Below are positions 1-64,000 of a DNA stretch of 64,000 nt, in pieces. Source of the stretch: Fodinibius roseus (GTDB lineage Bacteria; Bacteroidota; Rhodothermia; Balneolales; Balneolaceae); contig NZ_FQUS01000014.1 in assembly GCF_900129315.1 (NCBI RefSeq), forward strand, positions 62,001 through 126,000, written 5' to 3'. The notes beneath the pieces were generated by a model. It had not been told where the DNA came from. It saw nothing but the letters and a program-made list of their open reading frames with translations, and made no database searches. Made by a program: the position numbers and the translations under genes. Within the stretch, counting starts at the first letter, position 1; each line of letters starts with the position of its first letter.

Positions 1-1709
1 AAAACCTGCCCGTCCTTTTGCAGCTGCTCGCGGAGCCTGGGGTAGTCCACCTGCTGCACCCCGACCTCCTCTTCAACAGCGAGGGCCGCGGCCGTAGCAG
101 CGGACTGTCCCAATACCATAAACACCGGTTCCATGCGGATCGACCCGAAAGCAATGTGGGAGGCCGAGAGCGCCACCGGCACCAGCAGGTTGGTCGCCTC
201 CCCGGCCCGGGGCGTCATCGAACGGTAGGATATGGGATACGGTGGAAATCCGTGCACCTGGATATCCCCTTCGTTTTTGACCATCCCGCCGGTGACCAGC
301 CGCTGAATATGGTGGGAGTCCATCCCATAGGCGGCCATGCCGATGCTGTCGGGCACCACCCGACGGCCGGTCACGTTCTGCTGGGTCATCACGTAGGCGC
401 CCACCATCCGGCGGGCCTCGCGCACGTACAGCTGCGGGGTGAAGTGGCCGTTTTCCTCAAACTCGTCTTTCGGGTATCCCCACTCCGAAATAAACGCCTG
501 CAGCTCCTTCGGCACCCGCGGGTCGGTTTGGTAGAAATACAGCAGGCCCTTGGTATAGCGCTCATGGGCCCGGGTGATCGCCCGGCGCTGCTCATAGCCG
601 GCCTCCGGGTAATCGTGGTTCATCCCGATCATGTCGGTGGAAAAGCCCCCGCGGTTGTTGACATCGGTCTTGCGGTTGGGCATCCGGGTCCAGATAAAAT
701 AGTCGTTGATCTCCCGCAGCTCCGGCTGGGCCTGGAACAGGCGCACCAGCAGCTCGTAGCGGGTGGAGTCGTAGCCGGCCGGACGGGTTATGGGGATGCG
801 GTTGGCGGGATCATCGGTCAGGGTAAGACGAAAATTGTAGGCCTGCACTTTCCCGTCGCCGCTCCCGTTCGGGGCCAGCGTGTCGTGGCTGATCCCCCAC
901 AGCAGCCCGCTGTCGGGATTTCCTTTTTCTACATACGGGTCCACGCCATCGGGAAACTGGTGGCGGTTGCGCGGGATCCGGCTGAAGTAGTCCACCTTGA
1001 CCGAGTCAATATCCCCGGGCAGCCCATCCGGGTACAGCTGCACCCCGTTGAGGGATTCCCCGTAGGTATCCGAGGACTCCCGGCCCACTTCGTAGGAGAC
1101 TCCCGCCGCGGCCATCAGGTCGCCCTCGTAGGTGGCGTCCAGGAACACCTCCCCCTCAAAGGTGCGCCCGCTTTCCATGGTAATCCGGGTAATGGTGGCC
1201 TCCCGCTTTTCTACACCTCCTTCCCGCTTCAGGCGTTCTTCTGGGAACAGGTCAATATCTTCAGCTGCCATCATATCCTCATACACCTGGAGGGCGGCGG
1301 AGGGCTCAAAGGTCCACATCGCCTCCTCTCCCTCGGCCGTGCGCCCCTGCTGGTCGCCCAGGTACTCCTCCCGGCTCTGCCCGTGCCAGTGGGTGGGACC
1401 CTCGTAGTAGCGGTGGATGTTTTCGTAAAATTCGCGGGCGATGCCCCCGATAGCAAACTTGTTGCCGATATCCGTGGCCCCCAGCCCCCCGGTCGTCAGT
1501 CCCCCGATGCGGCCGGTCGGCTCGATCAGCGCCACCGACTTGTCCATCCGCGAGCTTTGGATAGCCGCCGCTATCCCCGCCGAGGTGCCCCCGTAGATGA
1601 CAATGTCATAGGCAGCAGGGGCCTCCGGGCCTTCGGGCGCTTCCTGCCCGCAGCCGGCGGCTACCGCAATTAAGAGGGAGACCATGATAAGGATAATATA
1701 GCGTTGCAT
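1..1709 (-). CDS. FAD-dependent oxidoreductase, lipoprotein (C-terminus outside window)
   Basis: The minus-strand frame is open from an ATG at 1709 to the window edge, so only the last residues are missing. The N-terminus is a short hydrophobic signal ending in AAGC (Cys about residue 19), which suggests a lipoprotein anchor. A dinucleotide-binding start follows (YDIVIYGGTSAGIAAA) and then RIGG, as in the FAD_oxidored family. A second FAD-contact stretch reads FLDATYEGDLMAAAG. An in-frame ATG at 1721 would add four residues. The substrate cannot be told from sequence. The gene lies downstream of a second FAD oxidoreductase on the same strand, with a 224-bp gap. The region is visibly GC-rich, and long open frames on the opposite strand are shadows of it. 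Confidence 0.85.
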   Translation of the reverse strand, partial: MQRYIILIMVSLLIAVAAGCGQEAPEGPEAPAAYDIVIYGGTSAGIAAAIQSSRMDKSVALIEPTGRIGGLTTGGLGATDIGNKFAIGGIAREFYENIHRYYEGPTHWHGQSREEYLGDQQGRTAEGEEAMWTFEPSAALQVYEDMMAAEDIDLFPEERLKREGGVEKREATITRITMESGRTFEGEVFLDATYEGDLMAAAGVSYEVGRESSDTYGESLNGVQLYPDGLPGDIDSVKVDYFSRIPRNRHQFPDGVDPYVEKGNPDSGLLWGISHDTLAPNGSGDGKVQAYNFRLTLTDDPANRIPITRPAGYDSTRYELLVRLFQAQPELREINDYFIWTRMPNRKTDVNNRGGFSTDMIGMNHDYPEAGYEQRRAITRAHERYTKGLLYFYQTDPRVPKELQAFISEWGYPKDEFEENGHFTPQLYVREARRMVGAYVMTQQNVTGRRVVPDSIGMAAYGMDSHHIQRLVTGGMVKNEGDIQVHGFPPYPISYRSMTPRAGEATNLLVPVALSASHIAFGSIRMEPVFMVLGQSAATAAALAVEEEVGVQQVDYPRLREQLQKDGQV

Positions 1710-1933
1710 TATGGATGTCATACGTATTGGTTTCCGGTTCATGTGGATTCATTCGTGGCAATGGACATACCTGCAGCACTACCTGTTGAGCCGTTGTGCA
1801 TCCTTTCCTTCTTCCAAAAAAAAGAGGCTGGCTTCACGGGTATGTTTTTTGGTGAAAAATCCGGGTTTAATCGTTCGCATGATTATGCCATACGGCGGTT
1901 AGCGATTGAATATTTGTATCCCTGCGATTCGGA

Positions 1934-3670
1934 TCACCCCTCCTTTCCCTGCTCCGGCCAGCGCGTCTCGATGCCTTCCGAGCGCACGAACTGCTGGAAT
2001 TCCTCCAGCAGCGTCCGCTCTTCGCGGACGGCCCGCGGGGGCACCTCCCGGTCCAGGGCAAAGCGGGCCAGCAGTCCGGCCGCCTCCCCGATGCTCCATT
2101 CGACGGGGTGAAGCCGGTAGCAGCCGTTGGTGATATGAGTGGTGCCGATATTTTTGGCCGCCGGCAGCAGGTTCTTCATCCGCCTGGGCAACAGCGCTCC
2201 CAGCGGAATCTGAAAGGGAAGCGAGGAAAAATCGATATAGTTATCGCCCCCGCTGCTGGGATGCAGGTCGATGTGGTAATAGCCAACCCCCACGCTGTCA
2301 TAAAAGTCAGCAGCTGTAACCTCTGACTGGTCCTGTCCCGTAACCATCGCCCGCTGCTCTTTGCCCACATGCTCCTCCAACACGGTAAATTCAGCCTTAA
2401 TGCGCCGCGACTCGCGCACGTACGGGTATTTGGCCAGCCCGTCGCCGGTACCCATCACATCCGCACGCAGCCGCAGCCCAGGCCAGCCCCGGCCGCCATC
2501 GGGGCGGGGGACTTCGGTTTGCAGCCAGTACAACAGCGACAGGCTCAGCTGTTTGGACTGGCGGATATGCCGGTTAAACACTTCTTCGGGCACGTCGATC
2601 AGGTTCCCGAGCATATAATCATTCTGGGGCCAGTTTACGACCGTCATCCCCCCGCGGTAGGTGCCGGGGACAAAATTATCCGGGTTGATGATCCGCCGGT
2701 AGTTCCACAGGTTCAGCTTCTGTCCTGTCGCGGCGCCCCCGGGATGGAAGCCCAGCTCCCGGGGCTGGAGGGTCGAAGGATTCGGGTAGGTCAGGTCCAG
2801 CAGTTTTTCCGGCCACGGGGGACTGACATCAGGAACATGCCGCCTCCAGAAGTCATAACGATCCGGTTTAGCAATGATATGGTCTTCCCCCGGCACGTAG
2901 TCCATGGCAAAGCAGTAGGTGAACGCCTGCTGGTTGGCCGCGCTGGCCTGCTCCGGGGCGTGCAGCTCCCCGGTCTCTGCCCGCGATTCGGCGCCCGTCA
3001 CATACTCGGTGCCGGTCAGTGGCAGCAGATCCCCCAGCTCGGTGGCATCCAGAAAATAGGGCGCCTCAAGCACGCGGCAGATCCCGCTCCGCCCGTCAAG
3101 GACCTGCAGGCCCCGCACGCGGTCTCCCTCCACGTCGGCCCCGGTCGCGCGGTGCTCCAGCAGCAGCCTCAGCTGCCCGTTGCTCCGGTAGGGAGCGAGC
3201 ATCCGGCGCAGCACCGCCAGGGCCACCCGCGGCTCATGGCAGAGCCGGGAGACAGCCCCGTCACCGGGATTCAGGTGCTCCCGGTCCGCCGCCTCCGCGG
3301 TCAGCGGATAATGCCGGCGGTAATAGCGGCGGATGCCGGTGCGCAGACGGCGGTAGCTGCGCGGGGCCCCGTGCGTTTCGATCCACTGGTGCTCATCCGG
3401 CGGCACTCCCTGCTGGGTCAGTTGTCCCCCGATCCAGTCGGTCGGCTCGGTCAGTATGACCGACAGCCCGTTGCGCAGGCCCGCCAGGGCCGCCGCCACG
3501 CCCCCCAGTCCCCCGCCGGCGATGACCATATCGGCCCGCATCGCCTGGCCGGCCGCCGCTGCATCGGCCCCGCCCTGCCCTTTCCCGGCCGGCCCCATCA
3601 TCCCCAGCCCGGAAGCCGCGGCCGTGCCCGCTGCCGTTACCAATTGCAGAAAATCTTTGCGGTCCATCAT
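1934..3670 (-). CDS. FAD-dependent oxidoreductase with Tat-like signal
   Basis: A 578-residue flavoprotein of the same broad FAD_oxidored family as its downstream neighbour. The N-terminus (MMDRKDFLQL followed by an Ala/Gly-rich hydrophobic stretch) resembles a twin-arginine signal with RK in place of RR, so export of a folded flavoprotein is plausible. The FAD-binding motif is at about residues 47-60 (MVIAGGGLGGVAAA), followed by DWIGGQLTQQG. A later stretch, APYFLDATELGDLLPLTG, matches the family's second FAD contact. The C-terminal part (residues about 500-540) contains the NIGTTHITNG and EWSIGEAAG segments typical of these enzymes. It probably belongs with the PLP enzyme and amidohydrolases upstream on the same strand. 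The substrate is unknown. Confidence 0.85.
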   Translation of the reverse strand: MMDRKDFLQLVTAAGTAAASGLGMMGPAGKGQGGADAAAAGQAMRADMVIAGGGLGGVAAALAGLRNGLSVILTEPTDWIGGQLTQQGVPPDEHQWIETHGAPRSYRRLRTGIRRYYRRHYPLTAEAADREHLNPGDGAVSRLCHEPRVALAVLRRMLAPYRSNGQLRLLLEHRATGADVEGDRVRGLQVLDGRSGICRVLEAPYFLDATELGDLLPLTGTEYVTGAESRAETGELHAPEQASAANQQAFTYCFAMDYVPGEDHIIAKPDRYDFWRRHVPDVSPPWPEKLLDLTYPNPSTLQPRELGFHPGGAATGQKLNLWNYRRIINPDNFVPGTYRGGMTVVNWPQNDYMLGNLIDVPEEVFNRHIRQSKQLSLSLLYWLQTEVPRPDGGRGWPGLRLRADVMGTGDGLAKYPYVRESRRIKAEFTVLEEHVGKEQRAMVTGQDQSEVTAADFYDSVGVGYYHIDLHPSSGGDNYIDFSSLPFQIPLGALLPRRMKNLLPAAKNIGTTHITNGCYRLHPVEWSIGEAAGLLARFALDREVPPRAVREERTLLEEFQQFVRSEGIETRWPEQGKEG

Positions 3671-3735
3671 AGAAGAAAACCTGTTTCTATTGGATTTTTC
3701 GAACTACATTTAGGAAATCTGCTATTCTTATCAGG

Positions 3736-5412
3736 TTAGGTTGCCAGAGGTGGACCTTCGGGAACGCTTATCGGCTCCCGGTCTCCCGATTTGGGCTGGC
3801 GGGTGGCTTCGAATGAAGCCGTCAGGTATTCACCCAGGAAGACCTTCCCCGAAATGCTGTTTCCGTCCCCCGAAAGCGTCCCGGTAAAAATATTCGTAAC
3901 CCGGTCACCGGGCAATCGCTCCGTACTCAATAGTTTAACGGTCGTCCCTTCTACGGTCCCTCCGATATCACGGACGGTAAAGTCGCCCTGGTGCGCCCCC
4001 TCCACCCAGTTCTTATCCTGGTCTTCAATGAAGAAAACATGCTCGCTCCGGCCGGCATAATACTGCATGTCAACTTTCCAGCGTCCCGTCAGCCGGGCGG
4101 CCGGAGCCTGCATATCGCCGGACCGCGGAGAGCGTTTTTTCGACAACAGCTCATGGATACGACCGGCTACAACCTCCGCATCGTCCGGCTGCATCATCCA
4201 TGCCGTTATGGTAATATAGCTCGTCCCCGCCTCATCGTCAGTCCCGCTGCCCACCACAATCCGGGGCTTCGTCCGTGCCATCTGTTCAGCCAGCTCAGGG
4301 CCGGTCACATGCAGCCGGTCCGGGTCCCAGTGAATTTCCAGGCGGGGACTGTGATTCGAGATCGGCGCCAGCGCGCCCGGGTGGGACATCCCGGGAAGGG
4401 ACGGTTCTTCTACGACCGTATCAATGCCGTCAATGCCGGAAACCCGCTGGTCAATGGTATCCAGCCACGAAAGCCAGGTCTCCCATTCAGCCTCGTGATC
4501 AATCTTGACCCAGGCTTCAACAGCTGCCAGCATACCCATCATCTCCTCCCGGCCGACTTTATTATCGCGTCCCGGTCCGTGGTGCGGCGAGCTCGCCTGC
4601 CAGGCCGCCTGCATCAGATGCTTGGGTCCCAGCAAAAGCCCGGCGCACTGGGGACCCCGAAGCGCTTTGCCCCCGCTATAACAGACCATGGTGGCCCCGT
4701 CACGCAGGTGGGCATTGGGGATCGTAAGATCTTCGGCAGCGGCATCCACCAGTACCGGCACATCATACTCCCCGGCCATTTTTGCCACGTTCTTGAGTCC
4801 CAGGGGACCCGTGCGTCCCGCCAGCAGATAAATCATGGCTGTCCGGGAGCTCAGGGCCAGCTTAAACTCTTTCTCGGTCTCCACAGTAATCACATCCACC
4901 CCGATATTCCGCACCGCATGATCATAGGCGTTTCGAGAGTTGTGAGGGATAATGACCTCGGTCTTCTCAAATCCCGTAAGATCAGGGATTCGGATCAGTT
5001 TCTCAGGATTTCCACCCGTCACGCAGGCCGCCGTAGCATGCTTCATGGCAGCGGCACAACCGGCCGAAACCATGCCCCACTCAGCGCCCGTCAGCTCCGC
5101 CAGCCGCCGGCCTATGCCTTCGGCCAGCTCATCGTATTGTACATAACTTTGTGAGGCGGCCTCCATCGCCTGCCGCACCTGGGGACGCTCCAGCGATCCC
5201 CCGATAATGGTGAAAGTCCCCCTACAGTTAATAACCGGCTCCACCCCGATATTCCGAAACGCTTCATCGCCCATCACCCGGTTGGCCTTTCCGTTTTCCG
5301 AAAGGATCGCACCGTCACGCTTGCGATTGGCAGCGTTGGCGATATGGCTTCCAGCGGCGGCTCCCAGCGGGAGGGCCGACAACATCTTTAAGACTTCTTT
5401 TCTACTTGGCAT
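3736..5412 (-). CDS. SelA-like PLP-dependent enzyme, apparently exported, with C-terminal beta domain
   Basis: A 558-residue fold-type I PLP enzyme. Residues about 50-430 resemble the selenocysteine-synthase-related group (SelA-like/DgaE-like ammonia lyases). The likely Schiff-base lysine is K249 in SGGKALRGPQ, and the cofactor-contacting Asp lies in VPVLVDAAAEDL. The N-terminus (MPSRKEVLKM plus an Ala/Leu-rich segment) resembles a Tat signal with RK, which is unusual because relatives are cytosolic. Residues about 440-545 form an extra beta-rich domain, probably a binding module. In other bacteria, SelA-related PLP proteins sit beside amidohydrolases of the EF_0837/AHA_3915 type, and two such genes lie directly upstream here. 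The most likely activity is beta-elimination on an amino-acid-like substrate; selenocysteine synthesis is unlikely. Confidence 0.8.
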   Translation of the reverse strand: MPSRKEVLKMLSALPLGAAAGSHIANAANRKRDGAILSENGKANRVMGDEAFRNIGVEPVINCRGTFTIIGGSLERPQVRQAMEAASQSYVQYDELAEGIGRRLAELTGAEWGMVSAGCAAAMKHATAACVTGGNPEKLIRIPDLTGFEKTEVIIPHNSRNAYDHAVRNIGVDVITVETEKEFKLALSSRTAMIYLLAGRTGPLGLKNVAKMAGEYDVPVLVDAAAEDLTIPNAHLRDGATMVCYSGGKALRGPQCAGLLLGPKHLMQAAWQASSPHHGPGRDNKVGREEMMGMLAAVEAWVKIDHEAEWETWLSWLDTIDQRVSGIDGIDTVVEEPSLPGMSHPGALAPISNHSPRLEIHWDPDRLHVTGPELAEQMARTKPRIVVGSGTDDEAGTSYITITAWMMQPDDAEVVAGRIHELLSKKRSPRSGDMQAPAARLTGRWKVDMQYYAGRSEHVFFIEDQDKNWVEGAHQGDFTVRDIGGTVEGTTVKLLSTERLPGDRVTNIFTGTLSGDGNSISGKVFLGEYLTASFEATRQPKSGDREPISVPEGPPLAT

Positions 5413-5474
5413 AACGTTAACATCTTAGTTGAACTTTTTATGATAGATAATGTAACTTGAGTATGGTCATTCTG

Positions 5475-6767
5475 TTATTCTTCCCACGCGGTGGCAGACA
5501 GCCCGTTTTGGTCCCATACTATACGGCCCGCGCGAATGGTCAGGGCGGCTTCCAGTTTTTCATCACCTTCGATCCTCATTCCCCCGGAATCCACAAAACC
5601 GTAGTCTCCCGTTTGTCGGTCCAGGACAACAATATCCGCTACCGACCCCTCCTCCAGATCTCCAAGGTCACTGCGCTGAAGTGCCAGGGCCGCCCTCCAG
5701 GTGCCCCCTGCAATCACTTCCTCCAGGCTCATACCCAAATTCAGATAGGTTGACAAAATATTCAGCATATTTTTCATCGGACCATTCATGCTGTAGCGGT
5801 GCAGGTCCGTGCCAAACGTATCGGGCCGCAGGCCCTGACGCAGGGCGGGGATCGCCTGGCTAAAATGAAAACTTCCGCCGCCGGGACCCACATCAAACAG
5901 AATGCCCTTCGCCCGGGCCTCCCTGACGTACGGCCGCAGCTGCCCGTTCTCATCCAGGATCGCCGCCCGGTCGCTCACCTCGCCGAAGGCGTGGGTAACG
6001 ATATCACCCGGCCGCATCCGCTCCAGCAGCCCGGACAGCGGCAACTCGGGCAGGTGACACTCCAGCAGCAGGGGACGACCGGTGCGGCGGGCGGCTTGCA
6101 CGGCGGACTCAAACGGCCGCCAGCTCTCCCCGAGAAAGTGTCCCACCCGCATGCCTACGATAAGGTCGGGATGCGACTCGATCATCGCCCGGGCCTTCTC
6201 AGCGTCAATATCATCCATCTCATAACGGCCGGAACCGGAGGTCAGCCCGTCGCCGAAAATATTGAGGAAAGCCAGTACGCGCGTGTCGGACTGGTCGATC
6301 ACCCGCCGTTTAAACTCCGGAAAATTGCGCCATCCGGCATCCCCGGCATCGACCACCGTGGTCACTCCCGACCGGAAGGAGAACGCATCGGGAGAGACGC
6401 TGCCCGTCCCGCCCGCAAAGCTCCCCTCAGGGTCGCTGCCGAAAAACACGTGGGCATGAGGATCAATTAATCCCGGCGCTACATAAAGTCCGCTGACATC
6501 AATGACGGTCGCAGCCTCCGAGGCCGGAATATCGTCGGCGACCCGGGCAATGCGATCGCCCGTGACGGCAAGGTCCATCGGTTCGTTGATATCATTTTTG
6601 GGGTCTATTACCTGTCCCCCCTTGAGCAGCAGGTCGTACGGCTGAGCGAGAGCACAGGCCGATCCCAGAACCAGGACCAAGGCCAGGGCCGCCAACATCA
6701 TACCAGGAAAATACCACGGGATCCGGTCCGTATTCGTGCCTGTCATTTGGTAACATGCGTGCATCAT
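5475..6767 (-). CDS. Amidohydrolase/deacetylase-family metallohydrolase, paralogue 1
   Basis: A 430-residue exported amidohydrolase. A hydrophobic signal (LAALALVLVLGSACALAQ) is followed by the short N-terminal beta domain (YDLLLKGGQVIDPKN) and the HxH metal motif DPHAHVF (H104, H106). Later candidate ligands are THAFG and the Asp in FGTDLHRYSMNG. At the position where many relatives and the adjacent paralogue have a lysine (IKSAH), this protein has Arg207 (GMRVGH), so metal coordination or activity may differ. The true start may be one of the internal Met codons at residues 8, 23 or 24. It is separated from paralogue 2 by 37 bp and from the PLP gene by 62 bp, consistent with one operon. Likely role: cleaving a cyclic amide, or deacylation. 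Confidence 0.85.
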   Translation of the reverse strand: MMHACYQMTGTNTDRIPWYFPGMMLAALALVLVLGSACALAQPYDLLLKGGQVIDPKNDINEPMDLAVTGDRIARVADDIPASEAATVIDVSGLYVAPGLIDPHAHVFFGSDPEGSFAGGTGSVSPDAFSFRSGVTTVVDAGDAGWRNFPEFKRRVIDQSDTRVLAFLNIFGDGLTSGSGRYEMDDIDAEKARAMIESHPDLIVGMRVGHFLGESWRPFESAVQAARRTGRPLLLECHLPELPLSGLLERMRPGDIVTHAFGEVSDRAAILDENGQLRPYVREARAKGILFDVGPGGGSFHFSQAIPALRQGLRPDTFGTDLHRYSMNGPMKNMLNILSTYLNLGMSLEEVIAGGTWRAALALQRSDLGDLEEGSVADIVVLDRQTGDYGFVDSGGMRIEGDEKLEAALTIRAGRIVWDQNGLSATAWEE

Positions 6768-6804
6768 AAGCCTTGTTTTTTAACTTCTATCCATCGCCTT
6801 AAAA

Positions 6805-8106
6805 TTAATACCTCCGCGGCTCCTCCTCCCACGAGGGCGATGCGCGGCCGTTCAGATCCCAGACCACCCGTCCCTCGCGCAGGGTTAGCTCGGCCTCCAG
6901 CTTCCGGTTGCCCTGCATGGTTCGGCCGCGGGCATCTAAAAACCCGAAATCCCCTTCTTTCAGCCTGAACACCGCCACATCGGCGTCCGCGCCCGTGCTC
7001 AGGTGCCCCAGGTCTTCGCGACCGATCACCTGCGCCGGACTCCATGTGGATCGCAGTATAACCTCTTGCAGCGGCATCTCCATATTTAAAAACTTTGACA
7101 TCAGATTCGCCATGTTTTTCATGCCCCCGTTCATGCTTGAGGTATGCAAATCGCTGCTAATCACATCCGGCCAGAACTGCTGCTGCATGGACGGGATCAC
7201 CTGGTGCCAGATCAGGCTTCCTCCGCCGTGTCCCACATCAAACAGTACGCCCCGCTCCTGGGCTTTGAGGACATAAGGCTTAACGTTGAATTCCTCGTCA
7301 ACCACCGCCTCACGTCCCCGGGTATAAGAATAGGTATGGGTGAAGATATCACCCGGACGGAGCTTGTCCATAAGCAGGGTCTCCAGGGACAGCGGGGGAT
7401 CATGCTCGCCGAAATCCACCATCACCGGTACCCCGGCCCTGTTGCCCGCTTCGACCGCCCGCTCCACCTGGGTAAAATCGCCCCAGTAGTGGGCGGACTT
7501 AATGCCTACGAGAAGATCGGGAAAAAGCTCATTGATCATCAAAGCGGTCATCTCCGGGTTCATATCCTCCACATTCTGTTCTTCATACCGCCCCACCATG
7601 CCGACCCCCACAATATTTAAAAAGGCCAGCACGCGGGTCTCCGCCCGGTCGATAGTTTGGGCTTTCAGGGTGCGAAAGTTTTTCCACCCGGCGGACCCGG
7701 CATCTACGACCGTGGTAACTCCGGACCGAAAGGTAAACCCATCCGGTGCCACACTTACATGGGCATCCGCTATATAGGCGTCCGGGTCGGTGCCATGAAA
7801 CACATGAGTGTGCATATCGATAATCCCGGGCGTCACATACAACCCGCTCACATCCACAACGCGATCGGCGCTGTCCGGGGAAATTTGGGGAGCAACCTCG
7901 GCGATGCTGTCCCCGGCGATAGCTACATCCATCGGTTCATTAATACCGTTTTTGGGATCAATAAGATGTCCCCCCTCCAGCAGCATATCATAGGACTGAG
8001 CATACACTACAGCAACAGGCATCAACAAGCCCCCGATCACCAATACCCGGAACGCCCGCTTCAGGGTATTCCACCGCCGGAACGCCAAACTATTTTTTTT
8101 AATCAT
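6805..8106 (-). CDS. Amidohydrolase/deacetylase-family metallohydrolase, paralogue 2
   Basis: A 433-residue paralogue of the next gene, with the same architecture: a signal peptide ending near VVYAQ, an N-terminal beta domain (YDMLLEGGHLIDPKN), and HxH in IDMHTHVF (H99, H101). It keeps the probable carboxylated lysine, K203 in LVGIKSAHY. Further conserved elements are DIFTHTYS and SSDLHTSSMNG. Shared runs such as FRSGVTTVVDAG and RVLAFLNI show a tandem duplication. This is the first gene of the presumed minus-strand cluster; 155 bp separate it from serA upstream. It is probably a periplasmic amidohydrolase with a substrate related to that of paralogue 1. Confidence 0.85.
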   Translation of the reverse strand: MIKKNSLAFRRWNTLKRAFRVLVIGGLLMPVAVVYAQSYDMLLEGGHLIDPKNGINEPMDVAIAGDSIAEVAPQISPDSADRVVDVSGLYVTPGIIDMHTHVFHGTDPDAYIADAHVSVAPDGFTFRSGVTTVVDAGSAGWKNFRTLKAQTIDRAETRVLAFLNIVGVGMVGRYEEQNVEDMNPEMTALMINELFPDLLVGIKSAHYWGDFTQVERAVEAGNRAGVPVMVDFGEHDPPLSLETLLMDKLRPGDIFTHTYSYTRGREAVVDEEFNVKPYVLKAQERGVLFDVGHGGGSLIWHQVIPSMQQQFWPDVISSDLHTSSMNGGMKNMANLMSKFLNMEMPLQEVILRSTWSPAQVIGREDLGHLSTGADADVAVFRLKEGDFGFLDARGRTMQGNRKLEAELTLREGRVVWDLNGRASPSWEEEPRRY

Positions 8107-8261
8107 TGCCTTCTCTTATCTGTTTTAAGTTGCTGTAAATTAATTTTAAAAACCCGTATCCCGTTTGACCATATCTTCCGTACGGCGGATCTCCTTCTGA
8201 CTTCATGCCTCCTGTGAATCCCCAGCCCCCGGTTCAATGTCAAAGCCTCTTCCAGCCGACC

Positions 8262-9467
8262 TTAATTTTCTCCCGGTATCAAGGTAGCACTGATCACTTC
8301 ATTCCGGCGTTCACGGATGTTTGACAATACCTGCCGGCTGGGATCCGTATCGAGCTGAATCGTACAACATGCGGTCTTTTTACCGTCAAATATGACGTTT
8401 TTAAGCTCCTGGGCATTGATGTCCGCTTTTTTTAGTTCGTTCATAACATTAGCAATAACGCCCGGTTTATCATAATGACGCACCACAAGTTTCCAGGGGG
8501 CCTCGGTGTGCTCGCAACGGTTCAGCCAGTTTCTTACTTTTCCTTCGTTAATATACCCGCGTATAATGTCAACCGCATCCGAAGCTACCGCCAACTGGGC
8601 CTGCCGGGTACTTGCTCCGATGTGATGACTCACATAGGCGCCCTCCAGTTCCTGAAACCGGCTCTCGACGGGACCCTGTTTCACTTCAGGCTCATCACTC
8701 AGCAAGTCTAATCCCGCCCGTATCCGGCCCGACCGGACTTCCTCGAAAAGAGCATCTTCATCGACCACCCCTGCCCGTGCCGTATTGATAAAAAGGGCTC
8801 CGTCGCGCAGTTTGGACAGGATCTCCCCGGAAATAATTTGCTCCGTCTCCGGATTGAGGGCAAGGTGTACACTCAATATATCACATTCGGATGCCACTTG
8901 CTCCACACTTTCTGCATGTGCAATATCCATTTCTTCTGCCCGGGCGGGCGTCAATGAGCGCGACCACGCGATGACCGGCATGCCAAATGCTTTAGCTCTT
9001 TTAACCACCTCCCGGCCAATACCCCCCAGTCCGACAATGCCGATAGTCTTTCCGAACAGGCCGTCCGCTTTACCGTAGGTGGCTTTATTCCATTTACCAT
9101 CCCGAAAATCGATCACGTTGTCCGCCAGACGCCGGTCGAGCGATATGATTAATCCCATCGTCAATTCAGCAACAGCGATGGAATTCTTTCCCGGACAGTT
9201 AGCCACATAAATGCCCGCATTGCTTGCGGCCTCAAGATCAATGGTATTTACACCGGCGCCCGCTCTGACAATAAGAGCCAGGTTGGGACTATTATTGATG
9301 CATTCTTTACTGACAATCGTTGACCGGACAACCAGTACCTGGGCCTCTCCCAAACCGCTATCCATCTCACTCGCTGTGATCGACGGTTTGTTTTCAACGT
9401 TTTCAACGAGCGTTCCGAGCTCATCAATCGATTCCTGTGGCAGTTTATCAGCAACAAATACCTTCAT
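8262..9467 (-). CDS. serA: D-3-phosphoglycerate dehydrogenase with C-terminal ACT domain
   Basis: A 401-residue D-2-hydroxyacid dehydrogenase. The NAD-binding glycine motif is GIVGLGGIG at about residues 141-149. The catalytic Arg lies in INTARAGVVDEDAL, the Glu in LLSDEPEV, and the His in VSHHIGAST. The final ~75 residues (WKLVVRHYDKPGVIANVMNE) form an ACT domain, the usual serine-sensing module. Known role: the first step of the phosphorylated serine pathway, oxidising 3-phosphoglycerate to 3-phosphohydroxypyruvate in the cytoplasm. Length and domain order are normal. It is divergent from the malic enzyme gene, with a repeat element in the shared upstream region. Other 2-hydroxyacid dehydrogenases remain possible, but the ACT domain favours SerA. 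Confidence 0.85.
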   Translation of the reverse strand: MKVFVADKLPQESIDELGTLVENVENKPSITASEMDSGLGEAQVLVVRSTIVSKECINNSPNLALIVRAGAGVNTIDLEAASNAGIYVANCPGKNSIAVAELTMGLIISLDRRLADNVIDFRDGKWNKATYGKADGLFGKTIGIVGLGGIGREVVKRAKAFGMPVIAWSRSLTPARAEEMDIAHAESVEQVASECDILSVHLALNPETEQIISGEILSKLRDGALFINTARAGVVDEDALFEEVRSGRIRAGLDLLSDEPEVKQGPVESRFQELEGAYVSHHIGASTRQAQLAVASDAVDIIRGYINEGKVRNWLNRCEHTEAPWKLVVRHYDKPGVIANVMNELKKADINAQELKNVIFDGKKTACCTIQLDTDPSRQVLSNIRERRNEVISATLIPGEN

Positions 9468-9621
9468 AAATATAATTTACCTTTATAAATTTTGAGCTTC
9501 TCATAATGTGAAGAAATACAAAATATTTACAAATCACAGCATAACAAAACTTTTATTCTTTTTTTTAGCTGTTTTATTTCCTCTTTTCTTGCATTATATA
9601 AATATATCCCCGTCACTTAGG

Positions 9622-9706
9622 AGAAGCCTTTGCAAAACCGCTCTTTTGACCAATGTCGGCGTTACCGGCCGGTTGAAATCCTCACAAAGCTTCTCATTTT
9701 TTTGTA
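9622..9706 (+). repeat. Dispersed intergenic repeat, copy A (5' half only)
   Basis: Begins AGAAGCCTTTGCAAAACCG and continues through CCAATGTCGGCGTTA and GGTTGAAATCCTCACA, matching the first half of the ~145-bp family found at seven other places. It degenerates after about 85 bp. It lies in the leader of the malic enzyme gene, 45 bp before its ATG, and gives rise to a misleading N-terminal extension of that reading frame. Confidence 0.75.
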
Positions 9707-9750
9707 TCTTGTCGCCTTTTTCTACCAGGAAATTCAACAAAAGAGTCCCT

Positions 9751-11187
9751 ATGAGTGAAATTCAGCCCAGTGTCAGCTACAGCTTTACCATGCGCCTGTA
9801 TATCGAAAACAAGCCGGGTATGCTGGTTAAGGTTCTTAACGTCATTGCAGAACATAAAGGAGACCCCGGCGCAGTTGACGTCGTTCGCGTTGAAGGCCGC
9901 TACAAGGTACGCGACCTCACGGTAAGCGCCCGCGACGAAAAACATTCCCGTGCTATCGTAGAGGAGGTCAAAAAAATTGACGGAATTAAAGTTCACAATG
10001 TATCCGACCGGGTATTTCTGCTCCACCTCGGCGGAAAAATTCGCATCGAAAACAAGGTGCCGGTTAACACCCGTGATGCGCTCTCCATGGCCTATACGCC
10101 GGGCGTGGGACGTGTCTGCGAGGCTATTGCCGAAGAAAAGGACAAGGCCCATACCCTCACTATCAAGCAAAATTCCGTGGCGGTCGTCAGTGACGGTTCA
10201 GCGGTATTGGGACTCGGTAATATCGGGCCGGAAGCCGCGATGCCCGTTATGGAGGGAAAAGCGATGCTTTTCAAGGAATTTGCGGATGTCGATGCCTACC
10301 CTATATGCCTGGATACCCAGGAGGTCGATGAGATCGTCAACGCCGTAACATGGATGGCGCCCGGCTTCGGGGGTATAAATCTCGAAGATATCAGTGCCCC
10401 CCGCTGTTTTGAGATTGAAAAGCAGTTAAAAGAGATCCTGGATATTCCCGTATTTCACGACGATCAGCACGGTACGGCTGTCGTAACGCTGGCCGCCACG
10501 ATCAATGCCTTGAAAGTCGTCGGCAAGAACCTCTCCGACCTCCGGATTGTCATTGTCGGCGCCGGTGCGGCCGGCGTGGCGATAACCCGCATACTGCTTG
10601 AAGCGGGAGCGGAGGAAATTCTCTGCTGTGATCGAAATGGCATTATTAATCGTAATGATCTTTCGGACAGGAATGCCAGCAAAAAGTGGATCGCCGAAAA
10701 CACCAACCCGGAGAATAGCTCCGGCTCACTGATGGATGCGGCAACGGGCGCCGATCTGCTCATCGGGGTAAGCGGGCCCGGCATCGTACCCCGGAAAGCA
10801 ATTGAGGAAATGGCGGAAGATCCGATCGTTTTTGCGCTTGCCAACCCCGTGCCCGAGATCAGGCCGGAAGAAATAAATACCATTGCCCGAATCATAGCTA
10901 CGGGAAGAAGCGATTATCCCAACCAGATCAACAATGTACTGGCATTCCCGGGATTGTTCCGCGGTGCCCTGGATGCCCGGTCCAAGGATATCAATGAATC
11001 CATGAAACTCGCTGCCGCCCATTCTATCGCCAACTGCATTGATGAAAATGATCTGGGAGAAGAGTATATTGTCCCCAGCGTATTTAACAAACAGGTGGTA
11101 CGCAACGTAGCCAGGGCCGTCGAAGAGGCGGCTTATGAGAGCGGGGCCGCAAAGCGAAAAAAAGTAGAAGGAGCCGATGAATTATAG
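9751..11187 (+). CDS. NAD(P)-dependent malic enzyme with N-terminal ACT domain
   Basis: A 478-residue cytoplasmic malic enzyme, converting malate to pyruvate and CO2. Residues about 10-85 (TMRLYIENKPGMLVKVLNV) form an ACT-like regulatory domain. The catalytic part follows: AYTPGVGRVCEAI, SDGSAVLGLGNIGP, EGKAMLFKEFADVDA, the metal-binding acidic stretch NLEDISAPRCFEIE, HDDQHGTAVVTLAA, and the NAD-binding IVIVGAGAAGVAI. The frame extends 81 codons further upstream, but that part is hydrophobic and repeat-derived sequence, so the ATG at 9751 is preferred. The ACT-plus-malic arrangement is known from other bacteria and suggests amino-acid control. It ends 9 bp before the next gene. Confidence 0.88.
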   Translation: MSEIQPSVSYSFTMRLYIENKPGMLVKVLNVIAEHKGDPGAVDVVRVEGRYKVRDLTVSARDEKHSRAIVEEVKKIDGIKVHNVSDRVFLLHLGGKIRIENKVPVNTRDALSMAYTPGVGRVCEAIAEEKDKAHTLTIKQNSVAVVSDGSAVLGLGNIGPEAAMPVMEGKAMLFKEFADVDAYPICLDTQEVDEIVNAVTWMAPGFGGINLEDISAPRCFEIEKQLKEILDIPVFHDDQHGTAVVTLAATINALKVVGKNLSDLRIVIVGAGAAGVAITRILLEAGAEEILCCDRNGIINRNDLSDRNASKKWIAENTNPENSSGSLMDAATGADLLIGVSGPGIVPRKAIEEMAEDPIVFALANPVPEIRPEEINTIARIIATGRSDYPNQINNVLAFPGLFRGALDARSKDINESMKLAAAHSIANCIDENDLGEEYIVPSVFNKQVVRNVARAVEEAAYESGAAKRKKVEGADEL

Positions 11188-11196
11188 AAAGGGGGT

Positions 11197-12258
11197 ATGA
11201 TGAAAACGCTTCTGTGCATCCTGACGCTTATCGGCTTCACCGCCTGTCAACAAAGTAATGAAGGAAAGGGAGAGGCAGAAGACTATCCCATCATGACGGT
11301 CACCGGCGAGATTTCCGCCTCGGAGATGGACACTACCCTGATTCACGAGCATGTGTTGGTTGACTGGATCGGAGCCGACAGTACCGGTTATCATCGGTGG
11401 GACCGTGACGAAGTCGTAGAGCGGGCGCTTCCATTTATCCGGGAAGCGGCGGGACATGGGGTGCAGACCATACTCGATTGTACACCGGCTTACCTGGGAC
11501 GCGATCCCTGGCTGCTTCAGGAGCTTTCTGAGCAATCAGGGGTCCGGTTACTCACCAATACCGGTTATTACGGCGCCGTGGATAACAAATTCATGCCTCG
11601 GCATGCCCGGCAGGAAAGTGCTGAGGAACTTGCCGGCCGCTGGATTGATGAATTTCGAAACGGTATTGAGGATAGCGGCGTGAAGCCGGGGTTTATCAAA
11701 ATCTCAGTGGCCGGTAACGGTCCCTTATCCGACCTGCATCAAAAAATTGTCCGGGCCGCTGCACGTACCCATCTGCAAACCGGGCTGACCATAGTATCGC
11801 ACACCACCGGAGACAGGCCTGCCCTGGCTCAAGTAGAAATACTGAAGGAAATGGGGGTGTCTCCTTCCGCCTGGGTGTGGACCCACGCGCAGGCCGGGAC
11901 CCTTGAAAACCAGATTAGAATTGCCCGGGAAGGCGGCTGGATCTCGCTCGATAATGTTAGCTATGTCCCCTCCCGGGAAGGCGATAATGGTGATAACGAC
12001 GACAATATGAAATGGTTTGTCGAACGCATTTCGGAGCTGGATGAGTCCGGCTTGCTGGACCGGGTCCTGATCTCACATGATGCCGGTTATTATAATCCCG
12101 ATGAAGATGACGGGGGTGACTTTCGAGAGTACACCGATATTTTTGAATACCTTCTCCCCGCCCTCCGGAAAAACGGATTTACGAACAGTGATATTGATCA
12201 ACTGCTGGTACAAAACCCACGGGAAGCCTACGGTATTCGAACGAGAACCGCGCAATAA
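11197..12258 (+). CDS. Phosphotriesterase-family lipoprotein
   Basis: A 353-residue amidohydrolase-superfamily protein of the phosphotriesterase (PTE/PHP) type. The N-terminus is a lipoprotein signal ending in FTACQ (Cys about residue 17). All expected metal ligands are visible: HxH in LIHEHVLVDW, the probable carboxylated Lys in PGFIKISVAG, His in VSHTTG, His in WTHAQAG, and Asp in ISHDAGYYN. The natural substrate is not predictable; characterised relatives act as lactonases or esterases, with phosphotriesterase activity mostly a side reaction. It follows the malic enzyme by 9 bp, so the two may be cotranscribed, and a strong hairpin terminator lies about 72 bp downstream. Confidence 0.85.
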   Translation: MMKTLLCILTLIGFTACQQSNEGKGEAEDYPIMTVTGEISASEMDTTLIHEHVLVDWIGADSTGYHRWDRDEVVERALPFIREAAGHGVQTILDCTPAYLGRDPWLLQELSEQSGVRLLTNTGYYGAVDNKFMPRHARQESAEELAGRWIDEFRNGIEDSGVKPGFIKISVAGNGPLSDLHQKIVRAAARTHLQTGLTIVSHTTGDRPALAQVEILKEMGVSPSAWVWTHAQAGTLENQIRIAREGGWISLDNVSYVPSREGDNGDNDDNMKWFVERISELDESGLLDRVLISHDAGYYNPDEDDGGDFREYTDIFEYLLPALRKNGFTNSDIDQLLVQNPREAYGIRTRTAQ

Positions 12259-12330
12259 ACATTTTGGCGGTTATCGCCGGACAGCAATAGCAGTTGTCTG
12301 ACAGTTTTTCCTGTAAAGGCTCCATTGTAT

Positions 12331-12364
12331 AACAAAAGCCGCGCTCAAAGCCGCGGCTTTTGTT
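12331..12364 (+). terminator. Rho-independent terminator after the phosphotriesterase-like gene
   Basis: A perfect 13-bp stem (AACAAAAGCCGCG at 12331-12343 with CGCGGCTTTTGTT at 12352-12364) and an 8-nt loop. The 3' arm carries a T-rich tail (CTTTTGTTAATG). It closes the malic enzyme/phosphotriesterase transcription unit and isolates the downstream cNMP-binding/rlmD pair. Confidence 0.8.
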
Positions 12365-12541
12365 AATGTTATGATAATTACGAGCTACTGTATTAGTGTT
12401 AATGTTAATGCACTTCTATCTTGCGGCCGGCTTTTTCTTTCAATTTGGGCACCCTCACCGCCGAACGCCTTATATTAATATTAAATTCTCACGCTATTTT
12501 TCTGTAGTTTATGCCTCTCAACTAACCAATTTCATTCGGAT

Positions 12542-13093
12542 ATGTTTGGATCGGAACCGTTAAGCAGTATGAAGAAAAAAGGCCGAATTATCTTTAACTC
12601 ACGATTTTTGCAAAATCTGACCATATTGGAACGGTCGGAATTTTTGCAGTATTGCCACCGGCGCAAATATAAAAAGAATGAGTACATCTACTATAAAGGC
12701 GATCCCGGCACCGGCATGTACTTTATTGAGGAGGGAAAGGTTGAACTTATTTTAGAGGTCGAATCGGATCAGGATCAGAGTCCCTATTCCTATACCATAG
12801 AAGCCCCCGAAAGTTTTGGAGCTCTCTCCATCGGGTATGAAATTCGACGGATCTCCAATGTAAAATGTCTCACGGATTGCACCCTGCTGGGATTCTTTAA
12901 ACCCGACTTTGAAACGCTGAAAAACCGACATCCTGTTATTGCCGTTAAGTTTATGGAGACGCTGGCAATGGTCGCCATGAAACAGCTGGAGATTGTAACA
13001 AACGAACTCAAAAGACAGGTGGGGGCCAAGCATGCCCTTTCCCTGCAGTTCGAGTCTTTGATGAATCCTAATAATAATGACGAACTACTTTAA
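12542..13093 (+). CDS. Cyclic-nucleotide-binding-domain protein without DNA-binding domain
   Basis: A 183-residue protein consisting of a Crp/Fnr-type cNMP-binding beta barrel (residues about 20-130: YIYYKGDPGTGMYFIEEGKVELIL, where GMYFIEEGKV is the barrel signature) plus a helical extension. It ends at residue 183 without a helix-turn-helix domain, so it is unlikely to be a classic Crp regulator. The phosphate-binding-cassette region (ESFGALSIGYEIRRISN) keeps the general shape but lacks a clear GE.aL..g..R.A motif, so ligand binding is uncertain. An alternative ATG at 12572 would remove ten residues. The stop codon overlaps the rlmD start by one base (TAATG), implying translational coupling. 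Function unknown. Confidence 0.8.
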   Translation: MFGSEPLSSMKKKGRIIFNSRFLQNLTILERSEFLQYCHRRKYKKNEYIYYKGDPGTGMYFIEEGKVELILEVESDQDQSPYSYTIEAPESFGALSIGYEIRRISNVKCLTDCTLLGFFKPDFETLKNRHPVIAVKFMETLAMVAMKQLEIVTNELKRQVGAKHALSLQFESLMNPNNNDELL

Positions 13094-14508
13094 TGACACT
13101 CACAAAAGGAACAGAAGCTGAGTTTACCATTGAGTCCGTTGCTTTTGAAGGCAAAGGTATTGCCAAAGTCGACGGACTGGCCGTTTTCGTACCCAATACG
13201 GCCCCGGGAGACCGTGTCAAAGCCCGCATAACCAAGAGCAAAAAGAATTATCGCGAGGGTAAACTGCTTGAAGTGCTTGAACAGGGCCCCCGGCGCATCG
13301 AGCCCAAATGCCGCCACGCCCGGGAATGCGGGGGATGCAGCTGGCAGCATGTGGATTACCCGTACCAGCTGGAATTTAAATCCGAGCAGGTACAGGATCA
13401 CATGGAGCGCATTGGCGGTTTTGACACCATTGAGGTAAAAGACACCATAGGATGTGAGAATCCCTTTTATTACCGGAATAAGATGGAATATTCTATCGGG
13501 GCCCGGCGCTGGCTGAGTCCCGAGGAGATCAATCGCGAGGAGTATGTGGATGACCGCTGTTTTGCGGCGGGATTGCATGCTCCGGGACGGTATGACAAAA
13601 TTCTGAATCTCAGTGAATGTCACCTGCAGGACCCCGTTTCCTATAGCATCCTGGATTTCGTGCGATCCTGGTGTATCGAACATGAGGTTGAACCCTTCAA
13701 TATAAAACGCCGGAAAGGGTTTATGCGGAACGTCGTCATACGCACCTCCGAATATACCGATGACCTGATGGTTAACCTGGTGAGTTATAAAGATGAGCCG
13801 GAGATTATTGAACCGCTTTCCGAAGCGCTGCTGAAAGAGTTTCCTCAAATTACAACGGTCATCAATAATGTCAACGACCGGTCGAATCCCACGGCCGTCG
13901 GACGCTACGAAAAGGTTCTATACGGGCCGGGATATATTACTGATCGTATCGGTTCCTACGAGTTTGAAATTGACGCCAATTCATTTTTCCAGACCAATAC
14001 CCGGCAGGCAGAGCGGCTGTACGCCGTGGCCCGGGAATATGCAGATCTGCAGCCGGGGGATACGCTCTTTGACCTCTATTGCGGGGTCGGGACCCTTACC
14101 CTTTTTCTCAGCGACAAGCCCGGGCGGGTGCTGGGAATCGAGCTGTCCAAGGTCGCCATCAGAAATGCGCAAAAAAACAGCCGGAAAAACAATGTTGACA
14201 ACGTGGATTTCCTGCAGGGAGATATCCAGGAGGTTTTCGGGGAAGAGATCACCGGGGAGTACGGTCATCCCGACTGCCTGATTACCGACCCCCCGCGGGC
14301 CGGTATGCACCCGGATGTGGTCGAGCATCTGAATACCCTCAAAGCGCCGAAACTGGTTTATATCAGCTGTAACAGTGCTACTATGGCACGCGACCTGAAA
14401 AAATTAAGCGCCGTTTATGCCATTGAGGAAGTACAGCCGGTCGACATGTTTCCACAGACCTACCATATTGAAACGGTAGCCAAACTCCGGTTAAAAGATG
14501 AAAACTGA
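13093..14508 (+). CDS. rlmD: 23S rRNA (uracil-5-)-methyltransferase RlmD/RumA family
   Basis: A 471-residue SAM-dependent RNA m5U methyltransferase. An N-terminal TRAM domain (residues about 1-60) is followed by a 4Fe-4S cysteine cluster: the first three cysteines are in CRHARECGGCSW and a later one is expected near IGC. The SAM-binding motif is LFDLYCGVGTLTLFL, and the catalytic Cys is in YISCNSATMARDL. The length is normal for the family. It could modify U1939, U747 or a tRNA position; the family assignment is firm, the exact target is not. Translation is probably coupled to the upstream cNMP-binding gene. Confidence 0.88.
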   Translation: MTLTKGTEAEFTIESVAFEGKGIAKVDGLAVFVPNTAPGDRVKARITKSKKNYREGKLLEVLEQGPRRIEPKCRHARECGGCSWQHVDYPYQLEFKSEQVQDHMERIGGFDTIEVKDTIGCENPFYYRNKMEYSIGARRWLSPEEINREEYVDDRCFAAGLHAPGRYDKILNLSECHLQDPVSYSILDFVRSWCIEHEVEPFNIKRRKGFMRNVVIRTSEYTDDLMVNLVSYKDEPEIIEPLSEALLKEFPQITTVINNVNDRSNPTAVGRYEKVLYGPGYITDRIGSYEFEIDANSFFQTNTRQAERLYAVAREYADLQPGDTLFDLYCGVGTLTLFLSDKPGRVLGIELSKVAIRNAQKNSRKNNVDNVDFLQGDIQEVFGEEITGEYGHPDCLITDPPRAGMHPDVVEHLNTLKAPKLVYISCNSATMARDLKKLSAVYAIEEVQPVDMFPQTYHIETVAKLRLKDEN

Positions 14509-14636
14509 CCGTTTGGAACTCCCTGGGTTCCCCCGTTATTAGCCTCGTGAGTAATACACTATTTGCATCATCTTCCCTTTTGAAGTCCTTACTGCTCACA
14601 GTTGCGGGATGAGCAGAGTAATTTATAATTCGCCCT

Positions 14637-16067
14637 ATGAATATACTACTCACAGGTGCTACCGGTTATATCGGCCAACGACTGCTCCCTGTTCTTCTGG
14701 ATGAAGGACACCATGTTATTTGCTGTACGAGAGATAAACATCGTTTTGATACTTCTCAATACCCAGCTGACCAAATAGATGTTATCGAAGTTGACCTGTT
14801 AGAGGACTCCACCCTAAACGTTATTCCGAAAAATATTGACGCCGCCTATTACCTGGTTCATTCGATGTCTTCTTATGACGATGATTTTGAGACCCTTGAA
14901 CAACAGTCCGCTACCAGCTTTGTAAAGCAAATGAAGCATACTTCTGTCGAACAGATTGTGTATCTAAGCGGAATTATTAACAGCGAAAATCTTTCCAAAC
15001 ACCTGCGTTCACGAAAAAAAGTTGAGGAGATTTTATCTTCCGGCCCTTTTTCGCTGACGACACTTCGGGCGGGCATCATTGTGGGTTCGGGCAGCGCATC
15101 CTTTGAAATTATTCGCGATTTGGTAGAGAAACTGCCGGTGATGATAGCACCGAAATGGCTAAGTACCCGAACTCAGCCCATCGCCATCCGAAACGTCATT
15201 GCATACCTGAAAGGTGTGCTGTTGCACAGGGAAACATATGATCAAAGTTTCGACATCGGAGGCCCGGAAATCCTGACCTATAAGCAAATGCTGCTTCAGT
15301 TTGCTGATGTTCGTAATCTTAAACGTACCATTATCAGTGTACCGGTAATGACTCCACAGCTTTCCTCTTATTGGCTATATTTCGTTACTTCCACCTCGTA
15401 TAGGCTGGCCGTCAATCTGGTGAACAGTATGAAAGTAGAGGTGATATGCAGTGAAAATAAGCTCCACGAAATGCTCGACATGCCCTTATTGTCCTATAAA
15501 GAGGCTATTCGAATGGCTTTTGATAAAATAGAACAGCAAGGAGTTATATCCCGGTGGACCGATGCCCGTTCCGGCGAAATATTGAAAGAAGGAATTTCTA
15601 ACCTTATCGAAGTTCCCTCCTACGGTTGTTTTAAAGACCGTCAACAACAGAAAATAGAAGATAAACAGCTTATTTTAAACAGAATTTGGTCCATCGGAGG
15701 AGAAACCGGCTGGTACTACGGCAATAGTCTCTGGGCCCTTCGTGGTTTCATTGATAAAATTGTCGGGGGGGTCGGTTTGCGACGAGGACGCAAAAGCAGT
15801 AACAATTTATCGGCCGGAGACTCACTTGATTTTTGGCGGGTGCTCTACGCCAGCCGAAAAGACCAACGCTTACTCTTATATGCAGAAATGAAGTTGCCTG
15901 GGGAAGCCTGGCTTGAGTTCCGAATAAAAGATGACATCCTCTATCAAACAGCCACCTTTCGTCCCCTCGGAGTATGGGGGCGACTGTACTGGTATGCCTT
16001 ATATCCACTTCATGCCTTTATTTTCAAGGGAATGATTCAAAATATTACTAAACCTGCTACCGAATAA
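14637..16067 (+). CDS. YbjT-like NAD(P)-binding oxidoreductase with DUF2867-type C-terminal domain
   Basis: A 476-residue atypical short-chain dehydrogenase. The Rossmann motif is at the extreme N-terminus (LLTGATGYIGQRLL), followed by YYLVHSMSS in place of a classic active-site segment. Residues about 310-470 form the DUF2867-like domain, rich in Trp and Tyr (WSIGGETGWYYGNSLWALRG). Homologues are uncharacterised oxidoreductases. It sits 5 bp upstream of a carotenoid-type desaturase, so a role in isoprenoid or pigment metabolism is a reasonable guess but not shown by sequence. Confidence 0.8.
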   Translation: MNILLTGATGYIGQRLLPVLLDEGHHVICCTRDKHRFDTSQYPADQIDVIEVDLLEDSTLNVIPKNIDAAYYLVHSMSSYDDDFETLEQQSATSFVKQMKHTSVEQIVYLSGIINSENLSKHLRSRKKVEEILSSGPFSLTTLRAGIIVGSGSASFEIIRDLVEKLPVMIAPKWLSTRTQPIAIRNVIAYLKGVLLHRETYDQSFDIGGPEILTYKQMLLQFADVRNLKRTIISVPVMTPQLSSYWLYFVTSTSYRLAVNLVNSMKVEVICSENKLHEMLDMPLLSYKEAIRMAFDKIEQQGVISRWTDARSGEILKEGISNLIEVPSYGCFKDRQQQKIEDKQLILNRIWSIGGETGWYYGNSLWALRGFIDKIVGGVGLRRGRKSSNNLSAGDSLDFWRVLYASRKDQRLLLYAEMKLPGEAWLEFRIKDDILYQTATFRPLGVWGRLYWYALYPLHAFIFKGMIQNITKPATE

Positions 16068-16072
16068 CAGTT

Positions 16073-17551
16073 ATGAACGTAATGGTCATCGGATCAGGAC
16101 TGGGCGGCCTGTCAGCGGCTTGCCTGCTGGCTTCGAAGGGACATAATGTTACGGTCCTGGAAAAAAACAGCAAGCCCGGCGGAAAAATCAATGAGATCAG
16201 AGCACAAGGCTACCGGTTTGATACGGGTCCCTCGCTGCTCACCATGCCCCTTGTTCTGAAGTCCCTGTTTGAACAATGCGGCTCCGCAATGGATGATCAC
16301 CTGACGGTTGAAGCCATTGATCCCATCTGCCGCTACTTCTTTGCCACGGACACCCGGTTTGATTGTTACCGGGATGAAGGCATCAATATCGCCCAAATAC
16401 AGGCATTCGCACCGGATGATGTCCAAGCCTACCGGGAGTTCATGGACTACTCCCGGGACCTCTACCAGCGGACGAAAGAGGCTTTTCTTTTCAATCCTCT
16501 TTACGGGCTTTCCGACGTAAGCTCCCTGAAACTGACGGACTTCTTCCGTATTGATGCTTTTAAAACGGTTGCTGAACGCGTTGACCGCCAGTTTACGTCA
16601 CCGGAACTCCAAAAATTCTTTAAACGGTTTACGACCTATAACGGCTCCTCGCCCTACCGTGCGCCCGCTACACTGAACGTGATACCTCATGTAGAAATCG
16701 GCATGGGCGGCTATTATATCAAGGGCGGTATGTACCGGCTCATCGAAGCCTTAGTCGATGTAGCCCGTCGTCTCGGTGTAACATTTTCGATGAACAGGGA
16801 CGTTAAAAAAATCACGGTGAAAGACCGCCGGGTAACCGGCGTAGCAGACGAGTCGGGTCATTTTAACCAGGCGGACCTTGTGGTTTCCAATGCGGATGCC
16901 TGCGAAACCTACCTGAATCTCATGGACGCTTCGTCTGTCTCTTCATTTAAACAGAAAAAGCTAAGCCATACGGAGCCTTCCTGTTCGGGATTTGTACTCA
17001 TGCTCGGCATCGACAGGACCTACCCGCAGCTTTCCCACCACACCATCTTCTTTTCCGGGGATTACCGGCGTGAGTTTACCCAAATTTTTGAGCATCAAAT
17101 GATGCCCGATGATCCGACCATATATGTGGCCAATACCTCGCATTCGGACCCGGGACATGCCCCTGGCGGGGGATCAAACCTGTTTGTGCTGGTAAATGCC
17201 CCCTATCTGACCGAAAACAGCCGGTGGGATGAGCGGTCATCCGAATACCGGGATGTGCTGATCAGGAAACTGGAACAACGAGGGCTGGATGGATTGACGG
17301 ATCATATACGGTATACAAAGACGATTACGCCCGCTGACTTCCATCAAAAATACCGCAGCAACCGGGGGAGCATCTATGGCACCTCCTCCAACAGCCGGCT
17401 TTCCGCTTTCCTTCGTCCCCGAAACAAATCGCGGTCGATAGAGGGACTGTATCTCGTGGGCGGGAGCACGCATCCGGGCGGGGGCATTCCGCTGGTGATC
17501 CTCTCTGCTTTCCATGCAACGGAATTGATCAGTCGCTACCGGGAAGCTTAG
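16073..17551 (+). CDS. CrtI/CrtN-type phytoene desaturase-family FAD oxidoreductase
   Basis: A 492-residue carotenoid desaturase-like flavoenzyme. The N-terminus carries the FAD motif VIGSGLGGLSAACLLASKG followed by LEKNSKPGGK. The family signature near the C-terminus is GLYLVGGSTHPGGGIP, matching the bacterial-type phytoene dehydrogenase pattern. A segment in the first part (GYRFDTGPSLLTMP) is also typical. It may introduce double bonds in carotenoids, or act as a CrtD- or CrtO-like enzyme. No phytoene synthase is in the window. It forms a likely two-gene operon with the preceding YbjT-like gene. Confidence 0.85.
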   Translation: MNVMVIGSGLGGLSAACLLASKGHNVTVLEKNSKPGGKINEIRAQGYRFDTGPSLLTMPLVLKSLFEQCGSAMDDHLTVEAIDPICRYFFATDTRFDCYRDEGINIAQIQAFAPDDVQAYREFMDYSRDLYQRTKEAFLFNPLYGLSDVSSLKLTDFFRIDAFKTVAERVDRQFTSPELQKFFKRFTTYNGSSPYRAPATLNVIPHVEIGMGGYYIKGGMYRLIEALVDVARRLGVTFSMNRDVKKITVKDRRVTGVADESGHFNQADLVVSNADACETYLNLMDASSVSSFKQKKLSHTEPSCSGFVLMLGIDRTYPQLSHHTIFFSGDYRREFTQIFEHQMMPDDPTIYVANTSHSDPGHAPGGGSNLFVLVNAPYLTENSRWDERSSEYRDVLIRKLEQRGLDGLTDHIRYTKTITPADFHQKYRSNRGSIYGTSSNSRLSAFLRPRNKSRSIEGLYLVGGSTHPGGGIPLVILSAFHATELISRYREA

Positions 17552-17666
17552 TTTATAAACAGCTCTTCGGACCACAAATCACCCACTCTCCTGAAGTGGC
17601 CGTGAGAAGATCTCAAAAACAACAATTTTGACATAAGTAAGAAACCACGCTTTAGAGCGCTTTGAA

Positions 17667-18164
17667 TTACTTCTCTCCCAGATTAATAACTTCCATCTCC
17701 TGGATGCGGCCCTCATCAATATTAAAACGAACACAGGTGCGGTACACCTGAACGCCATAGCGACCCGCTGCCCCGGGGTTAATAAACAGCATCTTATTTT
17801 TCTGCTGGTCGCGGCCGATTTTCAGGATATGTGAATGCCCGCAAATAAAAACGTCCGGCGGATTCTTCTCCATCTCCTCTCGAATAGGAAGGCAATAGCG
17901 TCCCAGTACCCCGCCAATATGCGTCATCCAAAAATCGATCCCCTGCCGGTTAAAACGCTGGTGCATGGGGTACTCCCGGCGAATATCCCGGCCGTCGATA
18001 TTCCCGTATACGCCCAAAAGCGGAGCGATCTCCCTGAGTTCATCAGCAACTTCCAGGGCTCCGAAATCACCGGCATGCCATATTTCATCCCGGTCCTCAA
18101 AATGTTCCAGGACCTCGGGATCAAGATAGCCGTGGGTATCCGAAATTAAACCAACTTTTATCAT
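17667..18164 (-). CDS. YfcE/MJ0936-type metallophosphoesterase
   Basis: A 165-residue single-domain calcineurin-like phosphodiesterase. The metal motifs appear in order: GLISDTHGYLD (D-x-H), IWHAGDFGAL (GD), YGNIDG (in place of GNHD), FICGHSHILKIG (GHSH), and NPGAAGRYG. Length and motifs match the small cytoplasmic YfcE family, whose characterised members hydrolyse phosphodiester model substrates; the physiological substrate is unknown. It is a single gene, convergent with the CrtI-like desaturase (115-bp gap, no clear terminator seen) and divergent from the glycosyltransferase. Confidence 0.85.
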   Translation of the reverse strand: MIKVGLISDTHGYLDPEVLEHFEDRDEIWHAGDFGALEVADELREIAPLLGVYGNIDGRDIRREYPMHQRFNRQGIDFWMTHIGGVLGRYCLPIREEMEKNPPDVFICGHSHILKIGRDQQKNKMLFINPGAAGRYGVQVYRTCVRFNIDEGRIQEMEVINLGEK

Positions 18165-18356
18165 AAACTGTTAACAACCTCTGTTTTGCTGAACCGAATA
18201 AGCCAATAAGGTACAAAGTTCTGTCATTTCTCAAAATAGTACTTTATGGAAAACGCATAACCCACAGCAAAAATTTTCCAAGAATGTTAAAAGAAATTCC
18301 GGTTGGCTTTTCCTATACTACTCCCTTTGATCAACTGATTATTTACCATATAACCT

Positions 18357-19391
18357 ATGCCCTCTTTCAGCATTATTATTGTTTCTTGGAATGCCCTTCA
18401 TCACCTCAAAAAGTATCTGCCGAGTGTGGTTGCTACCAGCTACAGCGATTTCGAAATTATTCTGGCGGATAACGCCTCTGACGACGGGTCCAAAGCATGG
18501 GTTCGGCAGCAGTATTCCGAAGTGAAAATTGCGGCGCTGGATGAAAACTACGGCTACTGCGGCGGGAATAACCGGGCGGTCCCCCACGCAAGCGGCGAAA
18601 TCCTGCTTTTCCTGAATAATGATGTCCGCGTGGAGCCGGACTGGCTGGATGCGCTCGCCGAATGTTTTACCGACCCGGAGGTAGCTGCTGCGCAGCCCCG
18701 GTTCCGATCCGATAAACAGCCGGAATATTTTGAATACGCCGGGGCGGCGGGGGGTTTTTTGGACCGCTATGGCTACCCTTTTTGCAGGGGACGCATTTTC
18801 GATACCGTCGAAAAAGATCAGGGACAGTATGACGATCCACGGGATATCTTATGGGCCGGCGGGGCGGCGCTGGCGGTCCGGAAAACAATATTTGAGGAGC
18901 AGGGGGGATTTGACGAGGATTTTGAGTTTCATATGGAGGAAATCGACCTGTGCTGGCGCCTCTGGAACGCCGGCCACAGGGTGCGGTACTGTCCCCATAG
19001 CATCATCTACCACCTCGGGGGCGGCTCACTGCCGATGGAATCCCCCCGGAAAACCTACTATAACTACCGGAATAACTTAATCATGCTCTGGAAGAATTGC
19101 AGCGCGCAAACGCTGCATCGGCGATTCTGGATACGTTACAGCTTGGATGTTGTGGCCGCCCTGCGATCCCTGCTGCGGGGAAAATGGGCCGAATGCAAGG
19201 CGATCGTCCGCGCCCATTATCATTTTTGGCAATCCTTCGGGACGACCCGTCAAAAGCGGGCCTGCCTGCAGGAGAGGCGAACCGTCAAGAGCGATCCCTC
19301 CCCGCTGCTCCCGGTAAATATCATCGTGGAGTACTTCATCAACCAAAAGCGTACCTTTGACGCCCTGTTTTCGGCTTCCGAAGAAACATGA
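18357..19391 (+). CDS. Family 2 glycosyltransferase (rhamnosyltransferase-like)
   Basis: A 344-residue GT-A fold glycosyltransferase of the WbbL/rhamnosyl type. The N-terminus has FSIIIVSWNALHHL, then ILADNASDDGS. The metal/nucleotide motif is LFLNNDVRVEPDWLDAL, and the catalytic-acid region is FHMEEIDLCWRLWNAGH. No membrane segment is seen, so it is cytoplasmic or peripheral, adding a sugar to a lipid-linked or cell-surface glycan. The C-terminal ~60 residues are basic and probably associate with the membrane. No other polysaccharide genes are adjacent. Confidence 0.85.
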   Translation: MPSFSIIIVSWNALHHLKKYLPSVVATSYSDFEIILADNASDDGSKAWVRQQYSEVKIAALDENYGYCGGNNRAVPHASGEILLFLNNDVRVEPDWLDALAECFTDPEVAAAQPRFRSDKQPEYFEYAGAAGGFLDRYGYPFCRGRIFDTVEKDQGQYDDPRDILWAGGAALAVRKTIFEEQGGFDEDFEFHMEEIDLCWRLWNAGHRVRYCPHSIIYHLGGGSLPMESPRKTYYNYRNNLIMLWKNCSAQTLHRRFWIRYSLDVVAALRSLLRGKWAECKAIVRAHYHFWQSFGTTRQKRACLQERRTVKSDPSPLLPVNIIVEYFINQKRTFDALFSASEET

Positions 19392-19578
19392 ATTCCGTAA
19401 GCAGTCACAATTATCGTATGCTGTAAAATGACTGTAAAAAGTGGTGCGAATCCGCGTCCCCCTCCCCGTTTTTCAATAACGCAGGAAATCCGCTTTGCCG
19501 GTTCACCTCCTCTGCCTTCGATCCCCCGCCCCACACAAAATTTACCGGGTATAAATAAAAATATCTGCGGAGTACAAA

Positions 19579-19719
19579 ATGGTCCCAAAAATACAAAGGA
19601 TCATTAAACGGCTGCTACCTCACTTTAAGATCGAATTAATATCGCACAAATATGCTATTTATATGCGGGATGATCTTCTGCTTATTGCAGTAAATCGCAA
19701 TAAAGACAGGATATTATGA
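19579..19719 (+). CDS. Possible small basic protein, 46 residues
   Basis: In the 344-bp gap between the glycosyltransferase and nrdA, an ATG at 19579 opens a 46-codon frame ending TGA at 19719, 16 bp from the convergent nrdA stop. The peptide (start MVPKIQRIIKRLLPHFKIEL) has a basic amphipathic first half and an alternating hydrophobic second half (YMRDDLLLIAV), so it reads like protein rather than random sequence. No family is recognised. A 7-bp hairpin (TTATTGC at 19682-19688 with GCAATAA at 19697-19703) lies inside it. Nothing else is seen in this gap. Confidence 0.3.
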   Translation: MVPKIQRIIKRLLPHFKIELISHKYAIYMRDDLLLIAVNRNKDRIL

Positions 19720-19735
19720 AGTCCCGGATGCGCTG

Positions 19736-22156
19736 CTACTCGCACGCCGGGCAGATCCTTCTGAGCATGGGGTCCGTGGGACACGAATCGGCGTCGGCCT
19801 CGAGCGCCTCATCCACAACCTCATCCCCAAATTTCTGCCGGGCCTTGGCCTCCAGTTCGGCCTGGGTTCCTGCTTCTGCAGGCTCGCTCGTATCGGATGA
19901 ATCGCCGTTCGCGGCAGAAGCCGCACCTCCGCCTCCGAACCCTTTGCGCGATCCCCTCTTGTTTACTTTCTCGGTGTACTTCTCCCCTTTTACCACCTTG
20001 TCAATGAAGCAGTAATAGGTAGACTTCAGCTTCTTCTCCCAGGCATAGAGATAGATCTCCTCCATGTCCTCACGCAGGTGCTCGTCAATGTACAGCGACT
20101 TGGACACGGCCTGGTCGATGGATTCCTGGAAGGCCGCCGCTATATCGATCTGCCGCCTGGGATGAATCTCATAGGCGGTCTTGTACAGCTCTTTGTCGAT
20201 GACGCCATCCAGCTCATCGATATACTGCACCGACCCGTTATGGGCCTTTATGACGTCCGCCATCCCATCGCTCCACTTTCCTTTTTCCTCCAGGTCCTCA
20301 ATCAGCTGGCGGTTGATGACGATATGCTTGCCGGAAAGGGTATCGCGCGAGTAAATATTGCTGAAATAGCTGTCGATGGAGGAGGTCGTGCCGGTGATAA
20401 TGGAGATCGATGCGGTCGGCGCAATGGCCAGCAGCACGGCATTGCGGCGCGGCGGGTAATCATACCCCTCCCCCTGCTCTTCCATCTCCCGGTAGTGCCT
20501 GAACGCCCCGCGCTCTTCGGCCAGCTCCTGCGAGGTGCGGTAGGCGATCTTCCGCATAAAAGCTCCCAGCTTGCGGGCAAGGATGACGGCTTCCTCGGAA
20601 TCATAGGGAATATCCAGGTCGATCAGGGCCTCCGCAAAGCCCATGAGTCCGATCCCCAGGGGACGCAAGTCCATGGTATTCTGACGGGCGGCTTCGGAGG
20701 GATAGAAATTCTTGTCCAGGATGTTATCCAGTCCCCGCGTCATTGTTTCGAGCGTATCTACCAGTTTCTCCCAGTCGATGTCGCTTTTATCCTCTTTCAC
20801 ATGCTTCGACAGGTTCACCGACGCCAGCGTACAAACGGCCGTGGAATCGGGACGGTTGGGAATGGAGATCTCGGTACACAGGTTGGAGCTGTTGATCACG
20901 CTGTACTCCGGGCACGGGTTATGGCGGTTGTGCTCATCCTTGAAGATCAGCCACGGGTGACCCGTTTTCGCCAGCTTGAAGAGGTACTTCTTGAAGAAGT
21001 CCTGGCTGTCCAGTTGCCTGAACTGCTCCAGTTCCCCGGCTTCGGCCTGCTCAATACGCCGGGCATAATTCTTCTTGAAATCATCGCCTGTGGCATCCAC
21101 CAGTTCGGGGCACTCACCGGGATCAAACAGGTAGATCGGTTCTCCCTGGTCGATACGGCGCATCATTTCGTCGGGCATCCACAAGCTCGTGTTGAGCGAT
21201 GGCGTCCTAAAATAGGCGTTGCCCGTGGTTTCCCGCAGGTCCAGGAAGCCGTCGATATCCAGGTGCCAGGGCTGCATGGAAACGACCTGCGAGCTGCGGC
21301 GGCGTCCCCCCTGCTGGATGGAGTTGACCAGCGTATCGAAGATTTTGATAAAGGGAATGGCTCCGGATGAGGGCGCATTCAGCGAGGCAATATTCGACCC
21401 CGTTGCCCGGATGCGACTGACATCGGTCCCTACGCCCCCGGCATATTTTGCCAGGAAGGCCGTCTCGCGGGCCTTGTCCATGATCGAATCCAGGGAGTCG
21501 TCGATGACACTCACATAACAGGAAGAATACTGTGAGGTAACCGTACCCGAGTTAAACAGCGTCGGTGTGGAGTGCAGGTACTCCAGCTTTGAAAGCTTGT
21601 TGTAGATCTTGATGATCTCCTCGTTCGAATTGCCGATGCCCATGGCCACCCGCATAAAGAACCATTGCGGTTTCTCCATGACTTCTCCGTCGCGGTTTTT
21701 CATCAGGTAGCGGTCATTCATGGTGGTCAGGCCAAAATAGCCGAGCAGGCGGTCCCGCTCAAAGTCGAGCGACTGCTCCAGGAGCTCAAAATCAAAATCT
21801 TTAAGCCGTTCATGCAGCAGCTCCTGCTCAAAGCCCTTCTCCAGGTAGTCCCGGAAGCTGTCCAGCCGCCGGTCAATGCGCTTGTTGATAAGCTTCAGCA
21901 GCTGCCTTGTGGCCAGCGTATCGTAGACCGGATGCCTGGGGATAAGCTGTTCTATAGCCTTCAGCACCAGCCGGTCAAGCTCTTCGGTGGACACCCGCTC
22001 CGGCACTTTCAGATCCAGCTCCTTCATAATCAGAAAGACCAGCTCGTAGTCGTCCTCTACCTCCAGTCCCTCTATAATTTCAAAAATAGCATTAATAATT
22101 TTCTGCGTTCTGAACGGTTCTTCCGTTCCGTCGCGCTTTATGACTGTTCGTTTCAT
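19736..22156 (-). CDS. nrdA: Ribonucleoside-diphosphate reductase large subunit, class I
   Basis: An 806-residue catalytic subunit reducing ribonucleoside diphosphates to deoxyribonucleotides. The N-terminal ~90 residues (VIKRDGTEEPF) form an ATP-cone, implying dATP/ATP activity control. The active-site cysteines appear in SQYSSCYVS, NSSNLCTEISIP (radical Cys with its Asn and Glu) and VCTLASVNLS. The phosphate-binding loop is in LAIAPTASIS. The C-terminal redox pair is the terminal CPAC. A low-complexity Ala/Gly/acidic linker (residues about 740-790) precedes the tail. The class Ic-type small subunit gene lies 171 bp upstream on the same strand. Confidence 0.92.
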   Translation of the reverse strand: MKRTVIKRDGTEEPFRTQKIINAIFEIIEGLEVEDDYELVFLIMKELDLKVPERVSTEELDRLVLKAIEQLIPRHPVYDTLATRQLLKLINKRIDRRLDSFRDYLEKGFEQELLHERLKDFDFELLEQSLDFERDRLLGYFGLTTMNDRYLMKNRDGEVMEKPQWFFMRVAMGIGNSNEEIIKIYNKLSKLEYLHSTPTLFNSGTVTSQYSSCYVSVIDDSLDSIMDKARETAFLAKYAGGVGTDVSRIRATGSNIASLNAPSSGAIPFIKIFDTLVNSIQQGGRRRSSQVVSMQPWHLDIDGFLDLRETTGNAYFRTPSLNTSLWMPDEMMRRIDQGEPIYLFDPGECPELVDATGDDFKKNYARRIEQAEAGELEQFRQLDSQDFFKKYLFKLAKTGHPWLIFKDEHNRHNPCPEYSVINSSNLCTEISIPNRPDSTAVCTLASVNLSKHVKEDKSDIDWEKLVDTLETMTRGLDNILDKNFYPSEAARQNTMDLRPLGIGLMGFAEALIDLDIPYDSEEAVILARKLGAFMRKIAYRTSQELAEERGAFRHYREMEEQGEGYDYPPRRNAVLLAIAPTASISIITGTTSSIDSYFSNIYSRDTLSGKHIVINRQLIEDLEEKGKWSDGMADVIKAHNGSVQYIDELDGVIDKELYKTAYEIHPRRQIDIAAAFQESIDQAVSKSLYIDEHLREDMEEIYLYAWEKKLKSTYYCFIDKVVKGEKYTEKVNKRGSRKGFGGGGAASAANGDSSDTSEPAEAGTQAELEAKARQKFGDEVVDEALEADADSCPTDPMLRRICPACE

Positions 22157-22327
22157 GGTTCTCGGGATTTATATGTATTGATAATATTTCATTGAAATAA
22201 CCAGCTCGTACAAGCTTTTACCTTTGGATTTTGTATGCCGGTTGCCAAATATCTCGTGAGAGCTATGGCTGCATCATTGAATATTCAGTACAACCTGCTC
22301 CCTCGGCGGGATCTGCTTAACCTGCAG

Positions 22328-23314
22328 TCAGTAATTCGTGTATTCGGTCGAGGATACCTCGAAGAAGTTGATCAGCTTTTTCACGTCCTCTTTCTGGAGG
22401 AACCGCAGCGGATTTTCAGTAATATGGAATTCCTGCTGAAAGCCCAGCTCCTGCAGCCGCCGGTCGGTGATATATTTCAGGTAGCGCTCCAGTTCTCCGT
22501 ATGATATGCCCAGGATGGTGCGGTCCCCGAACTTGTGCTTCACGTATTCGATTTCCAGGGCGGTTCCCTCCAAAATGACGTCCCGTATATCCTGCACGTA
22601 TTCGGTATCCTTCACAATCTCCGGGTTTTCATCCAGCATAATCAGGATTGCTTCAATGCCATTTTGCAGGTGCAGCGACTCGTCAATCAGCACCAGCTCC
22701 ACTCCCGAGACCACATTCTTCATCTTGGCCATATCCTTGAGGGCGAAGAAATGCGCAAAGGAGGAGTAAAAGAAAATCCCTTCCAGGATGATGTTGTTCA
22801 GCAAGATGGCGCGCAGGACCTGCTTCTGTCCCTCAAGCGTTTCCGGATCGATTTGCCCGTAGCTGATCTTGTCGATCTCATCCACAATCAGCGACTGCTT
22901 CTTGCGCAGGATGGGATCGTCAAAAGCCACATCGTACATCTTCTCACGGTCCATGCCGAAGGACTGTAGCACAATCTCAAAAAAATCGCTGTGAATGTTT
23001 TCCATAAACAGCTGGGTGCTGAAGCTCATCTTGGCGTGGGGATCGGTGAGCAGCGGGAAGAAGGAGTTCACCAGCACATTCTGCACCAGCAGCTCCGAGG
23101 AGCAAAAGTAGCCCACGGCCGTATCAAAAAGATCCTTTTCATCCTCCGAAAGCGAGTGATAGTCCAGTGCATCCTGCTGAATATTCAGCTCCTCGGGAAA
23201 CCAGATCGCTTTCTTTTGTTTTTCATACAGCTCCTTGAAAATGGGATATGAAGGATCTTCACTGAGTTTAATATTATCGCGTACCGACGTGCGTCCGATT
23301 AGTTTGTTAATCAT
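22328..23314 (-). CDS. nrdB: Ribonucleotide reductase small subunit, class Ic-type (Phe at the radical-Tyr position)
   Basis: A 328-residue ferritin-like R2 subunit. Metal ligands map to E74 (CSSELLVQN), E105 and H108 (FMENIHSDFF), E178 (IILEGIFFY), and E212/H215 (IDESLHLQN). Two features differ from E. coli-type R2. The first ligand is Glu rather than Asp, and the residue four positions after H108, where the radical Tyr normally sits, is F112. This combination is the class Ic signature known from Chlamydia, in which a Mn/Fe centre replaces the tyrosyl radical. The C-terminus ends in Tyr (STEYTNY), as expected for docking to NrdA and radical transfer. Confidence 0.9.
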   Translation of the reverse strand: MINKLIGRTSVRDNIKLSEDPSYPIFKELYEKQKKAIWFPEELNIQQDALDYHSLSEDEKDLFDTAVGYFCSSELLVQNVLVNSFFPLLTDPHAKMSFSTQLFMENIHSDFFEIVLQSFGMDREKMYDVAFDDPILRKKQSLIVDEIDKISYGQIDPETLEGQKQVLRAILLNNIILEGIFFYSSFAHFFALKDMAKMKNVVSGVELVLIDESLHLQNGIEAILIMLDENPEIVKDTEYVQDIRDVILEGTALEIEYVKHKFGDRTILGISYGELERYLKYITDRRLQELGFQQEFHITENPLRFLQKEDVKKLINFFEVSSTEYTNY

Positions 23315-23422
23315 GAGATTCGATTTAATTACTGTTGAGATGTAGCATGCCAGGCCGACACCTAATAAATTTTGGTTTTAATGCTACTTAAAACGTACTG
23401 TGCCTGTAGCTATGATTCCTTT

Positions 23423-23440
23423 ATATGTATCAGTACATAT
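23423..23440. promoter_or_regulatory. Palindrome upstream of nrdB, possible operator
   Basis: A perfect 7-4-7 inverted repeat (ATATGTA-TCAG-TACATAT) about 110 bp upstream of the nrdB start, within the 276-bp region between nrdB and the metE pseudogene. It does not match the NrdR box well. It could be an operator for the nrd genes; the rest of the region shows no feature I can name. Confidence 0.3.
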
Positions 23441-23590
23441 TTTATATAAGTTGTTTACTCACAATATGTTGCAATATATACTTAATGGAAATTTAAGAGA
23501 CAGTTCTTACATAGAAAATCCACAATGAATTTGCGTGATGCTTTCCAGCTCCGTGTATCGCCGTGCCTGCTTTGTGCAAACAGCTACGCC

Positions 23591-24396
23591 TTAACTGACG
23601 TCCGCTGTCTTTCTTCGCATCCCGCGGGCGGCTTCCACCATATTTTCCAGCGACGGCAGCGTCTCTTCCCAGCCGCGGGTCTTCAGTCCACAGTCGGGGT
23701 TGACCCATATCTGCTCAGGGTCAAGCACATCCGCGGCTTTCTCCAGCAGCGCGACCATCTCTTCGGTCGACGGTACCCGGGGAGAGTGGATATCGTAGAC
23801 ACCGGGACCTATTTCATTGGGATAATCGAACTCCACGAAGGCATCCAGCAGCTCCATCCGGGAGCGGGAGGTCTCCATGGAAATGACATCCGCATCCAGG
23901 CGGGCAATATGTTCGATCACATCATTAAACTCGGAATAGCACATGTGCGTGTGGATCTGTGTTTGATCCTCAACCCCAGTAGAAGCCATGCGAAAGGCAT
24001 CTACCGCCCACTCCAGATAGCGGTCCCAGTCGTCCCGCCGCAGCGGCAACCCCTCCCGGAAGGCGGGTTCGTCAATCTGGATAGCCTGTATGCCGGCTTC
24101 CTCCAGGTCTTTGACTTCATCGCGGATGGCCAGGGCAATCTGTTTTGCCGTTTCAGACCGGGGATTGCGCCCACCAGCAGCGCCGTATCCAGCACCTGAT
24201 CATAGAGTGAGAAGTCATTCGACGGGACCCGGTCTATGCCCGCTTCTTTCTGTTTGGTCCAGTGCATCACCCGAAGGACTTCAGTGGATTCCACCAGTTT
24301 TGATTTATCGATATCGCCTTTCCAATACGATTCTACGATTTTTTTAAGATCTCTGTTGGTACCTATCCGCGGATACCCGAGGTTGTGAGTAAGCAT
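23591..24396 (-). pseudogene. metE: metE remnant: internal deletion plus frameshift
   Basis: Two frames together make the two ends of cobalamin-independent methionine synthase. From 24396, MLTHNLGYPRIGTNRDLKK to [17 protein letters not shown] equals roughly the first 80 residues. At about 24160 the homology jumps, in another frame, to [16 protein letters not shown] and continues to the natural C-terminus (end 23591) with the zinc-site segments [11 protein letters not shown] and [12 protein letters not shown]. MetE is normally about 750-770 residues, so roughly 500 codons are missing and the frame changes at the joint. The product cannot be functional. The upstream cobalamin riboswitch is intact, suggesting recent loss in a cell that uses B12-dependent synthesis instead (inference; no metH here). 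Confidence 0.85.
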
Positions 24397-24551
24397 GAGT
24401 ATTACCTTGTTTTAGCTTATAATTATACGGGGCGGGAACGCTAAAACGTTGATAAGACAGGAAATACATATATCATATAAATTATAATATAGACCTGCAC
24501 CATGCCTGTCTTTCAACAACGCCTTAGCTCCCGAAGGCCTCGTTTACTCAA

Positions 24552-24730
24552 TTTAAAGGCAGGTCTCCTGGCTCACCGAAATTTCCCTGGTCCTTCCCAT
24601 CTCTTTTGGGGCTGAGACAGTGGATTAACAAGAAAATATATCGGATTACAGTTGCGGGAACAGCTCCGGATTCTCCCTCTTCGGGGATTACCGGATTCCC
24701 TTTTCATCCGCCGGCTGGCGGACACCTTTA
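24552..24730 (-). ncRNA. Cobalamin (B12) riboswitch upstream of the metE remnant
   Basis: Read on the minus strand, the conserved elements occur in order: AAAGGTGTCCGCC, GATGAAAAGGGAATCCGG, GAGCTGTTCCCGCAACTG, CCACTGTCTCAG, GGGAAGG, and the B12 box AGCCAGGAGACCTGCC at the 3' end. This is a complete adenosylcobalamin-type aptamer. About 60 nt further downstream, 24491-24498 (minus strand GCAGGTCT) can pair with the B12-box sequence AGACCTGC (24559-24566), giving a possible alternative helix for the expression platform. It would repress metE when B12 is available. The distance to the metE start is about 155 nt. Confidence 0.9.
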
Positions 24731-24952
24731 AATCTTGTGTTCAAGAAAAGAGCTTCGGCGTCCATTGTCAACGAATACTTTTCCACATTTAGCCGAAGTT
24801 GTTAACATTTGTCCCTATTCATATAACCGAATAAATAATATTTTGCAGAATTGAGTGTTGAACGGGCGGACTAAAATGCGTATGGTATAGCAGACACTGC
24901 AGGATCAACCGACCTGCAACATGAGCACAACTCCAAAAACAACAAATAAAAT

Positions 24953-25630
24953 ATGATGAATTACTCAATCAAACTATTTACAGCTCTCGGTATCATAGGC
25001 TTGCTCATGGGCGGAGTTACTCCCGCTTCGGCCCAGCAGGCGGAGGGAGAATGGATCTCCCTGTTTGACGGACGGACGCTCAATAACTGGCAGGCCAGTG
25101 AGAATCCGGAGACCTTTTCGGTAGAAGACGGACTCATCAAGGTCGACGGTCCCCGCGCGCACCTTTTTTATAATGGCCCTGTTAATGACAGCATAGGTTA
25201 TACTACTTGGGATAATGGCAACGATTTCAAGAACTTTGAATTTATGGCCGACGTAAAAACAACCGAGGGCTCCAACTCAGGCATCTATTTCCACACCGAA
25301 TATCAGGAAGAGGGCTGGCCGGAGAAGGGATACGAAGTGCAGGTGAATAACACCCACGACGATCCACGGAAAACGGCCAGTCTCTATGCTATCAAGGATG
25401 TGATGAACGACGCTCCCGCCCGGGACGGGGAGTGGTTTACGATGTATATCAAGGTCGAAGATCGGGACATCACCATAAAAGTGGATGGAGAAACGATGAT
25501 CGAATACACCGAACCGGAAGAGGTGGACCGCGAGGGACGCGTGCTTGACAGCGGTACCTTTGCCCTGCAGGGTCACGATCCGGAAAGTGTAGTCTACTAC
25601 AAAAATATCAAAGTTAAGCCGATTGACTGA
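24953..25630 (+). CDS. Secreted DUF1080 (3-keto-disaccharide hydrolase-like) protein
   Basis: A 225-residue protein with a signal peptide (residues 1-27, ending ASAQQA) and a single DUF1080 concanavalin-like domain: GEWISLFDGRTLNNW, then DFKNFEFMADVKTTEGSNSGIYFHT, and a C-terminal GTFALQGHDPESVVYYKNIKVKP. This fold occurs in secreted proteins that cleave 3-keto-glycosides or bind sugars. It is probably periplasmic or extracellular. It is a single gene, preceded by the divergent metE leader and followed by a small gene. The start at 24953 gives MMNYSIKLF; the next Met is equivalent. Confidence 0.85.
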   Translation: MMNYSIKLFTALGIIGLLMGGVTPASAQQAEGEWISLFDGRTLNNWQASENPETFSVEDGLIKVDGPRAHLFYNGPVNDSIGYTTWDNGNDFKNFEFMADVKTTEGSNSGIYFHTEYQEEGWPEKGYEVQVNNTHDDPRKTASLYAIKDVMNDAPARDGEWFTMYIKVEDRDITIKVDGETMIEYTEPEEVDREGRVLDSGTFALQGHDPESVVYYKNIKVKPID

Positions 25631-25725
25631 TAAGCAAACGCCTCGTTCCCGTTGAATGTGACAGCAACTGATTTTACTACCTGATGATGCATAAATCACA
25701 ATCAAATTTAAAAGAGTATTATACC

Positions 25726-25923
25726 ATGGAGAAGATGGATCGTCTGCGCGATACAATTACAGACTATATTTATGAAAATGGCGTTGAATACCAGCGGCTG
25801 CTGGTCTCGAAGGAGTTTTACGAGGCGCTGCTTAAAGAGGCTGAGGAACACGATACAAAAGTAGACCTGCCCCGCCTGGAAGTGAAAGAAAATGCAGGTT
25901 ATGATTTTAAACTCCTCCCCTGA
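25726..25923 (+). CDS. Small hypothetical acidic protein
   Basis: A 65-residue protein starting MEKMDRLRDTITDYIYENG, with heptad-like helical sequence and several acidic residues. No family is recognised. An upstream in-frame ATG at 25684 would add 14 residues (MMHKSQSNLKEYYT). The coding pattern (amphipathic helices, ending YDFKLLP) supports a real gene. It lies 95 bp after the DUF1080 gene and just ahead of a repeat element. Confidence 0.55.
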   Translation: MEKMDRLRDTITDYIYENGVEYQRLLVSKEFYEALLKEAEEHDTKVDLPRLEVKENAGYDFKLLP

Positions 25924-25952
25924 TTTTCTCCCGTTCTTTACAGGCTTGTTTG

Positions 25953-26101
25953 CAGAGGCCCTTGAAAAACTGTCATTTTTGTCCAATCTCTGCCTTTTTA
26001 GGGTTTCAATATCCTCACATGAGGGCTATATATACCCTGCAGGCTTGAAATCGTACAGGCTTTGCAGTTGATACAAAACCCCTGGCCTTTCAAAGCCCTC
26101 T
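25953..26101 (+). repeat. Dispersed intergenic repeat, copy B
   Basis: A full-length copy. The outer arms are CAGAGGCCCTTGAAAAACTG and GGCCTTTCAAAGCCCTCT, with the inner block GGTTTCAATATCCTCACA and GCTTGAAATCGTACAGGC. Copies B and C lie in the same orientation on either side of the DUF1508 gene. Confidence 0.8.
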
Positions 26102-26199
26102 TATAATAATACAGGTTCATTGGCTCATTTTTTCATAATTAGGTAAAAAGTGATTATGTTTACATGACAACTCTAAATTTAAAGACAAGCGATATACTT

Positions 26200-26376
26200 A
26201 TGCCACGATGTGAAATTTACAAGGATGTTAAAGGCGAATGGAGATGGCGGAGAACAGCCAAAAACGGTGACATCCAGGCTTATTCTGATGGCGGATTTGA
26301 GGACAAGGAAGAATGCAAAAAAGATGGAAAAGAGAACGGTAACTGCACCAGTTATACACGCAGCAACTCCTATTAA
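26200..26376 (+). CDS. YegP/DUF1508-like small protein
   Basis: A 58-residue single-repeat DUF1508 protein (CEIYKDVKGEWRWRRTAKNG, with the family's F.iykdk.G.wrWrl..NG pattern). The second half has EDKEECKKDG and Cys residues not usual for the family. An in-frame ATG at 26164 would add 12 residues; the start at 26200 places the domain at the N-terminus as in relatives. Function is unknown in general; YegP of E. coli has two such repeats. It is followed by a strong terminator and flanked by repeat copies B and C. Confidence 0.75.
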   Translation: MPRCEIYKDVKGEWRWRRTAKNGDIQAYSDGGFEDKEECKKDGKENGNCTSYTRSNSY

Positions 26377-26401
26377 TTCATTTATATTACTGCAATTACG
26401 G

Positions 26402-26433
26402 GGCTGCCCATCATTCATGGGCAGCCTTTTTTT
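26402..26433 (+). terminator. Rho-independent terminator after the DUF1508 gene
   Basis: A perfect 9-bp stem GGCTGCCCA (26402-26410) / TGGGCAGCC (26418-26426), a 7-nt loop, and seven T residues (26427-26433). It starts 26 bp after the DUF1508 stop codon. Confidence 0.88.
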
Positions 26434-26460
26434 CCGAATTATCCTTAATTTTATTTACCA

Positions 26461-26600
26461 GAAGCCTTTGCAGAACTGTTCTTTTGGCCAATGCCGGCGT
26501 TATCAGTAGGTTGAAATTCTCACATATGGGCGATTTGCTGCGACAGCTACCTCTCTCTGGCCTTGACCTTGAACAAAATTCCTGTTTTTCAGAGACTTCT
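26461..26600 (+). repeat. Dispersed intergenic repeat, copy C
   Basis: A full-length but diverged copy. It starts AGAAGCCTTTGCAGAACTG, has GGTTGAAATTCTCACATA in the middle, and ends TTGAACAAAATTCCTG followed by TTTTTCAGAGACTTCT. The first 60 bp is most like copy A. Confidence 0.75.
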
Positions 26601-26646
26601 TACCATTGCTTGCTTTTATTGACTCACCTTAGACGATCAACTTGAT

Positions 26647-27210
26647 ATGGGACAAAAAACAGACCAGTTATGTGAACGGGGACGATCATTTTTAGAAAAA
26701 GGGAACTATGAACAGGCTCTCCGCCTATTTAACCAGGTACTCAACAGGGAACCAAACAACAAAGAAGCCCTGAAGAATAAGGTTCTGATAAAAATTTCCG
26801 AAGCTCCGAGGGAAGAAGCGAAAGAAAGCCTTCAATTTGCTTTAAAACAACTTCCTGAAGATGATGAGCTGCATGAAATTGCGGGTTCATTCCATATTAA
26901 TAATAAAGATGTTAATACCGGCATAAAACATCTCAAACGATCGATTCAACTCAATGGTAATAATGAACTGGCCCATTATGGACTGGGAATCATCAGTGCC
27001 AACCATCGATCAGATCATGCCCGGGCTATTGAGCATTTCAGCAAAGCAATTAAACAAAATGCTGAGTTTACCGAAGCCTTTTTTAACCGGGGCTGCAGTT
27101 ATTTAATGGAGGATCAGACAGACAAGGCCCGGCAGGACCTGATCACTGCCAGGGAACTGGGGCATCCGGATGCCGAGGATATCCTGGAAAAATATTTTGC
27201 TGAAGAGTAG
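26647..27210 (+). CDS. Tetratricopeptide-repeat protein
   Basis: A 187-residue soluble protein built of TPR motifs: FLEKGNYEQALRLFNQVLN (about residues 17-35), a second helical pair, then LAHYGLGIISANHRSDHARA and AFFNRGCSYLMEDQTDKARQ. There is no signal peptide or catalytic domain. It is probably a protein-protein interaction scaffold; the partner is unknown. It is a single gene, convergent with the large fusion gene, with a 148-bp gap that shows no obvious terminator. Confidence 0.8.
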   Translation: MGQKTDQLCERGRSFLEKGNYEQALRLFNQVLNREPNNKEALKNKVLIKISEAPREEAKESLQFALKQLPEDDELHEIAGSFHINNKDVNTGIKHLKRSIQLNGNNELAHYGLGIISANHRSDHARAIEHFSKAIKQNAEFTEAFFNRGCSYLMEDQTDKARQDLITARELGHPDAEDILEKYFAEE

Positions 27211-27358
27211 TGGTATTCGGCCTGAATTGCCCAATTTCATCCCCCTTTCCTGCCGAAACGTTTCCATTAGGGCGGATTTCCTCGCTTTCGGGAAATCATA
27301 AAGCCAGCACAACCCCGGTCCGCATTCACAGCAAAAAAGTGACGTTTTAGTTAAGAAC

Positions 27359-29953
27359 CTATTTTACCAGATAACGATACAACCGTTCGAGGAACGGTTT
27401 GATATCCGGAGGTTCTGCACCTTTCTCCCGGTTTCCGGCGCCGATCTCAAACGCCAGTCGCCACTGTTGGCAGAGAATTCGAAGTCCCTGAGATAAGCTA
27501 TAGTGCTTATCGTAAATATTTGTTGACTCCGAGGTTACCCCATTTACTTCAATAATATCTATATCCTCTCCCCTCCTCAAATGGCTCGCTGTCGGTACCT
27601 TAATGTCCATCCGTCCAAAACAGAAACCAGGTACGGAGCTACAGATATTATTAAGGGTCTCTTTCAACGCCCCGCTCTTTAAAGAAGATCCTTCTTCGAA
27701 GACCGCTCCCCGGGCATGCGTTCCCAGCCTGACCACCGGCCATCGCTCTCCTTTTTCCGGTACCTCATATAACTGCTCCCTGTTTTGATTTAAATGGTAT
27801 TTGGCAAGGGTCACGGCCTGGTTATCCGCTAAAATAAGTTCTTCGACCGTGCTCTGACCGTCCCCCACCACATACACGAGATGCTTAATGGTAATCGAGA
27901 AGATCTCCCCCTCTTTGCTATCCGGAAACCGGTAATAAAAGATCCCGTACTCCTGTCCCTCTATATATTCCTGGAGTATCAGTTTTTGCCGGCTCTCCCG
28001 GATGATACTTTCCAACTGAGGATAATTATCGATAATCCGCACCCCTTTTCCCCGCTCGCCCACATCCGGCTTTATGACCACCGGAAAAGTAAGGCCCAGC
28101 TGGTCCATAAACGCATGCGCCTTTCTGAGCCGCTCTTTTTCCGGCAAGGCACCCGGCAGGGTTATAAAGGGAGCGACGGACTGCCTGTCAAACTTTGACA
28201 GAATAGCTGATTTGGATTCCCCCGCAACCCCCCCGTCCGGAATCCCGGGATTGGCCAGGGTAAAGAGGGTGGGACATCGATACCGCCATCCCAGGTAGAG
28301 AATATAAAAAAACACGGGCATATAAAGCAGGAAAGAGGGCCAGTGCTGCCAGTGCGTCAACCGGCGATAACGGGAAACCAGGAAACGGCGTCCCCTGTAA
28401 CTAAACGCCGGGATGATCGCCTTGGCGATGATAATCAATAGCAGTATAAGAGCCAAAAAGGCCCAAAGGGCATAATCCTGGTACAGCGAAAAATACCGGA
28501 GCAGTTCATTCCCCAGCAGTTGCGAGATACCGACCAGTATGGGCGTCCATACCACGGCAGCAAGTAAAAAATAAAAAATAAACATCCAAAAGCCGGCCCT
28601 GATCACTCCCGCACTAAAGTAGGTGGGCAGCCGGCTGCCCGGCAAAAAACGGCTCGCCATAATAATCATGGGTCCCCTCCTCTTAAACCACTCGGCGCTC
28701 TTATCCAGATCGCCTTCCGAGATCATCCACTTAAAGGGAGCCTGGCGGATGGCTTTCCTGCCGACAAAGCGACCCGCCAGGTACAGCCCCACATCCCCGA
28801 TAAAAATACCGGTCAGGCAAGCCAGGGTGGCCGGCCAGAAGCCAATGAGCCCGCGCGCCGCCAACAGGCCGGCCCCTATGCAGGTCAAATCCTCACTGAC
28901 CAGCGTCGCCAGTATGATAATGAGCATAATAATCATCAGGGAGATCCCCTCGAACCTGGCAAAGTCGACATTTGAGAACGGTTTCGCTGCTTCTGCGAGC
29001 CGTTTCTGCGACGCATTTTCCCCGGTACGGGCTTCGCCTGCTTCCACGCTTTCGACAAACATACGAATATCATTGGCTACCGAATCGTTGTGTGTTTCGG
29101 TGATCTCGTGATCAGCCTTGTAAAGCTGCAGCTCACTTTGCGGGACAATCCGGTGGTGCTCACGGGCCACGGCATCAGGCACGAGCGGGTCATCTGTGCC
29201 ATGCACAATCAGCATCGGCTTTTTGTACGATTTGAGGTAGGAACGAATGGGACGCTGGTCAGACTCATAATAGCTCTTGGCGTAGGGCACGTTGATATCC
29301 AGGGCGTTAAAAAGTCCGAAGTGAGGAACGGCATTATGCAACAGCCAGACGGCTCCCAGCTGTATGCCATGGACAGCATGATTTAGCGTATAACCGCCCA
29401 GCAGTTCCAGCTCCTGAACTCCAATGGATGCGATTAGCGTCACGGACCGGATACGACTGGTATCGTCGTGTGCCCAATGGATAGCGCTGGCTCCTCCCAG
29501 CCCGTATCCCACCAGATGGACGTTGGCAATGCCAAGCGTATCCGCAAGCTGCCGGGAATAATCGGCCAGCGCCCGAAACGAATAATCGGGCAGCTGTTCA
29601 CCCGACCTCGCATGCCCCGGCAGATGGGGGATAATAAGCCTGAAGTCCTCCTTAAGTCTGGAAATCAGCGGGTCAAAGACCTCCGGTCCTTCCGGCCCGC
29701 CGGGTAACAACACAACGGCCGGTTTATGTGCATCCGCACCTGCGGAAAGATACTCATACGCTATGAGTGCCTTGTCACCAGTCCATTTTCCCTCTTCCGA
29801 AACCGCTTTGAGCGCAATCCGCTGACCGGCTTCATCCCCGGGACTCACGGGACTTTCAAAAAGCCAAAGGGAAAGATGAGAAAGCAATAACAGTCCCCCG
29901 TACAGCAACAGGTATTTTCTCCATCCTCTGAAGGCAGAAGGTAACGCACTCAT
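27359..29953 (-). CDS. Three-domain fusion: alpha/beta hydrolase, DedA/VTT membrane domain, ATP-grasp ligase
   Basis: An 864-residue protein. An N-terminal TM (about 12-32) leads to an alpha/beta hydrolase fold (about 60-300) with LLPGGPEG, the nucleophile elbow GYGLGG and HGTDDPLV. The elbow has Gly151 where GxSxG needs Ser, while Asp (254/255) and His282 remain. Residues about 335-520 are a DedA/VTT membrane domain (SEDLTCIGAG, GDVGLYLAGR, MASRFLPGSRLP). A further TM (about 540-556) precedes a C-terminal ATP-grasp domain (about 605-864) with FPVVIKPDVGERGKGV, LQEYIEG and DIDIIEVNGV. It overlaps the OlsA/GlsA-like gene by 4 bp (ATGA), so it is translationally coupled to lipid acyltransferases. 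I infer a role in modifying or moving an aminolipid. Confidence 0.85.
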   Translation of the reverse strand: MSALPSAFRGWRKYLLLYGGLLLLSHLSLWLFESPVSPGDEAGQRIALKAVSEEGKWTGDKALIAYEYLSAGADAHKPAVVLLPGGPEGPEVFDPLISRLKEDFRLIIPHLPGHARSGEQLPDYSFRALADYSRQLADTLGIANVHLVGYGLGGASAIHWAHDDTSRIRSVTLIASIGVQELELLGGYTLNHAVHGIQLGAVWLLHNAVPHFGLFNALDINVPYAKSYYESDQRPIRSYLKSYKKPMLIVHGTDDPLVPDAVAREHHRIVPQSELQLYKADHEITETHNDSVANDIRMFVESVEAGEARTGENASQKRLAEAAKPFSNVDFARFEGISLMIIMLIIILATLVSEDLTCIGAGLLAARGLIGFWPATLACLTGIFIGDVGLYLAGRFVGRKAIRQAPFKWMISEGDLDKSAEWFKRRGPMIIMASRFLPGSRLPTYFSAGVIRAGFWMFIFYFLLAAVVWTPILVGISQLLGNELLRYFSLYQDYALWAFLALILLLIIIAKAIIPAFSYRGRRFLVSRYRRLTHWQHWPSFLLYMPVFFYILYLGWRYRCPTLFTLANPGIPDGGVAGESKSAILSKFDRQSVAPFITLPGALPEKERLRKAHAFMDQLGLTFPVVIKPDVGERGKGVRIIDNYPQLESIIRESRQKLILQEYIEGQEYGIFYYRFPDSKEGEIFSITIKHLVYVVGDGQSTVEELILADNQAVTLAKYHLNQNREQLYEVPEKGERWPVVRLGTHARGAVFEEGSSLKSGALKETLNNICSSVPGFCFGRMDIKVPTASHLRRGEDIDIIEVNGVTSESTNIYDKHYSLSQGLRILCQQWRLAFEIGAGNREKGAEPPDIKPFLERLYRYLVK

Positions 29954-30747
29954 AGCTGAATATGCGGTTTTTCTGTTCTGGGTTGCACCACCGGATGGAA
30001 ATCATCCGAAACAGCCTGCCGGAGACGGCTGGCTAACATTTTGCGATCGGATTCAATCAACTTCCTTTTTCCGAACGTAATGGTTGCTTCAAAGCCGGGC
30101 AGGGTCAACAGTTCCCAAAAATGACTGAAAAACGGCATCTCGCCCCACCAACAAATATGCGTATGAGCGGGGGTTTCCGGATCATAGCTTCTATAAGTCA
30201 CGGTGGCATAGCTTACCGGTATTGCGGATGAGGCAGGGAATTCAAGCAGTGACGCATGAAATGGTTTCACTTCCGCTCCCCTGCTGCTTGTACCCTCGGG
30301 AAATATAATCACGCCCTGGTCATTGGTGATAGCGGAAGCAATCAGGGCGTTTACCCGTTGAACGTCGCGTCTTACCTTCCGGTCTATAAAAATAACGCCG
30401 AGCGTGCGGGTCGCCCAACCGAAGAAAGGCCAGGATCGCACCTCGCTTTTTGCTATGAAGGTGCCATCCAGACAGAGCCAAAGCGGTACAACGTCCATAT
30501 AACTTAAATGGTTGGATACCAGAAAGAAAGGAGATTCAGGGGGGCTTCCTTTCAGGTGAATGCGCATGCCTGTGATTTTACTGACCAGCCAGGCCCAGTA
30601 TCCGATGACAGTGTTCTTCCACTGCACGGCCCTTCTGCGTGAGACTATCCCGACTGACAGATTTCCCGCCGCAACCAGCAATACGGTCATCAGCGACGTA
30701 ATAAAGAAAGCTATAAGCCGTATGCCCCCTCGTATTTTTGCTCTCAT
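29950..30747 (-). CDS. 1-acylglycerol-3-phosphate-type O-acyltransferase (OlsA/GlsA-like)
   Basis: A 265-residue PlsC-family acyltransferase. The N-terminal hydrophobic segment (IRLIAFFITSLMTVLLVAAG) anchors it to the membrane. The catalytic HX4D motif is VSNHLSYMDVV, and the acceptor-binding motif is IFPEGTSSRGAEVKPF. FFGWATRTLGVIFIDR also fits the family. Directly following an OlsB/GlsB-type N-acyltransferase (21-bp gap), it probably O-acylates the lyso-aminolipid to give an ornithine- or glycine-type lipid, as in the known olsB-olsA and glsB-glsA pairs. A general phospholipid role cannot be excluded. Confidence 0.85.
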   Translation of the reverse strand: MRAKIRGGIRLIAFFITSLMTVLLVAAGNLSVGIVSRRRAVQWKNTVIGYWAWLVSKITGMRIHLKGSPPESPFFLVSNHLSYMDVVPLWLCLDGTFIAKSEVRSWPFFGWATRTLGVIFIDRKVRRDVQRVNALIASAITNDQGVIIFPEGTSSRGAEVKPFHASLLEFPASSAIPVSYATVTYRSYDPETPAHTHICWWGEMPFFSHFWELLTLPGFEATITFGKRKLIESDRKMLASRLRQAVSDDFHPVVQPRTEKPHIQL

Positions 30748-30768
30748 AGGCGATAAGATAGCAACTCC

Positions 30769-31533
30769 TTATTTAAAAAATAGTGTCCTTGTCTGCTCAT
30801 CAAGTTTGGTAATATCAACAATAATCAAATAATCGATGGTTTTGAAGCTGGAATCCAGTGCCGGGTTGGAAAGCACTTTTGCCCCTAAACTTAGGTACAG
30901 CCTGAAAAGCTGAGGAAGTTCCACCTCATGCTGTGTCTCCCCGGTGTCATAGTTCCTCTTGGGACAGTCGAAGACCGGCGTTGGAACAAGGGTATATGTT
31001 TCATGAACATGATTATTGTGGACCAGGTAGTCCATGACGGCCCACCCCTCCCCCGGATCGGTACTGTTAATCGAACAGCACCCTATCAGATATCTTGCCG
31101 ATTTCATCTTGATATATTCGGCAATGCCCCGCCACAGCAGGTACAGCACGCGCCCGTTCCGGTGGTCTTTATGGATACATGCACGTCCCACTTCCACGGA
31201 CTCACTGAGCATCTCTTCGGGGAGCTCGGAAAGGGTGAACTCTTCGGCGGTATAAAACCCATGTTGTTGACGGGCCTTTTGATAATCCTGCATGCGATAC
31301 GTGCCGATAATCTGTTCGGTCTTTCGATCCACTACCAGCAGGTGATCGCACTGCGCATCGTACCGGTCCACATCCAGCCTGTTGGAATGCGAGGATTCTA
31401 ATCCCTCCCCCAGTTCGATGTTAAAGATTGAATAGCGCAGGGCCTGTGCTTTGCGGATGTCTTCTTCCGTTTTTGCCAGTCGAACTGCATACCTGTTGCT
31501 GATAAATAAAGAAGTAGGGTCATTTGCCAGCAC
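30769..31533 (-). CDS. OlsB/GlsB-type amino acid N-acyltransferase
   Basis: A 254-residue GNAT-fold protein of the OlsB/hemolysin-like family (Acetyltransf_5): YAVRLAKTEEDIRKAQALRY near the N-terminus, then DQ-type core DHLLVVDRKTEQIIGTYRM, EVGRACIHKDHRNGRVLYLLW and IGCCSINSTDPGEGWAVMDYL. Known homologues transfer a 3-hydroxyacyl group from ACP to the alpha-amine of ornithine (OlsB) or glycine (GlsB, Bacteroides); which amino acid is used here cannot be read from the sequence. It is the first gene of a three-gene minus-strand operon with the OlsA-like gene and the fusion protein. A repeat copy lies just upstream. Confidence 0.85.
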   Translation of the reverse strand: MLANDPTSLFISNRYAVRLAKTEEDIRKAQALRYSIFNIELGEGLESSHSNRLDVDRYDAQCDHLLVVDRKTEQIIGTYRMQDYQKARQQHGFYTAEEFTLSELPEEMLSESVEVGRACIHKDHRNGRVLYLLWRGIAEYIKMKSARYLIGCCSINSTDPGEGWAVMDYLVHNNHVHETYTLVPTPVFDCPKRNYDTGETQHEVELPQLFRLYLSLGAKVLSNPALDSSFKTIDYLIIVDITKLDEQTRTLFFK

Positions 31534-31572
31534 GGAAATATATGTTTGGTTATTTCATAGCCTTTCACTGTC

Positions 31573-31716
31573 AGAAGGCATTGCAAAACGGTCTTTTATT
31601 CTCCAAAATATTCGCTATCCGGAGGTTAAAATCCTCCCATATACTCAATATGCTGCGGTTTTTAACAATTATCCGGCTTTGATCTTAACCAAAATCCTTG
31701 TTTTGCAACGCTTTCC
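31573..31716 (+). repeat. Dispersed intergenic repeat, copy D
   Basis: A diverged full-length copy: AGAAGGCATTGCAAAACGG, GGAGGTTAAAATCCTCCCATA, ATGCTGCGGTTTTTAACA, CCAAAATCCTTGTTTTGCAAC. It occupies part of the 454-bp region upstream of the OlsB-like gene; the rest of that region shows no gene until 31988. Confidence 0.7.
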
Positions 31717-31987
31717 GTTAAGATAAGATAAATTTGACCTTTTAAAATAACGGTATTGTTAAGATACTCATGGTTGCCGGGATAGGTACGGACCTTTATT
31801 CTTTAGTCCATCTTCCGGCTTTTAATATAAGTAATCCGTATTTCTAACCATAAAATTGGCCAGACATGACGAACGAATATAAGTGAATGTGATTTTGAGT
31901 GAGAAATACGGGACAGCATGGCCACCCCGGGAATGTGCTCTATACTCGCTGACTTCCGGATCAGTCCCACCGGTACCTATATCCATA

Positions 31988-32134
31988 TCAAAAACCCGGG
32001 AAAAAGTAATTAATCAGAAATTTAATGGCATAGACCAACGCTACCGCTCCCGCTGTAAACAAGAGCACTGATATGGCAATAGCCTTGCCTTCAGACATTT
32101 CCTTCCTGGGAGGTGACTTCTTTTTATTAGCCAT
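31988..32134 (-). CDS. Small single-pass membrane protein, 48 residues
   Basis: The minus-strand frame from ATG at 32134 to TGA at 31988 encodes a basic N-terminus (MANKKKSPPRKEMSEGKA) and one clear transmembrane helix (IAISVLLFTAGAVALVYAIK), ending NYFFPGF. This composition is very unlikely by chance in non-coding DNA. No family is recognised. It is divergent from the next gene at 32291. Confidence 0.65.
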   Translation of the reverse strand: MANKKKSPPRKEMSEGKAIAISVLLFTAGAVALVYAIKFLINYFFPGF

Positions 32135-32290
32135 AATCTTTATATCCGTAGGTTAACATGAACCGTACAGGCAATCTATCAGCCCGCATCAACAGTTGCA
32201 ACTATTGATAGCAAAAATTCACTTTCCATCTCCCGTTTTTTCATCTATTATTAGTATGAGTTTTAGATCCGGATAAAGGTAAATAACGAT

Positions 32291-32809
32291 ATGAATCATT
32301 CAATAACCATTGAGGAACAACGGCATCAGGTATGGAAAACGGGAACGGTTACCGCCGGGACACTCACTATTCTCTTTGGTTTTCTTTTTTGGTATCAGTC
32401 TGATCCCCTCTGGGTGGGCATCCTGCGCCTGATAGCTTTCATATTCTTTTCACTGACCGTTTTTGGTGCTCTTAAATTGCTCGACGGTCCCGTAAGCATC
32501 ACCATTACCAGCACGCCCACTCACATACAAGTCAACTACCGGCAGAATGAAAAGACCGTTCAGGAGGAGGAGTTCGAACAGTCCACTATTGAAGACTTTG
32601 TCCTTTCCACGGGGGATAAGTCCCCACTGAAGCATTACCTGCAGCCTCGCTCAGCAACGCTGAAGGTCCGATTCAATGACGGCCATCGCGACCTGCACCT
32701 TTTTGAATACAGTGGTCGCACCCTGTTTTTTGACGAATCGATGCTATCGGAGGTTCAGGACTTTTTACATGCTCATCATAAACACAAAGAGCGTTCGGAA
32801 GCAGAGTAA
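32291..32809 (+). CDS. Hypothetical membrane protein with two TM helices
   Basis: A 172-residue protein. Two hydrophobic segments (about residues 18-36, GTVTAGTLTILFGFLFW, and 42-65, VGILRLIAFIFFSLTVFGAL) are followed by a soluble C-terminal domain of about 105 residues, rich in beta strands and acidic residues (FEQSTIEDFVLSTGDKSPLK), with a His-rich tail (LHAHHKHKERSEAE). No family is recognised. It is convergent with the M28 peptidase gene, 17 bp between stops. Confidence 0.7.
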   Translation: MNHSITIEEQRHQVWKTGTVTAGTLTILFGFLFWYQSDPLWVGILRLIAFIFFSLTVFGALKLLDGPVSITITSTPTHIQVNYRQNEKTVQEEEFEQSTIEDFVLSTGDKSPLKHYLQPRSATLKVRFNDGHRDLHLFEYSGRTLFFDESMLSEVQDFLHAHHKHKERSEAE

Positions 32810-32826
32810 CCTCTGAAACTACTGCG

Positions 32827-34227
32827 CTAATTGCGCACAGGTTGCGGATACACGGCCGGACTCCTATTGTCGTACTGGTCGACGGCTCGTACCCCGAAAA
32901 GGTAGTTGTCTTTCGAAACGCCTTCAATGGTAAACCGTGTGGTATCTCCCGCAAACCGGCTATGCTCCCAAAACGTCTGGTTCGTCGGCCGCCATACGAT
33001 TTCGTACCCTTTCAGGTCCGGCTCCTCATTGGGTGTCCACAACAGCGTCGTATTATTTTCAAGTTTCGATACATCGATCCCCACTTCTCGGGGACGAGCG
33101 GGCGCGTTGGCAAGGGTCGCGAGGACTGCTGCGTTAAGTTTTGTAATCTTGCCGACATAAGCGTAATCTACAAATTCCGGCAGATCGCCATACTGCACGC
33201 CGTTCACCACTCGCACATCCTGATGTTGACGCTCATAAAATTCATGGGGTTCACTAAATCGCACGGCAGGATATCCCCGATCCAAAAAAGGAGAATGGTC
33301 CCCCCCGCGAAGGTATCGATCTTTTCGATAGATGACATTCACGTTCAGGTCGGGCATATACTCCTCTCCCACCCTGTGTATAAAACGCCCGAGCTGTCGT
33401 GCAGGCGTATCATTTTCACCGCCCGTGGCCAGTAACATCCGATGCTCATCGGAGAGGGAGTCCTCCGGGGGGATGCCCTGGGCAAAAACGCGCACTTCAT
33501 CATCATGAACGGAGCCGTCAGCGCTTTTAATGGTATTACCTATAATATCATTGGTAAACATGGCCGCGATATTCAACTCGCGACTTTTCGCCTGTTCTGC
33601 ATAATGGGAGGAACCCAACAGTCCCTGCTCTTCGCCGGCAACGGCCATAAAAATGATAGTCGCATCGAATTCGAGTGTTGACATAACCCGCGCCAGCTCC
33701 ATCACTGCCGCTGTTCCCGATGCGTCATCATTGGCTCCGGGGGCATAGCTGGTATCATCCATCACATCCGAAACGCGTGAATCGTAGTGACCGCTGACCA
33801 CATACTTGCGCTCCTTGCTCTCCAGCTGAGTTCCCGGCAATACGCCTATGATATTGACAATCCTGGTTGGCTTATCCAGGCGGGCATGGTCTGTTTCAAG
33901 ATGACTCTCATAAGAGACCCGGAGCCGGTTACCCGAAGCCTGACTATATTGCTGGAATTTATCATAAATCCACCTCCGGGCGGCCCCGATACCAGTTGAA
34001 TCGCTGGTCGTATCCGAAGTGGTGTGACGAGTATGGAAATTCGCAAGCGTTCGGATATTCGATTCAATAGAGTCGACCGAAATCTCATTAAAAACACGGT
34101 TAATTTTTGGGTCCGTAGAATTTTTCTTTTCCTGATCGACTTCATCGCCACAACCCGCAGACATGGACATAAAGAACCAGCATAATAACGCGAAAAAAAC
34201 AGATAATTTTCTTTGAAAGATTTCCAT
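32827..34227 (-). CDS. M28-family zinc metallopeptidase with C-terminal FN3-like domain, lipoprotein
   Basis: A 466-residue exported aminopeptidase. The N-terminal signal ends in MSAGCG, which suggests a lipoprotein. The zinc ligands are recognisable: VSGHYDSR, PGANDDASGTAA, the catalytic Glu pair in VAGEEQGLLGSSHY, TNDIIGN, and a late His in FSEPHEFYERQHQD. Residues about 375-466 form a fibronectin type III-like domain (LLWTPNEEPDLKGYEIVWR). It cleaves N-terminal residues from peptides outside the cytoplasm; the specificity is unknown. It is divergent from the M19 dipeptidase gene; the 308-bp region between them (34228-34535) shows no gene or recognisable motif. Confidence 0.87.
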   Translation of the reverse strand: MEIFQRKLSVFFALLCWFFMSMSAGCGDEVDQEKKNSTDPKINRVFNEISVDSIESNIRTLANFHTRHTTSDTTSDSTGIGAARRWIYDKFQQYSQASGNRLRVSYESHLETDHARLDKPTRIVNIIGVLPGTQLESKERKYVVSGHYDSRVSDVMDDTSYAPGANDDASGTAAVMELARVMSTLEFDATIIFMAVAGEEQGLLGSSHYAEQAKSRELNIAAMFTNDIIGNTIKSADGSVHDDEVRVFAQGIPPEDSLSDEHRMLLATGGENDTPARQLGRFIHRVGEEYMPDLNVNVIYRKDRYLRGGDHSPFLDRGYPAVRFSEPHEFYERQHQDVRVVNGVQYGDLPEFVDYAYVGKITKLNAAVLATLANAPARPREVGIDVSKLENNTTLLWTPNEEPDLKGYEIVWRPTNQTFWEHSRFAGDTTRFTIEGVSKDNYLFGVRAVDQYDNRSPAVYPQPVRN

Positions 34228-34535
34228 AGTTTGCTGCCCTGTAATATTACAGAATATTTCCCGGCCACCGTTTTGTGCGGTGACAGGATTAAAAAAGATT
34301 TACCGGTATTTCGGCCCCACGTCCTGCAATCGGTGAGCAAGGTACACTGGCAGGAGCTATTGCTGTTTAAACCGGCCATACAAGAGGATTTCCCCTTGTC
34401 CTGTAGCCGCACAATACATAGTATAGAATAAGAGACTCTTCATCCAAATGTTGTAAAACATTTTATAAGATTTGCAAAGCAACGATTATTTCCGCAACCT
34501 ATATCTGTAACTTTTAACAAACATAACCGGAACTT

Positions 34536-35762
34536 ATGTATTTTGTAAAAGAGATACTCTTGACAGGCATTGCCATTGCCGTAGTCGGCGGTTGCAGCTC
34601 AAAAGCCAACGAACCCGATCAACTGCCACCCACGGGAGAAGAATTAGCTATGAAATTTATTATTGTTGACGGTCATATCGACGTTCCCTACCGGCTGGAG
34701 AACAACTGGGAGGATATCTCGCAAAAAACGAACAGCGGTGACTTTGATTACCCTCGTGCCCGGAAAGGCGGGCTCGACGCCCCCTTCATGTCTATCTATA
34801 TTCCCGCCCGTTACCAGCAAACCGGGGGAGCTAAAGCGGTAGCCGACAGTCTGATTAACCTGGTCACCGGCATTGCGGATGACCATCCGGATAAGTTCGC
34901 CCTGGCTACCTCCCCTGAAGATATCCGGCGGCAGTTCAAAGAGGGACTCATTTCATTGCCGATGGGCATGGAAAATGGCGCTCCAATAGGAACCGACCTC
35001 TCTAATCTGGAATATTTCTATGACCGCGGCATACGATACATTACGCTCACCCATTCAGAGGACAATCAAATAAGCGACTCTTCCTACGACATGAGTGAAG
35101 ATACCCATGAAGGACTCAGTGATTTCGGCAGGAAGGTCGTTAAAGAAATGAACCGGCTGGGCATGATGGTGGATGTCTCGCATATTACTGACGAAGCTTT
35201 TTTTGATGTTATTGGAACGACACAAGCACCAGTCGTGGCCACTCACACTTCATGCCGTCACTTTACACCCGGGTTCGAGCGTAATATGGGCGATTCCCTT
35301 ATCAGACGTTTAGCTGAAAATGACGGGGTCATAATGATAAACTTCGGCTCCACCTTCCTGGACAGTGCTTCTGCCAATAGCGCTGAAAGAGTACGCGACC
35401 AGATTGACAAGAAGATTGCGGAGCGGGACTTGGAACCGGGAAGTGAGGAGGCGCGTACCTTCCGTGCCAGCTATTTCGAAGAACATTTTGCATTCAGTAC
35501 GGTCGAAAAGGTCGCGGATCACATCGATCATGTCGTCGATCTTGTCGGAATAGATCACGTAGGTTTGGGATCCGACTATGACGGGGTTGGCAACACCCTG
35601 CCGGTCGGACTAAAGGATGTCTCCACCTATCCCAACCTGCTTTCCGAGCTCCTTGACAGAGGGTATACCGAGGATGAGATCCAAAAAATATGTTCCGGCA
35701 ATATTTTCAGAGTGTGGAACCGGGTCGAAGAGATAGCTCAAGAACTGCAGAAGGACAGGTAA
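34536..35762 (+). CDS. Membrane dipeptidase, M19 family, lipoprotein
   Basis: A 408-residue renal-dipeptidase-like enzyme. The N-terminus carries a lipoprotein signal (AVVGGCSSK, Cys about residue 21). The zinc ligands are visible: IVDGHIDVPYR (H-x-D), the bridging Glu in GMENGAPIG, VSHITDEAF, ATHTSCRHF, and the Asp in LGSDYDGVG. M19 enzymes hydrolyse dipeptides, often with a D-residue at the C-terminus. It is followed after about 104 bp by a D-threonine aldolase/D-serine dehydratase-like gene, suggesting a route for using D-amino-acid-containing peptides. Length is normal. Confidence 0.88.
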   Translation: MYFVKEILLTGIAIAVVGGCSSKANEPDQLPPTGEELAMKFIIVDGHIDVPYRLENNWEDISQKTNSGDFDYPRARKGGLDAPFMSIYIPARYQQTGGAKAVADSLINLVTGIADDHPDKFALATSPEDIRRQFKEGLISLPMGMENGAPIGTDLSNLEYFYDRGIRYITLTHSEDNQISDSSYDMSEDTHEGLSDFGRKVVKEMNRLGMMVDVSHITDEAFFDVIGTTQAPVVATHTSCRHFTPGFERNMGDSLIRRLAENDGVIMINFGSTFLDSASANSAERVRDQIDKKIAERDLEPGSEEARTFRASYFEEHFAFSTVEKVADHIDHVVDLVGIDHVGLGSDYDGVGNTLPVGLKDVSTYPNLLSELLDRGYTEDEIQKICSGNIFRVWNRVEEIAQELQKDR

Positions 35763-35866
35763 TAAGCATGAATAAGCGATACGCATCAAATAATCTGTAA
35801 TCGAAGATACATAAGGTTCGTCAAACCTGCGGACGTGACCGGTCCCAACTCAACCGTTAAAACATT

Positions 35867-36973
35867 ATGAATTACGCCCCCCCTACACAACCTACGCTGC
35901 TACTAAACGAAGCAATCTGTCGCGCTAATATACAACGCATGGCTCAAAAAGCGCACCAGCACGACCTGCAGTTCAAACCTCATATGAAAACCCACCAATC
36001 GGCAGAAATCGGTGAGTGGCTGAGGGATTACGGGACGGAGGCTATCACCGTTTCCTCGGTAAGCATGGCCTCTTATTTTGCCAGGCACGGGTGGCATGAT
36101 ATAACCATTGCTTTCCCCTGTAACCTCCGGGAAACCGAGTCCATTAATGCACTGGCCGGCAATGTTTCCCTGACACTGCTGGTAAACAGCCTATCCACCG
36201 CCCGGACGCTGCAGAGGCAGCTGGTCCATCACGTTGAAGTATATATAGAACTCGATACCGGGGCGGGAAGAACCGGACTTCCTCCTTCCGACGTAACGGA
36301 CATCACTCCGCTGGTAGATTACCTGACAGATGAAGATACAAACATGCTTCAATGGAAGGGGTTTTACTCTCATCCGGGACACTCTTATGATGCCCGGACG
36401 AACAAAGAAATCCATGCTGTCCACCAGTCGGTCCTGGATCAGATAAATAGCCTGCAAAATGAATTACGTTCTGTCTATGGCGATTTTGAGGTATGCATCG
36501 GTGATACGCCCTGCTGCTCAGCAGGTACCGATTTCAGAGGCATCGATGCCGTAAGTCCCGGTAATTTCGTCTTTTATGACTTGATGCAGGCCCGGATCGG
36601 CAGTTGTTCCGTCAGCGATATTGCCACGGCTGTAGTTTGCCCCGTCGTCGACCGCTATGCCGATCGCAACCAATTGGCCATCTACGGGGGTGCCATCCAC
36701 TTTTCAAAAGAGTCCCTCACAGAAAATGGATCCACACACTACGGGCAAGCAGCCACGACAAATGGACAGGCGTGGTCTGTACCTGACCCGGATACCTGCC
36801 TGGCACGATTGTCACAAGAGCACGGCATTGTTCAATGTTCGCCACAGACCTTCGAACGGTTTTCTATCGGAGATCTCATTTCGATACTCCCCGTCCATTC
36901 CTGTCTGACCGCTCACCTGCTGGGACGGTTTCAACTGGTGAGTAACGGGAAAAGGATTGAACAGTTTGGCTGA
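35867..36973 (+). CDS. D-threonine aldolase/D-serine dehydratase-like PLP enzyme
   Basis: A 368-residue fold-type III PLP enzyme. The likely Schiff-base lysine is K41 in KPHMKTHQ, matching the RPHxKTH motif of D-threonine aldolases. A glycine-rich phosphate-binding segment is GDTPCCSAGTDF. Near the C-terminus, LPVHSCLTAHLLG supplies the His and Cys of the metal site found in D-serine dehydratases and D-threonine aldolases. It splits or dehydrates beta-hydroxy D-amino acids, cytoplasmic by the absence of a signal. Together with the M19 dipeptidase it fits D-amino-acid catabolism; exact substrate uncertain. Confidence 0.82.
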   Translation: MNYAPPTQPTLLLNEAICRANIQRMAQKAHQHDLQFKPHMKTHQSAEIGEWLRDYGTEAITVSSVSMASYFARHGWHDITIAFPCNLRETESINALAGNVSLTLLVNSLSTARTLQRQLVHHVEVYIELDTGAGRTGLPPSDVTDITPLVDYLTDEDTNMLQWKGFYSHPGHSYDARTNKEIHAVHQSVLDQINSLQNELRSVYGDFEVCIGDTPCCSAGTDFRGIDAVSPGNFVFYDLMQARIGSCSVSDIATAVVCPVVDRYADRNQLAIYGGAIHFSKESLTENGSTHYGQAATTNGQAWSVPDPDTCLARLSQEHGIVQCSPQTFERFSIGDLISILPVHSCLTAHLLGRFQLVSNGKRIEQFG

Positions 36974-37063
36974 AATATAATTTCCTGTTCTGCCCGTCAG
37001 TATTTATTATATTCACTACAGGTTAATCGGAGATCAACTGAGACCAGCGTGGGTCTTGTTAAT

Positions 37064-37204
37064 AGAGGGTTTTGAATAACCAGGGGTTTTGTTCAACAGC
37101 AACTCCTGAGCGATTTTAAAACCGCAGTGTATACACAATACTGAGGATGTTGAAATCGCAAAAATGAAGCATTGGGTAAAACAACGGTTTTACAAAAGCC
37201 TCTA
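37064..37204 (-). repeat. Dispersed intergenic repeat, copy E (inverted)
   Basis: Read on the minus strand: GGCTTTTGTAAAACCGTTG, TTGCGATTTCAACATCCTCA, ACTGCGGTTTTAAAATCGCTC, GTTGAACAAAACCCCTGG, TTATTCAAAACCCTCT. A full-length copy, very close to copy F. It occupies most of the 264-bp gap ahead of the AAA-like gene and creates a spurious in-frame upstream ATG at 37172. Confidence 0.85.
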
Positions 37205-37237
37205 ATACTCTTTTTCGAAATCAGAAACAGATTGTTC

Positions 37238-37837
37238 ATGGATATTCAAACGGCTGACAATAAATTTCAAAGCGTCAAGTTCGGAGACTCATCATTTGAA
37301 GAGCTCAAAAATGAGCTGGCCCGGACTGCCGATCACGAGCAACATCATCTGTCCCTGTTTTTGGGACTGTATGAACCTCATAAACAAAAGGCGTTGAATG
37401 AAATAGCTGCCAAACTGGATAGAGAGGTTGAAACCATACGTACGGATAAACTGGTTTCAACGATTGAATCTGAAACCTTTGATAACCTGGATACGCTCTT
37501 CAGTGGATTATCCCAGTCGGATGTCATTCTCTACTTCAAAAACGGCGGGAAACTCTGCGGCACGTATACCGGCTATTCCCACTCCCGCGTCAAATACGCT
37601 ACGCCCCAGGAGCGCTATTTTTTAAAAAAGGTCAAACAATTCAACGGGCTTGTCATCGTGGATATAGAAGAATTTACCGATGCCGATATGACCCTGCGGC
37701 GGGCAGCACAATCCGTGGTTTCTTTTTTCCTGCCCGGGTCCCGGTGGCAGCGGTTTATCTGGCACCTCAAAAATTACAGCTTTCACGGGGTTGAGCTCAA
37801 GACCAAGCGGCCGGAGGCCTACGGGGAAGCGAGCTGA
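37238..37837 (+). CDS. Degenerate AAA+ domain protein (pseudo-ATPase)
   Basis: A 199-residue intact reading frame whose residues about 38-175 align in register with the AAA core of bacterial VAT/ARC-type ATPases, but without the catalytic motifs. The P-loop position reads GLYEPHKQK (43-51): one Lys stays, the glycines and Thr are gone. Walker B is ILYFKNGG (97-104) instead of hhhhDE. The sensor-1 Asn is replaced in LVIVDIEE (138-145). The tail of the core (TLRRAAQSVVSFFLPG, and RFIWHL) keeps the arginine pair and fold. The frame opens further upstream at 37172, but that part is repeat E, so ATG 37238 is preferred. Probably a non-hydrolysing scaffold or regulator; partner unknown. Confidence 0.65.
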   Translation: MDIQTADNKFQSVKFGDSSFEELKNELARTADHEQHHLSLFLGLYEPHKQKALNEIAAKLDREVETIRTDKLVSTIESETFDNLDTLFSGLSQSDVILYFKNGGKLCGTYTGYSHSRVKYATPQERYFLKKVKQFNGLVIVDIEEFTDADMTLRRAAQSVVSFFLPGSRWQRFIWHLKNYSFHGVELKTKRPEAYGEAS

Positions 37838-37948
37838 TTCCCCGTACTTGTTTCCATTTCCGGCCTTGCCAAACTGCCGGAAAGCAAATAGTGGTGGTTT
37901 TTCCTTTGGTATTGATATAAGCTGAAAGAACTCCTATTTTCGAGAATT

Positions 37949-38095
37949 ATGAAAAAACCTCAGCGACCACTCCCTACCGATTGTTGTGGCAGCGGATGCA
38001 CCCGTTGCGTATATGACCTCTATGAGGATCAAAAGATCCAGTATGAAATGTGGAAAAAAGAACAGCAACAGGATGAAGAAAAACCAAATCAATAA
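37949..38095 (+). CDS. Oxidoreductase-like small protein (Oxidored-like, Cys-rich)
   Basis: A 48-residue protein with the pattern DCCGSGCTRCVYDLYEDQ near the N-terminus, matching the short Oxidored-like domain (CC.SGC..CV.D.Y) found in bacteria and in the C-terminal region of some eukaryotic mitochondrial proteins. The four cysteines could bind metal or take part in redox. The rest is charged and helical (MWKKEQQQDEEK). Function unknown. It lies 11 bp upstream of the SUI1 gene, so cotranscription is likely. Confidence 0.8.
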   Translation: MKKPQRPLPTDCCGSGCTRCVYDLYEDQKIQYEMWKKEQQQDEEKPNQ

Positions 38096-38106
38096 GCAGC
38101 TCTATC

Positions 38107-38331
38107 ATGGCTATTAAAATAAGAAAAGAGACCGGCGGGCGACGCGGGAAGACCGTAACAATGATCAGCAATATCAAGCATAATCCCCAGGTCATTGAAG
38201 ACCTCGAGAAAAAGCTTAAAAAACACTGCGGAGCCGGTGGCACCAGTTATGCAAAAACGATTGAAATTCAGGGAGATCATGTGGATAAAGTCCGCAAGTT
38301 TCTTGAAAAAGAGGGCTTCAGCGTCAACTGA
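38107..38331 (+). CDS. SUI1/eIF1-family translation factor (YciH-like)
   Basis: A 74-residue SUI1 domain: IRKETGGRRGKTVTMISNI, a central helix (QVIEDLEKKLKKHCGAGGTS), and IEIQGDHVDKVRKFLEKEGF. It is shorter than E. coli YciH (about 108 residues) because the N-terminal extension is absent. Homologues bind the ribosomal P-site region and affect start-codon fidelity; the role in bacteria is not settled. Preceded by the small Cys-rich gene; the next downstream feature is a hairpin. Confidence 0.88.
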   Translation: MAIKIRKETGGRRGKTVTMISNIKHNPQVIEDLEKKLKKHCGAGGTSYAKTIEIQGDHVDKVRKFLEKEGFSVN

Positions 38332-38413
38332 TTGCATGGCTTCAGACTGAATTTCTGCCGATTCTATGTCCCAGGGCATGGCTGGGGGCCGCCTGATAGC
38401 CTCCTTATTATAA

Positions 38414-38441
38414 ACCGTCCCTGACCTGCTCCCGGGACGGT
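38414..38441 (+). terminator. Possible hairpin terminator downstream of SUI1
   Basis: An 8-bp perfect stem, ACCGTCCC (38414-38421) and GGGACGGT (38434-38441), with a 12-nt loop. There is no proper T-run, so termination is only possible rather than likely. It lies between the SUI1 stop and the next small gene. Confidence 0.4.
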
Positions 38442-38497
38442 ATTGCAGAGACCCCACAAAAAGAACATACATTTATTGAATAAGAGACTACGACACA

Positions 38498-38671
38498 ATG
38501 AATCTTGACATACCAGAGGAACAGTTCCGGGAAATTCTTGAACAGATTAAAAGTGACGACAGTCCCGTAGGCATTGATGCGGGAAAAACACATGTACTCA
38601 TACTGCAGAAGCTTTTGGATATTGAAAGCCGTCTTGAGGAGTTGGAAAAAGCGTTCTCAAATAATGATTAG
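38498..38671 (+). CDS. Small helical protein, 57 residues
   Basis: ATG at 38498 to TAG at 38671. The product (MNLDIPEEQFREILEQIKSD, then AGKTHVLILQKLLDIESRLEELEKAF) is acidic and strongly helical, ending in a short coiled-coil-like heptad. Codon pattern and amino-acid content look genuine. No family is recognised. It is convergent with the glycosyltransferase-like gene, 210 bp away. Confidence 0.6.
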   Translation: MNLDIPEEQFREILEQIKSDDSPVGIDAGKTHVLILQKLLDIESRLEELEKAFSNND

Positions 38672-38881
38672 CCGTGGACTGCTATCAATTCAACGCACTG
38701 GTCCGTCATACCATCCTGTCTTAGTTCAGAGCACATAACGAGATCAGAATTCAGGGTAATAATCGTAATAATACGATGCCCTAAACGGCGGGGCAACTTG
38801 CATATCTCGCCCACTGCATTCTAACGTGCAAAAATAATGGGGAAATAGGAATTACTATACGTTCACCAACACAAAAAGGAT

Positions 38882-39985
38882 CTAAAGCATAGATTTATAA
38901 TATTGATAGTAGGTATTGATAACATATAAGCCTACTACCATCTGTATCAACGCCGTTAACAGTACAAAAATCCATATCCATACCAAAGAGAGCGACCAGC
39001 CGACAACAGCCCACATAAATACATTTATTACCCCCATTATCCCAGCAAACAGGAGCATGTCGACTGATGAGGGAGTAATCAGGTCCATGACACTCTTTAC
39101 ATAAGACCATGATTTGTGCCGGTATCCAGCTTTAAGAAGTTTAGGAATATAATGCCTGATAGTCGAGATCCAACCCGTCTTGCAATTTTCTTTCCTTTTA
39201 AATTTGTTTTTTGCTGGCATTGTCGGTATCTCAGTCAAAAGAACGGCCTCCTGTACAAAGTCAATTTCTATACCCTTCAGCTGTAGCTTTAGCCCATAAC
39301 CGATATCATCAGCCGCAGAGTCAAGCAACCATGGATTACTGCGTAGCGTCTCCGTTTTAAAACAGATCCCATTGCCCCGGTACTCTCTACAAAAACCGAA
39401 CAGTTTTCTACCCAGTGGTTTCAATAAATTGTGAAGTAAAAAATTAATTTGTTTAACTCTTTTAGCTTCAAGTCCAGATTGCGGTAACATAAGATTACTA
39501 CTCTGGATAACGTCGCTGCCCTTATCCAGATAAAAATTCATTACATCCAAATAATTACCGGAAACCAAACTATATGATTCAATTACCAATATAGCATCAT
39601 AGGTTTTGTCGACCTGCAAAATTTTTTCAAATGCTCCCTGTAGATTACGACTATCCGATTGCCGGGAAGATCCATTATTACTCAGGACATTTGCTCCCAT
39701 CTCGCGGGCAATATTAATGGCGTCTTTCGATAGATTATCTCCTATCAAAAAGACATCGTATAGATTTTTCGGGTATACCAGTCCAAACAAACTGTATAAT
39801 GACTTGGATATCATTTGCTCATTTTTTGGGGCAGGCATTATAATTGCAAACTGGCGATTTTGCACCGAATTAAAAGCAATTTTATTTCTCACTTTTAAGG
39901 CCTGAATACTCAGTGTTAATTGATAACCAAGTAAAATCATCATCAGAATCCCTATGCCGTATTGTATTACTTCAATAAATATCAT
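38882..39985 (-). CDS. Glycosyltransferase-2-like membrane protein lacking catalytic motifs
   Basis: A 367-residue protein with an N-terminal TM (about 5-25), a GT-A-like domain (about 45-290) and two or more C-terminal TM helices (about 308-360), the layout of cellulose/chitin-synthase-type GT2 enzymes. The fold signature survives: FAIIMPAPKNEQMISKSLYSL, IGDNLSKDA, NGICFKTETL, SAADDIGYGLKLQLKGIEI. However, the DxD position is ESY (136-138, LVIESYSLVSGN), and the QxxRW motif is CKTGW (268-272). Catalysis is therefore doubtful; it may bind a glycan or regulate a partner. Visibly AT-rich compared with flanking genes. A purine-rich stretch (GAAAGGTAGG) just precedes the ATG. Confidence 0.7.
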   Translation of the reverse strand: MIFIEVIQYGIGILMMILLGYQLTLSIQALKVRNKIAFNSVQNRQFAIIMPAPKNEQMISKSLYSLFGLVYPKNLYDVFLIGDNLSKDAINIAREMGANVLSNNGSSRQSDSRNLQGAFEKILQVDKTYDAILVIESYSLVSGNYLDVMNFYLDKGSDVIQSSNLMLPQSGLEAKRVKQINFLLHNLLKPLGRKLFGFCREYRGNGICFKTETLRSNPWLLDSAADDIGYGLKLQLKGIEIDFVQEAVLLTEIPTMPAKNKFKRKENCKTGWISTIRHYIPKLLKAGYRHKSWSYVKSVMDLITPSSVDMLLFAGIMGVINVFMWAVVGWSLSLVWIWIFVLLTALIQMVVGLYVINTYYQYYKSML

Positions 39986-41160
39986 TTAACCTACCTTTCT
40001 ATCTGCTTCAATCTTATTCAGCGAAATAACTGGTTGTATTTTATTTATAAATATTCAAATTCAGATATACTGAACGCTGGGTTTTAACGGAGCATTAGTT
40101 TCAAAATTTCAGATACCCTAAAATGATAATCTGCCTGTCCCTGACCTTATCAAACAGGATCCTATTGCTACCAATTTTAAAAACGTCAAACGAATTACTA
40201 ATCAAAATTACAGTCTACCCTTTTATCACATTACATCACTATCTATTCCATTTATGAGGCAACAAATGTGCCAAGAAGTTTGGGATATAATAATTTGTCT
40301 TTTAAAACACGTTAAAGCGACTTTGACAATATATCTTCAGGCAATGAAGTAACTTTTATTCTCACTGTACGTCCTATGTGTAAAATATGTACGTACTGTA
40401 ACTTCTACTGACCAGTCGTTTCAAACTGATTAACTTATAATCGTACCCTCATACATGGGCATTTTGAAAAATCATAGATATGATTTTTTTTCGGAGAACT
40501 GGAGAAATATTCGATAAAAGAGGCAAAAAAATTAGTCGGCGGTCGTGCGGATGAACGTAATCTTACTTGTAAAAGGAGCATGCTCCTAATTGTTATAATC
40601 GATCCAATAAGCCCTTCAGACACTATTAGGATTCCCTGCACGGGAGATAATATTGCTATGAAACTATGATACACATTGAGGATATCCTGTGAAATTTATT
40701 CACAGAGGGATAGCGAATTTCAGGGGAATCTTACCCACCACCATATGAGTTGCTTCAGGAATATGCATCTATATACAGTGATACTATGCAATCGAAGCTG
40801 CTGAAAGTTTGGCACATTAATTGTATTAATTAATGTAAGCTATCCCAGTATTACACAGACTATATCCTGATAACAAAGGATTTTAAAAGAAAGGCAAGCA
40901 GGGATTGAAATAAGGCTCTTAAGGTTACTCAACCTTTCTGAGGATGGGTAGGCTCAGCTTTTAATTTCACCTTCACGGCGGAAGAAAATAGAGTTCAGTT
41001 CAAAATTATCGGTGGATACATTAAAGATTGGAAAACAATCGGAATATTTATCAGACCAGGTAATCAGTACCATACATTTATTGACCGTTTCACATTATAG
41101 AATATTAGAATCGAATAAGCTTCTAAAACCCAAATCATTTTATTTAACCATTTATCAACC
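39986..41160. other. AT-rich gap with possible decayed coding stretches
   Basis: A region of 1,175 bp with no complete gene I can support. Three short plus-strand open stretches read as protein-like but lack starts or are interrupted: about 40490-40660 (YSIKEAKKLVGGRADERN), about 40720-40835 (ISGESYPPPYELLQEYASIY), and 40942-41100 (AEENRVQFKIIGGYIKDWK). These look like remains of lost genes rather than regulatory DNA. The region separates the divergent glycosyltransferase-like and AAA-like genes and contains a sigma-54-like promoter candidate. Confidence 0.4.
40809..40825 (+). promoter_or_regulatory. Candidate sigma-54 (-24/-12) promoter
   Basis: TTGGCACATTAATTGTA contains GG at 40811-40812 and GT exactly ten bases later, close to the consensus TGGCAC-N5-TTGC. 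It points toward the AAA-like gene at 41161, about 335 bp downstream, and lies in an island that carries an intact sigma-54 activator. One match in AT-rich DNA could be chance. Confidence 0.3.
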
Positions 41161-41991
41161 ATGGTAACGACAAAATCTGTTATTAAAAAACCCTTGCTGA
41201 ATGATATAGAAAAGTCTTCGAAAAGTCTTCTCATGCAAGATATTTTTTATAAAATCCTGCGACTGGCCAAAATAGACACACCAGTGATATTAGTTGGTGA
41301 AATAGGATCCGGTACAAAGAGATTGGCACATGTTATCCATAAAAACAGCGACAGGGCGTTAGCACCCTTTCATACGTTTAATTGTTTAGGTATACGGGAA
41401 GAAGAATACAAAGATGCCTTTTGGGGACAGCTACAGTTTGATGATAATCATCTTTCTCTTAAATACGATCTCCTTGAAAAAGCGGTAGGAGGTATTCTTT
41501 ATCTTGATCAATTTTCTGAGCTTTCGCCAAGCTTAATGCTGAATATTCTTGATTCCTATCAAAAAGGTTGCAAGCAGTTATTTCGGCATAATAAGCAAGC
41601 TAAACCCAGACTTATCCTTTCTTTTAACCAAGAGTCATATCACAAAATTCTGACTCATTCCATCTGGGAAAAGTTACTCGGTGAACTAAACCCGGTAGTT
41701 CTGATGCTTCCACCCCTACGTGAGCGTAAAGAAGACATACCTATATTGATTGATCATTTCATAAAAGAGATAAAAACGAATTATCCCGATTATAAAGATT
41801 TAAACATATCTTCCCGGGCTCTTATAGAATGTTATGACTATCATTGGCCAGGTAATATACTGCAGCTTAAAAATGCTATCTTTCACGGTGCTATTCTTTC
41901 ACACGGACAGACAATTGAATTAGAGCACCTGCCTTTTTCGATGAGCTGGAAATCTCCGTATACCATACATAAGAATAATACCTCCCTTTAA
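41161..41991 (+). CDS. Sigma-54-activator-like AAA+ protein without catalytic motifs or HTH
   Basis: A 276-residue protein made only of a sigma-54-interaction-type AAA+ domain. The fold is clear: TPVILVGEIGSGTKRLAHVIH, GGILYLDQFSELSP, PPLRERKEDIPILIDHFI, YHWPGNILQLKNAI. But the Walker A reads GEIGSGTK (46-53) with Thr in the Lys position. Walker B is D116-Q117 instead of DE. The GAFTGA loop is absent (about 87-93, FWGQLQF). The arginine-finger segment REDLYYRL is replaced by SIWEKLLGEL. No receiver precedes and no Fis-type HTH follows the domain. It cannot be a normal activator; an inhibitor or hetero-oligomer partner of the intact activator at 43894-44916 is an attractive inference. Confidence 0.75.
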   Translation: MVTTKSVIKKPLLNDIEKSSKSLLMQDIFYKILRLAKIDTPVILVGEIGSGTKRLAHVIHKNSDRALAPFHTFNCLGIREEEYKDAFWGQLQFDDNHLSLKYDLLEKAVGGILYLDQFSELSPSLMLNILDSYQKGCKQLFRHNKQAKPRLILSFNQESYHKILTHSIWEKLLGELNPVVLMLPPLRERKEDIPILIDHFIKEIKTNYPDYKDLNISSRALIECYDYHWPGNILQLKNAIFHGAILSHGQTIELEHLPFSMSWKSPYTIHKNNTSL

Positions 41992-42263
41992 GTCCCGGTA
42001 CCGTCTACTACGTTCGTCCAACGGCGACGAGGTAAATGGGAATGACCAATGCCGTTCGAACGGCTTTATCAGGAGCTGATACATCCGCAGCAAACCGGTG
42101 TGATTTTCCCAACCTCAACAGCTGCTTGCGGCTGTTTGGAGCTATGCTCAGAGAATAGCAGAAGGATTGGAGCACAGGCCGAGAGTACCAATATAATTTG
42201 AACCGGTAGCTGTCTCGCTAACTGGATTAAAAAAGTCTGCAGAAATTGCCGGGTTGCTATACC

Positions 42264-42902
42264 TTAATCAATCAGGTTTTGGTCCAGGGCATAGCGGGTA
42301 AATTCCACATTCGATTTCAACTTCATTTTTTCTTTTATACGAAATCGATAGGTGTGAATGGTCTGTACGCTCAAAGATAATTCGTTGGCAATTTCATTTA
42401 CTTCCTTACCTGAAGCTATCATACACATAATTTGATACTCCCGGTCCGAAAGTGTTTCATGCAATGGCTTATTGCCGTTCATGTCCATACTACTAACCAG
42501 CTGTTCAGCCACATCCTGGCTGATATATTTTTTATTGTGAATAACTATTCTTCGAATGGCTGTAATTAACTGTTCAGATATGCTTCGTTTATTCAAATAA
42601 CCATGAGCCCCAGCCTTAAGTGTACGAACCGCAAAACGATCCTCAGGATGAATGCTTAATATCAGAACCGGCAAATCCGGATAGGAATCCTTTACTTCTT
42701 TCAGCACATCCAACCCGCTTTTGCCAAGCATGGCAATTTCAAGAATTAAAATATCGGGTTCCAACTCCCGTAGTTTATCCATGAGTTCATCTGCACCAGA
42801 AGCCTCTCCTATTACGTCAATATCAATTGTGCTTTGTTTTACTACTTTTTTCAGACCCTCCCGAACCAGGGGATGATCATCAGCTATAAATATATTTATC
42901 AT
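42264..42902 (-). CDS. NarL/FixJ-type response regulator with Glu at the phospho-acceptor site
   Basis: A 212-residue protein: receiver domain (about 1-120) plus LuxR-type HTH (about 145-210, LSDREYQIMCMIASGKEVNEI, where the recognition helix is LSVQTIHTYRFRI). The receiver has the acidic pair (IADDHPLV), Ser in ILSIH and Lys in LNKRS, but the phospho-acceptor Asp is replaced by Glu55 (DILILEIAMLGKSG). Asp-to-Glu often mimics the active state. No histidine kinase is in the window. The 272-bp gap upstream in coordinates (41992-42263) shows no gene. Likely a phosphorylation-independent regulator of the island. Confidence 0.85.
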   Translation of the reverse strand: MINIFIADDHPLVREGLKKVVKQSTIDIDVIGEASGADELMDKLRELEPDILILEIAMLGKSGLDVLKEVKDSYPDLPVLILSIHPEDRFAVRTLKAGAHGYLNKRSISEQLITAIRRIVIHNKKYISQDVAEQLVSSMDMNGNKPLHETLSDREYQIMCMIASGKEVNEIANELSLSVQTIHTYRFRIKEKMKLKSNVEFTRYALDQNLID

Positions 42903-43893
42903 GGTTATGTCTAAAGTTAATTTATTGCCCCTTCCAAATGATTTCGGTAACTATAACAGATGCTGTGGTATGCTGCATTATTATCCATTTTGCCATATCT
43001 CAACCACATTGAATTCCGGGCGAGAGTTTTAACCCTCTCAAATTTAATTTGAACTTCGGGCTGATTCCTTCGCCTAAAACCGATAGCTTTATAACAGGCC
43101 ATTACTAATCTTTTCTTTGCGTATTCTGTACCGTTTAATGTTTTATTACGAGTAATTTTTCATCCTATCGATCCCCTGAGGGAGATAAAACCACATCAAT
43201 TCCATCGCTAAAGAAAAAAATGGTTCCCGCAGATCTACGCCTCTCTTTAGTTTTCAGCAAATTCTTCTTAGTTTATTTTTCTATTTACCAGATTGTTTCT
43301 CAGTTGAACATGTACCCACACAAATAAGACAGATCTCTACTTTCAATATCGGAGTTCTGGTTTTCATTATTTATGTGAAACATTCTTTAAAGAACAATTA
43401 CCATGCCAAAGCTAATTTATGGTAACCAGAAGCGTTTAAATTGATTAGAGACATTATTTTCTGCAGTATCACTGCGGATAATTTTCACATCCGTAACTGC
43501 ACGTGAAAAAAGGTTACATCTCGGTCAAGCCGGATTTCTCACTTCCAAAAGATTGTTAGATAGGCAAAGTGAATGCTGACTGCGCTTTTACCAACTATTG
43601 AGGCAGCAGAGGTCTGATCCTTAATCGGCAAGCATAAAAGCTATAAGCAGGAGAGAATGGGAGTGACCATGCCATTTTTTGGTAGAACCTCAGCTAAGCG
43701 GTAGATTGCCGTCGGTAAATTATGACGACAAACAATTATGGCAAACCCAAAAAGACGAAATTACAATACAGTATTTAAACTGGACGTAATCCAGCAAAGT
43801 TGGCAGTCCCGATTATCATTATATTAATGATATATCCTTTTAAAATCCCTTATTTATCAACCCTCTTACATAAAATATCTATACAAACACCCA
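42903..43893. other. Intergenic region of the AT-rich island, possible transposase trace
   Basis: A region of 991 bp with no supportable gene. At 43738-43836 a plus-strand frame MANPKRRNYNTVFKLDVIQQ resembles the N-terminus of IS3-type OrfA transposases (RRxYxxxFKxxV) but stops within about 30 codons, so at most it is a remnant. At 43221 a 34-codon hydrophobic frame (MVPADLRLSLVFSKFFLVYF) is too short to call. A 61-codon frame on the minus strand at 42917-43102 has no supporting features. Confidence 0.35.
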
Positions 43894-44916
43894 TTACTTT
43901 CCTTCATATTTCTCCAGCTTGTTATGCAATGTCTTACGGCTAAATCCAAGAATTTTCGAAGCTTCCGTTTTATTATTATCCACAGAACTTAACGTCTGGT
44001 TAATAACCTTACGCTCCACCTCCTCTAAGCTTACGCCAACCGGTACCTGAATATAATTATCAAATTCACTTTTCTTTGGAGAAACCGGGTAAACCTTATC
44101 CCCTGCCTGCAGGTGGGAAGGAATCGCATCAGCCTGTACTTTTTCCCCTTCACACAACACCGCACAACGTTCTACGATATTTTTCAACTCCCGAACGTTT
44201 CCCGGCCAGCCATAGGACGTAAATATATCCATACATTCCTCCGAAAATTCGATGGGTTTCATATTGTAGGTGTCAGCAAAGTGATTCGAGAAATATGAAA
44301 CTAATAGTGGGATATCCTCCCTGCGATTCCGAAGAGGTGGAATATAAAGCTCTATGACATTCAACCGGTAATATAGATCTTCCCGAAAATTGCCCGATTT
44401 AACCTCATCGATCAAAATTTTATTCGTGGCGGATATGATACTTACATCCACATTAATCTCCTTCTTACCACCTACCCTGCGGAATGACTGCATTTCAACA
44501 GCCCGTAAAAGCTTTACCTGCATATCTTTCGGCATCTCACCGATCTCATCCAGAAACAAAGTACTTTTATCAGCCAGTTCAAAACACCCTTTCTTTTTCT
44601 CACTGGCACCGGTGAAGGCTCCTTTTTCATGTCCGAAAAGTTCACTTTCCACGAGATCAGAAGGAATAGCCCCGCAATTGACCGAAATCATTTCCTTGTC
44701 ACTCCTGGAACTGTAATAATGAGCCATGCGGGCCATCACTTCCTTCCCTGTCCCGTTTTCACCTGTAATCAGAAGTGTTGCCCTGGTTTTAGCTACCAGC
44801 TTGATTTTTGCCAACAATTCTTTCATTACCTGGTTTTGGGTAATGAATACCGGTTTTGTTTCTCCTCTTTCTTTTCCTGTTTTATCCTGATTATTGCCAT
44901 TATTACTCTTAGTCAT
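43894..44916 (-). CDS. Sigma-54-dependent transcriptional activator (NtrC-type AAA+ with Fis HTH, no receiver)
   Basis: A 340-residue enhancer-binding protein with all activity motifs: Walker A GENGTGKE, ELFGHEKGAFTGASEKKKG (complete GAFTGA), Walker B TLFLDEIGEM, the arginine region FREDLYYRLNVIEL, PPLRNRREDIPLL and YGWPGNVRELKNIVE. The C-terminus (EVERKVINQTLSSVDNNKTE then SRKTLHNKLEKY) is a Fis-type DNA-binding helix-turn-helix. Only about 25 polar residues precede the AAA domain, so there is no sensory domain; control must come from another protein or from expression level. It hydrolyses ATP to remodel sigma-54 polymerase. It sits in the same island as a motif-less homologue. Confidence 0.9.
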   Translation of the reverse strand: MTKSNNGNNQDKTGKERGETKPVFITQNQVMKELLAKIKLVAKTRATLLITGENGTGKEVMARMAHYYSSRSDKEMISVNCGAIPSDLVESELFGHEKGAFTGASEKKKGCFELADKSTLFLDEIGEMPKDMQVKLLRAVEMQSFRRVGGKKEINVDVSIISATNKILIDEVKSGNFREDLYYRLNVIELYIPPLRNRREDIPLLVSYFSNHFADTYNMKPIEFSEECMDIFTSYGWPGNVRELKNIVERCAVLCEGEKVQADAIPSHLQAGDKVYPVSPKKSEFDNYIQVPVGVSLEEVERKVINQTLSSVDNNKTEASKILGFSRKTLHNKLEKYEGK

Positions 44917-45245
44917 TATATGTTGTACCCTCTATCTTTTTTTTTGATATATGATTGCCAACTAATTTTGACGCCCTAAGTCTCCTGCTACTTAAGGTAA
45001 AATGAACGTCCTGATCTTACTGGAATACTCTCTCTTAAGAGCTTAGGCTAATTGTTTGTCACCCTCCAGCAATTTGTCTTAATCACTCTTTCTCTATATT
45101 ATTTCGCGGCTTAAATTTAATAATTATCATTAAAGATGCAAGCAAAACTTCAATAAAGTTAATATATACATTGAATAATTAAAGCAATATCAATAACGAT
45201 AGAAAAACAAAGACATCATAAAATATTTTCCGATACAGGCAGGGG
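44917..45245. other. Intergenic region at the island edge
   Basis: A region of 329 bp between the sigma-54 activator start and the end of rnc, AT-rich. It holds the presumed promoter of the activator gene (a TTGGCAATCATATATC stretch on the minus strand has a -24-like half but no -12 element) and the short palindrome CTCTTAAGAG. No gene or clear terminator is seen. Confidence 0.4.
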
Positions 45246-45995
45246 TTAATTCTTATGTATTTTTTCCAGGGCTTTTTGTGCTGCATTTTGCTCCGCTTCT
45301 TTTTTGCTCTTCCCCACACCTTTGGCAACCGGTTTTTCATCCACATATACCTCAATTTCAAATGTTTTATCATGCCCCGGCCCCCGCTCGGATACAAGAC
45401 TATAGGTGGGAATTTCCATTTGCCGGGCCTGTGCGAACTCTAACAACAGGCTTTTATAATTGTCCAGCGTAGTAGTAATGGTATCAAAATCAATATGACG
45501 GTCAATAATCCTGCGAACGAACAGTGACACAGGCTTATAGCCGGCATCCAGGTATAATGCGCCGATGAGGGCTTCAAAGACATCGGCAAGGATACTTTTT
45601 GAGTTCTCAATACCCTGTCCCTGCACCTGATCGGCAAGCAACATCAGTTCATTAAGCTGAAGCTTTCGGGCAAACATGGCTAACGTATCACCTTTGACAA
45701 GTTTTGCCCGTAATTTGGTAAGAAATCCCTCATTTTTTTCAGGAAACAGGTCGAAGATAATTTCAGTGACTATAAGATCCAAGACGGCATCACCCAGAAA
45801 TTCCAACCGTTCGTAGGAGTCGGTGGGACCAAAATCATTCTCCACCAGCGTAGAACGGTGTCGCAGCGCCTGAACATAGATAAAGGGATTATCAACAGGC
45901 GTCTCTATGATCCGCTCAAGCTTGTCAATACGTTTTTTCAGCTCAGGAGATAGCTTCTTCTCTGATTTAAAAAGGTCCCTGAGCTTCTCAAACAT
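45246..45995 (-). CDS. rnc: Ribonuclease III
   Basis: A 249-residue double-strand-specific endoribonuclease processing rRNA and other RNAs. The catalytic domain contains the signature YERLEFLGDAVLDLIV and a second acidic site in ILADVFEALIGALYLDAGY. The C-terminal dsRNA-binding domain ends in SKKEAEQNAAQKALEKIHK. It is the last gene of the fab cluster, 5 bp after fabF, and is likely cotranscribed with it, an arrangement found in many bacteria. Confidence 0.93.
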   Translation of the reverse strand: MFEKLRDLFKSEKKLSPELKKRIDKLERIIETPVDNPFIYVQALRHRSTLVENDFGPTDSYERLEFLGDAVLDLIVTEIIFDLFPEKNEGFLTKLRAKLVKGDTLAMFARKLQLNELMLLADQVQGQGIENSKSILADVFEALIGALYLDAGYKPVSLFVRRIIDRHIDFDTITTTLDNYKSLLLEFAQARQMEIPTYSLVSERGPGHDKTFEIEVYVDEKPVAKGVGKSKKEAEQNAAQKALEKIHKN

Positions 45996-46000
45996 GCTAT

Positions 46001-47245
46001 TTATTCTTCGAACTTTTTAAACACAAGCGTCGTATTGTGTCCGCCAAATCCAAAAGCATTATTCAGAGCGTATGTGACGTCCCGAACCACAGCCTCATTA
46101 ACCGTATAGTTTAGATCGCACTCTGGATCGGGTGTTTCATAATTGATGGTAGGCGGGATCATGCCATGATAGGTAGCCAGCATGGTAGCCAGTGCCTCCA
46201 TGGCCCCGGCAGCACCAAGACTGTGTCCTGTCATCGATTTGGTGGAATTATGATTAATCTCATAGGCGTGCTCCCCAAAGACTTTTTTTATGGAGTTAGT
46301 CTCGGCAATATCTCCCAGGGGTGTCGAGGTTCCGTGCATATTGATGTGGTCGACATCTTCCGGCTCAATACCGGCTGCATCCAGCGCCCTGTTGATGGCC
46401 AGAATCACCCCTTCCCCGTCAGGGTCGGGTGCAGTAATATGATGGGCATCTGCTGAAAAACCATATCCGATGATCTCTCCGTAGATACGGGCTCCCCGTT
46501 CTTTGGCGTGTTCATATTCCTCGAGGAACAGGATTCCTGACCCTTCCCCGAGCACAAAGCCGTCCCGGTTTTTATCAAAAGGCCGCGAAGCCGTTTTGGG
46601 ATCATCGTTGCGGTTCGACATGGCTCTCATAGAAGTGAATCCGGCCACGCCTATCCGCGAAACCGGGGCCTCCGACCCGCCTGAAACAGCCATTTCGCAT
46701 TGACCGCTTTTGATAGAATCATATGCCAGACCTATATTATGGGATCCCGTCGCACAGGCCGAAACCGCACAAAAATTAGGGCCTTTAAAACCGTATTTGA
46801 TGGAAATCTGTCCCGCGACCATGTCAGGTATGAGCATGGGAATAAAGAAAGGAGAAACGCCCCGGGGACCATGTTCATGAAAAGAGATGGATTGATCATA
46901 AAAGGTAATCATTCCACCGATTCCTGTACCCACAATAACGGCTATCCGGTCTTTATCAACTTTTTCAAGATCAAGACCTGTATCCTGAATCGCTTCTTCA
47001 GCGGCAATAAGCGCATATTGACATACTTTGTCCAGCCGCCGGGCCTCTTTACGGTCGAAATAATCGAGTTCGTCGTAATCTTCAATCTGGGCAGCAAATT
47101 TTGTCGGAAAGTCCTCAGTGTCAAAATGCTCGATGGGACGAGCGCCACTCTTTCCTGAAATTAATCCATTCCAGAAATCCGGTGCCGTCTTACCTACAGG
47201 GGTAAGGGCACCGATTCCGGTAATGACTACTCTACGGTCAGACAT
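46001..47245 (-). CDS. fabF: 3-oxoacyl-[acyl-carrier-protein] synthase II
   Basis: A 414-residue elongating condensing enzyme. It joins acyl-ACP and malonyl-ACP in fatty acid synthesis. The catalytic Cys is in CAVSACATGSHNIG, and the two His residues are in INMHGTSTPLGD and KSMTGHSLGAAGA. A glycine-rich FGFGGHNTTLVF stretch closes the active site. The N-terminus RRVVITGIGALTPVG is typical. It lies between rnc and acpP, 44 bp after the latter. Confidence 0.95.
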   Translation of the reverse strand: MSDRRVVITGIGALTPVGKTAPDFWNGLISGKSGARPIEHFDTEDFPTKFAAQIEDYDELDYFDRKEARRLDKVCQYALIAAEEAIQDTGLDLEKVDKDRIAVIVGTGIGGMITFYDQSISFHEHGPRGVSPFFIPMLIPDMVAGQISIKYGFKGPNFCAVSACATGSHNIGLAYDSIKSGQCEMAVSGGSEAPVSRIGVAGFTSMRAMSNRNDDPKTASRPFDKNRDGFVLGEGSGILFLEEYEHAKERGARIYGEIIGYGFSADAHHITAPDPDGEGVILAINRALDAAGIEPEDVDHINMHGTSTPLGDIAETNSIKKVFGEHAYEINHNSTKSMTGHSLGAAGAMEALATMLATYHGMIPPTINYETPDPECDLNYTVNEAVVRDVTYALNNAFGFGGHNTTLVFKKFEE

Positions 47246-47289
47246 GCAAATAATTTAGCGTGTAAAAATTAAAGTATGCAGATGTATTC

Positions 47290-47526
47290 CTATACTTTAT
47301 CCTGGAGATACTCCACAGCGTTACCTACCGTTGCAATATTTTCAGCATCCTCATCGGGAATACTAATATCGAATTCCTTTTCGAATTCCATTATAAGCTC
47401 AACGGTGTCAAGAGAGTCGGCACCAAGGTCATTGGTAAAATTTGCTTCGTGCGTTACTTCTTCTTCGTCAACACCTAATTTGTCAACGATAATTGCTTTT
47501 ACTTTTGATTCTACGTCTTGTGACAT
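47290..47526 (-). CDS. acpP: Acyl carrier protein
   Basis: A 78-residue acidic four-helix protein carrying acyl chains. The phosphopantetheine attachment serine is in [16 protein letters not shown]. The length and charge match AcpP exactly. It lies between fabG and fabF as in most bacteria. The upstream 137-bp gap contains the 12-bp palindrome CTTAAATTTAAG and probably its own promoter, since ACP is needed in large amounts. Confidence 0.96.
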
Positions 47527-47663
47527 AACTGTTTGTTTTAGCTTAAATTTAAGTTAATGAAGTAAGATAAAATCTGCCTACTTGCGTAAAGCATGGGCAG
47601 AAAATACAATTAAAATTAGTAAAAATACACTTTATGCAGCTACTCAATTAAAAAGGCTCATTC

Positions 47664-48413
47664 CTACATGGCCAGCCCGCCATCCACCCGGATGATTTCA
47701 CCGGTAATGTACGAACTAAGGTCTGAAGCTAAAAATGCAACAGTGTGCGCTACCTCTTCTGCTTCCCCGGGCCGTCCCAGCGGTGTTTCCTCCTTAATAC
47801 CCTCCAGGATATTATCATCCAGTTCACCGGTCATTTCTGTCGTGATATAGCCGGGCGCCACGACATTAGCACGAATACTGCGCGATGCCAGCTCTTTGGC
47901 GTATGATTTGGTAAACCCGATAATACCCGCTTTGGAAGCCGCATAGTTACTTTGCCCCGCATTACCGCTGAGGCCGACGACCGAACTGATATTAATGATG
48001 GATCCCCCACGGTTGCGCATCATCGGTTTCGCCGCAGCTTTGCTGTAGTTGAAAACACTTTTAAGATTGGTATCAATAACCTCGTCCCACTGCTCTTCGT
48101 TCATCCGCAGGATCAGGTTGTCACGGGTGATTCCGGCATTATTGACCAATATATCCAATTTTTCCCAGTCAGCGGTAATTTCGGAAATCACCCTTTCGGC
48201 TTTTTCATAGCTTACTGCGTCGGCCTGTATCGCCTTGGCCCTGCGACCTTTGGATTCGATTTCAGCTTTCACTTCATTGGCCGCATCAGCAGAGCTGACA
48301 TAGGTGATCGTTACATCAGCCCCCAAATCAGCCAGTGTGACGGCAATAAATCGCCCGATCCCCCGGCTTCCACCGGTAACTAATGCTGTTTTTCCATTCA
48401 GTGATAATTCCAT
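47664..48413 (-). CDS. fabG: 3-oxoacyl-[acyl-carrier-protein] reductase
   Basis: A 249-residue short-chain dehydrogenase reducing 3-oxoacyl-ACP with NADPH. The cofactor motif is VTGGSRGIGRFIAV. The catalytic residues are Ser in INISSVVGLSG and Tyr-Lys in SNYAASKAGIIGF. NNAG is present in ILVNNAGITRDN. Standard length. It is 72 bp after fabD and 137 bp before acpP. Confidence 0.95.
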   Translation of the reverse strand: MELSLNGKTALVTGGSRGIGRFIAVTLADLGADVTITYVSSADAANEVKAEIESKGRRAKAIQADAVSYEKAERVISEITADWEKLDILVNNAGITRDNLILRMNEEQWDEVIDTNLKSVFNYSKAAAKPMMRNRGGSIINISSVVGLSGNAGQSNYAASKAGIIGFTKSYAKELASRSIRANVVAPGYITTEMTGELDDNILEGIKEETPLGRPGEAEEVAHTVAFLASDLSSYITGEIIRVDGGLAM

Positions 48414-48485
48414 ATACGATTATTGGTTATAATATTATAAGGATGCATTTCCATGTTAAGGTACATTGCATGATCAATGTACCAT

Positions 48486-49373
48486 TTATTCGTATCCACT
48501 TGTTTCTGCTTTTTCAAGCGTGCGTTTGACCAGTCCCCGTAACACCTTGCCGGGACCTACTTCCACAAACGAATCGGCTCCATCCGCATGCATATTTTTT
48601 ATGGTCTGGGTCCACAATACCGGATTCAACAACTGGTTGAGCACATTTGATCTAATTTCATCCGGGTCCGTAGTGGGCCCGGCGGTGTAGTTGCTATAAA
48701 TGGGGCAGTGAGGTTCGGTAATCTTCAATCTCCCTAACCATTCTTTCAGCCCGTCATAGGCAGGCTGCATAAGCGATGAATGAAATGCCCCGCTCACCGG
48801 AAGCATTTTAGCCAGCCGGCATCCTTCTTCTTTCAATAATGCAACCGCTTTCTCAACCGCCTCCACATTACCGGAAATAACCACCTGCCCGGGGCAGTTA
48901 TAATTGGCCGCTACAACTTCTTTCTCCACGATTTCCGAGGCACGGCTGCACATTTTTTCCACGACCGAATCATCCATGCCGATCACCGCCGCCATGGTGC
49001 CCGAGTTTATTTCCCCGGCCTTCTGCATGAGCTTGCCCCTTTTGCGTACGATCCTCAGGGCCTCCTCAAAGGCAACGGCCCCGCAAGCGACCAAAGCGGA
49101 AAACTCCCCGAGGCTGTGTCCGCCCACCATATCCGGGCTTGCATCCAAGGTATTGTACAGCGCTGTCGAGTGGATGAAAATAGCCGGCTGGGTAAACTCG
49201 GTTTGCTTCAGTTTCTCAGCCGGACCTTCGAACATGATGGATTTCAAATCGAAACTCAACACTTCATTGCCGCGATCCAGATAACGAGCGAATACATCAC
49301 TTTCTTCGTAATGATTACGCCCCATCCCAACAAATTGCGAACCTTGTCCGGGAAAAAGATATGCTGTTGCCAT
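48486..49373 (-). CDS. fabD: Malonyl-CoA:ACP transacylase
   Basis: A 295-residue transferase loading malonate on ACP. The substrate/active-site motifs are LFPGQGSQFVGMG at the N-terminus, GGHSLGEFSALVACG (catalytic Ser) and SGAFHSSLM (catalytic His). I take the ATG at 49373, which overlaps the fabH stop by one base (TAATG) and starts MATAYLFPGQ as in homologues; the frame could open 12 codons earlier, but those would run inside fabH. Confidence 0.94.
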   Translation of the reverse strand: MATAYLFPGQGSQFVGMGRNHYEESDVFARYLDRGNEVLSFDLKSIMFEGPAEKLKQTEFTQPAIFIHSTALYNTLDASPDMVGGHSLGEFSALVACGAVAFEEALRIVRKRGKLMQKAGEINSGTMAAVIGMDDSVVEKMCSRASEIVEKEVVAANYNCPGQVVISGNVEAVEKAVALLKEEGCRLAKMLPVSGAFHSSLMQPAYDGLKEWLGRLKITEPHCPIYSNYTAGPTTDPDEIRSNVLNQLLNPVLWTQTIKNMHADGADSFVEVGPGKVLRGLVKRTLEKAETSGYE

Positions 49374-50368
49374 TATGTAATCCCCCATTTCATATAAATT
49401 GCTCCCCATGTATAGCCGCCGCCAAAGGCAGCAAGAATTAAATTATCGCCATGACGAAGTTCATCTTTCCAGTCATACAGACAGAGGGGGATCGTCGCTG
49501 CGGTGGTATTGCCATACTTGTCAATGTTCACCATGACTTTCTCTCGTTCCAGTCCCATGCGGTTTGCGGTCGCGTCAATAATACGCATGTTGGCCTGATG
49601 CGGGACCAGCCAGGCCACATCATCAGCGGTCAGTTCATTTGCATCCATAATTTCGGAAACAACATCCGCCATGCCCACCGTAGCCTTTTTAAATACGGCA
49701 CGGCCATCCTGTTTTATATAATGAAGATGGTTGGCTACGGTTTCTTGCGTAGCGGGGTTTCTGCTACCTCCCGCCGGCTGATACAATGCGCCATCCGTAT
49801 CGCCCTCCACATGATGTATGTAATCAATAAGTCCCGTTTCGTCCGCTGAGGCTTCCAGCAGTACGGCCCCGGCCCCGTCACCAAACAGAATACAGGTCGA
49901 TCGGTCTGTATAATCCACAATAGAGCTCATTTTATCGGATCCGATAACCAATATTTTTTCTGCCTGTCCCGATTCGATAAAGTTAGCACCGGTTGAAAGG
50001 GCATACAAAAATCCCGAACACGCCGCCGACAGGTCAAATCCGTAAGCATTATGGGCCCCGATATATTCCTGGATGAGGCATGCTGTAGCCGGAAACAAAT
50101 AATCGGGTGTAACCGTCGCCAGTATAATGAGATCGATCTCTTCGGCCTCTATTCCACGTCGCGCCAATGCTTCTTTAGCCGCTTCCGCCCCCATAAATGC
50201 GGTCGCTTTGTCTTCATCCTTTAAAATACGCCGCTCTTCAATACCTGTTCGGCTTCGAATCCATTCATCATTTGTTTCGACCATTTCCTCAAGATCGCTG
50301 TTTGTCAGCTTATGCTCAGGCAAATAATGTCCTACAGCTGTAATTCCTGCTCGTTTAATTTCCGCCAT
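49373..50368 (-). CDS. fabH: 3-oxoacyl-[acyl-carrier-protein] synthase III
   Basis: A 331-residue initiating condensing enzyme using acetyl-CoA (or branched acyl-CoA) and malonyl-ACP. The catalytic Cys is in LSAACSGFLYAL, the His in LVPHQANMRI, and the Asn in the C-terminal YGNTTAATIPL. The N-terminus ITAVGHYLPEHKLTN is typical. It is 12 bp after plsX and overlaps fabD by one base, so the three are probably one operon. Confidence 0.95.
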   Translation of the reverse strand: MAEIKRAGITAVGHYLPEHKLTNSDLEEMVETNDEWIRSRTGIEERRILKDEDKATAFMGAEAAKEALARRGIEAEEIDLIILATVTPDYLFPATACLIQEYIGAHNAYGFDLSAACSGFLYALSTGANFIESGQAEKILVIGSDKMSSIVDYTDRSTCILFGDGAGAVLLEASADETGLIDYIHHVEGDTDGALYQPAGGSRNPATQETVANHLHYIKQDGRAVFKKATVGMADVVSEIMDANELTADDVAWLVPHQANMRIIDATANRMGLEREKVMVNIDKYGNTTAATIPLCLYDWKDELRHGDNLILAAFGGGYTWGAIYMKWGIT

Positions 50369-50380
50369 GCAAGGGATTAT

Positions 50381-51364
50381 TTAATTGAGAGATGCTACAA
50401 TTTTTTCATTGATATTGTACTCAATGCATTTGGCTGCATTCAATATCATGTTCTTTATGGCACGCGGGGTGCTGCTGCCGTGTCCTACCATGCTGACCCC
50501 ATCCACCCCGAGGAAGGGGACCCCTCCCACCCGGTCGGGGTTAAACTCTCTTAGAGACGTTTCCAGCACCTTATTCACCAGCTGTGCTTCTTCACTTCCC
50601 ATTTCCAACTCCTGAATTCCTCTTTTGATAAAAATCCCCAGAGCGGCGGGAATCGATTCGCCGAACTTAAGAAGAATATTACCCACTAACGCATCACACA
50701 AAAAAACATCCGCGCGGGCATTGAAAATATCTCTCCCCTCGACATTACCCACAAAATTGGGGAGCCCTTCAAGCTTCTGAAAAGCCTCTTTCAAGTTATC
50801 CGTACCTTTTTCTTCTTCCTCACCGACATTCAGAAGTCCCACTTTGGGATTATCCACCCCCATGATTTCACGGACATATATCGCTCCCATACGGGCAAAC
50901 TGGGGATACATATCGGGACGTACTTCCAGGTTGGCTCCCACATCCATCACCAGTCGCACCCCCTTAATAGTGGGGAAGATGGCCGCAATAGCCGGACGCG
51001 AAACTCCTTTCAGTTTTCCCAGAAGAAAAGTGGACGCAGCCAGCAAGGCTCCGGTATTGCCGCTGCTAACAAAGGCATGGCACTCGCCCGCCCGGTGCAT
51101 ACCGATGCCCGTAACAATCGACGATTTTTGTTTGGTCTTGACGGCCTGAGCCGGTGACTCATCCATTTCTATAATTTCAGGTGCGTGCTGTACCTTTATG
51201 CGTTGCCGGTCATAATCATGATTGGCAAGCTCATCACTGACCACATCTTCGGGGCCAACAAGCATGATGGTAAGCTCAGATGTTTCATTAATAGCTTCAA
51301 TAGCACCCTGTACCGGGCTTTCGGGATAATGATCTCCCCCCGCGGCATCTACAGCAATAACCAT
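50381..51364 (-). CDS. plsX: Phosphate acyltransferase PlsX
   Basis: A 327-residue enzyme making acyl-phosphate from acyl-ACP for phospholipid synthesis. Typical segments are IAVDAAGGDHYPESPVQGAI at the N-terminus, FVSSGNTGALLAAS, and the late GVDGVSMVGHGSS. A normal length. It is flanked by rpmF (21 bp) and fabH (12 bp), the classical arrangement. Confidence 0.95.
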   Translation of the reverse strand: MVIAVDAAGGDHYPESPVQGAIEAINETSELTIMLVGPEDVVSDELANHDYDRQRIKVQHAPEIIEMDESPAQAVKTKQKSSIVTGIGMHRAGECHAFVSSGNTGALLAASTFLLGKLKGVSRPAIAAIFPTIKGVRLVMDVGANLEVRPDMYPQFARMGAIYVREIMGVDNPKVGLLNVGEEEEKGTDNLKEAFQKLEGLPNFVGNVEGRDIFNARADVFLCDALVGNILLKFGESIPAALGIFIKRGIQELEMGSEEAQLVNKVLETSLREFNPDRVGGVPFLGVDGVSMVGHGSSTPRAIKNMILNAAKCIEYNINEKIVASLN

Positions 51365-51385
51365 GAAAAAGGAATTAGGATAAAA

Positions 51386-51565
51386 TTATTTGTTTACATC
51401 TAATACCTGCCGGCCGCGGTAATAACCGCACTCTGTGCAAATATGATGATACTTGTGATATGCGCCACAATTTTGACATTCAGCAAGGGTAGGTTCGGCG
51501 ATCTTATGATGCGAGCGCCGTTTATTTGTTCGTGAAGATGAATGTCTGCGTTTTGGATGTGCCAT
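51386..51565 (-). CDS. rpmF: Ribosomal protein L32
   Basis: A 59-residue zinc-ribbon ribosomal protein: MAHPKRRHSSSRTNKRRSHH, then two CxxC pairs (CQNCGAYH and CTECGYYRG). Position between yceD and plsX is the usual one. The start at 51565 is the only ATG fitting the conserved N-terminus. Confidence 0.93.
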   Translation of the reverse strand: MAHPKRRHSSSRTNKRRSHHKIAEPTLAECQNCGAYHKYHHICTECGYYRGRQVLDVNK

Positions 51566-51589
51566 TATAAAATTGTAATAGTGTTTCTG

Positions 51590-52096
51590 TTAATTCTTAA
51601 GTTTCTTTAATTTTTCCCACCGGGGATCTATCTGTTCGGTTTCTTCCTCCACTTCTCCATACTTCCTGGTTTCAAATTCCCTGGGATTGCCTTCCTCATC
51701 CAAAAATTTGGGATGCAGTTTTTTAATCGGAATATTCAACATGATAGTATCGCGAACTTCCTCTTCGATACTGAGCGTGTTCGACGAAAAGTTAAATCGC
51801 CGTACCGCACCCTCCTCGTTTTCTGTCTCTTCCTGTACATCTACTTTAAACAGAACTTCATAGTCGGAAGCTACAGGCTGAATATAGGATTCAAGCGAAC
51901 GATCACACGTCAGCTCTACCTCTGCATCCACACGAAAATTAACCCGTATAAAGTGAATCGTCCGGTAAAAATGAAGATCGATTTCCGCCCCTTTAAAATC
52001 GTAGGGCGACATATCCAGATCTTCGCCGGTAAGCCCGACGGTTCTCCGGCTTTCCCCTTCGGGTATTTCAACTATGTTGAATTCAAGTTTTGACAT
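51590..52096 (-). CDS. YceD/DUF177 family protein
   Basis: A 168-residue DUF177 protein, a family co-located with rpmF and linked to 23S rRNA/ribosome metabolism. Recognisable parts are VEVELTCDRSLESYIQPV (with the family's C-dR.l), a strand-rich core and the acidic tail NPREFETRKYGEVEEETEQI followed by PRWEKLKKLK. I choose the ATG at 52096 (MSKLEFNIVEIPEG); the frame continues 21 codons upstream into sequence next to the kinase gene that does not look like this family. Confidence 0.85.
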   Translation of the reverse strand: MSKLEFNIVEIPEGESRRTVGLTGEDLDMSPYDFKGAEIDLHFYRTIHFIRVNFRVDAEVELTCDRSLESYIQPVASDYEVLFKVDVQEETENEEGAVRRFNFSSNTLSIEEEVRDTIMLNIPIKKLHPKFLDEEGNPREFETRKYGEVEEETEQIDPRWEKLKKLKN

Positions 52097-52142
52097 AACA
52101 GTAATAGCTTGCAAAGTTATGAATATTTGGATATATCCGCAA

Positions 52143-52811
52143 TCAATTAAACAACCCAAATAAACGCTGCTCTACCAGTTCTATTATACGGCCCAAATCC
52201 TCGTCATTATTCACAAAATCCAGATCATCGGAATTAATAATCAGCTTCTCGTGGGGATACCGTTCGATCCAATCTTCGTACAGCCTGTTCAGGCGTTCCA
52301 AATATTCGATGCGAATCGTATTTTCATAATCGCGCCCGCGCTGCTGAATCTGTTCGACCAGGGTCGGTACCTGCGCACGGATATAAATCAACAAGTTGGG
52401 CGCCCGGAGGTAGTTTGTCATCTCCTCAAACAGGGCGTGATAGTTGCTGAAGTCACGATCGCTCATGAGTCCCATCTCATACAGGTTTTTAGCAAAAATC
52501 TCCACATCCTCGTAGATCGTGCGGTCCTGCACCACCCGTCCCTCCTTCTCAAGCATCTTTTTTTGGTGGCGAAACCGGCTGGACAGAAAATAGATCTGCA
52601 GATTGAAGCTCCATCGGCGCATATCCTCATAAAAATCAGCGAGATAGGGGTTGTTATCCACAGATTCATACACCGGTTCCCATCCCAGGTGTTTTGCCAG
52701 CAAGCCCGTCAGTGATGACTTACCCGCGCCGATATTCCCGGCAATCGAAATAAACTTGAGATCGTCAGAAGCCGATTTGCCGGCAAGTATGTCGTTATTG
52801 TCTTTGCTCAT
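52143..52811 (-). CDS. Deoxynucleoside kinase (dNK/dGK-dAK type)
   Basis: A 222-residue P-loop kinase phosphorylating deoxynucleosides for salvage. The P-loop is ISIAGNIGAGKSSLTGLLAK, the substrate segment is ERSIYED-like (VVQDRTIYEDVEIFAKNLY), and the LID region is RIEYLERLNRLYEDWI. It is 5 bp before pgi in transcription order reversed, that is, pgi is upstream and the two probably share a transcript. The exact nucleoside preference is not visible. Confidence 0.87.
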   Translation of the reverse strand: MSKDNNDILAGKSASDDLKFISIAGNIGAGKSSLTGLLAKHLGWEPVYESVDNNPYLADFYEDMRRWSFNLQIYFLSSRFRHQKKMLEKEGRVVQDRTIYEDVEIFAKNLYEMGLMSDRDFSNYHALFEEMTNYLRAPNLLIYIRAQVPTLVEQIQQRGRDYENTIRIEYLERLNRLYEDWIERYPHEKLIINSDDLDFVNNDEDLGRIIELVEQRLFGLFN

Positions 52812-52816
52812 TCCTC

Positions 52817-54103
52817 TTACTTTTTACCCAGCAATTGATACATTTCTTTCTTATAGAATTCAACACCGGGCTGGTTAAAAGGATTCACCTCCAGGCTATA
52901 GCAGTAAACCGCCGTCATCAGCTCATACAAATAAATGAGCTCTCCGAGGTGCTGAGCATTGAGTTGGTCCATAGTCACTGCTATACAGGGTACCCCCCCT
53001 TCATGATGGGCCGCAATGGTTCCTTCAAAAGCCCTGCTGTTTATATCATGAAAAGAACGCCCGGCAAGATAATTCAGTCCGTCATGATCTTGCTCCTGTT
53101 CTACAACCTCCAGGGTCTTGTCCATCGATCTCACGCACAAAAATGTTTCCATCAGGGTACGCGACCCCTCCTGGACAAACTGTCCCAAACTGTGCAAATC
53201 GGTAGAATAGGTCGCTTTTGCCGGAAATATTCCTTTAAGATCTTTTCCCTCGCTTTCCCCCAGCAGCTGTTGCAGCCAACCGCAAAAGGCCTCCAGCTGA
53301 GGCTCAAACGTGGTAAAAAGATCAATCGTTTTACCCTGCTCGTAGTGTGCGTGTCTGGTAGCAGCATAGGCAAGGGCCGGCTCAGGATCATTTTCCAGGG
53401 CTTCGTATTTTGATACTGCTTCATAAAACAAGCTGCGTATGTCGATACCGGCCACCGCAATGGGCAGGAGTCCCACCGGCGTCAATACCGAAAAACGTCC
53501 CCCCACATCCTCAGGGATAACAAATTTTTGATAATTATGCTCGTCAATGAGCTTATTCAAGGCGCCTCCCTCGGCGCTTGTCGTACAAATAATACGATCT
53601 TTAATATTTTCATACCGGTTTTTCATCCAGCTACGCAGTATTCGAAATGAGAGTGCCGTCTCCAGGGTGGTCCCCGATTTAGAAATGACGTTCAGATATA
53701 CGCTTTTGTGTTCACCCTCACTGTCGGGCTCTTCGAGATAGCTGATCAGTTCTCTGAGATACCTGCCGCTCATATGCTGACCGGCATATAAAATCTCTGG
53801 ACCGCTGTTCCCAAAGAAAGAAGACAAGGCCTCTATGACCGCACGCGATCCCAAATAGGATCCCCCGATACCGCACACAACAAATACATCAGCATCGGCA
53901 CGGATGGTGTCGGACAGGCTGCCCATCTGTTCCAAAATGGCATCGTTGGGCCCGGCAAGCAGCGTACGCCAGCCAAGCCATTCGGCGCCCTCTCCTTGCT
54001 GCTTTTGCACCTGTTTAAAGGCCTCTTCCGCCTTTTTAAAACTTTTATCGAATTCACGGTCTGATAAAAAGGATTGTGCGCGGCTGATATCGACTTCAAT
54101 CAT
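52817..54103 (-). CDS. pgi: Glucose-6-phosphate isomerase
   Basis: A 428-residue short bacterial-type phosphoglucose isomerase. Sugar-phosphate and catalytic segments are visible: VVCGIGGSYLGSRAVIEAL, VISKSGTTLETALSF, PEDVGGRFSVLTPVGLLP, TFEPQLEAFCGWLQQLLGES and the late NPFNQPGVEFYKKEM. It interconverts glucose-6-phosphate and fructose-6-phosphate in glycolysis. It is divergent from the polyprenyl synthase gene. Confidence 0.93.
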   Translation of the reverse strand: MIEVDISRAQSFLSDREFDKSFKKAEEAFKQVQKQQGEGAEWLGWRTLLAGPNDAILEQMGSLSDTIRADADVFVVCGIGGSYLGSRAVIEALSSFFGNSGPEILYAGQHMSGRYLRELISYLEEPDSEGEHKSVYLNVISKSGTTLETALSFRILRSWMKNRYENIKDRIICTTSAEGGALNKLIDEHNYQKFVIPEDVGGRFSVLTPVGLLPIAVAGIDIRSLFYEAVSKYEALENDPEPALAYAATRHAHYEQGKTIDLFTTFEPQLEAFCGWLQQLLGESEGKDLKGIFPAKATYSTDLHSLGQFVQEGSRTLMETFLCVRSMDKTLEVVEQEQDHDGLNYLAGRSFHDINSRAFEGTIAAHHEGGVPCIAVTMDQLNAQHLGELIYLYELMTAVYCYSLEVNPFNQPGVEFYKKEMYQLLGKK

Positions 54104-54253
54104 AGTACGTTAAAAAATTTAGTAATTGCCCGTTGAACTTCTATATTTCCCTAGTTAAATGCTATTGGAAATGACGAAGGTATAAAACCTGAATAATTAT
54201 TAAATTTCAACTTTTATTTACAGTCTTAATATCAAGCCATATACTATTGGCAC

Positions 54254-55273
54254 ATGATTGACACACAACTAAAAGAAGTTACTTCCTTTAAACGAAAGGA
54301 GAAAAAGACACTCCGGCAAATTACGCATCCGGTGTCGGATGATCTTTCTGAATTCCGTACTTTCTATAAAAAGGCACTGCGAACGGATGTCTTTGTGCTC
54401 GATCAGATTGTGCAATACCTGCTTCGACAGAAGGGAAAAGAGATCCGTCCCACACTCGTATTCATGTCTGCCCGGCTGTTTGGGGATGTCACCCAGCGCA
54501 GTTATGTAGCGGCAACAATGATTGAGCTGCTCCATACGGCAACCCTCATCCATGACGATGTTGTTGATGATGCGGAAGTACGACGCGGCTTCCTGAGCAT
54601 CAACAAAGTGTGGAAAAATAAAGCCAGCGTACTGCTGGGCGACTTCCTCCTCTCAAAAGGCTTGCTTATTGCGCTCGATTATGACGAGTTCAAGCTTCTT
54701 AAAGTGCTTTCCAGGGCGGTTAAGAGCATGAGTGAAGGAGAGCTTCGCCAATTCAAGGCAGCACGTCTTTTTAATATGGACGAAGACTATTATTTCAAGG
54801 TTATTTCCGAGAAAACGGCCAGCCTTATTGCCGCATGCTGTGAATGCGGTGCCATATCAACCAGCGACGATCCCACTCATCACCAAAAAATGCATGATAT
54901 CGGGATGTATACGGGCATCGCCTTTCAGATTCGCGACGATCTTTTCGACTACGGCGTCGGGGATATCGGTAAGCCAACACGCAATGACATCCGGGAACGC
55001 AAAGTTACCCTCCCCTTCATAAAGGCACTCGACAACGCTACGGTTACGGAAACCATTCGCATCCGGTACCTCATGCGTAAACGGAACAAGAGCCAGTCTG
55101 ATATTGATAACATCGTTTCTTTTGTGCACGAAAAAGGGGGGATGGAATACGCCCGCTCCATCATGGATAATTATGCCGGCAAAGCACTTTCAAAGCTTTC
55201 CACCCTGCCGGAATCCGAAGATCGACAAGCTTTTGAAGATCTTATTGAATTTATTATCAGGCGAAAAAAGTAG
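54254..55273 (+). CDS. Long-chain polyprenyl diphosphate synthase
   Basis: A 339-residue isoprenyl chain elongase. The first Asp-rich motif is LIHDDVVDDAEVRRG, the second RDDLFDYGVGDIGKP. KGKEIRPTLVFMSARLFG near the N-terminus is the substrate-binding KxxRP-type segment. The length fits octaprenyl/heptaprenyl synthases that supply quinone side chains. It starts a plus-strand series with LpxH-like and PBP1A genes. Confidence 0.9.
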   Translation: MIDTQLKEVTSFKRKEKKTLRQITHPVSDDLSEFRTFYKKALRTDVFVLDQIVQYLLRQKGKEIRPTLVFMSARLFGDVTQRSYVAATMIELLHTATLIHDDVVDDAEVRRGFLSINKVWKNKASVLLGDFLLSKGLLIALDYDEFKLLKVLSRAVKSMSEGELRQFKAARLFNMDEDYYFKVISEKTASLIAACCECGAISTSDDPTHHQKMHDIGMYTGIAFQIRDDLFDYGVGDIGKPTRNDIRERKVTLPFIKALDNATVTETIRIRYLMRKRNKSQSDIDNIVSFVHEKGGMEYARSIMDNYAGKALSKLSTLPESEDRQAFEDLIEFIIRRKK

Positions 55274-55290
55274 CGCTGCAACGGTTACGG

Positions 55291-56085
55291 ATGGATGAAT
55301 TTACAATATCAGCACCCATTTTATTTATTTCAGATGCCCATTTAGGCGGTTTTTCGGACAGTGAAAATAACCGGATAGAATCTGAACTGATCCAGCTCGT
55401 CAATTACTGCAAGCGCAACGATATCCGGCTGGCGGTATTGGGTGATCTTTTTGACTACTGGATGGAATTCCCGGACTATGTCCCCTCCCTGGGCCGCCGG
55501 CTCCTTGATCGTTTTGAGGAGTATAATGAGGCCATGGGACCTACGCTCTATATTACCGGCAATCATGACAACTGGACCCGGGGACACCTTTCCGAGCGGG
55601 GGTTCCATGTGGTTCCGGAATACGCCCGGATCACCGTGAATGAAAAAAAACTCTTGCTGCTGCATGGCGATGGCTTATCTGATGCGTCGTTCGGGTTGCC
55701 GCGCCCTTTTTTACATCGCCTGCTCCGGCATCCGGGCTTTATCAGCCTATACCAGCGGGTGTTAACGCCCGGGATCGGGCTGCAGCTTATGAAATATTTT
55801 TCGAAGTTCAACCGTTGGATAAACCGTCCTGAAGATAATCGGCAGGTGCTCAGCGACTGGGCTAAACGACAGTTACGACACTCGGAAATTGATATGATTA
55901 TATCGGGACACGATCATATCCCGCGCATGAAACATTTTGCCTTCGGAAGCTATATAAATTTGGGTACCTTCTACAACCACCGCACAATGGCGCTTTACAA
56001 TAATCATTCGGCTGACCTCGTTTCTTGGGAAACGGCGACACAATCCTTACAACCCTTTGATCCAACAATAACGATAGATGAGTAA
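55291..56085 (+). CDS. lpxH: UDP-2,3-diacylglucosamine hydrolase-like phosphoesterase (LpxH family)
   Basis: A 264-residue calcineurin-fold enzyme with all motifs: ISDAHLGGF, LGDLFDYWMEF, ITGNHDNWTRG, LLLHGDGLSD and IISGHDHIPRM (GH-x-H type), then INLGTFYNH. Related proteins cleave UDP-diacylglucosamine to lipid X in lipid A synthesis. In this group several LpxH-like paralogues exist, so the assignment is likely but not certain. It ends inside the next gene (8-bp overlap). Confidence 0.83.
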   Translation: MDEFTISAPILFISDAHLGGFSDSENNRIESELIQLVNYCKRNDIRLAVLGDLFDYWMEFPDYVPSLGRRLLDRFEEYNEAMGPTLYITGNHDNWTRGHLSERGFHVVPEYARITVNEKKLLLLHGDGLSDASFGLPRPFLHRLLRHPGFISLYQRVLTPGIGLQLMKYFSKFNRWINRPEDNRQVLSDWAKRQLRHSEIDMIISGHDHIPRMKHFAFGSYINLGTFYNHRTMALYNNHSADLVSWETATQSLQPFDPTITIDE

Positions 56086-58408
56086 CTCAGATTTTGACAA
56101 TGAAATGGATCGTTACTTTAACGATCCGGAATATCGCCGAAAAAAAGCAAATGGAGGCGACAAGAATAACGATAACGATTCGATTTTCAACTGGAATATA
56201 TTGTCAAGCTGGAAGCATGCCGGCAATGACCTCTACAAATGGGGCGGTATTGCGGGCGGTTTATTAATCATCCTTTTCACCGGATTCCTGATTTATCTTT
56301 TTTCCGGGCTACCCTCTATCCAGGATCTCGAAAACCCGCAAACCGCCGTCGCTACCGAGGTAAGAAGCCGGGATGGCGTAGTCCTGGACCGGTATTACAC
56401 CGAGAATCGCTCCTATATATCCTACGAAAACATTTCTCCTCATGTCATCAACGCCCTTATCGCCACCGAAGACCACCGCTTTTACGATCACTGGGGCATT
56501 GACGTCATCCGAACACTGGCTGTACCCTGGCACCTGATCAATGGACGCGTGCAGGGCGGGTCCACGATCACCCAGCAGCTGGCACGAAATCTTTATAAAA
56601 AAATAGGCCGGGAGTTTTCGGTTATCCGAAAGCTGCGGGAAATGATCACCGCAATAGAAATAGAGGATAACTATACCAAGCGGGAGATCATTGAAATGTA
56701 TCTCAATACGGTTGAATTTCCCAACAGTGCTTTCGGAATTCAGTCTGCCGCACGCACGCACTACGGCAAGAATGCGCAGGATTTAACCGTCACCGAAGCG
56801 GCAACGCTTATCGGCTCCCTCAAAGGGGTATACCTGTACAATCCCCGCATCAATCCTGAAAATGCCACGGCACGGCGGAATACGGTTCTCATGCAGCTTG
56901 ACAAGCGGGGTTTTCTGAGCGATACCATCGCTACCCGGATGATCAACAAGCCGATTACCCTTGATTATCACCCCCCTTCCAAGACAAGACGGGAAAGCAA
57001 GTACTTCGGGCAGTATGTCCGCCAGCAGGTAGACGACTGGGCCGAGGAGAACGGTTATAACCTGGATACCGACGGACTCACGATCTATACAACTATTGAT
57101 TCGCGCCTGCAAAAGTATGCCCAGCAGGCCGTTGAAACCAAACTCGACTCCCTCCAGATAGTCTTTGAGGATGAATGGACGTCTGCCAATGGAGAATTTA
57201 TGGATATCCTCTGGAATCGTTACCCCAATTTCCTGGGCAGCCTGATTGAAGAAACCGACCGTTACAAAAACGGATTCTCAAAATACGACACCGACCAGCG
57301 TTCGGTCGTCATGGAGAAACTGAAGGCGGACGAGGCTTTTGTGGATTCCGTTATGCGGGCTCGGATGCGCCTGGAGGCTGGCTTTGTGGGAATAGACCCA
57401 CGCAGTGGACATATTCTGACCTGGATCGGGGGATCGAATTACGGAGATGTACAGTTTGACCACGTCTACCAATCCAAACGACAGACCGGCTCAACCTTTA
57501 AACCGTTTGTGTACACCGTAGCCATCGACAACGGCTATATGCCGTATCACAAATTCCCAAACGAACCTCCTGTTTTCAAACAAAAAACCGGGGGAACATG
57601 GAGCATCACCAACTACGGCGGGGATACGGGGGGGATGGTCCCGCTGCGGGAGGGACTTGCACGAAGCCTGAATAATGTGACTGTATCACTACTCCCTGAA
57701 ATTGCGGGGGCGCCCGGTACGAATCAGCTGGAGGACCTGATTCCGGCGGCCCGGAAAATAAAGCAGATGGCCCAGAATATGGGGATCGACATGGAAGGGG
57801 TTGAACCCTATCCCTCCATCGCCCTGGGTACGGCCGAAGCTTCACTGCTGGATCTGGTCAGTGCCTATACGACCTTTGCCAACCAGGGCGTACACATCGA
57901 ACCCCTTGCGGTCACCCGCATTGAAGACAAGGCGGGCAACGTGGTCAAAGAATACCAGGCAGAATCCCAGCAGGAGGTGATAAGCCCGGAAACCGCCTAC
58001 ATTATGCTTGATATGATGCGGGGCGTTATCAACGGGGGCGAAGATTATTACGGCACGGGGGTTCGACTGCGCAATTCCTATAATGTCAAACAGGATATTG
58101 CCGGCAAAACGGGGACGACCCAAAATGCGGCGGACACCTGGTTTGTAGGCATGACGCCCCATATTGTCATGGGAGCCTGGGTGGGCGGAGCAGACCGGCG
58201 TATTCGCTTTCCCGTGACAAGCCGGACCGGACAGGGAGCCCGTACCGCCCTGCCGATGGTGGGCCAGTTTATCAAACTGGCCTCCTCGGATCCCGAGGCG
58301 CCCTGGAGCTACGAACCTTTTGAGCCGCCGGCGGGATTTGTACCCCCACAGGAAGGAACCGGGCAAAATAATGGGACCAATACAGGGACAGGACGTATTG
58401 ACTGGTAA
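56078..58408 (+). CDS. Penicillin-binding protein 1A-type bifunctional peptidoglycan synthase
   Basis: A 776-residue bitopic protein. A cytoplasmic acidic tail and a TM (about 52-75) precede the GT51 glycosyltransferase (about 90-270), with ATEDHRFYDHWGID (catalytic Glu), GGSTITQQLARNLY and TKREIIEMYLNTVEF. The transpeptidase (about 400-740) has the active-site SxxK in RQTGSTFKPFVY, SxN in RSLNNVTVS, and KTG in GKTGTTQNAAD. It polymerises and cross-links peptidoglycan. The start overlaps the LpxH-like stop by 8 bp. The Gly/Thr-rich C-terminus (GTGQNNGTNTGTGRIDW) is low-complexity. Confidence 0.93.
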   Translation: MSNSDFDNEMDRYFNDPEYRRKKANGGDKNNDNDSIFNWNILSSWKHAGNDLYKWGGIAGGLLIILFTGFLIYLFSGLPSIQDLENPQTAVATEVRSRDGVVLDRYYTENRSYISYENISPHVINALIATEDHRFYDHWGIDVIRTLAVPWHLINGRVQGGSTITQQLARNLYKKIGREFSVIRKLREMITAIEIEDNYTKREIIEMYLNTVEFPNSAFGIQSAARTHYGKNAQDLTVTEAATLIGSLKGVYLYNPRINPENATARRNTVLMQLDKRGFLSDTIATRMINKPITLDYHPPSKTRRESKYFGQYVRQQVDDWAEENGYNLDTDGLTIYTTIDSRLQKYAQQAVETKLDSLQIVFEDEWTSANGEFMDILWNRYPNFLGSLIEETDRYKNGFSKYDTDQRSVVMEKLKADEAFVDSVMRARMRLEAGFVGIDPRSGHILTWIGGSNYGDVQFDHVYQSKRQTGSTFKPFVYTVAIDNGYMPYHKFPNEPPVFKQKTGGTWSITNYGGDTGGMVPLREGLARSLNNVTVSLLPEIAGAPGTNQLEDLIPAARKIKQMAQNMGIDMEGVEPYPSIALGTAEASLLDLVSAYTTFANQGVHIEPLAVTRIEDKAGNVVKEYQAESQQEVISPETAYIMLDMMRGVINGGEDYYGTGVRLRNSYNVKQDIAGKTGTTQNAADTWFVGMTPHIVMGAWVGGADRRIRFPVTSRTGQGARTALPMVGQFIKLASSDPEAPWSYEPFEPPAGFVPPQEGTGQNNGTNTGTGRIDW

Positions 58409-58410
58409 AT

Positions 58411-58556
58411 AGAGACCTTTGTAAAACCGTTCTTTTGCCCAATCTCTACATTTTCGCGATTTCAAAACCCTCATGTATCGTCTATTCATACACTGCGGTT
58501 TTGAAATCACTCAGGCTTTGGTATTGAACAAAACCCCTGGTTTTTCAAAGGTCTCT
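58411..58556 (+). repeat. Dispersed intergenic repeat, copy F (best-preserved)
   Basis: Outer arms AGAGACCTTTGTAAAACCG (58411-58429) and the near-complement TTTTTCAAAGGTCTCT (58541-58556), an inner pair GCGATTTCAAAAC / GGTTTTGAAATC, and the conserved run TTGAACAAAACCCCTGG. It begins directly after the PBP1A stop codon (58406-58408). Confidence 0.88.
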
Positions 58557-58590
58557 AACAGTAACTATATCCACGATATATAAATAAAAA

Positions 58591-58618
58591 AGGCAATCCC
58601 TGCTGATTGACATTGCCT
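58591..58618 (-). terminator. Rho-independent terminator for the atpDC unit
   Basis: On the minus strand: AGGCAAT, a 14-nt loop, ATTGCCT, then TTTTTTATTTA. It lies 121 bp beyond the atpC stop codon, with repeat copy G between. Confidence 0.75.
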
Positions 58619-58620
58619 CT

Positions 58621-58702
58621 ATAGCGCTTTGCAAAACCATTCGTTTGCCTGATTTCAGGCTTTGATATTGATCACAATTCCTGATTCTTAAAGCACTCTC
58701 TC
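58621..58702 (+). repeat. Dispersed intergenic repeat, copy G (internally deleted)
   Basis: Shares the left arm (GCGCTTTGCAAAACCATTC, then GTTTGCC) and the right part (CAGGCTTTGATATTGATCACAATTCCTG) with the family but lacks the ~60-bp middle, so it is about 80 bp long. It sits between the atpC stop and the atp terminator. Confidence 0.7.
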
Positions 58703-58738
58703 ACTTACCATTGGTACTTTGTACTTAAATTCCGGCTC

Positions 58739-59158
58739 TTACTGGGTAGAAACAGTTACGTCAGAAAAAAGCTTAATGCGGTTTTTGGCCCGCTCAAGTG
58801 CTTTCTGAGCACGATCCTGGTCGATATGATCATCGTCTGATTCCAGGCGTTGAAGTGCACGGTTTTTGGCTTCTTTCGCCCGCTCTATATCGATCTCTTC
58901 TACCGGTTCTGCTGCTTCCGCCAGCAGGTTCAGGGTATTTTCGACGACCTCAACAAATCCGCCGGTAATGGCGAATCGCTGCTCACCCCCGGTAGCCTTG
59001 CGAACCACCACTTCACCCACTTCAAGCGTAGACATGATGTTGGCATGGTGCGTTTTTACTTCAAAACTGCCCATTGTGCCGGGCAGCTTCACCCCTGTCA
59101 CGTTATCGTCAAAAAGTGAACCTTCAGGCGTAAGTATTTGTGCTCTAAAACTTGTCAT
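58739..59158 (-). CDS. atpC: ATP synthase F1 epsilon subunit
   Basis: A 139-residue subunit of the F1 central stalk: N-terminal beta sandwich (AQILTPEGSLFDDNVTGVKL, GTMGSFEVKTHHANIMSTLEVG) and a C-terminal helical hairpin (IDIERAKEAKNRALQRLES). It couples rotation to catalysis and inhibits ATP hydrolysis. It is 9 bp downstream of atpD. The remaining F1Fo genes are not in the window, as in other Bacteroidota-type genomes with a split atp operon. Confidence 0.93.
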   Translation of the reverse strand: MTSFRAQILTPEGSLFDDNVTGVKLPGTMGSFEVKTHHANIMSTLEVGEVVVRKATGGEQRFAITGGFVEVVENTLNLLAEAAEPVEEIDIERAKEAKNRALQRLESDDDHIDQDRAQKALERAKNRIKLFSDVTVSTQ

Positions 59159-59167
59159 ATCCTATCC

Positions 59168-61322
<2,155 letters not shown>

Positions 61323-62168
61323 ATGCCAACTTTTATACGCCAGTCGTACTCTGCTATATACAAAGCCGTTGTAATTGGTTTTTTTCTTAGCGTTTCGCTG
61401 CCGCTAAGTGCCCAGGATCTTGACGTCCCGTATGTTCCCACCCCCAATGAAGTGGTAGAAAAGATGCTCGACATCGCACAGGTTCAGTCCGATGACTATG
61501 TCATAGATCTGGGCTCTGGCGATGGGCGTATCGTCATTGCCGCCGCCAAGCGCGGGGCCTCAGGACACGGTATTGACCTGGATCCCGAGCGCATTGCCGA
61601 AGCACGAAAGAATGCACGAAAAGAGAAGGTAGATGACAAAGTACTGTTTAAGGAGCAGGACATCTTCGAAACTGATATTAGCGAAGCCTCCGTTATTACG
61701 ATGTACCTGTTGCCGTCGGTTAACAAAAAGTTACGGCCGACATTGCTTGATGAGCTTCAGCCCGGAACCCGCATTGTATCTCACAGTTTTGATATGGGCG
61801 ACTGGGAGCCTGACCGGGAAGTAACGCTGTCGTCAGAGAATACCAACCGGACGCACACCATTTATTATTGGGTCATTCCGGCCAAAGTTGACGGCAGCTG
61901 GAACTGGTCCGTTAACGGGAAAAACTTCAACATGCAGGTTGATCAACAATATCAAAATATGACGGTATCCCTGTCGGACGAAAACGGAACCTCCTATGAT
62001 ATCCGGGAAAAAGAGCTGGAGGGAGACCGCATATCGTTCCGGGCTGTGGATGGAGACCAGCATTATATCTATAGCGGCCGCGTAGATGGGGATACGGTCG
62101 AAGGAACCGTGCAGCATCACACGTCCGACGACAAGACGGTCTCGTCGTGGACAGCCACACATCAATAA
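61323..62168 (+). CDS. Exported SAM-methyltransferase-fold protein with C-terminal beta domain
   Basis: A 281-residue protein. The ATG at 61323 gives a signal peptide (ends LPLSAQDLD, about residue 32). Residues about 40-180 are a class I methyltransferase domain: VPTPNEVVEKMLDIA, DLGSGDGRIVIAAAKRGASG (SAM-binding glycines) and GIDLDPERIAEA. The rest is a beta-rich domain (WNWSVNGKNFNMQV) unlike the core. SAM is not expected outside the cytoplasm, so either the signal is a membrane anchor or the domain has another role. A TTG at 61311 could start it four codons earlier. Confidence 0.75.
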   Translation: MPTFIRQSYSAIYKAVVIGFFLSVSLPLSAQDLDVPYVPTPNEVVEKMLDIAQVQSDDYVIDLGSGDGRIVIAAAKRGASGHGIDLDPERIAEARKNARKEKVDDKVLFKEQDIFETDISEASVITMYLLPSVNKKLRPTLLDELQPGTRIVSHSFDMGDWEPDREVTLSSENTNRTHTIYYWVIPAKVDGSWNWSVNGKNFNMQVDQQYQNMTVSLSDENGTSYDIREKELEGDRISFRAVDGDQHYIYSGRVDGDTVEGTVQHHTSDDKTVSSWTATHQ

Positions 62169-62374
62169 TGAACATCAAACAGATATAAACGGGGACTTTG
62201 GACACCCGCATCCGCATGCTTTGAATGTATTTCCGGGTATGCTACGCGAAACGGCTTAGCAGGATCGCCCGAACACGCCACGGTTGTAAAAGTTCGGCCG
62301 AATTCCTCACAGGATCGTAGCTTTGCAAAGTCCTGCAGAAATAAATATTCCTCAACTGAGGCTCTGAAACAGCT

Positions 62375-63697
62375 ATGGAAAATACCGACCGCGGCCGACC
62401 GCGACCGACTTTCAATAATCTAAGCGCGGCCGCAGTTATCATCGGTATAGTAGTCGGTATCGGCATCTTCCGTTTGCCGTCGATGGTGGCTCAGAATGCC
62501 TCTACCGAGCTGCACTACCTGGGGTTCTGGCTGGCCGGGGGACTCATATCCATTATCGGGGCACTCTGCTACGCGGAGCTGGCCTCAAACAAGCCGGATG
62601 CCGGCGGGGAATACCATTTTCTGACGGAGGCCTACGGTCCGGCCGTAGGCTTCCTGTTTTCATGGGGACGAATGTCCGTCATTCAAACGGGCGCCATTGC
62701 CCTTACAGCTTTTATCCTGGGCGATTATGCCACGACTATTTATCCCCTCGGGCCCTACAGCTCGTCGGTTTATGCCGCGCTTACTATTATTACGCTGACG
62801 GGATTGAATATTTGGGGGACACAGCCCTCCAAAAATACCCAGGGCCTCTTAACATCCCTCATCGTCATGGTACTCGTTGTAGCGGGGACGGCGGGACTGA
62901 TCCACGAACCAGCCACGGACGTTGCTCCGTTATCGGGCGATGTAACCAGTTCAGCCGGTGCAGCCATGATTTTCGTACTGTTAACCTATGGCGGGTGGAA
63001 TGAAGGCGTCTACCTCTCGGCAGAGCTCAAGAACGTGAGAAAAAATATGACCCGCGTCTTACTGCTCGCTATCACAACCATCACCTTCCTGTACTTGCTG
63101 ATCAATGCGGCATATATTCAGATTTTGGGATTGGAGACCCTCAGAAATTCCGATATTATCGGTGTTGAATTAAGCAATCGCATTATCGGCTCCGGAGGCG
63201 CCCTTGTCATGGCTCTAATCGTCATTGTTTCGGCCTTGTCAACGGCTAATGCCACCATCATTACCGGTGCACGGACAAACTACGCGATGGGACGCGATTT
63301 TTCGCTCCTTCGATTTCTGGGCCGGTGGAATAAAACGGCCAATGCCCCGATCAATGCCTTGTTACTGCAGGGGGGAATTGCCCTCGGACTGGTCGGACTG
63401 GGGAGCTTCACCCAGGAGGCTGTTTCTACGATGGTCGATTATACGGCCCCCGTGTTCTGGTTTTTTATTCTGCTCACGACCGGTTCTCTCTTTATCTTCA
63501 GGACAAATTCAGACAAAAAAGATGACCGCTCGTTCAGCGTTCCCCTCTATCCCCTGACTCCGATCATTTTTATGCTTATTTGCCTTTACCTGCTCTATTC
63601 AAGCGTCGTTTTTACCGGCACAGGAGCCCTGGTCGGTATCGGCATTTTGCTACTCGGATTACCCCTTTATTACGTCGCACAACGCAATCAAAAGTGA
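62375..63697 (+). CDS. APC-family amino acid permease
   Basis: A 440-residue membrane protein with about 12 hydrophobic helices. The first helix has the APC signature GIVVGIGIFRLP (glycine-rich, unwound TM1), followed by ALCYAELASNKPDAGGEYHFL (TM2/TM3 loop signature). Later helices include ALVMALIVIVSALSTANATI. It probably takes up an amino acid or exchanges it; the substrate is not predictable. It is a single gene, 206 bp after the methyltransferase. Confidence 0.88.
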   Translation: MENTDRGRPRPTFNNLSAAAVIIGIVVGIGIFRLPSMVAQNASTELHYLGFWLAGGLISIIGALCYAELASNKPDAGGEYHFLTEAYGPAVGFLFSWGRMSVIQTGAIALTAFILGDYATTIYPLGPYSSSVYAALTIITLTGLNIWGTQPSKNTQGLLTSLIVMVLVVAGTAGLIHEPATDVAPLSGDVTSSAGAAMIFVLLTYGGWNEGVYLSAELKNVRKNMTRVLLLAITTITFLYLLINAAYIQILGLETLRNSDIIGVELSNRIIGSGGALVMALIVIVSALSTANATIITGARTNYAMGRDFSLLRFLGRWNKTANAPINALLLQGGIALGLVGLGSFTQEAVSTMVDYTAPVFWFFILLTTGSLFIFRTNSDKKDDRSFSVPLYPLTPIIFMLICLYLLYSSVVFTGTGALVGIGILLLGLPLYYVAQRNQK

Positions 63698-64000
63698 AGA
63701 TTGCTACATTCTCGGTATTTCGTCCGAATTTCGTGATTCTTCATTAGCAACTCCCCTCCTAAAACTGTATTTTTTGCAATCTTAGTCAGCCTGTCACTTA
63801 AACTGAAATGGCTGCTTTTTAAATAGTCAACCTTATTTGTCAGCGGTATACAGCACAAAGGTTACGGCCTGCTACTGTCACTGAAAAGTTTAATCTAAAA
63901 TTGAATATTGCATTGGATACTGAAGCAACTGCCCGTTCTGTCAGCGTAGAAATATTAATACATTTTGATGAACATAATATCCTTGATTATTCAGTTGCCA
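63698..64000. other. Window-end intergenic region
   Basis: A stretch of 303 bp after the permease with no gene, repeat copy or hairpin I can support. An ATG at 63968 is followed by an open frame (MNIISLIIQLP) to the window edge, too short to judge. Confidence 0.35.

Follow-up and report, generated by a model that had tools for sequence, protein, structure and literature searches.

A conserved sigma-54-activator paralogue without hydrolysis, sigma-54-contact or DNA-binding motifs: a possible silent ring subunit of the adjacent activator in Fodinibius roseus and its relatives

The window, by which we mean the whole 64,000-nucleotide stretch of Fodinibius roseus DNA analysed, encodes a degenerate sigma-54 activator (pseudo-bEBP, hereafter pEBP) close to the gene of a canonical activator (bEBP). 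We observed directly the motif losses, the conservation of the family, its place in the operon, the sequences of promoter and dyad, and the co-occurrence with the bEBP. The reading that we favour, at somewhat less than even odds (about 0.45), is that pEBP is a sigma-54-induced pseudo-ATPase which joins the rings of the adjacent bEBP and damps or retargets it. A preliminary description of the window had proposed an inactive bEBP homologue that could act on its neighbour. Family-wide motif losses, co-occurrence and the promoter and dyad strengthen that proposal, whereas the label of a motif-less protein did not survive.

An intact ORF was confirmed at exactly the pEBP coordinates given in Table 1. 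Pfam matches of its product were AAA_lid_14 (PF25601, 1.8e-18) and Sigma54_activat (PF00158, 6.8e-16); neither HTH_8 nor any other domain was matched in this search, in agreement with the earlier statement that the HTH is missing. The lid match stops at residue 266 of 276, leaving 10 residues to the end of the ORF. With no N-terminal domain and no HTH, pEBP has the architecture of the FleT type. An AlphaFold2 model (14 relatives in the alignment) gave a mean pLDDT of 82.8 and a pTM of 0.72. A structure search with this model placed FlrC (6luf) on top (Z 21.9, rmsd 3.4, 234 aligned); VpsR (7v2b) and PspF E108Q (4qos) scored Z 20.9 and 20.2, the top matches were bEBP AAA+ domains, and Z was about 20 to many bEBPs. 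The solved chain closest by sequence was that of ZraR (1ojl, E 2.5e-40, profile search). The ORF is the AAA+ domain of a protein of sigma-54-activator fold. Rfam gave no match at the gathering threshold within 38500-46500.

Table 1. Positions within the window of pEBP and of the features around it
Feature	Coordinates	Strand	Remarks
Glycosyltransferase family 2 (GT2) gene	38882..39985	-	homologue with pEBP and bEBP in 8/8 pEBP-bearing Fodinibius genomes
-24/-12 box TGGCACATTTGTTGCC	40258..40273	-	toward GT2 gene; 14.6 bits
Dyad TGTGAAATTTATTCACA, candidate enhancer (UAS)	40688..40704	.	start 122 nt above the -24 box
-24/-12 (sigma-54 type) promoter TGGCACATTAATTGTA	40810..40825	+	15.1 of 19.4 bits; 351 nt before pEBP ATG
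pseudo-bEBP (pEBP)	41161..41991	+	276 aa, ATG start; AAA+ plus lid only
LuxR-type response regulator	42264..42902	-	between pEBP and bEBP
Canonical bEBP	43894..44916	-	AAA+ and HTH_8, no N-terminal domain, motifs intact

The motifs of the window copy were read from its alignment with the neighbouring bEBP; assignment of the Walker B Glu and arginine fingers to the ATPase site follows PspF (PMC3419264). The P-loop is GEIGSGT, with Thr52 facing the Lys of GENGTGK, and Walker B is YLDQF (Asp116-Gln117) facing FLDEI, so that both substitutions described previously, Thr for Lys and DQ, were found in place. GAFTGA is indeed missing, FWGQLQFD-DNHLSL occupying the position of LFGHEKGAFTGASEK in the neighbour. 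The arginine-finger segment had also been called missing; the segment itself is present and ungapped (IWEKLLGELNP versus FREDLYYRLNV), but both of its Arg are replaced. LPPLRERKEDIP is retained and the WPGN helix remains (WPGNILQL for WPGNVREL), again as described; within that helix Leu234 replaces the sensor II Arg, a loss to be added to the earlier list.

Most of these losses are properties of a family. We recognised 28 members, one of which (G012) is truncated at a contig end, so that the N-terminal motifs could be scored in 27. GAFTGA, the Walker B Glu and the RxDxxxR finger motif were each found in 0/27; at the second Walker B position 19 have Gln, 3 have Asn and 5 have another residue. 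Trp occupies the first finger position in 25/27, the remaining two (G014 and G061) having gaps there and one Arg nearby, so that only absence of the motif is sure for them. The absence of GAFTGA, of the Walker B Glu and of the finger motif recurs across the 28-member family and so goes beyond chance. The sensor II Arg, by comparison, persists in 22/28 and is lost in G068, G014, G061 and throughout the clade formed by the window copy, G001 and G008. All these motifs are intact in the 26 neighbour-type bEBPs that we examined, one of which has GSFTGA. The P-loop Lys is kept by 26/27 pEBPs, and its replacement by Thr is therefore peculiar to the window copy; a family-wide loss of this Lys was ruled out, and in most members the fault should lie at hydrolysis. 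Judged from these motifs, most pEBPs probably bind ATP, while hydrolysis, sigma-54 contact and DNA binding are not expected; the window copy appears one step beyond the family pattern, its P-loop Lys having gone as well.

Traces of an ancestral DNA-binding domain are visible in a few members. The G061 protein has a weak match to HTH_8, below the cut-off (E 3.4e-4), and Fis-like tails were recognised by eye in the G014 and G012 proteins, which suggests descent of pEBP from an AAA+-HTH protein. That pEBP is a recent copy of the neighbouring bEBP was a possibility which we rejected from sequence scores and a tree. The window pEBP scored 80 bits against its neighbour and 85-104 bits against four other listed bEBPs of the genome, and a tree of 26 pEBPs (of the 27 then known, with G012 left out as cut short) and 26 bEBPs split the two groups with 100/100 support, placement of the long G014 branch being unsure. 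By sequence, pEBP is no closer to its supposed partner than to other bEBPs and would not be its recent duplicate, a counterpoint to the reading that we favour.

The family is confined to one order in our samples. A profile search with a wider alignment detected pEBP in 28/128 genomes of the order, which we take to be Balneolales, against 23/128 with the first alignment; related genomes are treated as separate in these and the other family counts. The same wider alignment gave 28/244 genomes of the class, all 28 falling in that order. A sample of the phylum (395 genomes) added 23 matching genomes outside the order, with frames of 451-520 aa and E values of 1e-48 to 1e-51; judged by length, these are the size of receiver-type activators. 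pEBP was thus not recognised outside its order among the 244 class and 395 phylum genomes, and a wider spread was rejected.

Neighbour-type bEBPs, counted at E<=1e-105, were present in 26/128 genomes of the order, and 23 of these 26 also had pEBP, a co-occurrence confounded by shared descent and shared locus. The three exceptions are G039, G124 and G125. Conversely, 5/28 pEBP genomes had no close bEBP at this threshold: G014, which carries a 50% bEBP relative beside the locus, and G085, G086, G100 and G057, which are fragmented assemblies. Within Fodinibius, pEBP was found in 8/12 genomes, and the four genomes without it were also without the bEBP at 1e-105. On the short contig of G125 (L137 1-4985), a Wza gene and a PorQ-like gene are followed by a convergent bEBP gene, with neither pEBP nor a WecA-type gene between.

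pEBP is under purifying selection in the unsaturated pairs of relatives; pairs with the window copy were excluded and their dN/dS discarded, dS being saturated. Its dN/dS was 0.10, 0.12, 0.085 and 0.13 by NG86, and 0.085, 0.16, 0.13 and 0.17 by YN00. These values resemble NG86 values for WecA (0.09, 0.11, 0.04), Wza (0.09, 0.10, 0.05) and the PorQ-like gene (0.17, 0.17, 0.14). No sign of relaxed selection, which the preliminary description had named among the observations that would count against it, appeared in these unsaturated pairs (dN/dS 0.085-0.17), those with the window copy being saturated.

The genes around pEBP point to polysaccharide synthesis. A Wza-type export gene, a PorQ-like outer-membrane gene and pEBP follow one another in one orientation in 20/28 genomes, with gaps of 1-11 nt between the PorQ-like gene and pEBP. 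A WecA-type transferase gene comes next after pEBP, also in 20/28 (19 of the previous 20, G010 being the exception, plus G012, whose contig ends inside pEBP). Where the DNA extends far enough, a Wzx/Wzy polysaccharide locus is made complete by divergent genes for Wzz, a tyrosine kinase, Wzy and Wzx. Domain names for these exopolysaccharide (EPS) genes derive from one genome (G048) and were carried to the others by similarity, the name PorQ-like reflecting weak matches.

The locus is reduced in 7/8 pEBP-bearing Fodinibius genomes, the window included, where Wza, PorQ-like, Wzz, kinase and WecA genes are missing from it. These seven loci still hold pEBP, bEBP and GT2 together, and a GT2 homologue (35-49% identical) accompanies pEBP and bEBP in 8/8 pEBP-bearing Fodinibius genomes. 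The genome-wide search for EPS loss covered the Poly_export domain, the other EPS genes being judged at the locus; it returned one Wza relative of 818-875 aa from each of the seven genomes, and small Wza was absent. Within the window, tblastn at 1e-3 detected no remnants of Wza, PorQ-like, Wzz, kinase, Wzy, Wzx or WecA, nor of GNAT, GH5 or histidine kinase genes, and we rejected the idea that remnants of an EPS operon persist there.

Several other features of these loci were recorded. The LuxR-type regulator of the window stands without the PAS histidine kinase that adjoins its F. sediminis counterpart (L070 9249-11111). In the stretch from the start of this regulator gene's coordinates to the bEBP gene (window 42264-43893), about 1 kb is left beyond the regulator in which no ORF of 80 aa was seen, and tblastn revealed no histidine kinase remnant. 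Two Fodinibius genomes carry a carbamoyl-phosphate-synthase-like ATP-grasp gene between pEBP and GT2 (L070 4837-6780, L072 8920-10872), with a -24/-12 box in front and an intergenic region shared with the dyad. Elsewhere in the window (23591-24396, minus strand), two adjacent short ORFs in different frames resemble pieces of MetE, the cobalamin-independent methionine synthase, and presumably represent a broken gene.

A candidate sigma-54 promoter, consisting of a -24/-12 box with the dyad upstream, precedes pEBP in the window, and in relatives similar boxes lie ahead of pEBP or of the operon headed by Wza. Boxes were scored with a weight matrix built on the sigma-54 consensus, reportedly that of Barrios et al. 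1999. The promoter set comprised 23/28 loci, with G012, G014, G061, G086 and G105 left out; a scan of G014 gave one 12.1-bit box pointing at Wza. We counted 34 boxes of at least 12 bits, in either direction, in the 23 upstream regions, 20 of which had at least one. Dinucleotide shuffles (200) of the same regions yielded a mean of 0.5 boxes and a maximum of 4, and 109 control gaps (50.6 kb) contained 9. Boxes pointing at the pEBP unit reached at least 12 bits in 14/23 regions and at least 9 bits in 20/23, the three regions with none of at least 9 bits being L081, L109 and L116. Several boxes of differing sequence occur per locus, at Wza/pEBP, Wzz and GT2. Upstream of the bEBP gene itself there was no box of at least 9 bits in 8/8 Fodinibius loci. 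rpoN was present in 14/14 genomes tested.

The exact dyad TGTGAA-N5-TTCACA occurs as a single copy in the 5.08 Mb genome of the window, upstream of pEBP, and once each in G001 and G008 at the same place. A search of 580 kb of DNA returned 8 dyad sites with 0-1 mismatch, 7 of them 90-140 nt above a box reading into the pEBP unit and the eighth inside an ORF of G061; as the dyad was identified post hoc in the very upstream regions where it was then counted, the genome-wide search alone is independent. Genome-wide, the exact dyad was absent from G002, G003 and G005, where degenerate copies are found; that of G011 and one of the two in G010 lie elsewhere. Among genomes without pEBP, G004 has one exact dyad and G007 two, and a reversed control pattern matched once in each of them. 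Other genera show a TGTGCA version at about the same distance.

The recognition helix of the bEBP varies along with this site. At the 16 loci with both box and bEBP that were compared, the helix has Ser/Thr ([FCV][ST]RKT) in 10 and Ala (GFARKT) in 6. The ten Ser/Thr proteins go with a TGAA half-site in nine cases and with TGTA in one (G065), while the six Ala proteins go with TGTGCA in four, TGTAAA in one and TGTATA in one. This covariation fits the neighbouring bEBP as the putative binder of the dyad, but common ancestry and a common locus confound it. The genome encodes a second bEBP (66% identity to that of the window) whose recognition helix reads NIARKT; in the 17 kb around its gene no match to the dyad was detected at up to two mismatches. 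This second gene (L185 7797-8792, G000:C18) follows three LuxR-type response regulators, beyond which lies a 1081-aa kinase-like gene in the other direction.

From these observations we propose the adjacent bEBP as activator of, and partner for, pEBP. The bEBP, whose own gene has no sigma-54 box, would bind the dyad and fire the -24/-12 promoter, which in most relatives would drive the EPS operon with pEBP as its third gene. The pEBP so made would, by its sequence, be unable to contact sigma-54 (no GAFTGA), to hydrolyse ATP (no Walker B Glu), to stimulate the site of an adjoining subunit (no finger motif) or to bind DNA (no HTH), yet it keeps the AAA+/lid core. It may then enter bEBP rings as a silent subunit, such that output would fall or be retargeted as product builds up, and the net effect would be a built-in feedback tuning capsule-type sugar genes. 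Binding of the dyad by the neighbour, formation of mixed rings and a negative effect are what we infer in this scheme. A product-induced silent ring subunit is the economical reading because the core is kept, the output motifs are gone, the bEBP travels along and the promoter type fits. The genomes that have one of the two proteins alone, the three regions without a box and the exact dyads found apart from pEBP count against the scheme. For the window copy itself, ATP-driven ring entry looks doubtful, since this copy has lost both the P-loop Lys (position 52) and the sensor II Arg.

Experiments on PspF indicate how such a subunit could behave. PspF E108Q forms constitutive hexamers (PMC4132715), and arginine-finger substitutions likewise do so (PMC3419264). 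Rings with alternating E108Q subunits still work, while rings alternating wild-type with loop-1-dead T86A subunits show no efficient activation (PMC4132715). Given this tolerance of E108Q subunits, a ring would not be poisoned by the altered Walker B motif on its own, and the missing loop 1 would carry any poisoning. Mixing of bEBPs has been reported for VnfA paralogues by two-hybrid and co-precipitation (PMC9542535).

The nearest precedent for pEBP is FleT of Rhodobacter (Cereibacter) sphaeroides. The preliminary description had cited PspF as a stand-alone AAA domain; PspF keeps its HTH, so it is not AAA-only. FleT is instead the AAA+-only precedent, a bEBP without N-terminal and DNA-binding domains (PMC7175178). 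Expression of fleT requires FleQ and RpoN2, and FleT, which lacks the HTH, forms hetero-oligomers with FleQ (PMC11999139). The FleT operon is switched on via sigma-54 and the partner bEBP, where for pEBP we have the -24/-12 box and dyad, and FleT acts in a hetero-oligomer (PMC11999139, PMC7277832), where mixed rings of pEBP would be the counterpart. FleT differs in serving flagellar genes as a co-activator with FleQ; pEBP has an EPS context and is without the ATPase and GAFTGA motifs.

This precedent raises the first rival to a damping role, namely that pEBP sits in the bEBP ring as a positive or specificity co-subunit, as FleT does for FleQ, and is needed for activation or redirects it at a subset of promoters; a specificity role comes first since the FleQ/FleT complex recognises another promoter class. 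The close match of architecture and regulation with FleT (PMC11999139, PMC7277832) speaks for it, the differing sigma-54 boxes at Wza/pEBP, Wzz and GT2 leave room for promoter classes, and PspF rings tolerate some hydrolysis-slow subunits (PMC4132715). We nevertheless consider it unlikely, as a subunit without GAFTGA is expected from the T86A linked dimers to disable its neighbours, not to help them (PMC4132715).

We give similarly little weight to a role outside transcription, in which pEBP would be a nucleotide-binding accessory of EPS assembly, its AAA+ fold turned to sensing or scaffolding on behalf of a protein encoded alongside, be it the WecA-type transferase, the outer-membrane protein or the kinase. 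Its fixed slot after the PorQ-like gene (20/28) and before the WecA-type gene (20/28), with short gaps, would suit such a role, as would the disappearance of all transcription-specific parts (GAFTGA, HTH), but seven Fodinibius genomes retain pEBP and bEBP where Wza, PorQ-like, Wzz, kinase and WecA have been lost from the locus. Least probable is that the window copy is a decaying remnant on its way out, as the missing EPS genes, Thr52 in this copy only and the clade-wide loss of the sensor II Arg might suggest, for its ORF is intact like those of its closest relatives G001 and G008, its promoter and dyad (the sole exact copy in the genome) are kept, and its dN relative to the bEBP in the window-G001 pair (0.179/0.117 = 1.5) lies inside the 1.06-1.97 of other pairs.

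Other known bEBPs resemble pEBP in part. FlgR (Helicobacter) and CtcC (Chlamydia) lack the HTH, as pEBP does, but keep a signal domain and are counted as sigma-54 activators; activators lacking the DNA-binding and/or signal domain amount to about 4% (PMC3162934). HrpR and HrpS of Pseudomonas syringae, two bEBPs without N-terminal domains in one hetero-hexamer, are co-dependent activators (PMC4145663), whereas pEBP has neither an HTH nor the catalytic motifs. VpsR, R. capsulatus NtrC and Caulobacter NtrC have lost GAFTGA like pEBP, and VpsR, which was among the top structural matches, controls biofilm/polysaccharide genes; these three are DNA-binding proteins that work at promoters of the sigma-70 type (PMC10274813), unlike pEBP, which has no C-terminal DNA-binding domain and whose own gene has a sigma-54 box. 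Minor deviations of GAFTGA are reported for about 110 homologues (PMC3162934). The laboratory mutant PspF E108Q has the Walker B Asp-Gln seen in 19/27 pEBPs and still remodels holoenzyme (PMC4132715), pEBP being in addition without GAFTGA and the finger motif.

bEBPs without an HTH and bEBPs with altered GAFTGA are thus already known (PMC3162934). What appears new in pEBP is that an architecture and apparent control resembling those of FleT are combined with a dead catalytic site in an EPS context; a search of the open-licence literature turned up no bEBP paralogue described as missing the ATPase motifs, GAFTGA and the HTH all at once. Other AAA+ machines are known to contain dead subunits. 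In its fullest form, our proposal is that pEBP is a natural, conserved dominant-negative subunit of a sigma-54 activator: hydrolysis-dead, sigma-54-blind and DNA-blind, ATP-binding in most members, made from a promoter that its partner fires, closing a loop on EPS synthesis through the make-up of the ring, and retained in Fodinibius after the locus had lost its export genes. We advance this composite statement tentatively, and with less assurance than the ring-subunit reading itself.

Mutant or linked PspF rings have served as a laboratory probe of how many active subunits an activator needs (PMC4132715). The pEBP locus would be a natural version of that experiment, in which selection has fixed a subunit without hydrolysis, sigma-54-contact and DNA-binding motifs beside an intact partner. 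It makes the tolerance of bEBP rings for dead subunits, and the possible use of such subunits for control, testable in vivo, and it puts forward a candidate regulator, together with its target dyad, for the EPS loci of the order.
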